A program made the translations under genes and the position numbers. Under the pieces are notes generated by a model. That model was not told where the DNA came from. It worked only from the letters and a program-made list of their open reading frames with translations, and did no database searches. Of a DNA stretch of 34,539 bases, positions 1-34,539 are shown piece by piece. The stretch comes from a virus. Numbering within the stretch: the stretch's first letter is position 1; every line of letters starts with the position of its first letter. The stretch is taken from positions 1 through 34,539 of the IMG/VR virus record IMGVR_UViG_3300025870_000039. One strand, given 5' to 3'.

Positions 1-297
1 AGAGATAGCGGCTGGTTTGATGGAGAGCCCGGAAAAAAGAAAAAGTCTGCCGATGTTCACATGATTCTGAACAGCATCATGATCGAGGTCGTTCCTTATT
101 ACGCCGGCATATTTCGAAACGGTAGCGGCGATTGGATGGCATCGTGTGAAAAAGATTTATTTGCCGACCCCCGTCTGGAGAAAAAAATTGCTCGTGGTTC
201 GGAATGGAATCGATTGCCGATTGCGGATTTTTGTTACGCGGAAGGAATCTTAAAGACTACAGAAGGATACAAACATGAAAATATTAGTTGCGTGTGA
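1..297 (+). CDS. Hypothetical protein, 5' end cut by window edge
   Basis: The reading frame is open from the first base of the window to the stop at 297, so the gene very probably begins upstream; an internal ATG at 61 is available but nothing marks it as the start. The visible C-terminal part is about 98 residues, with a lysine-rich stretch near residue 12-15 and no signal peptide or membrane segment. Its last 23 bases overlap the next gene (start 275), as expected in a compact phage operon. I do not recognise a family. Confidence 0.6.
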   Translation, partial: RDSGWFDGEPGKKKKSADVHMILNSIMIEVVPYYAGIFRNGSGDWMASCEKDLFADPRLEKKIARGSEWNRLPIADFCYAEGILKTTEGYKHENISCV

Positions 298-883
298 ATA
301 CAGCGGTGAAGTCCGCCGGGCAATGCGGGAACGGGGGCATGATGCGATATCGTGTGACTTGTTGCCCCCCGATGATGGAAGCCAATTCCATTACCAAGGT
401 GATTGTCGAGACCTTCTTAATGAGGGTTGGGATATGAGGATTTGCTTCCCAAGCTGCCAACACTTGGCTGTATCTGGTGCGCGATGGTTCAAAGGGAAAG
501 AACGGGAACAAAAGGAGTCGCTGGATTTTGTTCGGTGTTTACTCGATGCACCGATAGAAAAAATTTCGCTAGAAAATCCGGTTTCAGTAATCAGTTCGAA
601 AATCCGTAAGCCTTCTCAAATTATTCAGCCGTATGAGTTCGGGCATCCGGAAAGCAAAAAAACCTGCTTGTGGTTAAAAAATCTACCACTCCTGAAACCA
701 ACGAACATTCTTCCCAAGCCGGCTTCCGGAGTATGGCAAAACCAGACCCCTTCCGGGCAAAATAATCTGGGGCCGAGTAAAGATCGATGGAAGATTCGTA
801 GCAAAACTTATACAGGCATTGCGCGTGCAATGGCAGACCAGTGGACTAAAAGACTACAGAGTAACACAAAGGAAGTAGCATAA
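275..883 (+). CDS. DNA cytosine methyltransferase-like protein
   Basis: A 202-residue protein of the phage family often annotated as DNA (cytosine-5) methyltransferase-like. The N-terminus MKILVACEYSGEVRRAMRER is the Rossmann SAM-binding entry (motif I equivalent). Residues 100-102 are the ENP motif (motif VI) and the C-terminus has DRWKIRSKTYTGIARAMADQ, typical of the family. The catalytic-loop equivalent is P59-S60-C61, where relatives carry P-P-C: the cysteine is kept but the residue before it is serine. It is also short compared with true m5C enzymes and has no clear target-recognition domain. Known of the family: presumed base methylation or host-restriction evasion, rarely tested. Inference: it may modify phage DNA or have lost catalysis. 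The start ATG lies within the preceding gene's 3' end; the stop overlaps the next start (TAATG). Confidence 0.8.
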   Translation: MKILVACEYSGEVRRAMRERGHDAISCDLLPPDDGSQFHYQGDCRDLLNEGWDMRICFPSCQHLAVSGARWFKGKEREQKESLDFVRCLLDAPIEKISLENPVSVISSKIRKPSQIIQPYEFGHPESKKTCLWLKNLPLLKPTNILPKPASGVWQNQTPSGQNNLGPSKDRWKIRSKTYTGIARAMADQWTKRLQSNTKEVA

Positions 884-1185
884 TGAAACTAAACGCAAAA
901 GCACCAGCGATTTATTACGCGGATTACCACCGATGGAAAAACCAAGCGCGGGAGGTTGCGGAAGCGGGACTCATTCCCGTCCATCCTGACAGCCCGACTT
1001 GGGATCGGTTGGATGAGTTGGAATACAGTCTTGATCTCGACTGGATCGAGTACGACGAATATCAAGATGAGTCGAAAGGTGTTTACTACGAATGCCTCTC
1101 GATCGAATCCGCGAAACGATTTCAAAGTATGGGGATTGATTTTGATGATGTCAGCCAATTCCTCGAATTATTTTGTTCTCCATGA
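883..1185 (+). CDS. Hypothetical acidic protein
   Basis: A 100-residue protein starting in a TAATG overlap with the methyltransferase-like gene, so translation is probably coupled. It is rich in Asp, Glu, Tyr and Trp, especially in residues 40-75, with no signal, membrane segment or recognisable motif. I do not recognise the family. An alternative frame across the same bases (956-1240) is less convincing because it lacks this coupling. Confidence 0.65.
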   Translation: MKLNAKAPAIYYADYHRWKNQAREVAEAGLIPVHPDSPTWDRLDELEYSLDLDWIEYDEYQDESKGVYYECLSIESAKRFQSMGIDFDDVSQFLELFCSP

Positions 1186-1270
1186 AGTTGTGGCACGGAA
1201 GATGCACTGTAATAAAACCAGAAACAAAAGTTGTCGATAGTTCAAACCTAGTCAGATTTAGAAAGGTCAA

Positions 1271-1540
1271 ATGATGTTAAATAAAACTCACACCGAAATG
1301 TATGAAGACATGTCGGAAAGCTACCCCGACGATACAGAATGCTTCGAATTACCCTTAACCGATAAGGAAGGGCTCGCGCTTATAGCTTGTATCGGAATGT
1401 CGATCGAGCATACCGGGCCGCCAGAAGAAGTTGACAAGACGTTGCGCAGGATCGCAAACCGTCTGATCAAAGCATACGATCACGAGGGTAGCGTGGAAAC
1501 TATTAACGACGTTCTCAACATTGCACGAGGGAGGGTGTAA
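1271..1540 (+). CDS. Hypothetical protein
   Basis: An 89-residue acidic protein. An AAAGG Shine-Dalgarno-like sequence lies just before two adjacent ATG codons (1271 and 1274), either of which could start it. The C-terminal half looks helical (residues 53-88) and ends in GRV. An 85-base spacer precedes it, in which I see no gene or clear promoter. Function unknown. Confidence 0.65.
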   Translation: MMLNKTHTEMYEDMSESYPDDTECFELPLTDKEGLALIACIGMSIEHTGPPEEVDKTLRRIANRLIKAYDHEGSVETINDVLNIARGRV

Positions 1541-1799
1541 CGATGAAAAAACGAAAACTGATTATTGTTCTTGATGGCGGTATTGCGACTCACTTTCACA
1601 TGGAGGACGGGAAACCTCTTGAAGATATAGAAGTCGTTGTGAGGGATTTTGATGTGGATGGATATGATGATTACGATTCTTTACCATCAGGGAAACGAGG
1701 CGAGAAGTACGCCGAATACGAAGCTGAAAAATATATCGAGTCGGCATACGACTCGGAAGGTGCTTTTATTCCAGAGCAAGAAAGGGTGTAACGATGAAA
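1532..1799 (+). repeat. Duplicated 17-bp gene-start cassette (1532-1548 and 1783-1799)
   Basis: The sequence AGGGTGTAACGATGAAA occurs identically at 1532-1548 and 1783-1799. Each copy holds the ribosome-binding site, the stop codon of one gene and the ATG of the next. Both upstream proteins therefore end in Arg-Val and both downstream proteins begin Met-Lys. It is either selected as an efficient start or a trace of cassette duplication or shuffling. Confidence 0.7.
1543..1791 (+). CDS. Hypothetical acidic protein
   Basis: An 82-residue, strongly acidic protein with a DVDGYDDYD stretch near residues 37-45. The start is fixed by GGAGGGTG upstream of the ATG at 1543, two bases after the previous stop. 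Its opening (beta-strand-like, IIVLDGG) could be the edge of a small alpha/beta fold, but no family is recognised. It is followed with two bases between by the next gene, using an identical start cassette. Confidence 0.65.
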   Translation: MKKRKLIIVLDGGIATHFHMEDGKPLEDIEVVVRDFDVDGYDDYDSLPSGKRGEKYAEYEAEKYIESAYDSEGAFIPEQERV

Positions 1800-2045
1800 G
1801 AAACCACAAAGCAAACCCAAGATCGTTTGGCCGGCGAGTTTGCAAAACGAGTGGTAGGCAAGCGTATAAAACGAGTCTATTACGATGAGTACAGCCAGCC
1901 GGTTTTCATTCTCGAAAATGAAACCGAAATTGCGATTCAGCGTGACGATGAAAACAATGGGCCGGGCGTTCCGGTTCACTGGGGATTCGAAAAAGATAAC
2001 GAAAAAGAACCAGTAGGAATGTGGGAGGTACGGATTTATGAATAA
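1794..2045 (+). CDS. Hypothetical protein
   Basis: An 83-residue protein, basic in the N-terminal half (residues 18-30, KRVVGKRIKR) and acidic after it. A plausible small beta-rich fold follows (VFILENETEIAIQ). The ATG follows AAAGGG with correct spacing. The 3' end overlaps the next gene by 8 bases. No known family was recognised. Confidence 0.65.
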   Translation: MKETTKQTQDRLAGEFAKRVVGKRIKRVYYDEYSQPVFILENETEIAIQRDDENNGPGVPVHWGFEKDNEKEPVGMWEVRIYE

Positions 2046-2322
2046 CGAACTTATTGACGGAATCAACACAGCAGAGCAAAACGAGATCGCTTTTCTTGTC
2101 CCGTTAGCTATCCAGTGGCGCAGTCGAGTTGATGCACTCAAAAAAGGGATTGCCGATCACGCGGATAACATCGTTGGCACAGCGATCCAGCGTGCAAAAC
2201 TTTTCGAGTGCGAAAGCATTCTTTACGAGTTGGAAGATAGATTGCAAACCTTTGAAGGGGATCACAAGAAGTTTATTGATGATCTGGTAGCAAATATGCA
2301 CGAATTTGATATTGACGAATAG
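2038..2322 (+). CDS. Hypothetical helical protein
   Basis: A 94-residue protein predicted by eye to be mostly alpha-helical, with heptad-like spacing in residues 30-75 that could form a coiled coil. GGGAGG lies upstream of the ATG inside the preceding gene, indicating coupled translation. The function is unknown. Confidence 0.65.
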   Translation: MNNELIDGINTAEQNEIAFLVPLAIQWRSRVDALKKGIADHADNIVGTAIQRAKLFECESILYELEDRLQTFEGDHKKFIDDLVANMHEFDIDE

Positions 2323-2354
2323 CCTACAGAACGACATAACAAAAGGTCACAAAA

Positions 2355-2735
2355 ATGAGAGCGATATTTATTGATTCAAAAAACGAAACAGTTTCAGAGT
2401 GGGATTACGATGGAGACTACCAGAACATTCAAAAGAAAATTGGGTGTCGTGTTTTCACTGTGGTTGGCGATCCAGATTCACCGGACGATCTTTTCGTCGA
2501 TGATGAGGGTTTGTTTTCGCTGACCCCTGAAACGAAGTTTTTCTCACTGCCTTGGCTTCCGCACCCCCTCTGTGGAAACGGAGTGGTTTTACGTTGCGAC
2601 GATGAGGGCGAGAGCGTCGAGACAACAACAAAGATGGAAGTCTATCGAGATGCTATCGGCTTCCATAACGTAAACGAAGTTGTTGCAGAGTGTCATTTCC
2701 AACACGTTGATGAGGAAGAGGTGAAAGAGATATGA
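2355..2735 (+). CDS. DUF3846-like phage protein
   Basis: A 126-residue protein. The pattern is an N-terminal 'I-D' strand (residues 1-12), then V-D-D-E-G-L near residue 50, then G-N-G-V-V and D-D-E-G-E near residues 75-86. It resembles the DUF3846 domain, in which a 'GNALV-G.DEEG' segment follows an 'LVDEEG' segment. DUF3846 proteins are common in phages and plasmids and have no assigned function. An AAAGG sequence precedes the ATG. The assignment rests on pattern memory only; the cysteine and tryptophan content around residues 60-75 differs from typical members. Confidence 0.55.
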   Translation: MRAIFIDSKNETVSEWDYDGDYQNIQKKIGCRVFTVVGDPDSPDDLFVDDEGLFSLTPETKFFSLPWLPHPLCGNGVVLRCDDEGESVETTTKMEVYRDAIGFHNVNEVVAECHFQHVDEEEVKEI

Positions 2736-3037
2736 GTAAACCAGAAAACGCAAGTGCCGCTGAGTGGCTCGAAAAAAATTCAGGTGAAGATTATCGATAC
2801 CTTCTGGATGAAATACAGAAGCAAAACTTCGAAGAAGGCGAGATGTTGGTTATCGACGATCAATTCGCGTTGATGGGATACGTGCTGGATTGGGAAAGCA
2901 TTCAAGCGCTTCGGGAAGACCGAGGGCTCGAAATGAACCAAGTGGGAGACCACCCCATTGTGATTGAAGATGAGGACGCAATTATGGCCGGCCTTGAATT
3001 CGATCATGTGGAGTACAAATGGAAGGAACCAATGTGA
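2732..3037 (+). CDS. Hypothetical acidic protein
   Basis: A 101-residue, very acidic protein, starting in an ATGA overlap with the preceding gene. No membrane segment or catalytic motif is visible. An acidic, soluble early phage protein of this kind could be an inhibitor or DNA mimic, but nothing in the sequence proves it. Its stop overlaps the next ATG (TGATG). Confidence 0.65.
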   Translation: MSKPENASAAEWLEKNSGEDYRYLLDEIQKQNFEEGEMLVIDDQFALMGYVLDWESIQALREDRGLEMNQVGDHPIVIEDEDAIMAGLEFDHVEYKWKEPM

Positions 3038-3531
3038 TGGATAAAAACAGATTGAAAGCGTACTTCGGAAAGCAGCCGCTCGAATTCGAAACTTCAGATA
3101 TCACGTTGGTTTATCGTGGGCCGGGCGTTCAAGAAGAATCCACTTACCCCGATCGTGTTGAACTGACCCCCGAAGTATCGATGGCTACGTTCTACAGAGC
3201 AGCCGATTCAGCGAAACAAGCCGGCGTTGATTTAGACCCCGTGACGAAAAAGCTGTTTTCGATGGTGTTCAAAGACTGGTGTGGGCCGATCACTCTGGAA
3301 ACCGTCGGGCAAGCGACTGTCGCGCATCGTCAAACATGCGGGCTTTTGATCGCCACCATCGCGCTAATGCTTTCGAAAAAGCAGTTTGTCTGGAAGTATC
3401 CGGAAAGTGGTTTGCATCCGAGAAACGAAGTTGAACTCGGAGACGTAATCATTCTGCTTTCACAACCAAATATTGCATCAATACTAGCCCTAATACAAAA
3501 AATCGACGAGGAAGAGAATGAGCATGACTAA
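3037..3531 (+). CDS. Hypothetical protein
   Basis: A 164-residue protein. I chose the ATG at 3037 because it overlaps the preceding stop (TGATG) and has AAGGA about 10 bases upstream; an in-frame ATG at 3019 would overlap the previous gene further. The middle contains a helical, hydrophobic segment (residues 105-120, LLIATIALMLSKK) that looks amphipathic rather than a clear membrane span. Not recognised. Confidence 0.65.
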   Translation: MDKNRLKAYFGKQPLEFETSDITLVYRGPGVQEESTYPDRVELTPEVSMATFYRAADSAKQAGVDLDPVTKKLFSMVFKDWCGPITLETVGQATVAHRQTCGLLIATIALMLSKKQFVWKYPESGLHPRNEVELGDVIILLSQPNIASILALIQKIDEEENEHD

Positions 3532-3799
3532 AGATTTTTACATTGAGATTTCCCAAGTTGGTTTGTTTCCCATCACTGCAAAAGAACTCAGTGAATGCAG
3601 AGAAGAGGCAATCGAAACCGTCGATGAGGACTTATTGCCTGCGCATCCAGAGATTTACGCCTACGAAAACCGATGGGGCGAGTTGGTCAACGTGGAAACA
3701 ATAAAGATTCGGCATCTTCTTTTGCTTTCAGACCACAGTGAAAAAGCGAAAGACATCATAGACAGAGTTAGTTTGATATGCGGAGTGGAAGGTATCTGA
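3518..3799 (+). CDS. Hypothetical protein
   Basis: A 93-residue soluble acidic protein beginning inside the 3' end of its neighbour (14-base overlap). A second ATG at 3524 is possible; GAAGAG serves as a weak ribosome-binding site. No family recognised. Confidence 0.6.
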   Translation: MSMTKDFYIEISQVGLFPITAKELSECREEAIETVDEDLLPAHPEIYAYENRWGELVNVETIKIRHLLLLSDHSEKAKDIIDRVSLICGVEGI

Positions 3800-3800
3800 A

Positions 3801-4067
3801 ATGACAGACGAGCAACTAGCCGACATTGGTTTACTTGTAGCAGATGCGGCAAAGGAAATTTTTATCGACTGCAATGCAGAGCATGACTTTTGTATTCAGT
3901 GTGTTGAAGGTGTTGCGGCGTTTGGAGGAACAAATAGGTTGCTCTGGAGTCCTGCTTTCGGGTTTAGGCCAGATAAGTCTTATTGCACTAAAGAATTTTT
4001 GGCGAAGTTTGATATGCGGAGTAGTCAATGCAGCTTCCACGGCGACAACATGAGAGAGGATTCGTAG
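3801..4067 (+). CDS. Hypothetical protein with four cysteines
   Basis: An 88-residue protein starting one base after the preceding stop. It contains C24, C31, C34 and later cysteines. The CIQC pair at 31-34 might bind metal, but spacing to the other cysteines does not match a zinc finger I know. Other open frames on both strands over these bases are probably shadows, because this frame keeps the operon spacing. Function unknown. Confidence 0.5.
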   Translation: MTDEQLADIGLLVADAAKEIFIDCNAEHDFCIQCVEGVAAFGGTNRLLWSPAFGFRPDKSYCTKEFLAKFDMRSSQCSFHGDNMREDS

Positions 4068-4103
4068 GGATCGTGTAAACTAAAAGAAGGGAGTTTTATT
4101 GTG

Positions 4104-4565
4104 ATGGCTACAAAAAATATTGTTGACATTGATCAGGTTGCCGACGTTCTCGGGTGTAGCCGGAGAACCGTGAGCAGGATGGCACAAAAAAAGGACAGCC
4201 TTTATCGGGTTGGCAACAAGAATTACGTTTGCAAATCGAATCTAAAAGACATATTCGGCGAAAAGTATTCTGCTTTTTTGAAGAAAGCCAGGGAGATACC
4301 AGAAACGAAAACAAAAGTAGGCGATTTATTGACCCTACAAGAAGTTGCGGATATTGTCGGCACATCGAGGACAACCGTTTGCAGAATCATTGACCGTAGT
4401 TCCGTGGAAACTGTTTCCGTTGGATCTCGAAGGATGCTTCGTGAAAAACAGATCCCGCGTATAAAAAGACTAATCAAACCACAAGGAAATCCAGTTTGCT
4501 ACAACCGTGAAAAAATGCGGAAGCAGTCTATCGCAATGCTAAAAGCGAGGTGGGGAAATGGCTAA
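4104..4565 (+). CDS. Tandem helix-turn-helix DNA-binding protein
   Basis: A protein of about 153 residues made of two excisionase/MerR-type HTH modules. Module 1 (about residues 6-50) has IDQVADVLGCSRRTVSRM; module 2 (about residues 75-118) has LTLQEVADIVGTSRTTVCRI. Each is followed by a short beta-wing-like stretch. A basic C-terminal tail follows. AGGGAG at 4088-4093 supports either the ATG at 4104 or the GTG at 4101. Known of the family: such HTH_17-type domains act as excisionases, regulators or terminase-like recognition subunits. Two in one chain suggest binding to two half-sites. It sits near the end of the plus-strand cluster, far from the integrase. Regulator is the likeliest role (inference). 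Confidence 0.75.
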   Translation: MATKNIVDIDQVADVLGCSRRTVSRMAQKKDSLYRVGNKNYVCKSNLKDIFGEKYSAFLKKAREIPETKTKVGDLLTLQEVADIVGTSRTTVCRIIDRSSVETVSVGSRRMLREKQIPRIKRLIKPQGNPVCYNREKMRKQSIAMLKARWGNG

Positions 4566-4752
4566 GAAGAAAAAGAACCGGCTGACAGCGTATAAAATCG
4601 ACAAGTGGCTCGATACCTTGGTGGAATCAAGGATACTGAGCCACCAATATTGTGAGGTTCAAAAGAAAATCCTGAGACTGCAAGTTAAGAGAGGGTTTGC
4701 CCCGTGGAATGGCGAGTTGAGTGGCACACCCGGCACAAAAGACGAAGATTAG
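4558..4752 (+). CDS. Hypothetical small basic protein
   Basis: A 64-residue basic protein starting within the 3' end of the double-HTH gene (8-base overlap, GAGGTGGGG upstream). Lys-rich N-terminus (AKKKKNR) and a helical middle. It overlaps tail-to-tail with the minus-strand HNH gene over 4685-4752. The overlap makes its last 20 residues less certain. Last gene of the plus-strand cluster; no terminator hairpin is evident after it. Confidence 0.55.
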   Translation: MAKKKKNRLTAYKIDKWLDTLVESRILSHQYCEVQKKILRLQVKRGFAPWNGELSGTPGTKDED

Positions 4753-4969
4753 TCAATGCGTCCGTTCCTCTCGGCTTTTCGATTATGTGGTCAACGTGCG
4801 CTTCTTTTCCTGACACGATTCGGCCACAAGTTTGGCACTGGCTTTTATCTCTCGCAATAACTGCAAGCCGGATTCTTCTCCAAGCGGCGGAACCGTACCC
4901 TCGCTGATAAGAATTAGGACGGTTTTCTGTTCTAGTTTTGGGTCGATAGCTACGAAGTCTTTTTGGCAC
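4685..4969 (-). CDS. HNH endonuclease
   Basis: A 94-residue HNH nuclease. The core runs from about residue 25 to 84: Y-G-S-A-A-W-R-R entry, then C45-x2-C48, then H58-V-D60-H61 (the catalytic His on the first strand), N74, and C79-x2-C82-H83 completing the zinc site and the HNH triad. These features match small phage HNH enzymes that nick or cut DNA and often assist terminase in packaging. The start is GTG at 4969, inside the upstream membrane-protein gene. It is the last gene of the minus-strand operon and converges on the plus-strand cluster. Confidence 0.9.
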   Translation of the reverse strand: MPKRLRSYRPKTRTENRPNSYQRGYGSAAWRRIRLAVIARDKSQCQTCGRIVSGKEAHVDHIIEKPRGTDALTNLRLLCRVCHSTRHSTGQTLS

Positions 4970-5261
4970 GCAGATACCAACCTTTCATCAACACCCGATT
5001 CGCCTGTCGATCCAGCCACCAGTTAATCATCAGCTTCACAATTACATTGACCATTGCGGAAATTAACAAAGTCGCAATAACCGAGCTGTATTCTTTTCTG
5101 ATAAATACCCTCAACCTGGCTCTCAAAACTTCTTTCAGATCGCGGTCGCCATCGGGCCAGTGTTCGACTCCATATTCGACGAGCCGATCTCGCAGCCTAC
5201 TTTGGACTGCCAATCGCAAACCACCGTGACAACGAACGTAGTTTTTTACCGGATCGTACAT
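4950..5261 (-). CDS. Small membrane protein
   Basis: A 103-residue protein with a basic soluble N-terminal part and one hydrophobic segment at about residues 60-84 (IATLLISAMVNVIVKLM). It overlaps the lipoprotein gene upstream by 16 bases and the HNH gene downstream by 20. Family not recognised. Its place in a run of small membrane proteins beside a protease and a lipoprotein makes a lysis or envelope role plausible (inference). Confidence 0.6.
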   Translation of the reverse strand: MYDPVKNYVRCHGGLRLAVQSRLRDRLVEYGVEHWPDGDRDLKEVLRARLRVFIRKEYSSVIATLLISAMVNVIVKLMINWWLDRQANRVLMKGWYLRAKKTS

Positions 5262-5674
5262 TTTCCATCCTTACAGTAGTATTTCGGCACTAAAACAGAC
5301 TTCTTCACATCACTTTTTTGTTGATTTGTTTCTTCTACCCCAGGCACCAAGGTGATTTTAATTTCAGAATGCTTGATGGTTTCTTCTTGAGTAACTCCAG
5401 TTCCGTCGCAAGCCTGGCAAATAACCGAGACAACATTATCACCTACTTTTCCAGTTCCGCCGCACGAGCTGCACTCAGAACCAGGAACCGAATCGGGAAT
5501 CGTTTTGGTTCTTTTTTGAGCCCGCATGTAAGCTCCGGACACAGCGATCCGCCCTTCCCAAGTGATCCCTGGAGGAATTCCGACCGGAGTGCATCCCGAA
5601 AAAAACGCTAAAAGCGAACCCGTTATAAAAAGGGTCGAAAAGTAGATCACAATTTTAATCTTGTTTTTGCTCAT
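5246..5674 (-). CDS. Putative lipoprotein with two CXXCXGXG motifs
   Basis: A 142-residue protein. The start at 5674 is chosen because it forms TAATG with the upstream stop and gives a lipoprotein signal: Lys-rich N-terminus, hydrophobic residues 8-25, and FFSGC with Cys28 as the candidate lipid site. An upstream extension is open but would overlap the peptidase gene. The middle carries CSSCGGTG and CQACDGTG, two repeats of the DnaJ-type zinc motif; DnaJ has four, so this could bind one zinc. The C-terminus has a further YYCKDGKC pair. It is probably anchored in the cell envelope. A phage lipoprotein could be a superinfection-exclusion or lysis accessory (inference). Confidence 0.65.
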   Translation of the reverse strand: MSKNKIKIVIYFSTLFITGSLLAFFSGCTPVGIPPGITWEGRIAVSGAYMRAQKRTKTIPDSVPGSECSSCGGTGKVGDNVVSVICQACDGTGVTQEETIKHSEIKITLVPGVEETNQQKSDVKKSVLVPKYYCKDGKCTIR

Positions 5675-6681
5675 TAGATATTTCCTGTGGCTCCGTATGA
5701 AGGAAGTTTTCTGGCCGGCCACCCGGCAACACTGGACAAAGCGATGCAACGACACTGATTCAGGGTTGATGAAAGCGCCCAGAATGAACCGTGTGGAATT
5801 TCGTAAGGCGTTTTGTAAATCTGCCTCGGCCCGGAGTTCCAAGATTTTCCCCAAGAATTCAGCCAGCAGACCAAAGGCTGACCAAATTGCTTCACGGTTT
5901 CGGGGCGTTCATCCCATCCGATTAGGCTTTGGCTGTGAGCCCATCGGCCTCTTTGTGAAGAAAAACCGTATGGGGCTTTTCGTGTTGAGCTGAAGCCAAG
6001 ATTACTGCAATTAAAAACACCGTAGCCGGCATGCAGGAAATCACGGACTTCTTCTCTACTTTTTAGAGTCGTTGCAGTTCGGGCTGTATGCTTCTGAGAT
6101 TCTTCTAACCACTTTCGCCCTGGAACCCTGGAACCACCAAGACGATTCGTTTCTTTTGTGTACTTAGTTAAATCTATTCCCAAATCTGGATATGGTTTTC
6201 GAACCAGGAAACCTTTTGATCCAGAAATCATCGCTGCTTTTGAACAAACCCAGCCTTCTCCGCTATGCCCCCTCCATGCCCAAAGTGATTCCGATGCAAT
6301 CGGGATGTTCTTGACCCCTTCGCGTGAAAGCTGTGGGGCTCCCTCAATCTTGCCGGTTATTTCATCTGGTTTTGCTTCAACGATTTCGCAGGCCGTGGTA
6401 AGAAGAAGGGCATTCGCGCATCCTTTTGCGACACAATCGCCTCGATTTTGAGGAGGCCCTGGCCAGCACCCAGGGAAAACAGTTTCAACATGAAGAAAGG
6501 GCAAAACAAGTTTTCCTTTTCCGCTGTCAGCAAATTCCCATTGGTGAGCTATTTCAGCGCCGTTTGGGTTTCCCCCAGAACGAATGATTGAATCTTCGAA
6601 CTCCTCGTCTGCTCGTGGGTCTGCTGATGCACCAACAAAACCAGAGTCGTAAATGTCTTTTAATGACTTCGCTGAAAACAC
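5674..6681 (-). CDS. Papain-like (C1-type) cysteine peptidase
   Basis: A 335-residue protein with the papain-fold active-site pattern in order. Q78 (oxyanion) is followed by C83 in PPQNRGDCVAKGC; H249 is in RWAHSQSLIGWDE; N275 is in WLNSWGKSWNSG. NSWG is diagnostic of the C1A superfamily. No signal peptide is visible, and there is no obvious inhibitory propeptide beyond the first 70 residues. GTG start at 6681 preceded by GAGG. It lies among small membrane proteins and immediately before a lipoprotein, with no recognisable peptidoglycan hydrolase in the window. It may therefore act on envelope protein at lysis or entry, or process virion or host proteins (inference). An inactive structural homologue is possible, though all four key residues are present. 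Confidence 0.8.
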   Translation of the reverse strand: MFSAKSLKDIYDSGFVGASADPRADEEFEDSIIRSGGNPNGAEIAHQWEFADSGKGKLVLPFLHVETVFPGCWPGPPQNRGDCVAKGCANALLLTTACEIVEAKPDEITGKIEGAPQLSREGVKNIPIASESLWAWRGHSGEGWVCSKAAMISGSKGFLVRKPYPDLGIDLTKYTKETNRLGGSRVPGRKWLEESQKHTARTATTLKSREEVRDFLHAGYGVFNCSNLGFSSTRKAPYGFSSQRGRWAHSQSLIGWDERPETVKQFGQPLVCWLNSWGKSWNSGPRQIYKTPYEIPHGSFWALSSTLNQCRCIALSSVAGWPARKLPSYGATGNI

Positions 6682-6688
6682 TGGAACC

Positions 6689-6898
6689 TCATTTCGATCG
6701 ATGGATGGTAAAGTCCTTCGCCAACCGCGTAACCAGTCTGCTGCCTATCCGACGAAACCAGCACGGGAAAACTGCGTGGATGATCAGAAACGACCCGGCC
6801 ACCAGACACCTGAGCCCGTGGAAAAACGCAAATGAAAAATGAGATCGATAAGTCATCTTGTTTTTTCGCAAATGCTTTTTTGATTTTCGAATGATCAA
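6689..6898 (-). CDS. Small basic membrane protein
   Basis: A protein of about 69 residues if translation begins at the TTG at 6898, which has GGGAGGGG five bases upstream; an ATG at 6856 would give 55 residues. It has a basic N-terminus, one hydrophobic segment (LRCLVAGSFLIIHAVFPCWF), and a basic C-terminus. It lies between two better-supported genes in the same direction. Size and topology fit a holin-like or other small phage membrane protein, but no family is recognised. An open plus-strand frame covers the same bases, so confidence is modest. Confidence 0.4.
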   Translation of the reverse strand: MIIRKSKKHLRKNKMTYRSHFSFAFFHGLRCLVAGSFLIIHAVFPCWFRRIGSRLVTRLAKDFTIHRSK

Positions 6899-6899
6899 C

Positions 6900-7364
6900 T
6901 CAGCCCCTCCCAATTCGGAACTTCCAAGACAGCAGATCGCAAACCCGAACTGCTTGCTTTCTTTTTTCTCCAGAAAGCGGAGCTACTTCTGAACCTAGAA
7001 TTTCTGCAAACACAGAATCGATTGCTTTTCCGAGCCCTGGAACTTTCCCAATGTCTTCTTGGTCAACCGCAAGCTGAAGGGTATCGGCGTGCATAATTGC
7101 GAGATCTTCCGTAGTTTCGATTAGCGGCCTGTCGAGCTTCGCGTCCCTAGAAAGAACCAAAGCCATTGCTTCGTACAAACTATTGAGGTGATCTCTGTCG
7201 TATGGGAACATGCCAGGAACCAGCTTCGATAGAGGCTCCAAAGCGGACGACTCTTCTGAACTCGGAATAACGGTATTCACTTCTGGAACCTCGATTTTCG
7301 GTAGGCCGGCAAACGCAAAATAAAGGATTGCGCCAGCGGCCAGCACTCTCCAAGAAAAGTTCAT
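6900..7364 (-). CDS. Membrane-anchored hypothetical protein
   Basis: A 154-residue protein with an N-terminal hydrophobic segment (residues 6-22) acting as signal anchor or uncleaved signal, then a Glu/Ser/Pro-rich linker and a helical soluble domain (residues 55-150). It starts in an ATGA overlap with the upstream membrane-protein gene. Family unknown. Confidence 0.65.
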   Translation of the reverse strand: MNFSWRVLAAGAILYFAFAGLPKIEVPEVNTVIPSSEESSALEPLSKLVPGMFPYDRDHLNSLYEAMALVLSRDAKLDRPLIETTEDLAIMHADTLQLAVDQEDIGKVPGLGKAIDSVFAEILGSEVAPLSGEKRKQAVRVCDLLSWKFRIGRG

Positions 7365-7639
7365 TTTTCGGATCCCTCCAAAAGTGCGTGGGTAAGAACC
7401 TCAATCGCGCTGTCGGCATCGTTTGCAACACCGCCGGCATCCGCGAGTCTTTTTCGTACCGTCGATAATGCGATCAACGACTGATGGAACGTGACATTCT
7501 CCGCATCCAGAGTTTTTTTCTCGCCTGTTTTCTTTAGCCAAGAAAAACCTCCAGAAAGTGATTTTGATATGGTAGGCCAGAAAACCAGCACGCTCGCTAG
7601 CGCGGCCATACCAATTTGATTCCAAGTGAAGCCCATCAT
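7361..7639 (-). CDS. Small membrane protein
   Basis: A 92-residue protein with one N-terminal membrane segment (about residues 8-28) and a cytoplasmic helical tail. It starts by ATGA overlap with the gene upstream; the adjacent ATG at 7636 is an alternative. Size and topology would suit a holin or spanin-like component, but nothing is diagnostic. Confidence 0.65.
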   Translation of the reverse strand: MMGFTWNQIGMAALASVLVFWPTISKSLSGGFSWLKKTGEKKTLDAENVTFHQSLIALSTVRKRLADAGGVANDADSAIEVLTHALLEGSEK

Positions 7640-7926
7640 TTTTCAGTTTCTCCAATCTTTTTAACAATCCATTCAAAAGCCGACTCTCCTTCTTTTGTTG
7701 ACAAAACGGCCTCAACATGAGCGAGCGCCTCGTCGTCCATTTCTGTTTCTGTTCTTCCTGCTGCCCATCGCAGAGCCGAGACGACTGCAACCGCTCGGTC
7801 ATGCGGGTCTTCTGTTTCGATTACCGTCTGCAACCGCGCTAGCAGAGGTGTCCACTCTGTAAGCAGCCGGATCTTTTCGAAAATGCTCATATCGAACATC
7901 CCAAAATCATCTTGTTTAGCGGCCAT
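7636..7926 (-). CDS. Hypothetical helical protein
   Basis: A 96-residue soluble, acidic, helical protein starting by an 11-base overlap with the previous gene. The pattern 'DHDRA-vv-aLrWaA-T-T-mDDeaL-hVe-VL-T-EG' recalls small proteins found beside holin-like genes in phages, but I cannot name a family. A longer open frame in another phase over the same bases is a shadow. Confidence 0.6.
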   Translation of the reverse strand: MAAKQDDFGMFDMSIFEKIRLLTEWTPLLARLQTVIETEDPHDRAVAVVSALRWAAGRTETEMDDEALAHVEAVLSTKEGESAFEWIVKKIGETEK

Positions 7927-8113
7927 TGTTTTTGTCCTTCCTGGCTCTGTTTAGAAATTCCTGATATTGCTTGGATTCGCTGCGCGGTTTTGAGGTCATA
8001 AAGCCCCATCCAGTTCTTCTGTCTCTTACCGTGGCAAAAACTGGTGTCGTGTCGTCTCCTACTCGTAGCTTGCTTGCTAAATTCAGTTTGTTTTGTTGTT
8101 GGTGGTTACTCAT
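7916..8113 (-). CDS. Hypothetical basic protein
   Basis: A 65-67 residue basic protein rich in Arg, Lys and Gln. The start may be the ATG at 8113 or the one six bases earlier at 8119; both overlap the preceding gene's stop. No motif recognised. The run of ATG-linked small genes supports it as real. Confidence 0.5.
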   Translation of the reverse strand: MSNHQQQNKLNLASKLRVGDDTTPVFATVRDRRTGWGFMTSKPRSESKQYQEFLNRARKDKNNGR

Positions 8114-8312
8114 CGGCATCGCCGTGTACCGCGAAGTTCAAGAAGTCGTATAGATCGTGAAAAGCAACATTGGCCAACTCATCCGATTCGGTTTGCGATA
8201 TTGGAGCGCCGTCGTTGAAAGTCCACCTCTCCTCTTCGATCACTTGATCCCCTGAACAGAGAGTGAGCTTCGCTTCACGCGAGCCGACGATAAGATTGAT
8301 ACTGGATAGCAT
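8106..8312 (-). CDS. Hypothetical acidic protein
   Basis: A 68-residue acidic protein with GAGGGACAT before the ATG at 8312, a clear ribosome-binding site. It looks like a short beta-rich N-terminus followed by an acidic helical tail. Not recognised. Confidence 0.6.
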   Translation of the reverse strand: MLSSINLIVGSREAKLTLCSGDQVIEEERWTFNDGAPISQTESDELANVAFHDLYDFLNFAVHGDADE

Positions 8313-8328
8313 TATGTCCCTCTATAGC

Positions 8329-8598
8329 CTATTCTACTCCATAGCGAATACTCTGATGGGCAATACGTTGCTCCCTGGTTGACTGGCTCCAGCTTGATCT
8401 TATCCTTGCACAAGCCATGCGGATTTCTTCTTGGGTAGGCACATAAACGTCTGGCTCCTCTCGTTCTGGTAGGTCAAGGAGAACACGAGCCTCCTCTAGC
8501 TGATCTTTTGTGAAGCCCAGCTCGTCGCAAATCTCGTCGTTGGTTAGATCCCCTCGCCACAAACGACGAAGAGATCTTTTCTTATTAGGGGTCAGCAC
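8329..8598 (-). CDS. HTH-like protein with PTQEEI..C..IR..W motif
   Basis: An 89-residue protein with GTG start (8598) just after the preceding stop. The N-terminal half (residues 5-40) is HTH-like (GDLTNDEICDELGFTKDQLE). The C-terminal half has VYVPTQEEIRMACARIRSSW. The same C-terminal motif recurs in the gene at 8895-9332. From memory the motif 'P-T-P-E-E-I-x-x-x-C-x-x-I-R-x-x-W' is common in planctomycete and associated phage proteins of unknown function. A DNA-binding or sigma-like role is possible (inference). Confidence 0.6.
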   Translation of the reverse strand: MLTPNKKRSLRRLWRGDLTNDEICDELGFTKDQLEEARVLLDLPEREEPDVYVPTQEEIRMACARIRSSWSQSTREQRIAHQSIRYGVE

Positions 8599-8599
8599 G

Positions 8600-8920
8600 T
8601 TAATTCCTGGGGTCTATTGATTCCAGAAAATGCCTGGCATCTGCCGCACTAAAAACAACGGTTACTCGACAACCAAAATCTGATAGCTGTCTCATTCTGT
8701 GTTCTTGGATTCGAGTGGGGTGATATCCAGGGCGCTTCACTTCCATCCAAGCTGCCATCCCGTCCTTTACGACAAGGACATCCGGCAAGCCCTTTAAGCT
8801 GAACTGATTGCCGTGCATATTTATCGGCAGCCAGCCCATCCGTTTTGCTTGGCTAATTACATTCCCAACTATTGTCTTTTCGAGGGGAGGTTTCTTAGCC
8901 GGCTTTTTTTCTGATTTCAT
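8600..8920 (-). CDS. VRR-NUC domain nuclease
   Basis: A 106-residue stand-alone VRR-NUC (PD-(D/E)xK) protein. The core has G44-L-P46-D47, then W59-M-E60-V-K62 after the second strand, and Q72 in the following helix, matching the family's catalytic D...ExK...Q layout. Known: phage VRR-NUC proteins are Holliday-junction or structure-specific nucleases. It is embedded in the replication/recombination operon, overlapping the gene upstream by 26 bases. I prefer the ATG at 8920 over the TTG at 8923. Confidence 0.88.
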   Translation of the reverse strand: MKSEKKPAKKPPLEKTIVGNVISQAKRMGWLPINMHGNQFSLKGLPDVLVVKDGMAAWMEVKRPGYHPTRIQEHRMRQLSDFGCRVTVVFSAADARHFLESIDPRN

Positions 8921-9332
8921 CAAGTCGCCTCAAGCGTAGGGATGCAACATGTTCATGTCGCGGTCTTTCATCCACTGCGCAAACGCCTTCTTGGCCGACA
9001 TAGGTAAAAGTGCCGTTGCTGCTGTTGTAGTCAAACTGCCTTACTCCAGCGACTACGGATTCAACTGGGATTCCAGCTCTCTTCAGATAGGTTAGTGTGT
9101 CCCAAGTTTCTCGGATCTTTTCGCATTCTTTTTTTATTTCTTCTGGAGTGGGAACGTAATCAGGTTCTCGTTTTCGACCTCGTGCGTACTTCTTCTTCCC
9201 AAGACGCAACCGATACGACTCCTGAGCGACCGCATGTTGTGTAAGCGAAAAGCGATTTCGGATGTCGATAATCCGAACAGTGTCATCGTCCCACATCTTT
9301 CTCAGCTCGTCTTCGTATTCTTTTTCACTCAT
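8895..9332 (-). CDS. Hypothetical protein with YVPTPEEI..C..IR..W motif
   Basis: A 145-residue protein. Residues 20-50 resemble a DNA-binding helical region with a basic stretch (GKKKYARGRKREP). The motif YVPTPEEIKKECEKIRETW follows at about residues 58-76, shared with the gene at 8329-8598. A C-terminal basic region follows. It starts in ATGA overlap with the DUF3310 gene. The role is unknown; a regulator or sigma-related adaptor is conceivable. Confidence 0.65.
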   Translation of the reverse strand: MSEKEYEDELRKMWDDDTVRIIDIRNRFSLTQHAVAQESYRLRLGKKKYARGRKREPDYVPTPEEIKKECEKIRETWDTLTYLKRAGIPVESVVAGVRQFDYNSSNGTFTYVGQEGVCAVDERPRHEHVASLRLRRLDEIRKKAG

Positions 9333-9574
9333 TTTTTTACCTTTCCCTGCTCTAGTTCAACTGCCCTTTGTGCGTACCAAGCACACTTTTTTAAGTCCTC
9401 CAAACGACTTGCGGACTGTTTCTTTCCACACCTCCAGGCATACTTGATTATGTTCCCAACCAAAAAGTCGTGGTGCTGCGTGATCTCGTAACACTCGACA
9501 CCGGAAGGGTGATCAGAGTAATGCGTCGGGTTCGTTGTGTTCTCGGTTGTCGTTGTCTGAATGTTCTCTGCCAT
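9329..9574 (-). CDS. DUF3310 family protein
   Basis: An 81-residue protein matching DUF3310: NPTHYSDHPSGVECYEITQH then a 'GNIIKYAWRCG' helix, then 'LEDLKKCAWYAQRAVE'. These proteins are widespread in phages, often near nucleotide metabolism or replication genes, with no proven function. Its N-terminal 15 residues are Thr/Asn-rich and overlap the preceding gene by 62 bases in another frame. Confidence 0.88.
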   Translation of the reverse strand: MAENIQTTTTENTTNPTHYSDHPSGVECYEITQHHDFLVGNIIKYAWRCGKKQSASRLEDLKKCAWYAQRAVELEQGKVKK

Positions 9575-9767
9575 CTTGTTTCTCTCCGACTTTTTTAAGC
9601 TGCTCTTTGTAAGCCCCTAGATTCTCCGCGAGTAAAAAAGCTGTGAGAGCTAGGCCAGCCTGCTCGCAAGCTCTGTACGCTTTCGCTGCTTTTGTAAAAG
9701 CAGTTTGCAGATCCGTTGCAACTCGGATCCCGTTTTCAACCATTTCTTTTCCAAGAACATTACTCAT
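9513..9767 (-). CDS. Hypothetical protein
   Basis: An 84-residue protein; the start at 9767 lies seven bases inside the upstream gene's end and is preferred over longer forms. The first 60 residues are helical with Ala-rich heptads; the last 24 are charged and Asn-rich and overlap the DUF3310 gene. Function unknown. Confidence 0.55.
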   Translation of the reverse strand: MSNVLGKEMVENGIRVATDLQTAFTKAAKAYRACEQAGLALTAFLLAENLGAYKEQLKKVGEKQDGREHSDNDNREHNEPDALL

Positions 9768-10119
9768 CAAACTCGTCGTCCTCTCCATAATCTTCGCTCT
9801 CGAAATCAGACTCATTGAAATAGCCTTCATCGTCTGCCTCCTTTGATAGAAAAAAAACATCTGGTGATGTTGTTACGAAAACTGGAGCATCCTCAACGTC
9901 CAACAGCATTGTTGTTTCGTGCATCGTGGAAAGCGCTGACTCAAGGCTCACATCGTTTTCCCTTGCAATGATCCGAGCGCATGTCTTCAGGCAGTAGGCC
10001 GCTACGTGCTTTTGTTTCGCTGTGGTCACATAACCGATAAATGCGCCATCAAGACCTTCTGGGACAAGAGCTTCTGGATTAAGCTCGGCAAGCTCGTCGA
10101 TTGATCCTTCTGGAATCAT
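9760..10119 (-). CDS. Hypothetical phage protein
   Basis: A 119-residue protein with a very acidic C-terminal tail (residues 95-119). The segment L-V-P-E-G-L-D-G-A-F-I-G-Y followed by a helix with 'Y-C-L-K-T-C-A-R-I-I' recalls a common phage protein with 'D-A-L-I-G-Y...Y-D..K.C..I' of unknown role. ATGA overlap with the methyltransferase gene upstream. Confidence 0.6.
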   Translation of the reverse strand: MIPEGSIDELAELNPEALVPEGLDGAFIGYVTTAKQKHVAAYCLKTCARIIARENDVSLESALSTMHETTMLLDVEDAPVFVTTSPDVFFLSKEADDEGYFNESDFESEDYGEDDEFDE

Positions 10120-10859
10120 GCTGATCTCCTCGTTGTGTAGGTCAGTAGCCTTTGTGTAGCAATGGCGGCATACTGCGGATTGAGTTCAATCCCAACTGTG
10201 TTTCTTTTGTTTTTCACGCCAACACAAGAAACTGTTCCCGACCCCATGAACGGGTCAAGGACAGCATCCCCTGGGTGTGAAGAAACGAGAATGATTCTTT
10301 CGATTAGTTTTTCAGGTAGTTGTGTCGGAACTCCAGGGATCCTTTCTTTGAAAGTTCCGCACACTCGCGGAATATCCCACACATCCCCCATAACTTTTCC
10401 TTCTGGATTGGCTCGTTTATCGCCATATTTTACTTGACGATCACTTGGAATTAGAACGGCGTCTCGATTGAAACAAAAACCAAGTTTGCTTTTGGTTGCG
10501 TAAAAAATAGAGCGGCTGGTTCGGCCAAATTTATTTCGACAATAAACACCGAATCGCTCCTGCCAAGTAATTCGGTTGCGGAAGTAAAAGCCTCTATTTT
10601 GAATTTCTATATCGATTGCCGCGCCGTACTCTTGGCCGCTAACAACCCAAATAGAACCTGTTTTCTTTAGAACCCGGTGACACTCAGATAACCACACAGA
10701 ACACCAATACTGGTAATCGTCCCTTTTGTCGGCCTTAACACCAGAACCATAATTGATTCCGATATTATAGGGGGGATCCGTGACAATCAGATCAATGGAC
10801 TCGGCTTTCATCTCTTTCAGCTTATCAACGCAATCGCCGATAATTATTTCTGAACCCAT
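10116..10859 (-). CDS. Beta-class DNA methyltransferase (adenine-type)
   Basis: A 247-residue amino-methyltransferase. The catalytic motif IV D28-P-P-Y31 lies near the N-terminus and the SAM-binding motif I, DPFMGSGT (202-209), near the C-terminus, with the target-recognition segment between; this order defines the beta class. DPPY favours N6-adenine, though N4-cytosine cannot be excluded. The phage may use it to evade host restriction or mark replication. GGAGGA, located inside the upstream csrA-like gene, is its ribosome-binding site, so the two are translationally coupled. No cognate restriction nuclease is adjacent. Confidence 0.92.
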   Translation of the reverse strand: MGSEIIIGDCVDKLKEMKAESIDLIVTDPPYNIGINYGSGVKADKRDDYQYWCSVWLSECHRVLKKTGSIWVVSGQEYGAAIDIEIQNRGFYFRNRITWQERFGVYCRNKFGRTSRSIFYATKSKLGFCFNRDAVLIPSDRQVKYGDKRANPEGKVMGDVWDIPRVCGTFKERIPGVPTQLPEKLIERIILVSSHPGDAVLDPFMGSGTVSCVGVKNKRNTVGIELNPQYAAIATQRLLTYTTRRSA

Positions 10860-11038
10860 CGAGTTCCTCCATTCGAAACTGCGACAGGTTGTGCTTCTTC
10901 CCGTTTGATGGAGATTTCTCGCGGAGCTTCGATTCCAATTCTAGCTCTGCCATCAGGAAGCACTTTGCACAAAGAGATTTCAATTCCACATTCAGGAATG
11001 ATAATCTTTTGACCTTTTTTTCTTGTAATAATTAGCAC
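10844..11038 (-). CDS. csrA: CsrA/RsmA-family translational regulator
   Basis: A 64-residue CsrA homologue, about the usual length (E. coli 61). The N-terminus MLIITRKKGQKIIIP keeps the conserved beta-1 strand with Arg6. The stretch RARIGIEAPREISIKREE matches the 'RIGI.APKEVS.HREE' core with Arg46 as the second RNA-contacting arginine. The last 15 residues diverge and may shorten the C-terminal helix. Known: CsrA dimers bind GGA motifs in mRNA leaders and block or alter translation. GTG start with AAGGA six bases before. A phage copy could reprogram host metabolism or time phage genes (inference). Its 3' end overlaps the methyltransferase gene by 16 bases. Confidence 0.93.
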   Translation of the reverse strand: MLIITRKKGQKIIIPECGIEISLCKVLPDGRARIGIEAPREISIKREEAQPVAVSNGGTRWVQK

Positions 11039-11071
11039 GGCGATTCCTTTCGCATTGTGTAGATCGGTAGT

Positions 11072-11548
11072 CTATTGATGGGCCTTGTTTGTTGCAAGCC
11101 AAGTTTTTATCTCTTTTTCAACAAGTTTATTTGGGGGCTTTTTGCCGATAAATTCGATGTACTTTAACCCGCCTTCAAGATGGGCAATCTTGTCAAGCGA
11201 GCGACCTTTGTGAATACCACTAGGCATTACAAACTTTTCTTCTGAATTTAGTATCACAGCGTGATCAACAACAACCTCCCTGGCTGTCCACCCACAAAAA
11301 ATACAATAAAGATTCCAGTATCCAGCGTTCTCCGATTCGATGTCCCAATATTGAGCTTGGCATCTACTGCATTCATAGATCCCGTCTAGCGTTAAACGAG
11401 GTGCGTGTTTTTCTTCATTCAAAACTGGAGCTGAAACTGGCTCTGGTTTTGCTTCTGGTTTCTTTTTCTTCTTCTTTTTATTTCCCGTGGCTTCCCTTAG
11501 TTCGCCTTTTTCAAAAAGAAAAGGATAAGTCTGCATGTACGATTTCAT
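11072..11548 (-). CDS. Zinc-ribbon protein with exonuclease-X-C-terminal-like domain
   Basis: A 158-residue protein. Residues 24-30 are a Lys run in a basic linker; C60-x2-C63 and C82-x2-C85 form a four-cysteine zinc ribbon. The C-terminal half (FVMPSGIHKGRSLDKIAHLE... then 'YIEFIGKK') resembles the DUF3820/exonuclease X C-terminal domain pattern 'M-P-F-G-K-H-K-G-x-x-L-x-x-I...Y-L-x-W'. That domain is found attached to DNA-processing enzymes. It starts by ATGA overlap with the helicase gene, suggesting a shared role in DNA repair or replication (inference). Confidence 0.65.
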   Translation of the reverse strand: MKSYMQTYPFLFEKGELREATGNKKKKKKKPEAKPEPVSAPVLNEEKHAPRLTLDGIYECSRCQAQYWDIESENAGYWNLYCIFCGWTAREVVVDHAVILNSEEKFVMPSGIHKGRSLDKIAHLEGGLKYIEFIGKKPPNKLVEKEIKTWLATNKAHQ

Positions 11549-13197
11549 AGCGGCAACCTCATCGAGTTCTCGGAATCATCGTTTGCAATAATCAGATTTT
11601 TCTTCGCCCTGGTGACACCTACATATTCAACCCGCCTTTCTTCGTCGTACTGTCTCGGATCTCGTTCTTGGCTTTCTTTCACTCGCCTAGAAATGGCTGT
11701 GGATAAGACAACGGTTTCGGCTTCCATTCCTTTTGTGGAATGAATAGTTCCAACCCTAATATGTGGTTGTGTAGCTAATTCGGCCCCAAACTTAACTGCG
11801 CTTTTACGCCACTTCTCGGCATTGTGCATCAACCCAGCCCACCGGCCTTCGGTAATTTGATTCACTAGAGCGTCTTCAAATCCAATCTGCTTTAGATCAG
11901 AGGGCAGAATCATGTCCCAATCCTTGGCCATTGTGTCGTCTTTCGTCCAACTGGCCTTCACTCCTCGCTTCATTAACGCACCGCTCAAAGATCTCGTTGG
12001 TGTAGCTTCAATGGCACACGCAAGATCCTCACCAGAAACAGGCTCTCCATGCTCAAGATCCCAGAAAGCCTTGTAGCCACGAACTATTTTTGTGTCCCCG
12101 GTCTCGTTAATCATCCTGTGCGGAAGTCCCTTTCTGGTGAGTGTTTCCGTGTAATCTCGCAGCGTGTATTTGCAGCGAGCAATGATCAAGGCATCGGTTT
12201 CTGGAGTCAGCTTCGACAAGGCGTGTTCGAATCCACCGTCTTGTTTAATGACCCCTTCATGTGAGGCAGCAGCGATCTTTCGATCCCAGTATCCATCTTT
12301 CATTCCACGGAGACATCTTTCGCCCAATTCGAGAACTGCTTTAGGACAACGCCACGACTGTGGCATGATTCGCTCTTTATCTGCTTTCCAGTTCATGAAG
12401 TGACTTGAATCAGATCCGCCAAAACTAAATATGCTTTGAAACGGATCGCCGGCTATGTAGCACCACTGAACAATATCGTTATTTGCTAACCGCTGGCACA
12501 CCTTATGAACCAAAGAACTCGAATCTTGGGCCTCGTCAAATATCCATGCTTTTACAGATGGCGGGCATTCGCCTTCTGGCTCAACATTATCAACCCCGTC
12601 CACTGTAAAACGAATGCCTGCAAATTTCGAAAGTAGATCAGAAAAGTCGTACCGCTCATCTCTTCTCTTCGCTTTTTCGTATCGATTCACAATTTGACAA
12701 ACCGAGCCCCAAGCTGGTGGTTCTTGACCCGACCGCACTAAATACTCGACAGTCTTTCTCAAAGGTTCGCATCGGGCTCGACTCAACTCCCATGCTTGAA
12801 TCGCCTTTACGGTGTGCTGATCTCCGGAATATCGAGCCATACCGGAGTCATCATCAAGCATCACATGAACAGAAACGCCCAGTGCATCTGCCAGCCATCG
12901 CTGAGACTCTTTACTTCTCGACAGCATTTGGCCGTTCTTCACCGCAAGCTGGCGATAAGCAACGCTGTGAGCCGTTCGGAACCAGCCATCTTTTTGTAGT
13001 ACGTCTTCAGGGACTCCCCACGCACTTGCGGCACGAGAAGCGGCTTCAGCTCGTGCAGCTCTCGTAAATGAGGCAAACCCCAGAGCGAACGGAGAGCCAC
13101 CGAGACCGGCCTTGGCTTTTTCCATTACTTGAAGCAATTCTGTCGTTTTGCCCGTTCCTGCCCCTCCGACGAGCCTTGCAATCTGTGTTCTGCCCAT
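11545..13197 (-). CDS. UvrD/PcrA-like superfamily 1 DNA helicase
   Basis: About 550 residues with the SF1A motifs in order. Motif I is GGAGTGKTT near residue 11; motif II is WIFDEAQDSS near 220. Motif III is AGDPFQSIFSFGG, motif IV SWRCPKAV, motif V GTIHSTKGMEAETVVLS and motif VI YVGVTRAKKNLIIA near the C-terminus. It is shorter than cellular UvrD (about 700), typical for phage versions. The ATG at 13197 is preferred, because AAGGA lies eight bases ahead; another ATG at 13206 overlaps that site. Likely role: unwinding during phage replication or recombination. It follows the primase gene after a 140-base non-coding stretch. Confidence 0.93.
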   Translation of the reverse strand: MGRTQIARLVGGAGTGKTTELLQVMEKAKAGLGGSPFALGFASFTRAARAEAASRAASAWGVPEDVLQKDGWFRTAHSVAYRQLAVKNGQMLSRSKESQRWLADALGVSVHVMLDDDSGMARYSGDQHTVKAIQAWELSRARCEPLRKTVEYLVRSGQEPPAWGSVCQIVNRYEKAKRRDERYDFSDLLSKFAGIRFTVDGVDNVEPEGECPPSVKAWIFDEAQDSSSLVHKVCQRLANNDIVQWCYIAGDPFQSIFSFGGSDSSHFMNWKADKERIMPQSWRCPKAVLELGERCLRGMKDGYWDRKIAAASHEGVIKQDGGFEHALSKLTPETDALIIARCKYTLRDYTETLTRKGLPHRMINETGDTKIVRGYKAFWDLEHGEPVSGEDLACAIEATPTRSLSGALMKRGVKASWTKDDTMAKDWDMILPSDLKQIGFEDALVNQITEGRWAGLMHNAEKWRKSAVKFGAELATQPHIRVGTIHSTKGMEAETVVLSTAISRRVKESQERDPRQYDEERRVEYVGVTRAKKNLIIANDDSENSMRLPL

Positions 13198-13270
13198 TTT
13201 TAGCATCCTTGCGAAATGTGGTCTGGAATGTGGTCAGTCTAAATCCCCTATTTTTCAAGCACTTTCGTCA

Positions 13271-13340
13271 CCCCTGACCGGATGACCGGATGACCAAGGG
13301 GTAATGAGCGTGCTATACCCAATTCCCCTATATATATAGG
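13271..13340 (+). other. Iteron-like repeats and AT palindrome; candidate replication origin
   Basis: In the non-coding gap between the primase and helicase genes, TGACCGGA occurs twice in tandem plus a partial third TGACC (13275-13295). The repeats are flanked by the inverted arms ACCCCT and AGGGGT. About 30 bases on lies the perfect 14-base palindrome CCTATATATATAGG (13327-13340). Short repeats beside an easily melted palindrome next to replication genes are what a phage origin can look like; a regulatory site is the alternative. Confidence 0.35.
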
Positions 13341-13345
13341 CGGGT

Positions 13346-15094
13346 TTAAGTTTTGGCCTCGACCACCTCACTTGCTTTCCTAACTTTCCTATCTTTAACC
13401 ACTGGGTCAGGTAGATTCAAAACTGGAGCCGGAACTGTTGGCACATCTCCAGCGGCCAGCCGCTCCAAGGCTCGTATGTGTTTCTCAGTCCACCGAATGA
13501 ACCGCTTTCGGACGCCTCCATCAGTCACATGCCTCCCTGTCTGGAAATCGTCCTCTTTCGTGATGGCCAGCACCCTGCGCTTCAGATCAGCTTGGTCTCC
13601 TTCGAGGATTCTTCGCCGGCCTCGATCAGCCTGCTCCCAGACAGTTGACCAGCCGAACCACAGTTCCCACTCGCCATCCTCCTGCTTTACCCATGTTGGG
13701 AATCCACCGGCCGATGGCTCACCGGAATCGTCTCCAGGGCGAGGCGCTGGAACCGTGGTGATCGCACCAAGAAACCATTCAGCCACCCTCGCGTAACGGA
13801 GCGCCTCGGCAGCAGCTTCTTGGCGACGAGCAACATCCATCAGCTTGGCTTTCAAACCCCGAACTGCTGGACTGGTTTTCCTCGCCCCACGACCGCTCCA
13901 GATGACCGCCCATTCTTCTGGTATCTCATCAAGAATTACAGTGTGCGTAGCTTCAAGAACTGCCTGAGCAACCATTGACGCTGACCTGTACTGTTCTGCA
14001 TTCAAAACCACATCAACAAAAGTCTGATTTTGTCCAGACCCGTATGCCGGCAATGTGAGAACATAACTCACAGGGTCACTATGGATTACCTTGAGCATCC
14101 ACTGACCCGGCCACCACTCATCGTTTCTGAATTCAAGTCCAGACAATGTGAACGAACCAGTGAAACCGGCGTTTGCTTCGGCCTCTGCTTCTTCGTCTTC
14201 GCCAGACAAGTGTTGATCGAGTTTTTCTCTAAGGAACTCTGGCCCCCCTCCCATTGAACGAACCTTGATCGCCCACCGAAGTTGTCCTCTCCAAATCGAC
14301 TCGACCTCTGATTGTTCCAATGGTGGCTTGCACTGAGTCATGTTAAGTGATCGAGCGACAGCCAGAGCGTCCTGCTGCTCTCTTGGGTCGTGCGGATCCA
14401 ACATACGAACCAGATTTCCAGCAATCAATCTGCACATAGTTGTGTGTCGATCACCGGACTTAATTTCTTTGTGTAAATAATTACGAGCTGGTTCTTGTGC
14501 TGTTGTTGTCCCGTTGTTGTTTACGATCATCTGCATCAGGTTTGCAGGGATCTCAGCCACATCAACATCATCTGGCGATTGATCATACTTCCAGCGATAC
14601 GAAACCCCGCTTGCATGAAGGCTCGGCGGAAAAACACTTTGAGCCCCGCGACCGCCACCACCGATTCGTATTTCGAGACCACCGATCTTAATGACCGCCT
14701 GTTGTGGTAGTCGTTTATCAAACTGGAACAAACGATGTTCGGATCTATGTGATTGGTATGTCGGTGTGTCAATTTTGGTGATGCCCAGCTTTTCTGCTGT
14801 GGCAGCCCCTTCGGCGTCATCCCATTCAATGTCAATGATGCCGGAAGTTTCGCCCAGCGCAACTCCCACGTTCGGCGATTCGGGCGATTCGTAAAACCAG
14901 TCGAATATCCGATCCTCGTCCGTGCTAGCTGTTTCCGGCCAGCCCCAGTCTCGTGGATGTTTCCCCGGAGTACCACACTCATGGGCAGCTTTGCAGCGGC
15001 ATGTTTTACCGTCTTCTTTAAGACCGAAAATCGGCAACACTCTCCATCCCTTGGAGGCATAACCGGCGGCCATCTTAAACATATTGTCATCCAT
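13346..15094 (-). CDS. Bifunctional primase-polymerase (Prim-Pol) with PriCT-1 domain
   Basis: A 582-residue protein. A zinc-binding insert (C32-x-C34...C40-G-T-P-G-K-H-P) precedes the archaeo-eukaryotic primase core: GIIDIEWDD with D88 and E90 as metal ligands, SHRSEHRLF around 115-123 (motif II), and LEIRIGGGGRGAQSVFPPS around 140-158 (motif III). A PriCT-1 helical domain follows at about 205-275. The remaining 300 residues have no P-loop, so unlike many phage primases no helicase is fused; the nearby SNF2 and UvrD-like helicases may supply it. Good start: AGGAG seven bases before ATG 15094. It lies just downstream of two terminator-like hairpins. Confidence 0.9.
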   Translation of the reverse strand: MDDNMFKMAAGYASKGWRVLPIFGLKEDGKTCRCKAAHECGTPGKHPRDWGWPETASTDEDRIFDWFYESPESPNVGVALGETSGIIDIEWDDAEGAATAEKLGITKIDTPTYQSHRSEHRLFQFDKRLPQQAVIKIGGLEIRIGGGGRGAQSVFPPSLHASGVSYRWKYDQSPDDVDVAEIPANLMQMIVNNNGTTTAQEPARNYLHKEIKSGDRHTTMCRLIAGNLVRMLDPHDPREQQDALAVARSLNMTQCKPPLEQSEVESIWRGQLRWAIKVRSMGGGPEFLREKLDQHLSGEDEEAEAEANAGFTGSFTLSGLEFRNDEWWPGQWMLKVIHSDPVSYVLTLPAYGSGQNQTFVDVVLNAEQYRSASMVAQAVLEATHTVILDEIPEEWAVIWSGRGARKTSPAVRGLKAKLMDVARRQEAAAEALRYARVAEWFLGAITTVPAPRPGDDSGEPSAGGFPTWVKQEDGEWELWFGWSTVWEQADRGRRRILEGDQADLKRRVLAITKEDDFQTGRHVTDGGVRKRFIRWTEKHIRALERLAAGDVPTVPAPVLNLPDPVVKDRKVRKASEVVEAKT

Positions 15095-15123
15095 GACAAA
15101 CTCCTATTGTGTTGTTCTGTAGG

Positions 15124-15165
15124 AAAAACGGGGAGGTGAAAGCGGAGGTCGATCACCTCCCCGTT
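15124..15165 (-). terminator. Rho-independent terminator or attenuator before primase
   Basis: On the minus strand, AACGGGGAGGTGA pairs perfectly with TCACCTCCCCGTT (13 bp) around a 13-base loop, and the second arm runs into a U-tract (TTTTT, 15124-15128). This is a strong intrinsic terminator. It lies after the gene at 15298-16056 and only 30 bases before the primase start, so primase must be read by readthrough, antitermination or a promoter within the leader. Confidence 0.75.
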
Positions 15166-15189
15166 CTCAGCGCCGCGAAAGGTCGTAAC

Positions 15190-15239
15190 AAAAAAGCGGC
15201 ACTTCCCACCGTTATGGGCGACAGTGGGCATACGCCGCT
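15190..15239 (-). terminator. Second terminator-like hairpin in the same leader
   Basis: On the minus strand AGCGGC pairs with GCCGCT. Inside it CCCAC pairs with GTGGG across an internal loop, and six T residues follow directly (15190-15195). It has the shape of an intrinsic terminator or of a small RNA ending in one. Upstream on the same strand two further short hairpins (AGCAG/CTGCT and TAGCTA/TAGCTA) make the whole 15190-15297 spacer highly structured. Confidence 0.5.
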
Positions 15240-15297
15240 GGATAGCTAGATGCACGTAGCTACTTCGGCAAGCCAAGCAGCCAGCTCTGCTAAATAA

Positions 15298-16056
15298 CTA
15301 CTCCTCGTTACGGGCCGAAAAGCTGCCTTCGAACATAGCTTTGATGGGCTCGGCGTATGTTCTTCGACAAACTTCACCTTGCTCCTCAGAGATCTGCCCA
15401 ACCAATCGGGGTACTATCTGGGAGTAAGGCTGGCCGCCGCGTCCTTTCGCTTTCTCAAGACGAAGCCCGATCACGGCTTCGTGCTGAAAACAAGGCAGCC
15501 TCTTGAGGAATGGAATAATATTCCGCAGGCTACCAGCGCCAACTGAAACTAGAATAGGCCACACTTCACTTTCACCGAGCAAAGCAAGCACGCGACTTTC
15601 TTTGCATCGTTTTCCAGATCCACCGCGACCAGAACCGAAACCAAAATCAGGCCCATCAGCCATTGCCCGCCAATCGTACTTGCGATCGGCGATCCTATAT
15701 TTCTCCAGAGCTTCTGGATCAACCGAACCCAAGTCGTCTGACACCCTGTGCCCAACTAAAAGATCACTCGAAACGATCACTGGTTTTGCGTCAGAAGGAT
15801 CTTCTTCTGGCCACAACACACCTTTCTTACCGACGCCGACCAAAACGCCAGTCAATTCATCAGTGGATTTTGTGTTTCCATCCACCTCATAATTCCATGT
15901 TGTCGCACCACCAAGAGGCGACTTGACGCGGATCAAGTCGGACTCCTGCATGGCTTCACCACCTAGATTCGCTTCAATGATTTTCATTTGCCGCGAATCC
16001 GGGCTAAGTGCTGGGTAATCGATATTAGTTACTGAAATTTCTGTTGTTGATGCCAT
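15298..16056 (-). CDS. Phage replication/recombination-type protein, ssDNA-binding candidate
   Basis: A 252-residue protein. The start at 16056 is favoured by a strong GGAGGTG ribosome-binding site; a longer open frame to 16134 would overlap the previous gene. The central part has G-F-G-S-G-R-G-G-S-G-K-R-C-K-E followed by 'L-L-G-E-x-E-V-W-P-I-L-V-S-V-G-A-G-S-L'. This recalls a family of phage proteins in recombination modules with 'GKACK..RRL..L..G..LP..L.LPPTS'. Those are often suspected of an OB-fold, ssDNA-binding role; this is memory and inference, not proof. Neighbours (coiled-coil protein, SNF2 helicase, primase) fit that role. Confidence 0.6.
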   Translation of the reverse strand: MASTTEISVTNIDYPALSPDSRQMKIIEANLGGEAMQESDLIRVKSPLGGATTWNYEVDGNTKSTDELTGVLVGVGKKGVLWPEEDPSDAKPVIVSSDLLVGHRVSDDLGSVDPEALEKYRIADRKYDWRAMADGPDFGFGSGRGGSGKRCKESRVLALLGESEVWPILVSVGAGSLRNIIPFLKRLPCFQHEAVIGLRLEKAKGRGGQPYSQIVPRLVGQISEEQGEVCRRTYAEPIKAMFEGSFSARNEE

Positions 16057-16090
16057 CTTGCACCTCCGTTTGCTTCCAATCGAACCATCG

Positions 16091-16567
16091 TCAGCCCACC
16101 GTGGTATGACGAATTTTTGTCTCGATGTACTCACCTACAAGTCCATCGAAGGGTGTACCTTTAATAAACGAAGAGCCGGCATCCTTTCCGGACTCTTTCG
16201 CCTGTTCAACGATCCACGCTTTTAACGTGGGTACGCTGACGGTGGTGATCTCTTCCTCAATCCCCACCGACTTGGCCGCATCCATCACGGCGCTCCTGCA
16301 ATCCTTTGCTACAGAAAGTCTCAACTCTTTTGAGACTCGCCAGCTACGGCCGGCAACTTTGACTCCATCCAATCTTGACTTCGCTAGTTCCTCAACGGCG
16401 AGCTTTTCTAAAGCAGCTCGTTTCGCTTTCTGGTTTTTGAGTAGTGCAGATGTCGTGCCAATCTCTGCATCAATTTCGGTTATCTTTTCAAGAATATCGG
16501 AAAGCCCTTTGTGTTGCTCTGGAGCCAAATCGTTACCTTGCAAAAAATCTGCGTTCGATAATGTCAT
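16091..16567 (-). CDS. Coiled-coil phage protein of the recombination module
   Basis: A 158-residue protein. Start at 16567 chosen for GGAAGG seven bases before it; it overlaps the helicase gene's end by 35 bases. Residues 20-65 form a likely coiled coil (LEKITEIDAEIGTTSALLKN). A beta segment 'V-A-G-R-S-W-R-V-S-K-E-L-R-L-S-V' and a helical C-terminus follow. Similar two-part proteins sit beside helicase and ssDNA-binding genes in many phages, with unknown function. Confidence 0.65.
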   Translation of the reverse strand: MTLSNADFLQGNDLAPEQHKGLSDILEKITEIDAEIGTTSALLKNQKAKRAALEKLAVEELAKSRLDGVKVAGRSWRVSKELRLSVAKDCRSAVMDAAKSVGIEEEITTVSVPTLKAWIVEQAKESGKDAGSSFIKGTPFDGLVGEYIETKIRHTTVG

Positions 16568-17888
16568 CGATAACCTTCCTTTTGTTCCGCAAAGCGTCAT
16601 ACACCGCGTGATCGACGGTATTCTTTTCGCCAGCTTGTGAGACGAGAGAGTAAAAGTGAGTTCGTTTTTCTTGCCCTGGGCGATGAAGTCTGGCTATGGC
16701 TTGCAGGTAATCCGCAAGTGAGTGGCCTAAGCTGTAAAAAACACCATAGGCAGCGCGTGTTAAATCAACGCCGATTCCACCAGACTGCGTATTCGCTACA
16801 AGCACGGATGTTTTACCAGCCTGCCAGTCTGCTAGTTGGTTCATTGAGCCCGACAATTCACTGGTGGTTCGTCCCATTTTCTCACATGCTTTTTTGATTC
16901 CAGCGAGTTCAGCTCGGAACCTGCAAAACACGACAACGGGCTCGTCTTTCGGTAAGTCCAAAAGTAGATCCGAAATCGCGTTTACTTTTGAGCATGGTGA
17001 GGAAATCTCGCTGGCGTTTTTCTCGCCATCGTAATGAATGTAACCACCGCACACTTCCAGTAATCGAATTAGCTGAACAAGAACATTTTGCGGAGTTACT
17101 TGGCCTTCTTCCAAAACTGCACAACAGTCTGATTCTATTTCTTTGTAGAGCCGAGCCTCTGCCGGCGTCATAGGCACGATCACTTCTTGGTGCATAATCG
17201 GCGGCAGGTCGAGAATGTCCTCGGACTTGCGATAAAAAGTTGTCTCAGCAATTCGCTTGCTAAAGTCTTCCGTGTTCGCGTAGTCAATAACCATGCCGGG
17301 AACGTGCGGGTTCTCGATTGCATACCTTCGACGAAAAAGCGTGTTTGAATTGCCGAATGTTTGGCACTCTGGCGACTCCATCGCCCGGTAGACCCCGTAG
17401 GCGTCTAATATAGTGTTGGGCAGAAGCGTGCCCGATAGGCCATACCGCTGCGTCTCAGGATTCTTTTTCCCCATTCTCGCGGCCCAGCGACTAGCTTTAC
17501 CGCTAGGGGATTTCAGACGATGAACTTCGTCATAAACCAAGCAGTCCCACGGTGTTTTTTCAATGAGGTCGCAACGCCAAGCGGATTCGTAGTTAATAAC
17601 CACGATCAATCCCTTATGCACACCTAACGCCGACTTGAGCATCTCAGCCTTTTTTTTTGCTGTACCTTTGTTCAAAAGAAGTACGTCGTACTCTTTCGCC
17701 CATAGGCCCGCCTGTTTTTCCCATGCCTCAATGACGGCTTTTGGACAGCAAACGAGGACTTTTTTGTGTCCTGCTTTTTTGAGAGCTTCCAGAGCCGTTC
17801 TAGTTTTTCCACCACCCATACCCACATGGAAAATGCAGCTTCGTCTATTCTCGGCGTAATCCACGCCTTCTTGCTGATGGCTCCACAT
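16533..17888 (-). CDS. SNF2-family superfamily 2 helicase
   Basis: A 451-residue protein with a complete set of SF2/SNF2 motifs: motif I GMGGGKT (23-29), motif II D-E-V-H (120-123), and motif III SGTLLPN (152-158). The C-terminal lobe has SVLVANTQSGGIGVDLTRA and motif VI QAIARLHRPGQ near residue 395. Length is typical for phage SNF2 proteins. These enzymes translocate on double-stranded DNA and are usual partners of phage replication or recombination genes. An AAGGAGGT ribosome-binding site just before the ATG predicts strong translation, and a sigma-70-like promoter lies upstream. Confidence 0.93.
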   Translation of the reverse strand: MWSHQQEGVDYAENRRSCIFHVGMGGGKTRTALEALKKAGHKKVLVCCPKAVIEAWEKQAGLWAKEYDVLLLNKGTAKKKAEMLKSALGVHKGLIVVINYESAWRCDLIEKTPWDCLVYDEVHRLKSPSGKASRWAARMGKKNPETQRYGLSGTLLPNTILDAYGVYRAMESPECQTFGNSNTLFRRRYAIENPHVPGMVIDYANTEDFSKRIAETTFYRKSEDILDLPPIMHQEVIVPMTPAEARLYKEIESDCCAVLEEGQVTPQNVLVQLIRLLEVCGGYIHYDGEKNASEISSPCSKVNAISDLLLDLPKDEPVVVFCRFRAELAGIKKACEKMGRTTSELSGSMNQLADWQAGKTSVLVANTQSGGIGVDLTRAAYGVFYSLGHSLADYLQAIARLHRPGQEKRTHFYSLVSQAGEKNTVDHAVYDALRNKRKVIDDIIERRFFAR

Positions 17889-17926
17889 GACCGACCTCCT
17901 TGCCGGGGACTCAACTGGGGGACTAA

Positions 17927-17955
17927 AATCTAGCCGGCAAAAGGCTACAGGTCAA
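17927..17955 (-). promoter_or_regulatory. Sigma-70-like promoter for the replication operon
   Basis: On the minus strand TTGACC (17955-17950), a 17-base spacer, and TAGATT (17932-17927) form a good -35/-10 pair. It reads into the SNF2 helicase gene, whose start is about 40 bases on. It lies in the gap after the HTH/AT-hook gene, so the operon can be transcribed separately from that regulator. Confidence 0.55.
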
Positions 17956-17973
17956 CACAAGTATTAAAATAAT

Positions 17974-18537
17974 TTATTCGTACATATCTTTCGATCGAGG
18001 GCGGCCTTTCTTTTCGCCAGAGTTTTCCAGCTTGAAGTGCTTTTCGGCGAGTTTTCGCACTTCTTTTTCGGAAAGTATATTCAGCCTGGGCTTCCCAGAT
18101 TTAGCTTCCGACCACAAGACTCGGCAACTCAACAAACCATCTTGGCTCATGGCGCTCACTCGTGAATGCCAGACACCCAAGAGAGCCGCTGCTTCCGTGG
18201 GGCAGATTGCGTCGTAGTAGTCGATTTGTGCTTCGGTGCTTAGGAGCCGATCCAACGCCGTGTCATGCTCGTCTTCCCGCGTTCTAGGCCGCCCCCTGCC
18301 ACTTTCCTTGGAGGTTCTTCCTTCCCAGTAATCATCCCAGTTTTCCATGCACTCTCGCAAACTGAAAACAACAAACTCTCTGGTTTCGTGAACTGAAAGA
18401 ACACGGCAAGAAAGAAGCCCTTTTGCCCACATTTTTTTTGGCTGTGAGCGGTGGAGGCCCATTATGGCTGCCGCCTCTTCGGCCCCTATTGCGTAGTTGG
18501 GTAGCCTTTTCGAGCTTAACTGCGATTTTGCCGACAT
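17974..18537 (-). CDS. Duplicated HTH plus AT-hook DNA-binding protein
   Basis: A 187-residue protein built of two similar halves. Half 1 has an HTH-like segment (AIGAEEAAAIMGLHRSQPKK, then GLLSCRVL) and ends in the AT-hook motif GRGRPRTR near residue 80. Half 2 repeats it (AICPTEAAALLGVWHSRVSA, then GLLSCRVL) and ends with KKGRPRSK near residue 178. The exact GLLSCRVL match shows internal duplication. The start at 18537 has AAGGGAAGGGA before it; the longer open frame to 18636 would run through the promoter repeats. AT-hooks bind the minor groove of AT-rich DNA. Position at the head of the early operon beside paired operator-like repeats suggests the phage regulator or repressor (inference). 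Confidence 0.75.
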   Translation of the reverse strand: MSAKSQLSSKRLPNYAIGAEEAAAIMGLHRSQPKKMWAKGLLSCRVLSVHETREFVVFSLRECMENWDDYWEGRTSKESGRGRPRTREDEHDTALDRLLSTEAQIDYYDAICPTEAAALLGVWHSRVSAMSQDGLLSCRVLWSEAKSGKPRLNILSEKEVRKLAEKHFKLENSGEKKGRPRSKDMYE

Positions 18538-18567
18538 TCCCTTCCCTTTCTGCACTATACGAACCTC

Positions 18568-18633
18568 ATTATACCCACCCCTTGGTGGGTGTATCCACCT
18601 CCCCTTGACGGGTGTAGTGGAGGATAGTACATT
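18568..18633. promoter_or_regulatory. Divergent promoter region with paired operator-like repeats
   Basis: Two direct repeats CCCCTTGNNGGGTGTA lie at 18578-18593 and 18601-18616, 23 bases apart. The first also forms a dyad, ACCCACC-CCTT-GGTGGGT. On the plus strand TTGACG (18605-18610, inside repeat 2), 17 bases, then TACATT (18628-18633) form a promoter toward 18725 and the integrase. On the minus strand TATAAT (18573-18568) next to repeat 1 is a -10 box toward the HTH/AT-hook gene; its -35 is weak. A protein on the repeats would touch both promoters. Confidence 0.6.
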
Positions 18634-18643
18634 CACCTCTTAG

Positions 18644-18683
18644 TCAGGCTTGCCTGATGAAAGCGGTCGAAAGGATGAAAGCG
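18644..18683 (+). promoter_or_regulatory. Leader dyad and direct repeats before the integrase-side gene
   Basis: Just downstream of the plus-strand promoter lies TCAGGCTTGCCTGA (18644-18657), a dyad with 6-bp arms. Two copies of GATGAAAGCG follow at 18656-18665 and 18674-18683. They could be operators, an excisionase site, or arm-type integrase sites of an attachment region. No attP core was identifiable. Confidence 0.35.
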
Positions 18684-18724
18684 ATTGCTGAAGATTGTAA
18701 GCATTTCCACTGAAGGACTCCAAG

Positions 18725-18952
18725 ATGCTGAGTGATATCCCTAAGCCTTACACGGTTTTGTTGGATTGGCGGGACTCAGCCAGTGGCGTAACAGATACAA
18801 CCGAATTTCTGTTTTTTTGTACGAACGAGTCTGAAGCTATCAAAAGAGCAACAGAGGATTTCACATTAGAGAACAAACAACTTGGTTATGACTGTTGCAA
18901 GATTAAGACGGTTGATGCAGTTCTTACCGAAAACGCAGGATGCGTTTCTTAA
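18725..18952 (+). CDS. Hypothetical protein
   Basis: A 75-residue acidic protein with AAGGA upstream of its ATG, transcribed from the divergent region toward the integrase. It resembles a small alpha/beta fold (strand YTVLLDW, a central helix, strand CKIKTVDAV). No family recognised. Its position would suit a superinfection or recombination accessory, but this is only context. Confidence 0.55.
   Translation: MLSDIPKPYTVLLDWRDSASGVTDTTEFLFFCTNESEAIKRATEDFTLENKQLGYDCCKIKTVDAVLTENAGCVS
18931..18947 (+). promoter_or_regulatory. Hairpin with GGA loop, possible CsrA-binding site
   Basis: AAACGCA-GGA-TGCGTTT is a perfect 7-bp stem with GGA as its three-base loop, at the 3' end of the preceding gene and about 65 bases before the integrase ATG. 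GGA presented in a hairpin loop with flanking CA/UG is the recognition mode of CsrA. The window encodes a CsrA homologue, so a functional link is possible but untested. Confidence 0.35.
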
Positions 18953-19012
18953 ACTGAGCATGTCTAGCACGGAAGTCGAAGTTTAGTAAATCCTTTTCTG
19001 GTATTACTCAAC

Positions 19013-19930
19013 ATGGCGGGCTCCAGTGAAAGTTCTTTTCCCATGCTTCTGCAAAAATTTCTTTACGATTTCTACGTCCCTCTAACTGGCATAAGTCCTC
19101 GAACCCAAAAACTCTACGAATTCACTCTAGCGTCCTGGGGTGAGTTTCTTGGAACTCCGCCTACAACGGACGACCTAGATATGCTCGTAGTCGCTCAATA
19201 CATCACCCACAGGACAGCTACTCGAAGTCCAGCTACCGCTGCAAAAGACCGCGCACAAATAGTTGCGCTTTGGAATGCGGCTGCCAAGCAAAAGTTGTGT
19301 GATTCGTTTCCGATGGTTCGCCGAGTCAGGGTTCCAGAAAACCTTCCGGAAGCGTGGACTATAGAAGAGTTCCGGAGCTTGTGTGCATCGTGTTTTCAAG
19401 AAGACGGAATGATCGGCAACATCCCGGCAAAGTATTTTTGGCGATCACTATTACTGTGTGCCTACGACACCGGGGAGCGGATCTCCGCAATCATGTCTCT
19501 GCCGTTTGAAGACGTTTCGGAAGCGGGTGTAATTTTTCGCGCGGCTCACCGAAAAGGGAATCGGCGAGACATTTATAGGCAGATTGGTCGTGAAACAGTG
19601 GATGCCATAAATGTTATTCGTGATGATCGAGAAAAAGTTTGGCCTTGGCCCTATCACCCAAACTATTTATGGCGAAAATTTTCGCATGTTTTGACAAACG
19701 CGAAGCTGCCGAGTGGCAGGCGGCATAAGTTCCACAAGATTCGTCGAACTACCGCATCATTTTTTCAAGCCAATGGTGGAAGCGCTCAAGCCTTGCTGGA
19801 TCACAGTAATCCCGCCACAACTCGCCGTTATCTCGATCCCAGAATCGTCGGTGGTTTTTCCGCACCGGACGTTTTGCCGAGCGTAGGGGCAGTTGATGCA
19901 CCCGAGCGAGCAGCAAAAGCCCCTAGATAA
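19013..19930 (+). CDS. int: Tyrosine recombinase (phage integrase)
   Basis: A 305-residue tyrosine recombinase. The N-terminal SAM-like core-binding domain occupies about residues 10-105. The catalytic domain has Arg156 (TGERISAIMSL), Lys181 (AHRKGNRR), His241-x-x-Arg244 (HKIRRTTASF), His264 (LLDHSNPATT) and the nucleophile Tyr273 (RRYLDPRI), so the full set is present. The RRYLDPR ending is one I associate with planctomycete integrases. The ATG at 19013 has a weak ribosome-binding site; 19043 is an alternative. Role: integration and, with an unidentified excisionase, excision of the phage genome. Its 3' end overlaps a minus-strand gene by 174 bases. Confidence 0.93.
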   Translation: MAGSSESSFPMLLQKFLYDFYVPLTGISPRTQKLYEFTLASWGEFLGTPPTTDDLDMLVVAQYITHRTATRSPATAAKDRAQIVALWNAAAKQKLCDSFPMVRRVRVPENLPEAWTIEEFRSLCASCFQEDGMIGNIPAKYFWRSLLLCAYDTGERISAIMSLPFEDVSEAGVIFRAAHRKGNRRDIYRQIGRETVDAINVIRDDREKVWPWPYHPNYLWRKFSHVLTNAKLPSGRRHKFHKIRRTTASFFQANGGSAQALLDHSNPATTRRYLDPRIVGGFSAPDVLPSVGAVDAPERAAKAPR

Positions 19931-19966
19931 AAGTTCTTCCGCCGACAGCGGCTTGGGGTCACTCAT
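19757..19966 (-). CDS. DUF5522-like cysteine-rich small protein
   Basis: A 69-residue protein with the motif LLSRGFCCSLGCINCPYARQ at about residues 12-31. It closely follows the DUF5522 pattern 'RG-x-C-C-x-x-x-C-x-x-C-P-Y', probably a metal site. It starts in an 8-base overlap with the gene before. The distal 174 bases are antisense to the integrase 3' end, so its C-terminal half may be partly constrained by that gene. The motif itself lies largely inside the overlap (about 19874-19933). Function of the family is unknown. Confidence 0.55.
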   Translation of the reverse strand: MSDPKPLSAEELLSRGFCCSLGCINCPYARQNVRCGKTTDDSGIEITASCGGITVIQQGLSASTIGLKK

Positions 19967-20423
19967 CGAATTCAGTTTTGTCTGGATGAGTGGCCCCCTG
20001 TATCATCAGGTCGTCTGACCTTACGGTCGGAGCTGGGTTTTCTGGCACATACGAGTAGTCCCAACGTATATGAAAACACTTGTCCCGACGAATGGTTTGT
20101 CCGTTTTTGTTTTCCCATTCGTAAATTATTCGTCCGACATATCGACCAATATCAGGTAGGGCTATCACGCGAAACTTTTGGGGGTAGCCGGCGTCAGCCC
20201 AAGCCATCATTACGAGCCCCCCGGCCATTCCGTCTTCCGAAAAACGATCAGGCCCAAAGATGGCGCGGACTGATCGTTCAAGATACCAGCCCCTAGCGCC
20301 CCAATAACTCGGATTGATGAGAAACGTAGCGCAAACCGCGACTGTTATCACGAGTAAAAAAGCAGCAAACGAACGAACAACAGTCTTGAAGCAACTGCAC
20401 TTCCCGCAATTAAAGCAGTTCAT
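19959..20423 (-). CDS. Hypothetical membrane protein with N-terminal cysteine cluster
   Basis: A 154-residue protein. Residues 3-11 (C-F-N-C-G-K-C-S-C) are a compact cysteine cluster, then one membrane segment (about residues 17-37), then a soluble domain of about 115 residues. The ATG lies inside the sulfotransferase gene's end (14-base overlap). No family recognised. The cluster with sulfotransferase and glycosyltransferase suggests an envelope-related role (inference). Confidence 0.6.
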   Translation of the reverse strand: MNCFNCGKCSCFKTVVRSFAAFLLVITVAVCATFLINPSYWGARGWYLERSVRAIFGPDRFSEDGMAGGLVMMAWADAGYPQKFRVIALPDIGRYVGRIIYEWENKNGQTIRRDKCFHIRWDYSYVPENPAPTVRSDDLMIQGATHPDKTEFDE

Positions 20424-21012
20424 TTTTTATCTCCCAGTGTTGGTGCGCAAACTTTTTAGGGAACGGCTCGTCCTTTGGTGGATCGATTCCAAGAAACTCA
20501 CCAAGAAGATTCCATTTTGTTTTTGATTCATCTCTCATATCTAAAACGAGAAGATCGTCTGCTCTTGCGTGGAAGTAAGTGAATACCCCATCGACATGCT
20601 TGATTGCCATATCCATGAATCTTTTGTACGGGTTGTCTTTCCAGTATTTTAAGACGCCATCTCCTGCGTTTTTGTATTGCTTGTGAATCATTCGAGACCA
20701 AGACAAGGCGCAGTCCTCTGGTGGCCGGTAGGTGAGAATGAATCTAGCGCCTTCAACGTGCTTGTCTATTTCCTGGTACATCTCCCAAACAGGGTGATCC
20801 ATCAGTGCGTCGAAGCCAGTGATTCCTTCTATCGGACTTCTGTTTTCTTTATGGTTCTCGACAAGTTGCTTCCAAATGCTTTCATTCCGTTTGAACTTGT
20901 TGCTCCCTGTGTGATATGCACTCAAGCCAAGCCTCTCTAAAGCTGCGGCTAAAGAATGCGAGCCCGTTTTGGCCGTGCCTATCCCGAATACGTATGGCTT
21001 TTTAACCGTCAT
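20410..21012 (-). CDS. Sulfotransferase family protein
   Basis: A 200-residue sulfotransferase. The 5'-phosphosulfate-binding loop is GIGTAKTGSHSLAAALERLG near residues 10-29, and the 3'-phosphate-binding motif is FILTYRPPEDCALSWSRM near 91-108. The C-terminal segment DDLLVLDMRDESKTKWNLLG with 'F-L-G-I-D' is also typical. Known reaction: transfer of sulfate from PAPS to a hydroxyl or amine of a carbohydrate or other acceptor. The start at 21012 overlaps the glycosyltransferase stop by 11 bases; longer forms would run through that gene. Such an enzyme in a phage tail operon is unusual. Confidence 0.85.
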   Translation of the reverse strand: MTVKKPYVFGIGTAKTGSHSLAAALERLGLSAYHTGSNKFKRNESIWKQLVENHKENRSPIEGITGFDALMDHPVWEMYQEIDKHVEGARFILTYRPPEDCALSWSRMIHKQYKNAGDGVLKYWKDNPYKRFMDMAIKHVDGVFTYFHARADDLLVLDMRDESKTKWNLLGEFLGIDPPKDEPFPKKFAHQHWEIKNELL

Positions 21013-21889
21013 CTCGTTTGTCCTTAAAGTATTGCGAGGTGCTTGCGTTCGCCTCTTCTTCCCAGTCCCATTTCTGCAAGCCGTTTTTTGCATCGTGGAC
21101 AGCGAACTCCCCGTCGTCTCTCCTGGGGAAAAGTTTTGTCCGTGATATGTATTGGCGATTAGCCCGATTGCCGTGCCACAAGTGAACCAGCTCTACATCT
21201 TGAGGAACGCCGATTCGAAAGTTGTTGTTTGATGCGTTCAGTCGGTACTTTCTGTACGAAGCGCAGCTGATCGAAGGATCCTGCCTTTTTGCGTACCACT
21301 GCTCCACTTGCTCATGCAGATCGTTTATTCGAAGGCTTAATCCAAAGAGCGCGTCCGAGTTACCCGCTACAGAACAGTCAAAGAAACCGCCGAGCCTTTT
21401 AAAAGCGTCTCTTGTTAATCCCCACCCAAAACCTGGGTGAAACTTTGTTAAGCATGGTTTTTCTCCTCGTCCTATCGCCGCAGCAAAAGGTTCTCTGTGC
21501 ATGTCTGGTAATCCAGCCTCGTCCTGCCATATCGCCATCGAAAACGGCTGAATAATGTCATGCGAAGAAAATGCTGCTTCGCACTTCTCGATCCACCTTG
21601 AGTCCTTGAACACAACGTCTGAGTCAAGAAAAATGATCGCATCCGAATCCACAGACTTGGCAGCGAGATTCCATAATCGCTCTTTGTGAAACAACAGCGA
21701 GGATGTCTTATACACAAGTGACTTTATTGCACTTGGAACACGCTGCGGATTCTGCCCAGGGAATACCGCTTGAGACACAACAACGTCAAGCCCTTGCGCA
21801 TGAAGTGTGTTCATTACGGCATGCAAGTGCCGCTGCGGTAGCTCGTATTGAACTGGTGAGAAGAAAGACAATACGACTGCTATTTTCAT
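21002..21889 (-). CDS. Family-2-like glycosyltransferase
   Basis: A 295-residue GT-A fold glycosyltransferase. The metal-binding D89-S-D91 follows a strand (AIIFLDSDVVF); before it is the usual 'K-E-R-L-W-N-L-A-A' helix. Later FHPGFGWGLTRDAFKRLGGF with 'N-S-D-A-L-F' is the acceptor/catalytic region seen in GT2-like proteins. No signal or membrane segment, so probably cytoplasmic. It overlaps the sulfotransferase gene, so both are probably co-translated and may act on the same glycan. Confidence 0.85.
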   Translation of the reverse strand: MKIAVVLSFFSPVQYELPQRHLHAVMNTLHAQGLDVVVSQAVFPGQNPQRVPSAIKSLVYKTSSLLFHKERLWNLAAKSVDSDAIIFLDSDVVFKDSRWIEKCEAAFSSHDIIQPFSMAIWQDEAGLPDMHREPFAAAIGRGEKPCLTKFHPGFGWGLTRDAFKRLGGFFDCSVAGNSDALFGLSLRINDLHEQVEQWYAKRQDPSISCASYRKYRLNASNNNFRIGVPQDVELVHLWHGNRANRQYISRTKLFPRRDDGEFAVHDAKNGLQKWDWEEEANASTSQYFKDKRDDG

Positions 21890-21897
21890 TTCTGCAC

Positions 21898-22017
21898 TTA
21901 GCTGGTTGTGTATACAAGGATCGTTCCCAAGTAAACTTTCGTCACTGTGGTGCTTCCCAGCTTCACTGCTGCAACGGACGTTTCTCCGTAGCCTTCTTGG
22001 CCAACAATAAGTGCCAT
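21898..22017 (-). CDS. Very small tail-associated protein (39 aa)
   Basis: A 39-residue open frame that begins directly after the TAA of its upstream neighbour (TAAATG). It ends eight bases before the glycosyltransferase start. The sequence has the repeated strand pattern VKLGSTTVTKVYLGTILVY. This recalls small phage tail or fibre-associated proteins with 'KVYLGSTLVY' segments. Tight spacing and this pattern make it likely real despite its size. Confidence 0.55.
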   Translation of the reverse strand: MALIVGQEGYGETSVAAVKLGSTTVTKVYLGTILVYTTS

Positions 22018-22290
22018 TTAATCCTCGATCACGTAAAGGGTTGATGCGTCTGGTGAAGAGATCGCGTTGTACTCAGCCTGAGTCAAACGGATGATGTTTG
22101 TGATTGACTCAGCGCCACTTACGCCAGTGGCATCACTTCCCACTGCACCACCGCTTGTGGTTGCAAAGTCAACAATGTTCTGAATCGTTACCTTATTGGT
22201 CGCTGATCCGTTTGCCCTGGAGACAGGAATAACATCCGAAGCCGCTGGGCTCGTGTTTTCTGTGAGGGCGGAAATCTTTACGTCTGCCAT
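22018..22290 (-). CDS. Fibre-associated structural protein
   Basis: A 90-residue protein. The opening (DVKISALTENTSPAASDVIPV then 'TNKVTIQNI') is a common start of phage tail fibre and appendage proteins. The end 'ITNIIRLTQAEYNAIS...TLYVIED' matches the short 'LTQAEYDAL..D..TLY.I' module found in tail proteins. Likely a small virion component or fibre tip. Confidence 0.7.
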   Translation of the reverse strand: MADVKISALTENTSPAASDVIPVSRANGSATNKVTIQNIVDFATTSGGAVGSDATGVSGAESITNIIRLTQAEYNAISSPDASTLYVIED

Positions 22291-22303
22291 TTTTTTCTCC
22301 TAA

Positions 22304-22489
22304 TTACTCGGTTCGAAGCCTGTTACCTATCTCTGTATTAAGAACATTGGATCCTTCCGTTAAGATCCGAAAAGTTTCTGGTTCTGTGTCGTCTGCTGGT
22401 GTGTGTATTAGTTTTGGCGTGACAATGGCCACAGGAGATGGCGTTGCCGCCACCATTCCAAGCCCTCTTCCTATAAAAGCTATCGCCAT
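22304..22489 (-). CDS. Small hypothetical tail-region protein
   Basis: A 61-residue protein starting three bases after the previous stop. It begins with a short hydrophobic segment (residues 2-15). It ends with FRILTEGSNVLNTEIGNRL, which resembles the ILTESGDVLNHDG segment inside the large fibre protein. This suggests a common short structural motif. Function unknown. Confidence 0.5.
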   Translation of the reverse strand: MAIAFIGRGLGMVAATPSPVAIVTPKLIHTPADDTEPETFRILTEGSNVLNTEIGNRLRTE

Positions 22490-22491
22490 GA

Positions 22492-22770
22492 TTAAAAAGC
22501 CTGTACTGATACAGTTGTCGTTCCGCTTGCGGTGATCGCAGAAGCGCCACCGTCAAAAAGTTCTCTTTGTGCGTCTTGGTCAACCACGAACGCGGCTCCA
22601 GCAGCTAAAGGAATTCCGTTCGAGCTTGTCACAGCGTCACCGCCAGGGACAACCTTGATGTAGCAGGTAGTGTCGCCGACATTACTGATTGCAACGAACT
22701 TGTACGGATTCCCACTTGGTGCAGAAAGAACTGCTGTTGCTGTTGTGCTGACTGAAACCGATGAGATCAT
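22492..22770 (-). CDS. Beta-rich small structural protein
   Basis: A 92-residue protein with Ser/Thr/Val-rich beta-strand content (VSVSTTATAVLSAPSGNPYK, 'FVAISNVGDTTCYIKV'). This pattern is typical of small phage head- or tail-decorating proteins that contain 'v.N.g...i.v..gg.aV....G..L..G'. Placed just after the fibre gene, so probably a fibre or decoration component. Confidence 0.6.
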   Translation of the reverse strand: MISSVSVSTTATAVLSAPSGNPYKFVAISNVGDTTCYIKVVPGGDAVTSSNGIPLAAGAAFVVDQDAQRELFDGGASAITASGTTTVSVQAF

Positions 22771-22821
22771 TTGTGTTGCTCCGTACCCTAATAGTTTAGC
22801 GAAATAGTCTTAGCTGCATTG

Positions 22822-25800
22822 TTAACTAATCGTGCGATACCTCGACGCGGATGCGCCATACGTGAATCCTGTGCCGGACGAGCCCATCGACTGGGTTTCG
22901 GATGTTGTCCCGTCTTCAAGTTTGTACTTAAACTCTTTAACTTGGGTGTAGTAGTCTCCCGCCGGAAAGTCCTCGGGGTATGCGGGTTCGGTCATCGTGT
23001 ACCCCCCGGCTGCCGTGTACCACAGCTTCATGTCGGCAGTCGTGCTTATGATGCCCGTTTCTGCAAGCGTCGTACTTGTCCCTGATTTGAAGAAGCGGAG
23101 CTTGAATTGCGTGAAGCCATTAAAGTACGAACCGCTATACGACGGCCCTTCTCCCCTTCCGCCGAACAACATTGCGACCGGAAGCTCTCCTAAAAGGTAT
23201 TTATCCCCACTTATGTACGTCGGTTTGATGTGTCGCATGTAGACAGCACCGGCTGGCTCACTGCCGTACTGCGCGAGTGTGTATACCTCCCACGCCCTGA
23301 AGTCCAGTGTTGCGGAGTCAGATGTGACTGAAGCTGCTACCGAGCGGTTCGCCGTGTCGCCTACAACGCATCTGAGGTAGAGTAATTCCGAGGAACTCTG
23401 AAGTGCTGGAGACCAGATTTGTAAAGTTGCTTCGTCGTAGGTTCCGTTGTTTAAGTATGTTGAGTCGGCAGTGAAGTCGTAGAAGTTTGTGCCATCGGAC
23501 GAATACTGCCACTGGTACGTGGGAGTCGCCAAGTCGCTCAAAGACGCGGATACTGAAAACTCAGCATAGGGGCTCGGCCAGTTTGACCCGCCGCCGTATG
23601 TGCCCCATCCAAAACTCCTGTAAGACTGAGAAGCTGTGTAATTAGTTGGCTGAGTGTTTATGGTTATAGTTGGAGTGCTGCCACCAGTCTGTGAGTAGCC
23701 TATTACTTGGGCCGCCTTTGTGTACACCGTAGCGCGACCTGGTGTGCCGCCCATCAGTCTAAACTGATCGCCGACCGAAGCGCTTGTCGTTGACAATGTC
23801 GCAGAAGTTGCGCCTCCAATATTAGTCCACGTTGTTCCTGTGTCTGTGCTTCGCTGCCACTGAAGCGCAGTTACTACGTCTTGGGTTGGGCTTGCAAAAC
23901 TATAGTAATACTGCTGGCTGGCAAAAGATGCTTCGAAAGCAACAGAACCACCGAAGAAGCCGACGTTTTGCGGATTCTGTATCGCGCCCCAAGCGTAGTA
24001 TGCCCAAGGAGACCACTCTGTTCGCTGGCCGTTTACAGTGGCGTATGCCCTGACTCGGTGTGCTTTTTCTTCATTGGTTTTTCCGTCTGTCCAGATTGGC
24101 ACTGCATAGCTCGGCGTACTGTCGGCTTCTCCTGTCCACCATTGATAGGTGCTTAGATTGGCAAGTGATGAGTATGCACTTGATGTGTTGCCCCACGTAA
24201 AACCACCTCCGGTCGCAGACGTTCCTTCTTCAAACTCAATATACCAATTCACGTTTGAAAAACCCGATGGCGTTACGGGGTTCGTCACTTTGATAAGTCC
24301 ATTATTGCCACCAGCGTTTCTTTCACCTGCCGATACGCTCGGGGCGAGAACTTCAAAGTCCTCGACTCTTCTGAATACAGCAACATTTGAGTACGGCCCA
24401 GGGACGCCGGCGACCGATAAGCGACATCGATATCCCAATCCTTCTTTGGAACTATTTTCGCTTATAGATCTAACCAAAGTCGAAGACGTTGCTCCGGAAA
24501 TGTCTGCCCACTCGCTCCAGTCTCCGTTTCGTGGCCCTGATGACCACTGGTATCCAATGTCTCCGCCGCTAGCACTTCCGGCAACGCTGAAGGAGATTGT
24601 TTTTGGCCAGCTTTCAAAAGCGTAGCCATTTATATCTTGTGGCTGTAAGGTGAACGAAGCAGAAAGGTTGGGGTTAGTGCTTGTCCCGCCATCACCGCCG
24701 CCACCACCACCAGTGCCAGTCGTGTTTCCTGCGCCGGCTCCATCATGGTTTAGCACATCGCCCGACTCCGTGAGGATCGTGTCCTCGTCTTCACCCAAGA
24801 GCCTGGCTGTAGCGGAAACTGTGAGGCCAGCTACGCGGCTGTTTACAACGGCAGCCCCCGGCGCTGAGACAATACACCGATACTGATTGCCGGTGTCTGA
24901 GTTTACAACAGAAAATGTATAGTTTGATCCTGTTTGGTTAGTTATGTTCGCAAAGCTGTTCCCACCATCGACAGATACTTGCCACTGATAACTAAGCGTG
25001 ACGCCTTGAGTGACACTGGCCGACACCGAAAAAGTAACATTGTCACCTTGCGTTGCATCAACGTCTTGCGGCGTGTTACTTGTGACAGTGATCACTGGCG
25101 CAGCTATGCCAAACGACGATAGCTGCGTTCTTCGCCACATCGTTCCATCGTGAACGTAAAAGAATCCAGCAGTGTCGTAAGCGATCTCACCGGCCGATCC
25201 AGAGTCGTCTGATTTGGTTGGTGCTGTTACCCAATTAACATTTCCAGCCGACCAGCTTAATACGCCAGCCCCATCCGTGGACAGCACTTGCCCCGCAATT
25301 CCATCGTCAGCAGGTAGGGTAAGAGATACATTTCCTGAAAAAGACGAGTGAGCGGGCGCTTTAATTGTGATACCGTGAGAATTTTGCTCGCAATTTAGAG
25401 TGAGCGAAGCTGAACCATCTGTTCCGCCTTGGATTTCGACAGCTCCGGTATCTGGATCCAAAACTAAATCACTGTCAACAGTCGCGGTGCCGTTCGTCAA
25501 CTCTTCAAAAGTCAGTGCGACATCGCCCGGCTGCCACTCGCTAGCAGTGCTGTTGTAAACCAAGGTCTGGTTTGCTGTCGGCGCGGTGTTACTTACATCG
25601 TCCAGCTCGCCGAGTTTTGTAGCGGCCGGATTGCTGACCGACACGAAGCTCGTGCCGTTGTATTCTAATATATGACCATTCGCCGCACCCGTCGTATCGA
25701 TCCCGCCGAGGTCAGTAAGGTTCTGTGCTGTTGCGCTAATTACAAACGCACCCGAGTCGGTTGTTACATTGATTCCGTCTCCAGCCTCTACTTCGAGCGA

Positions 25801-25950
25801 AGGCAGCCCGCTCTGGACAGTCCCGCCGAGAGTTAGGTTTGCCGAAGCAGTTGGTGAAGTAACCGTGAGGGGATCTGTCGCATCTGCATTTTCGATGTCT
25901 ACAGATATGGTCGAACCTACTGAAAGGTTTAAGCTGATGTTGTTACTCAC
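22822..25950 (-). CDS. Large tail fibre protein with Ig-like repeats
   Basis: A protein of 1042 residues if the GTG at 25950, seven bases after the previous stop, is used; a TTG at 26007 would overlap that gene. The N-terminal third has fibre-type motifs such as LTDLGGIDTTGAANGHILEY, 'L-G-E-L-D-D-V' and DDGIAGQVLSTDGAGVLSW. The rest holds about four Ig-like beta-sandwich repeats marked by Y-Q-W-Q...D-G-x-x-F...Y-R-C (about residues 285-385, 430-540, 660-760 and 770-900). A Gly-rich linker separates the first two, and a unique C-terminal domain follows. Expected role: host adhesion; Ig-like domains often bind carbohydrates. Confidence 0.8.
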   Translation of the reverse strand: MSNNISLNLSVGSTISVDIENADATDPLTVTSPTASANLTLGGTVQSGLPSLEVEAGDGINVTTDSGAFVISATAQNLTDLGGIDTTGAANGHILEYNGTSFVSVSNPAATKLGELDDVSNTAPTANQTLVYNSTASEWQPGDVALTFEELTNGTATVDSDLVLDPDTGAVEIQGGTDGSASLTLNCEQNSHGITIKAPAHSSFSGNVSLTLPADDGIAGQVLSTDGAGVLSWSAGNVNWVTAPTKSDDSGSAGEIAYDTAGFFYVHDGTMWRRTQLSSFGIAAPVITVTSNTPQDVDATQGDNVTFSVSASVTQGVTLSYQWQVSVDGGNSFANITNQTGSNYTFSVVNSDTGNQYRCIVSAPGAAVVNSRVAGLTVSATARLLGEDEDTILTESGDVLNHDGAGAGNTTGTGGGGGGDGGTSTNPNLSASFTLQPQDINGYAFESWPKTISFSVAGSASGGDIGYQWSSGPRNGDWSEWADISGATSSTLVRSISENSSKEGLGYRCRLSVAGVPGPYSNVAVFRRVEDFEVLAPSVSAGERNAGGNNGLIKVTNPVTPSGFSNVNWYIEFEEGTSATGGGFTWGNTSSAYSSLANLSTYQWWTGEADSTPSYAVPIWTDGKTNEEKAHRVRAYATVNGQRTEWSPWAYYAWGAIQNPQNVGFFGGSVAFEASFASQQYYYSFASPTQDVVTALQWQRSTDTGTTWTNIGGATSATLSTTSASVGDQFRLMGGTPGRATVYTKAAQVIGYSQTGGSTPTITINTQPTNYTASQSYRSFGWGTYGGGSNWPSPYAEFSVSASLSDLATPTYQWQYSSDGTNFYDFTADSTYLNNGTYDEATLQIWSPALQSSSELLYLRCVVGDTANRSVAASVTSDSATLDFRAWEVYTLAQYGSEPAGAVYMRHIKPTYISGDKYLLGELPVAMLFGGRGEGPSYSGSYFNGFTQFKLRFFKSGTSTTLAETGIISTTADMKLWYTAAGGYTMTEPAYPEDFPAGDYYTQVKEFKYKLEDGTTSETQSMGSSGTGFTYGASASRYRTIS

Positions 25951-25957
25951 GGGAAGC

Positions 25958-26332
25958 CTATGGGTTGCTGAGTGTGAAGGTTCCAGAAACAACTGTTCGC
26001 CGGACAAGTCCCGGCGCGTCCCATCTCAAAAACCATCGGTATTCAACCGATGTGCTTAGGTCTACCGTTGCTGATTCAGGTAGCCCCAGGGTGAGCTGTC
26101 CGCTTGCGGCATTTGTGACGGTAACTGTAAATGTGGCAGCAGTGTCGCCGATCGTTTCCACCGCTCCTGCTCCTCCGTTTCCGGATGCAAAGACTTTCTT
26201 CGTGTAAACAATCGCTACGATGTTCGTGTAATTGACAAGTGATATGTCGGTATCGAGAGAGATCTCCAGCTCATCTCCCGCGATCATCGAAATGTTCATC
26301 GTTGCGGGGAGCTGAGTAAATGATGTTGCCAT
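25958..26332 (-). CDS. Tail appendage protein, baseplate/fibre-connector-like
   Basis: A 124-residue beta-rich protein: 'M-I-A-G-D-E-L-E-I-S-L' then V-strands, 'S-G-Q-L-T-L-G-L-P' and 'Y-R-W-F-L-R-W-D-A-P-G-L-V-R-R-T-V-V-S-G-T-F-T-L'. This is the pattern of the small upper-baseplate or fibre-connector domains that precede fibre genes in many phages. It lies immediately before the large fibre. Function inferred from pattern and position. Confidence 0.6.
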   Translation of the reverse strand: MATSFTQLPATMNISMIAGDELEISLDTDISLVNYTNIVAIVYTKKVFASGNGGAGAVETIGDTAATFTVTVTNAASGQLTLGLPESATVDLSTSVEYRWFLRWDAPGLVRRTVVSGTFTLSNP

Positions 26333-26333
26333 T

Positions 26334-26645
26334 CTAGTTCACACTTTCCGCTGAGTTATATTTATCGAGAAAAGCCTGATGCAGCTCGTGATGCGAGTGT
26401 TGAAGCTCCTGCATTGTGTCGGCCTGTTGCCTTTGTGATTCAGAAATGTTCTGTATCGCCTCTCGTGTGGTTTCCAAGAATTCTGTATGGGACTGAACTA
26501 TCGGAACGAGAATCGTTGAATGCACTGACATTGCGGCTTCTCGTGCAAACAGCAAAAAGGTTGCCAATATCGCAACTGGCACTCCAAATCGTTCCAGAAT
26601 TGCAATAACGTGGCCGCGCGCTTCTTCAATCATTTGGGCGTCCAA
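26334..26645 (-). CDS. Membrane protein with coiled coil
   Basis: A protein of about 100 residues with a membrane segment (about residues 18-40, VIAILERFGVPVAILATFLL) followed by a long Gln/Glu/His-rich coiled coil (residues 50-90). Start TTG at 26645 or ATG at 26633. Similar one-span, coiled-coil proteins in tail operons are sometimes holin-like or membrane-interacting; the assignment is uncertain. Confidence 0.55.
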   Translation of the reverse strand: MDAQMIEEARGHVIAILERFGVPVAILATFLLFAREAAMSVHSTILVPIVQSHTEFLETTREAIQNISESQRQQADTMQELQHSHHELHQAFLDKYNSAESVN

Positions 26646-26672
26646 TAAGAGTAGATACTTAGTTCCTAACCC

Positions 26673-27002
26673 TTATTCTACCCCCTCAGACAGAGCGGTG
26701 TGGGCAATAGAAAGGCAGGCGAGATATCCACAGGCGTCTACCACGGAATCTCTGTGCCACCCGTCTTTCCCATCAAAACTGTTCGTCCGTATTCTTGCCA
26801 GCTTCATTGCCAGAGGAAACATAATCGCCTGCTCTACGGAAACCTCTATACCAGTTAGTGCTGCAAAAATCTGGGCTACTTTTGCGTAATCCTCGTGCGG
26901 CGGCCCGTACTCGTCACCCCTGTCCTTGTTCACTAGGTAGTGTGCTTCCAGTAGGATTTCGCTCCCCGGTTTGCAGTGCTTCGTTGAGTGTTTTGTGTCC
27001 AT
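26673..27002 (-). CDS. DUF6378-like phage protein
   Basis: A 109-residue protein with the pattern 'D-R-G-x-E-Y-G...D-Y-A-K-V-A-x-I-F-A-A-L-T-G-I...P-L-A-M-K-L-A-R-I...D-S-V-V-D-A-C-G-Y-L-A'. This matches the DUF6378-type family common in phages. AGGAAAGAAG precedes the ATG. Function of the family is unproven; it resembles MazG-like folds, so nucleotide metabolism is a guess. Confidence 0.65.
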   Translation of the reverse strand: MDTKHSTKHCKPGSEILLEAHYLVNKDRGDEYGPPHEDYAKVAQIFAALTGIEVSVEQAIMFPLAMKLARIRTNSFDGKDGWHRDSVVDACGYLACLSIAHTALSEGVE

Positions 27003-27186
27003 CTTCTTTCCTGTAGGTTGAGCAAGACATTGTTACTTTTTCTGGCATGTAGAAGTCTTCCGGAATGCGCATCATCTTTTTTAGTGTGCGGTTTTCTATC
27101 GCTAGCTTCTGAACTATCTCCCGCAGCCTCAAGCATTCCATTGCTATCTTGTGGGCTCTCACTTCTGGCGGGTCTTTACTTTTCAT
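26914..27186 (-). CDS. Hypothetical helical protein, overlapping neighbour
   Basis: A 90-residue protein with a basic, helical N-terminal half (residues 8-38, possible coiled coil) and a disordered-looking C-terminus. It starts in an 11-base overlap with the preceding small gene, supporting it. Its last 89 bases overlap the DUF6378-like gene in another frame, so the C-terminal 29 residues may be of low constraint. Not recognised. Confidence 0.5.
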   Translation of the reverse strand: MKSKDPPEVRAHKIAMECLRLREIVQKLAIENRTLKKMMRIPEDFYMPEKVTMSCSTYRKEDGHKTLNEALQTGERNPTGSTLPSEQGQG

Positions 27187-27340
27187 GTTTTAACCTGTCG
27201 ATTTCTGCTTCAAGCTCTTCTATTCTCCGTATTGCCTGGACAAGCCTCGCGGCGATGCTCCCTGTTGTTCCAGTCCAGCAGTTTGCTGGGCCGACTAACT
27301 TAGCGAGCTTCCATGCAGCGTCGATATCTTTTTTATTCAT
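27176..27340 (-). CDS. Very small protein (54 aa)
   Basis: A 54-residue open frame starting by ATGA overlap with the metallophosphoesterase stop and ending in an 11-base overlap with the next gene. It has a helical N-terminus and a C-terminal coiled-coil-like stretch (ARLVQAIRRIEELEAEIDRL). The double overlap with neighbours is strong support that it is real. Confidence 0.6.
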   Translation of the reverse strand: MNKKDIDAAWKLAKLVGPANCWTGTTGSIAARLVQAIRRIEELEAEIDRLKHEK

Positions 27341-28398
27341 TGGACAAAAACTGGAAGAACTTTGGTTACTCGATTGTGTTCGTGATCCAGTATCACGAGA
27401 CTCTGTGAGGCAGGTTGAAATTCAGCTCGAATTCTGTCAGCGAAAGCATTGTGGCCACAGAGACTTCCGTTACAAACAAACCTGTACGGTATATGGAGGA
27501 ACTGGTGGAAATGGCCGAAGATATCAAGGTCTGCTTTCTGCGCTACGTTCCACTTTGATATCGCTCGATTCGCTGGCGAACTGAGTCCGCCGATTCCACC
27601 ACCGCCGGAAAGTGAATGCCCATGATGGGCTCGTAAGATGAAGCCATCTAAATCCACGATATTGTGATAGCCTCGGCCGACTTTCCAAGTGACTCCAGGG
27701 CGACGTTCTGCGGAAGCCATCGTTAGATAGAGATTCTGTTCGTAGCTATGATCGTTCTCTGTTGACACTCTGGGTTTCCTTGTTGTTCTGCCGTGGTTTC
27801 CTGTAGCAGTGACAACAAGCACTGGCGCAATCTCTTGCATCCTGTCTATAACGCCATTCAGTCTTTCGCCGGCCCATCGAGCGGCGGCAAGCGGAGCAAG
27901 TTGTGTCCGCTCAATACAGTCGTCGTGTATGTGGCCGGTAATAAAGTCGCCAAGAGCAGCAACAACAATTCTGTCTATGTTTGCCAGATGGCTTTCATGC
28001 TCAATCAACATGCTTGCCTTATCCACAAGCGTTTTGATTCTCTGGTCAGCGATCTCCAGATTGAACTCGTTCATGTTTCGGCAGTCTTCGGGAACTATCC
28101 GTTCTTCAGAGTGCCAGTCCGAGCATACAAGGATCGCAGTCGCGCTTGGCTTCTTCTTGTTCCTTCGCTTTTGAGTGAACTTCTTCACTTTTATGTCGGC
28201 AAGGCTCTCTGCCTTTTTCTTTGCCTCTTCCGCGAGCTTGATCTGGTCAAGCGCGTGCTTGTACTTTGACTTGAGTGACTGAAGTTCTGCCCTGAGCTTT
28301 GACTCAGTAGAATCTTTTGCTACTGCATCCTTGATTTGCGAAGCCAGACATAGATTGTGTGTGGGCTTGGCGCGTTGATTCCGTTTTCGTTTAGCCAT
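27337..28398 (-). CDS. Calcineurin-like metallophosphoesterase
   Basis: A 353-residue metallophosphoesterase. A basic N-terminus and coiled coil (about residues 31-75) precede the catalytic domain. It has D94-W-H96 (SDWHSEE), G150-D151, GNHGR (200-204), the H-H-G-H cluster near 255 and G-H-F-H near 293, giving the metal ligands of the family. Known: phage versions are phosphodiesterases of uncertain substrate, possibly nucleases or signalling-nucleotide hydrolases. The first 26 residues overlap the upstream HTH frame, so the exact start is uncertain. It lies within the tail operon, where such enzymes are common. Confidence 0.88.
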   Translation of the reverse strand: MAKRKRNQRAKPTHNLCLASQIKDAVAKDSTESKLRAELQSLKSKYKHALDQIKLAEEAKKKAESLADIKVKKFTQKRRNKKKPSATAILVCSDWHSEERIVPEDCRNMNEFNLEIADQRIKTLVDKASMLIEHESHLANIDRIVVAALGDFITGHIHDDCIERTQLAPLAAARWAGERLNGVIDRMQEIAPVLVVTATGNHGRTTRKPRVSTENDHSYEQNLYLTMASAERRPGVTWKVGRGYHNIVDLDGFILRAHHGHSLSGGGGIGGLSSPANRAISKWNVAQKADLDIFGHFHQFLHIPYRFVCNGSLCGHNAFADRIRAEFQPASQSLVILDHEHNRVTKVLPVFVQ

Positions 28399-28646
28399 TC
28401 AGCGATACCTCGTGCGACGGGGTGAAGGGGTGCGTCTTCCGAAAGAATCTTTTCTCGCTCTTTTTTTATTTCATCAGCCAATTCTTTTGGCAGCTTTTCG
28501 AACCAGTTCGGCGATCGCTTCGCCTCTACTTGTTGTTGTTTTTTGACATAATCCGATAGCCGAGAGCCCAGAGAATCTTGCTCAGGTCTTTTGCGTTCTG
28601 GGTTACTGCCTCTTCGCTCAGTTGCGGATTTGCTGCATGAAGCCAT
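28320..28646 (-). CDS. HTH-like protein frame, possibly made by frameshift
   Basis: The convincing part begins after about base 28538: 'S-P-N-W-F-E-K-L-P-K-E-L' then 'V-A-R-G-I-A-E-W-L-N-E-N-G-I...T-I-Y-V-W-L-R-K', a pattern of phage HTH proteins. No ATG, GTG or in-frame TTG precedes this part, except formal starts at 28646/28655 whose first 35 residues are antiphase to the HEXXH gene and look like a shadow; a TTG inside the domain near 28480 is weak. The sequence A-AAA-AAC at 28544-28538 lies in the right phase for a -1 shift from the HEXXH gene into this frame. A one-base homopolymer error would also join them. Confidence 0.55.
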   Translation of the reverse strand: MASCSKSATERRGSNPERKRPEQDSLGSRLSDYVKKQQQVEAKRSPNWFEKLPKELADEIKKEREKILSEDAPLHPVARGIAEWLNENGINAPSPHTIYVWLRKSRMQ

Positions 28647-28804
28647 TCGTGACACTCCGTTTCAAGTCGTTGGCGTCCTTTAAGTTTTTCATCTATAAGC
28701 ACCTTTTGCCCATGATACGTCCAGCCGGAAGCGGAACCTCGAAGCCTTGTGTATCGCCACAAGAATCGCACGCCGCTGATTGTAAATCTATGGTCTTCAG
28801 GCAT
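28526..28804 (-). CDS. Small HEXXH-motif protein
   Basis: A 92-residue protein with an H-E-W-L-H (HEXXH) sequence in 'E-T-E-C-H-E-W-L-H-A-A-N-P', preceded by a beta-rich segment and followed by 'E-E-A-V-T-Q-N-A-K-D-L-S-K-I-L-W-A-L-G-Y-R'. This is the layout of a frequent phage family, probably zinc-binding and possibly proteolytic, but no substrate is known. The last codons before its TAG contain a run of six A followed by AAC repeats, a possible slippery site. Confidence 0.75.
   Translation of the reverse strand: MPEDHRFTISGVRFLWRYTRLRGSASGWTYHGQKVLIDEKLKGRQRLETECHEWLHAANPQLSEEAVTQNAKDLSKILWALGYRIMSKNNNK
28538..28544 (-). other. Candidate -1 ribosomal frameshift heptamer A-AAA-AAC
   Basis: In the HEXXH gene the last codons read ATG-TCA-AAA-AAC-AAC-AAC-AAG-TAG. 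A-AAA-AAC has the X-XXY-YYZ form. Slipping one base back continues as CAA-CAA-CAA-GTA-GAG, which is exactly the open HTH frame. About 13 bases downstream GGCGA and TCGCC form a 5-bp hairpin, followed by a CGAA/TTCG one. The spacer is longer than usual. Confidence 0.4.
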
Positions 28805-28825
28805 CCCAATATGTTGACCTGTAGC

Positions 28826-29272
28826 CTATGTTTTGTCTATGTCAATTTTGTTCCAGTTTCGGATTGCACGCTTCACAAGCATCTTCCCAACCAGATTCAC
28901 GAATGGAAGTTTCCTCTTCTTCGCCTCTTCCCCCAACCACCCAACAATTATATCAATATTATTTTCACACCATCCCTTAGATATAGATTCCATCTTATTC
29001 ATGCGATTTGCTTTTGCGTTGCATGAGCAGCTCTCGCTCGCGGTGATTCCAAATTTTGCCAGTATCTTCTTCAGCTCTGCCCCAGGGCCTTCGGCTGGAG
29101 ACTTGAGTGTTTCTGGTGTGAACTTCGGATACTTTGGGTGCGTTGTGTCTACCCAAATCGAGTCCTCTTCTATTCTGACGATGCACTGCTTTGCGTCGTC
29201 GAAGTCGTAGCCTCTCTGGTTACACCGCTCCTTTAGGTTCTCTAGTGAGGCTTTTATGCAACTATCAATCAT
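28826..29272 (-). CDS. Hypothetical protein with GPGxELKKILA and cysteine motif
   Basis: A 148-residue protein starting in ATGA overlap with the cysteine-rich gene before it. The C-terminal half has GPGAELKKILAKFGI, then C-S-C with 'A-N-R-M-N' and 'W-C' at about residues 75-110. It ends with 'I-V-G-W-L-G-E-E-A-K-K-R-K-L-P-F'. From memory this is a domain seen in phage and planctomycete proteins with unknown function; the cysteines could bind metal. The N-terminal third is helical and acidic. Confidence 0.65.
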   Translation of the reverse strand: MIDSCIKASLENLKERCNQRGYDFDDAKQCIVRIEEDSIWVDTTHPKYPKFTPETLKSPAEGPGAELKKILAKFGITASESCSCNAKANRMNKMESISKGWCENNIDIIVGWLGEEAKKRKLPFVNLVGKMLVKRAIRNWNKIDIDKT

Positions 29273-30138
29273 GGTAATGGGTTGTCTCCTGGTTCTCCGC
29301 CGCAGCAATAAGGATTGCTCCAGCTCGCGCAACATCCAAGGCCGGTGTCGTTTGTATTTGATGGGCACCTGATCCAGCCGAGCCCAACCTTCTTCCCCGT
29401 AACGGGGTCAATTCGTAAGTCCGGGCAATCAGGGTGAATACTCGTTATGCCTGGCGGGTATGACGTGTAGCAAGTTCCGTGTTCGCCGCACGAATAATTT
29501 GTGAGTGGAGCGGCAGTTGGGTCGCAGCAATTAGTATGACAGGGTTCGTCTTTACTGCATCCTCCGCACCAAATTAAGACATTACTGCATCCGTTAGGAT
29601 CAAGTGCGCCCTCTTGTTCCGTGCATTCGCCGCAGTATTGCCCACCTAGCCGAAGACATTCTGCTCGTGGCGTTATGATGCAATCTGGTTTCGTCGGATC
29701 TGTTGGATTAGGAACGCAACATTTTCCTTCGCTCGGACAATCAAGCCGGTACGTCCACCCCGTACCTTCCGGCCCACTTACAGTCACCAAGACAATACTC
29801 GGCCCGTGTGGCTTACGGACTAGCACGGTTCTTGCTGGCTCACCTGCGTTCGTTCCTGCGAGAAGATCAAAGAGAACCTCTCCTGTTTCGAAAGCGGTAA
29901 CAGTAAACCTATCTGGCACGGCATACGCTTGGTAATAGAAAGGAAGATCCATAGCTTCCGGCCCGAAGTAGTACAAGTCTGATGTCACTCCAGCGCCGCC
30001 AGCTACCGCAGGTGTCCCGCAATTTAGCTGGCAATTTTGTTCGCATCCCAGTTTTGATGTATATGCAACCGGAGCTGTGGCGTACTCTCTTGTGACGAGT
30101 CCGGTTGGTATCTGCTCTCCTTTTTGATAGCAAGGCAT
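29269..30138 (-). CDS. Very cysteine-rich virion protein
   Basis: A 289-residue protein with about 25 cysteines, most of them in the C-terminal two thirds. The start at 30138 follows the upstream stop by one base. Residues about 145-185 follow the pattern 'G-K-C-C-V...D-C...C-L-R-L-G-G-Q-Y-C-G-E-C', a cysteine module shared with its neighbour. A beta-rich section precedes it. No signal peptide, so the cysteines are either metal ligands or disulfides formed after assembly outside the cell. Likely a tail or surface protein (position). Confidence 0.7.
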   Translation of the reverse strand: MPCYQKGEQIPTGLVTREYATAPVAYTSKLGCEQNCQLNCGTPAVAGGAGVTSDLYYFGPEAMDLPFYYQAYAVPDRFTVTAFETGEVLFDLLAGTNAGEPARTVLVRKPHGPSIVLVTVSGPEGTGWTYRLDCPSEGKCCVPNPTDPTKPDCIITPRAECLRLGGQYCGECTEQEGALDPNGCSNVLIWCGGCSKDEPCHTNCCDPTAAPLTNYSCGEHGTCYTSYPPGITSIHPDCPDLRIDPVTGKKVGLGWIRCPSNTNDTGLGCCASWSNPYCCGGEPGDNPLP

Positions 30139-30139
30139 G

Positions 30140-31420
30140 TCACACCAGTGGGTTTGTGGATGAAGTGATCGTGGCAGCAACTAACTGGTTTAAGCCGGGT
30201 GATTGAGGAGGTTGCGTGTATACTCGCTGACCTTCTTGATAACCGGAAATGCTGGCTTCAGAAAAATTGAATAAAGGCAAGCAGTTGCCGAATGTGTCGT
30301 CTTGTTTACAGAAGTCGCTTACGCCAAGATTTAGATTTGCGCAGTAAAAATCCCCAGTTTCGCTTGGAGGAAGCCGAACATCGCTGGGGTTTGCCTGCGT
30401 TATGTTTACAGGAGTCTGTTCATTCACTGGATAAATTGTACCATCTTGCCATTGTTTCGCGGGGAGTCCGTTCACATAAAACCTTGCTGCTATTTCACCA
30501 GGCTTCGTTACTTCAGAGACCGAGCTGAATACACAGACAATGCGTATGGGGCTTATGTTCGATCCCAGATTATTTGTAGTCCAGTACGACGGGGTTATTT
30601 GGTGAAGCTGGTGGATGCCATTGAGGATTCTGAAATCTGTATACAAAAACTGAACTGAGTTGTTTGTAGTATTGTTCCAGTAATACAAGACTTCCGCGCC
30701 AGAGATTTGGACGGCGACTGTATTTATCCCTGGGAATATAGTGCTATAAAAGCACTCGCATCCTCCGTTTTCTGCGCAAAGGTTGCCGACTCCAAGAAAA
30801 AGGTGAGTCAGGTCTGGGCACATGCCAACGCAGACATTTTTTGGCTCATACGGCCACTTCCAACCACCTAGTTCTCCAGCAGAGTTTACTTGGCCTTCAG
30901 GCATTTCGTTTAGCTCTGTTGGACAACAGCAGCCAGATACGTCAGCGCAGTTTATTCCGTTACCTTGAAACACCGTCCCTTGTCGTCCAGTCCCCGGCCC
31001 GACATGGGTGTCTGGTATCCCATCGCCATCAAGGTCAACCCCAAGAGGGCCACCATTGCCGCCTGTATTGCCGCCTGTATTGCCGCCTTGATTGCCGCCT
31101 GTAGCATTATCTCGACCCCACCGTGTACTGCCGCCTGTAGAGTCGGTGGGACGACACCCCAAGCAATACCCAACTGACGTTCCGTCTACGGTCTGCACCC
31201 CAAGGCAACCGTCAGCCATCGTGTATGTGCTTGTGCCTGGTGGAAGGCTGTTGCAGTCATAGCCCCTGCCTGGGATAGACACCTCGCCCCCAGTAAATGT
31301 TGTAGTGCAGGATGCTGCCGTATGATGCTCGCAGCCGACTTTATCAATACAGCACGCTCCGCCGAATATGTAACAAACATACGCCTTGCAGCAATCGGCA
31401 CATGCACCTAAAAAACTCAT
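30140..31420 (-). CDS. Cysteine-rich tail protein with Gly-Asn repeat and Asp-rich motif
   Basis: A 426-residue protein with about 25 cysteines. The N-terminus has a cysteine module (GGACCIDKVGCEHHTAASC...). A low-complexity G-G-N repeat (about residues 108-124) precedes the calcium-binding-like D-L-D-G-D-G-I-P-D motif. The C-terminal 250 residues are beta-rich (NNTTNNSVQFLYTDF). No signal peptide. It lies between two tail-type genes and the other cysteine-rich gene. Probable adhesin or tail-tip protein (inference). Confidence 0.7.
   Translation of the reverse strand: MSFLGACADCCKAYVCYIFGGACCIDKVGCEHHTAASCTTTFTGGEVSIPGRGYDCNSLPPGTSTYTMADGCLGVQTVDGTSVGYCLGCRPTDSTGGSTRWGRDNATGGNQGGNTGGNTGGNGGPLGVDLDGDGIPDTHVGPGTGRQGTVFQGNGINCADVSGCCCPTELNEMPEGQVNSAGELGGWKWPYEPKNVCVGMCPDLTHLFLGVGNLCAENGGCECFYSTIFPGINTVAVQISGAEVLYYWNNTTNNSVQFLYTDFRILNGIHQLHQITPSYWTTNNLGSNISPIRIVCVFSSVSEVTKPGEIAARFYVNGLPAKQWQDGTIYPVNEQTPVNITQANPSDVRLPPSETGDFYCANLNLGVSDFCKQDDTFGNCLPLFNFSEASISGYQEGQRVYTQPPQSPGLNQLVAATITSSTNPLV
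31055..31102 (+). repeat. 12-bp tandem repeat coding for Gly-Gly-Asn/Thr linker
   Basis: Four copies of ATTGCCGCCTGT (one varied at its last two bases) occur in tandem inside the tail gene. On the minus strand they encode G-G-N-T or G-G-N-Q repeats. They form a flexible linker and could vary in copy number by slippage. Confidence 0.85.
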
Positions 31421-31421
31421 T

Positions 31422-31799
31422 TCAGCACTCCGCTGCTATCAGGACATACACTCCGTTTTGCAGTACCGAGAACAGGCACTTCTTTCCCGTGTCGTTGTCG
31501 CTGTTCACGGCTGCCAAGAAGTTCCACACTGTTGCGGTTTCTCCAGTCGCATCGAAGTTCATTGTTTCTGTGTTTGGCTCCACAACAACGACTGTTTTCG
31601 TAGCATCTTTCGCCCAGCTACCATCGAACGTGCCCAACCATGTTCCGCTAGTGTCGCCTTCTGCGAAGTAGCCCTCTTCGTGCCGTTCCGTGATAAGCTC
31701 ACTAGTCCCTGGCGTTGGAAGTGCATCAACTTTAGTGATAACTTCTTTTAATTTGTCTCTTAGATTGTTCCCAATCAGGAAGCCATCTGAGCCAGCCAT
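31422..31799 (-). CDS. Tail structural protein
   Basis: A 125-residue protein starting six bases after the upstream stop. It has a helical start (residues 8-25) and a beta-rich end ('W-N-F-L-A-A-V-N-S-D-N-D-T-G-K-K-C-L-F-S-V-L'). Position directly after another tail protein suggests a virion component. No named family recognised. Confidence 0.6.
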   Translation of the reverse strand: MAGSDGFLIGNNLRDKLKEVITKVDALPTPGTSELITERHEEGYFAEGDTSGTWLGTFDGSWAKDATKTVVVVEPNTETMNFDATGETATVWNFLAAVNSDNDTGKKCLFSVLQNGVYVLIAAEC

Positions 31800-31804
31800 T
31801 ACGA

Positions 31805-32947
31805 TTACCCCACATTCCTGATGCCAAAGTTGCCAAACGGCGAACCACCAGCGGAGAAATTCACATCTGGCTGTGTTTGGATTCTATAAACAATCGGCGG
31901 AAGAGTTCTTTTCCTTGGGCTCCCATTTTCATTCAGCAACACCTGTTGCGCCGACGGTCGTTGCGCCATTCCGGTGGTTCCTGTCGCAGTCGAACCTTCT
32001 GATGATGCGGGGATGATTATGGAAGCTCGAACCTTCGTTCCCACAGGCGTTCCTAGCGCATAAGGGAATGCAACTTTCTTGTTCTTGTGCTTTAAGGCTA
32101 AATGCTCAATCTCGACTGTTGAGTCTACTGTTGAAGGGCCGTTTAACACATTAAAACCCGAGTTCACCACAGGTTGATCCCAGCCAAGCTGTTTATCTCC
32201 GTAGGTGACATCGTTTGAGTAATGCGTTCTGTATGTAAATACAAACGACACAAGAAAACCACGAAATGTACTGCCGCCAAACACTTCCACATGAGGTTTT
32301 GCGTTGATGCTCTGGAGCATAATTGTATGTGGCTTGATTGTTGCGCCGCTGAATGTGATTGTGTCGGCGTTTACATAGCCGGTGTATTGAAGCAAGTGAG
32401 ATTGATCGGTTGTTGAGTATTGGTCTATCTGTAGGTTCACAACAGGCTCCAGTCTTGTAAGACCTTCTATCCTGTCGCCGACTGAGTTCGTGAGGGTTCC
32501 TGTGACCCATCCGTTTTGCATGTACTTTGCACCGCCGACAGCCGGAACTTGCTGGAGACTTGAACTCAGTGAATAGTTTGGAGGACGAACTGACGGGGAC
32601 TGTGTTCTAGGGTCTTGAGCTGTACTTCCACCACCACCACCACCACCACTTAATGCGCCGGTTGTCCCACTTCCTGCTGTCGTTTGATACGTGACAGTAA
32701 CGATTCGTGAAACACGAGATTCACCTTCCGCTTTCATGTCGATGGATACGCAAGGCGGGCCGGTTCCAGCGTCTTTGTTGTAGTTGTCTCCAATTTCGAC
32801 ACCTACCGCAGTGCTGATGTCCCACGATTCTGCTGGGCTATTCAGTATTACTTTGTATACTCTCGTCGCTCGGTCTGCGAATCGTCCGCCCTCACTAGAT
32901 TGCGAGAACGCATTTCCTTGAGCGAGTTCAACTACTTTTAATGGCAT
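31805..32947 (-). CDS. Virion (tail) structural protein
   Basis: A 380-residue protein, starting two bases after the tape-measure-like gene. A Gly-rich linker of seven glycines around residue 100 is encoded by a CCA run (32628-32648 on the plus strand). It separates an N-terminal beta domain from a larger beta-rich domain that starts near residue 130. The gene after the tape measure usually codes for a distal tail or tail-tip component; that is the likeliest role here, from order only. Confidence 0.6.
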   Translation of the reverse strand: MPLKVVELAQGNAFSQSSEGGRFADRATRVYKVILNSPAESWDISTAVGVEIGDNYNKDAGTGPPCVSIDMKAEGESRVSRIVTVTYQTTAGSGTTGALSGGGGGGGSTAQDPRTQSPSVRPPNYSLSSSLQQVPAVGGAKYMQNGWVTGTLTNSVGDRIEGLTRLEPVVNLQIDQYSTTDQSHLLQYTGYVNADTITFSGATIKPHTIMLQSINAKPHVEVFGGSTFRGFLVSFVFTYRTHYSNDVTYGDKQLGWDQPVVNSGFNVLNGPSTVDSTVEIEHLALKHKNKKVAFPYALGTPVGTKVRASIIIPASSEGSTATGTTGMAQRPSAQQVLLNENGSPRKRTLPPIVYRIQTQPDVNFSAGGSPFGNFGIRNVG

Positions 32948-32948
32948 T

Positions 32949-34539
32949 CTATAGCTCCACTACTACGCCGGTTGTCTTTAGAATCGCTTCTACGATTTGG
33001 TCGAGTTTGATTGTCTGTGCTTTAAGCTCACTGAGGTTTACGTCTCTGTTCGAGTCTTGCCCACGGAGCATTCTTTCGAGTTCACCGCGTCCGCCGGTTG
33101 TCATGATGTCCGAAGCGTTGAGCTGCTGTCTCGATGGCCCCATGCGTAGCGACGTCTCTCGCTCTGCTGCAAATTGATTCAGCATCGGCGCTGCGCCTTC
33201 TGCCATCCTGTTTGCGCCTCTCTGGAGAAGATTACGCTTCTTGGCAAAGCCAAATCCTTTCGTTGCAGCGTGCATGTCCATGACGTTTTGCTGCATGTCG
33301 AAGCCGTCTGCTTTCAAGAACTCTTGACCCCGCTTCTTTCGTTCGTCAAATACTTCTCGACGCTTCTCTTGCTCCTCCAGGGCTTTTTGCATTCCGGCAG
33401 CTTGCCGGTTAATGTTCTGCGATCTGGCCATTTCGGCTGCTATCGCTTTACCGATTGCAGCAGCTTGTCCTGTTGACTTCACATCAGTCGCACCAAGTTT
33501 TGCGATTCGTTGTGCAGACTGGTCTGCAACTCCGCCGAGCTGGGCGATTTTTCGTCTTTGTGCCGGAGTCTTGCCCTCTAGGTTTGCAATTATATCCTGT
33601 GACTTCTGAAGGTTGTCTTCTACGGCAAACGCTGCTTGTCCAATCTTCTTTCGTGCATTAACCAAGCTCTGGTCTATGGCAACTTCGAGTTCAGAGATAC
33701 CCTTGTCCATTTCGCTGAACAGAGCTTGCATTTTTAAGAACGCTTTTCTGCGACCGGGGTCAACCTGATTTAAGACAGTCGTTTCCGCAGCAAGATCTGC
33801 CCTTATCTTGCTTGTCTCTGCTTTCATCTGCGCGAGCGCTGCTTCTGGAGAGTCTGCCGTAAGGCCACCTTCAAGAGCGAAAGTTTTGCCTATCGGTCGC
33901 GGTGTCGTGCGGGCTGCCGGCCCGCCCATGCCGCCAACTGGGTTAGATGTTGAATGAGATACATTTAGTCGTGCAATCCTAGCGTCTTCAAACGCTTGAA
34001 AAGCAGCCCTCGACCCACCAGCGGAACCCATTGCATCTTCGACACTGACTTTCCTGGCTCGAAGTTTTGATTGCTTGTCTTCTTCATCCCTGATGGCTGC
34101 GACCATCGATGACCTTGTGAACGGGTTTGCTTCTGTTTCTAGCTTCTTTTTGATCTTAGCTATATTCTGCTCGGACTTTAGAAATTCTGGGCTTAAAGAA
34201 GCTAGCCTCTCCTGCGAAGATGCAACAGACTGTTCGCCAAGGTTCTTGAGGGTTTCCTCTCGTTCGAGCCCCTTCAATCCTTCGCCACTCATACCTATCT
34301 GACGAAGTGATTTGCCAAGCTCTTTGTAGGTGTCGGTTAAGGCTTCCGCGGCTTTCTCTTGCCTCTTCAGGCTTTCGTTTAAGACCTCGCCGGCAGGTAT
34401 AGCGTCATCTTCGATTATATTTGCATACTTTAGCAAGGCAGGTATCGTGTGAGCCAGCATCATCGTGCCCATGCCTAAGAAGAGACCGCCAGTTGCAGTC
34501 AGTCCTGGTATGAGTCCAGATTGGCCTATGTTGAGACCG
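32949..34539 (-). CDS. Tape-measure-like tail protein, 5' end outside window
   Basis: The frame stays open through the last base of the window, so this is the C-terminal part (about 529 residues) of a larger protein. A hydrophobic Gly-rich stretch ('G-L-I-P-G-L-T-A-T-G-G-L-F-L-G', then 'M-M-L-A-H-T-I-P-A-L-L') is followed by a long, charged, Ala/Gln/Lys-rich helical and coiled-coil region. This combination, with its place at the head of the tail genes, fits a tail-length tape measure. No peptidase or lysozyme motif seen in the visible part. Confidence 0.7.
   Translation of the reverse strand, partial: GLNIGQSGLIPGLTATGGLFLGMGTMMLAHTIPALLKYANIIEDDAIPAGEVLNESLKRQEKAAEALTDTYKELGKSLRQIGMSGEGLKGLEREETLKNLGEQSVASSQERLASLSPEFLKSEQNIAKIKKKLETEANPFTRSSMVAAIRDEEDKQSKLRARKVSVEDAMGSAGGSRAAFQAFEDARIARLNVSHSTSNPVGGMGGPAARTTPRPIGKTFALEGGLTADSPEAALAQMKAETSKIRADLAAETTVLNQVDPGRRKAFLKMQALFSEMDKGISELEVAIDQSLVNARKKIGQAAFAVEDNLQKSQDIIANLEGKTPAQRRKIAQLGGVADQSAQRIAKLGATDVKSTGQAAAIGKAIAAEMARSQNINRQAAGMQKALEEQEKRREVFDERKKRGQEFLKADGFDMQQNVMDMHAATKGFGFAKKRNLLQRGANRMAEGAAPMLNQFAAERETSLRMGPSRQQLNASDIMTTGGRGELERMLRGQDSNRDVNLSELKAQTIKLDQIVEAILKTTGVVVEL

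Follow-up and report, generated by a model that had tools for sequence, protein, structure and literature searches.

The stretch of DNA analysed here, hereafter the window, is one IMG/VR virus record, 34,539 bases long. Between its tail fibre gene and a tyrosine integrase gene it carries two overlapping genes, one for a GT-A-like glycosyltransferase (GT) and one for a PAPS-type sulfotransferase (ST). The features of this region, in the order in which the minus-strand tail operon is read, are as follows (L numbers denote related loci):

25958..26332, minus strand: fibre-module adaptor, 124 aa (PHROG_1084, unknown function, E 1.9e-5)
22822..26007, minus strand: tail fibre with an Ig-like stretch, N-terminal half conserved, Ser plus Thr 24%
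22492..22770, minus strand: small post-fibre protein, 92 aa, a module marker (63-75% identity to L010, L005 and L081)
22304..22489, minus strand: small protein of the fibre module, 61 aa (L005 and L081 carry homologues, at 48% and 53%)
22018..22290, minus strand: tail tip protein with a Phage_tail_C domain (PF24243, E 2.9e-11)
21898..22017, minus strand: 39-aa ORF resembling a tail-tip N-terminus (compare L010 7635-8396), from sequence reading and by-eye comparison
21002..21889, minus strand: GT, GT-A-like, 295 aa (Pfam Glycos_transf_2, PF00535, E 5.6e-6)
21002..21012, minus strand: 11-nt overlap of GT and ST, the ST ATG lying within the end of the GT with an SD-like AAGGA upstream
20410..21012, minus strand: PAPS sulfotransferase of the Sulfotransfer_4 type, 200 aa (Pfam PF17784, E 2.1e-21)
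19959..20423, minus strand: single-TM protein, 154 aa, overlapping the ST by 14 nt
19013..19930, plus strand: tyrosine integrase (PF00589, E 6.1e-9; PHROG_1, E 1.8e-25), convergent with the tail module

The preliminary description had placed an overlapping GT and PAPS-type sulfotransferase at the end of the tail operon. The coordinates and the 11-base overlap were right and both proteins matched Pfam families; the pair does lie near the operon end, but it is not last, since the TM-protein gene follows it and then the integrase. The ORF lister started the ST at 21093; the best ATG is at 21012, with AAGGA 8 nt upstream, which gives the 11-base overlap. When the 39-aa ORF, which occupies the gap ahead of the GT, is counted, gaps in the tail module do not exceed 51 nt, and promoter-like sites in the tail operon were no more frequent than in shuffled sequences. 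Homologues of the tail tip protein are present in L003, L004, L005, L010 and L081, while the adaptor, which we read as baseplate/BppU-like, has 34 relatives in IMG/VR. The TM protein contains one strongly hydrophobic segment and gave no match in a Pfam scan. Among the fibre and small post-fibre proteins we observed a recurring TExGDxLxTE-like motif (window 22304-22489 and 22822-26007; L081 7651-7896). FG-GAP (integrin-like) repeats were seen in a 449-aa tail-tip protein, with similar-looking ones in one relative's fibre (L003 1605-6329 and 6633-7982).

Both genes of the pair are intact members of recognised enzyme families. The ST scored 77.2 bits against Sulfotransfer_4 (PF17784; curated cut-off 22.8) and the GT 26.8 bits against Glycos_transf_2 (PF00535; cut-off 23.3), and no TM segments were found in either protein. 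The 5'-phosphosulfate (PSB) loop of the ST reads GIGTAKTGSHS, and its pattern GxGxxK[TS]GxxS is invariant in 4/4 phage copies, as are Asp72 and the 3'-phosphate (3'-PB) residues Arg96 and Ser104 (R96-x7-S104). Asp72 aligns with SmSULT Asp91, which touches the substrate hydroxyl in simulations (PMC12414012). Structural comparison of the ST model (pLDDT 72) returned SgdX2, Cpz8 and the Schistosoma SULT at Z 15-16, with unrelated kinases at Z 9-10. These three enzymes resemble the ST in fold and PAPS motifs, but share 20-26% identity with it and act on drugs or natural products. By profile, motifs and modelled fold the ST classes as a PAPS-type member of Sulfotransfer_4, and PAPS-dependent activity is predicted. 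The GT retains its DxD (D89, D91), HPGFGWG and C-terminal HLWHG motifs in relatives at 52-57% identity. Its model, which is of low confidence (pLDDT 63), matched GtrB, ArnC and GalNAc-T2 at Z 12-13, and also nucleotidyltransferases; the fold lists for both proteins do not exclude families outside them.

Phage GTs can act on DNA, and a GT-A fold would also suit an enzyme that glycosylates hypermodified phage DNA. We consider this very improbable, as the window genes that were scanned yielded only an N6/N4 methylase and neither a hydroxymethylase nor any other recognisable hypermodification gene, and as such a role would leave both the ST and the fibre linkage unexplained. The DNA N6/N4 methylase is encoded at 10116-10859, in the replication/early region of the window.

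Scans of IMG/VR and GTDB genomes revealed four relatives of the GT (L003, L004, L005 and L010), one on a contig that ends inside the GT (L004) and one within a Pirellulales MAG (L010). The ST directly follows the GT in all three relatives with visible downstream DNA, in the same gene order as in the window and with overlaps of 8 nt (L010), 4 nt (L005) and 8 nt (L003), and in each of them the GT tail contains a purine-rich SD-like stretch. With the window included, the pair is present in 4/4 loci in which the GT is complete and the DNA beyond it can be read, overlapping by 4-11 nt; because the relatives come from pattern scans, these counts are lower bounds from a non-random sample. Given this recurrence and the curated-family matches of both proteins, the overlap arrangement is more than chance. 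In IMG/VR, a scan with the ST alone as query returned nothing, and a scan with the ST alignment led back to the L003 and L005 contigs and to no others. Among 50,697 isolated phage records the ST had no match and the GT a single weak one, in Xanthomonas phage XaC1 at 22%. On a 178-kb virus contig (L006 7989-11248), a distant homologue of the GT (26%) lies in a GT/epimerase/methyltransferase-like cluster without a Sulfotransfer_4 gene (ST4).

We also considered whether the pair might be a host genomic fragment or an assembly chimera. In 396 Pirellulales genomes the next-best GT and ST homologues were distant, and within the sampled Pirellulales loci, of about 3.5 kb, an ST4 was never found beside a GT-type homologue (0/9), nor a GT beside an ST4-type homologue (0/16). 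In trees tested against the Pirellulales homologues, the phage GT and the phage ST each formed a single clade with 100/100 support, apart from the cellular sequences. Together with the pairing in the relatives, the unpaired and distant Pirellulales homologues and the single phage clades indicate that the pair is a phage trait. Since it is moreover syntenic across independent contigs, and its flanks are collinear with L081, we regard a host fragment or chimera as next to impossible and rejected it, as we did DNA modification on the evidence above. The expectations of the preliminary description were in part borne out: related phages carry both genes, overlapping; the host-fragment origin that it had named as a counter-argument is contradicted by cellular homologues that are never paired in the sampled Pirellulales loci and by the separate phage clades; and the active-site residues, whose loss in relatives would have been a contrary sign, are retained in all of them.

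The preliminary description had also pointed to marine planctomycetes, and planctomycete hosts agree with the binning of the relatives in Pirellulales, ocean bacteria of a planctomycete group. This assignment comes from metagenome bins, in which phage contigs may be misplaced. The L081 contig (IMG/VR 3300033112_000221) is equal in size to the Pirellulales bin contig G117:C87 and has an identical 200-nt stretch in it, a sequence match that gives a hint of the host of the window's phage type. APS kinase was found in three Pirellulales bins (G005, G117 and G139), and to judge from these genes PAPS would be supplied by the host.

We then compared the surroundings of the pair. The four GT relatives have structural genes in common among themselves; weak matches apart, they share with the window only the integrase, the ST, the GT, small tail proteins, the fibre N-terminus and the adaptor, which indicates that the pair moves with the fibre module between phage backbones. 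The closest whole-phage relative of the window is L081 (33,863 bp), which is collinear with it at about 26-75% identity. In the window, the Phage_tail_C and TM proteins flank a slot that holds the GT and ST4; between the same flanks L081 has a LamG-like tip protein and a 182-aa sulfotransferase-like protein (8970-9518) with the motifs FNAKAGSSSL, RDPVQRFLS and HFLPQ. A different sulfotransferase-like gene therefore replaces the pair at the same position. Relatives of this protein are encoded in L085 (11043-11606) and L086 (7759-8325), and the TM protein brackets the slot in L081, L083, L085 and L086. Although a sulfotransferase or sulfotransferase-like gene was present in 7/9 modules with a readable slot, the slot of L083 contains only the tip and TM proteins and L084 lacks either sulfotransferase, so that the fibre module can dispense with one.

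This second family was examined at ten loci (L081, L085, L086, L091, L092, L093, L095, L097, L105 and L115), and in 10/10 the distance between the stop of a fibre or adhesin-like gene and the start of the second-family gene is -4 to +18 nt. The upstream proteins contain fn3 domains in L092, L093, L105 and the L095 group, LRR_4 in L115 and a PKD-like domain in L097, and are tip-like in L081, L085, L086 and L091, those of L085 and L091 being so classed by resemblance and neighbourhood, without a Pfam match. The family occurs on about five unrelated phage backgrounds, including contigs of 37, 56 and 60 kb, possibly incomplete, in which no integrase was detected. Its NxK PSB and R-x7-S 3'-PB motifs are invariant at 10/10 loci. 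Its Pfam scores were 13-16 bits, below the cut-offs of 22-27, the best against Sulfotransfer_2 (PF03567) being about 15 bits for a cut-off of 22. A profile-profile comparison with ST4 gave a probability of 3.7 and no support for homology, PDB profile searches returned nothing useful, and two members had no match among the 50,697 isolated phage records. None of 57 Pirellulales genomes gave a Sulfotransfer_2 match, and hence there is no cellular yardstick for the family. We rejected PHROG_3347 (galactose-3-O-sulfotransferase) as evidence because it also matches Escherichia coli, Bacillus subtilis and Corynebacterium glutamicum controls. Despite the motifs, the scores below cut-off, the unspecific PHROG_3347 and the lack of a relation to ST4 led us to name the family only sulfotransferase-like. 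In L115, where the region is phage-like and belongs to a Pirellulales bin, the sulfotransferase-like protein (6254-7267) has a C-terminal DUF4376-like stretch (E 2.3e-4, below cut-off).

The recurrence of these genes bears on the idea that the ST sulfates a small molecule or another target, such as a nucleotide, lipid or metabolite, and that its linkage to the fibre is a mere cargo (moron) position. Cargo genes are common in tail-end slots, the nearest solved relatives of the ST, Cpz8, SgdX2 and the Schistosoma SULT, use small molecules, and modules such as L083 and L084 exist without a sulfotransferase. However, two sulfotransferase or sulfotransferase-like families are recurrently coupled to fibre genes, and ST4 is always partnered by a GT, which makes this explanation improbable in our view.

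The gene overlap and the linkage to the fibre point instead to the fibre or tip, or its receptor, as the target. The most likely reading, to which we assign a probability of roughly 45%, is that the pair decorates the phage's own tail fibre or tip with a sulfated sugar. The two genes would then form a two-enzyme cassette within the tail-fibre, or host-recognition, module of temperate Pirellulales phages. We infer a reaction order in which the soluble GT would attach a sugar to the acceptor, and the soluble ST, probably made by translational coupling, would move sulfate from host PAPS onto that sugar. The most likely acceptor would be the phage's own fibre or tail-tip protein, modified during late assembly, and the product a sulfated, negatively charged attachment organelle that may aid adhesion, enter into Ca2+ or charge interactions, or provide shielding. 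Consistent with this reading, the genes are packed into the tail operon, the enzymes are predicted to be soluble, and the second family lies behind fibre genes on contigs without a detected integrase. The Ser/Thr content of the fibres, which might be raised if they were O-glycosylated, was equal with and without the pair and so does not discriminate between fibre and receptor.

The same enzymes might instead act on a glycan that is assembled in the cytoplasm for the host surface, which would block binding by the fibres of the same or kin phages (serotype conversion or superinfection exclusion). We treat this as the main, if tentative, alternative. In this temperate phage the pair has the fibre gene on one side and the integrase on the other, a location that also suits serotype-conversion genes and in which P22 keeps its gtrABC genes; linkage to the fibre module would equally suit a modifier matched to the receptor, and enzymes that are cytosolic by sequence could act on lipid-linked precursors. 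The window thus resembles P22-type GtrABC systems in having a GT close to a tail gene and the integrase of a temperate phage, but differs from them in that no GtrA flippase, or other Gtr-type flippase, and no polyprenyl-linked membrane GT was recognised beside the pair, and in that the pair includes a PAPS sulfotransferase and is packed into a tail operon whose promoter-like sites do not exceed those of shuffles. Furthermore, lysogenic conversion makes little sense for the second family, given the 37-, 56- and 60-kb contigs without a detected integrase. The preliminary description had named both host surface and virion protein as possible substrates; from the order of the genes, their place in the operon and the occurrence of the second family behind the fibres of apparently lytic phages, we lean towards the virion fibre.

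Modification of the virion fibre would have a functional model in the mycobacteriophages Che8, Corndog and Myrna, in which phage GTs glycosylate virion proteins (PMC12363180, citing Freeman 2023). The likeness lies in a phage-encoded GT acting on capsid or tail proteins of the same phage; those systems differ in their GTs, in their capsid and tail tube targets and in their mycobacterial hosts, and no sulfotransferase is mentioned for them there. In the window, too, the GT lies within or adjoining the structural operon, and a glycan on a virion protein is predicted. The literature searched consisted of open-licence papers, so that absence from it weighs little; no sulfotransferase paired with such a GT was found there, nor any account of a phage with sulfated tail fibres.

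Sulfotransferase domains have been described in marine phages, namely OM43 phages (PMC10580990) and a coral phage (PMC11309003), the former carrying Sulfotransfer_3 as opposed to the Sulfotransfer_4 of the window; linkage to a fibre is not mentioned in the portions of these reports that we drew on, and the role of the enzymes is described there as unclear (PMC10580990). Our observations raise the possibility, which we put forward with caution, that several unrelated marine phage types have a sulfation slot coupled to the fibre, which two or more different sulfotransferase families occupy, and make sulfated tail fibres. The constant position behind fibre genes gives marine phage sulfotransferases a testable role, namely to sulfate the attachment organelle or its receptor, and points to a role in host range or recognition in planctomycete phages, which have been little studied.
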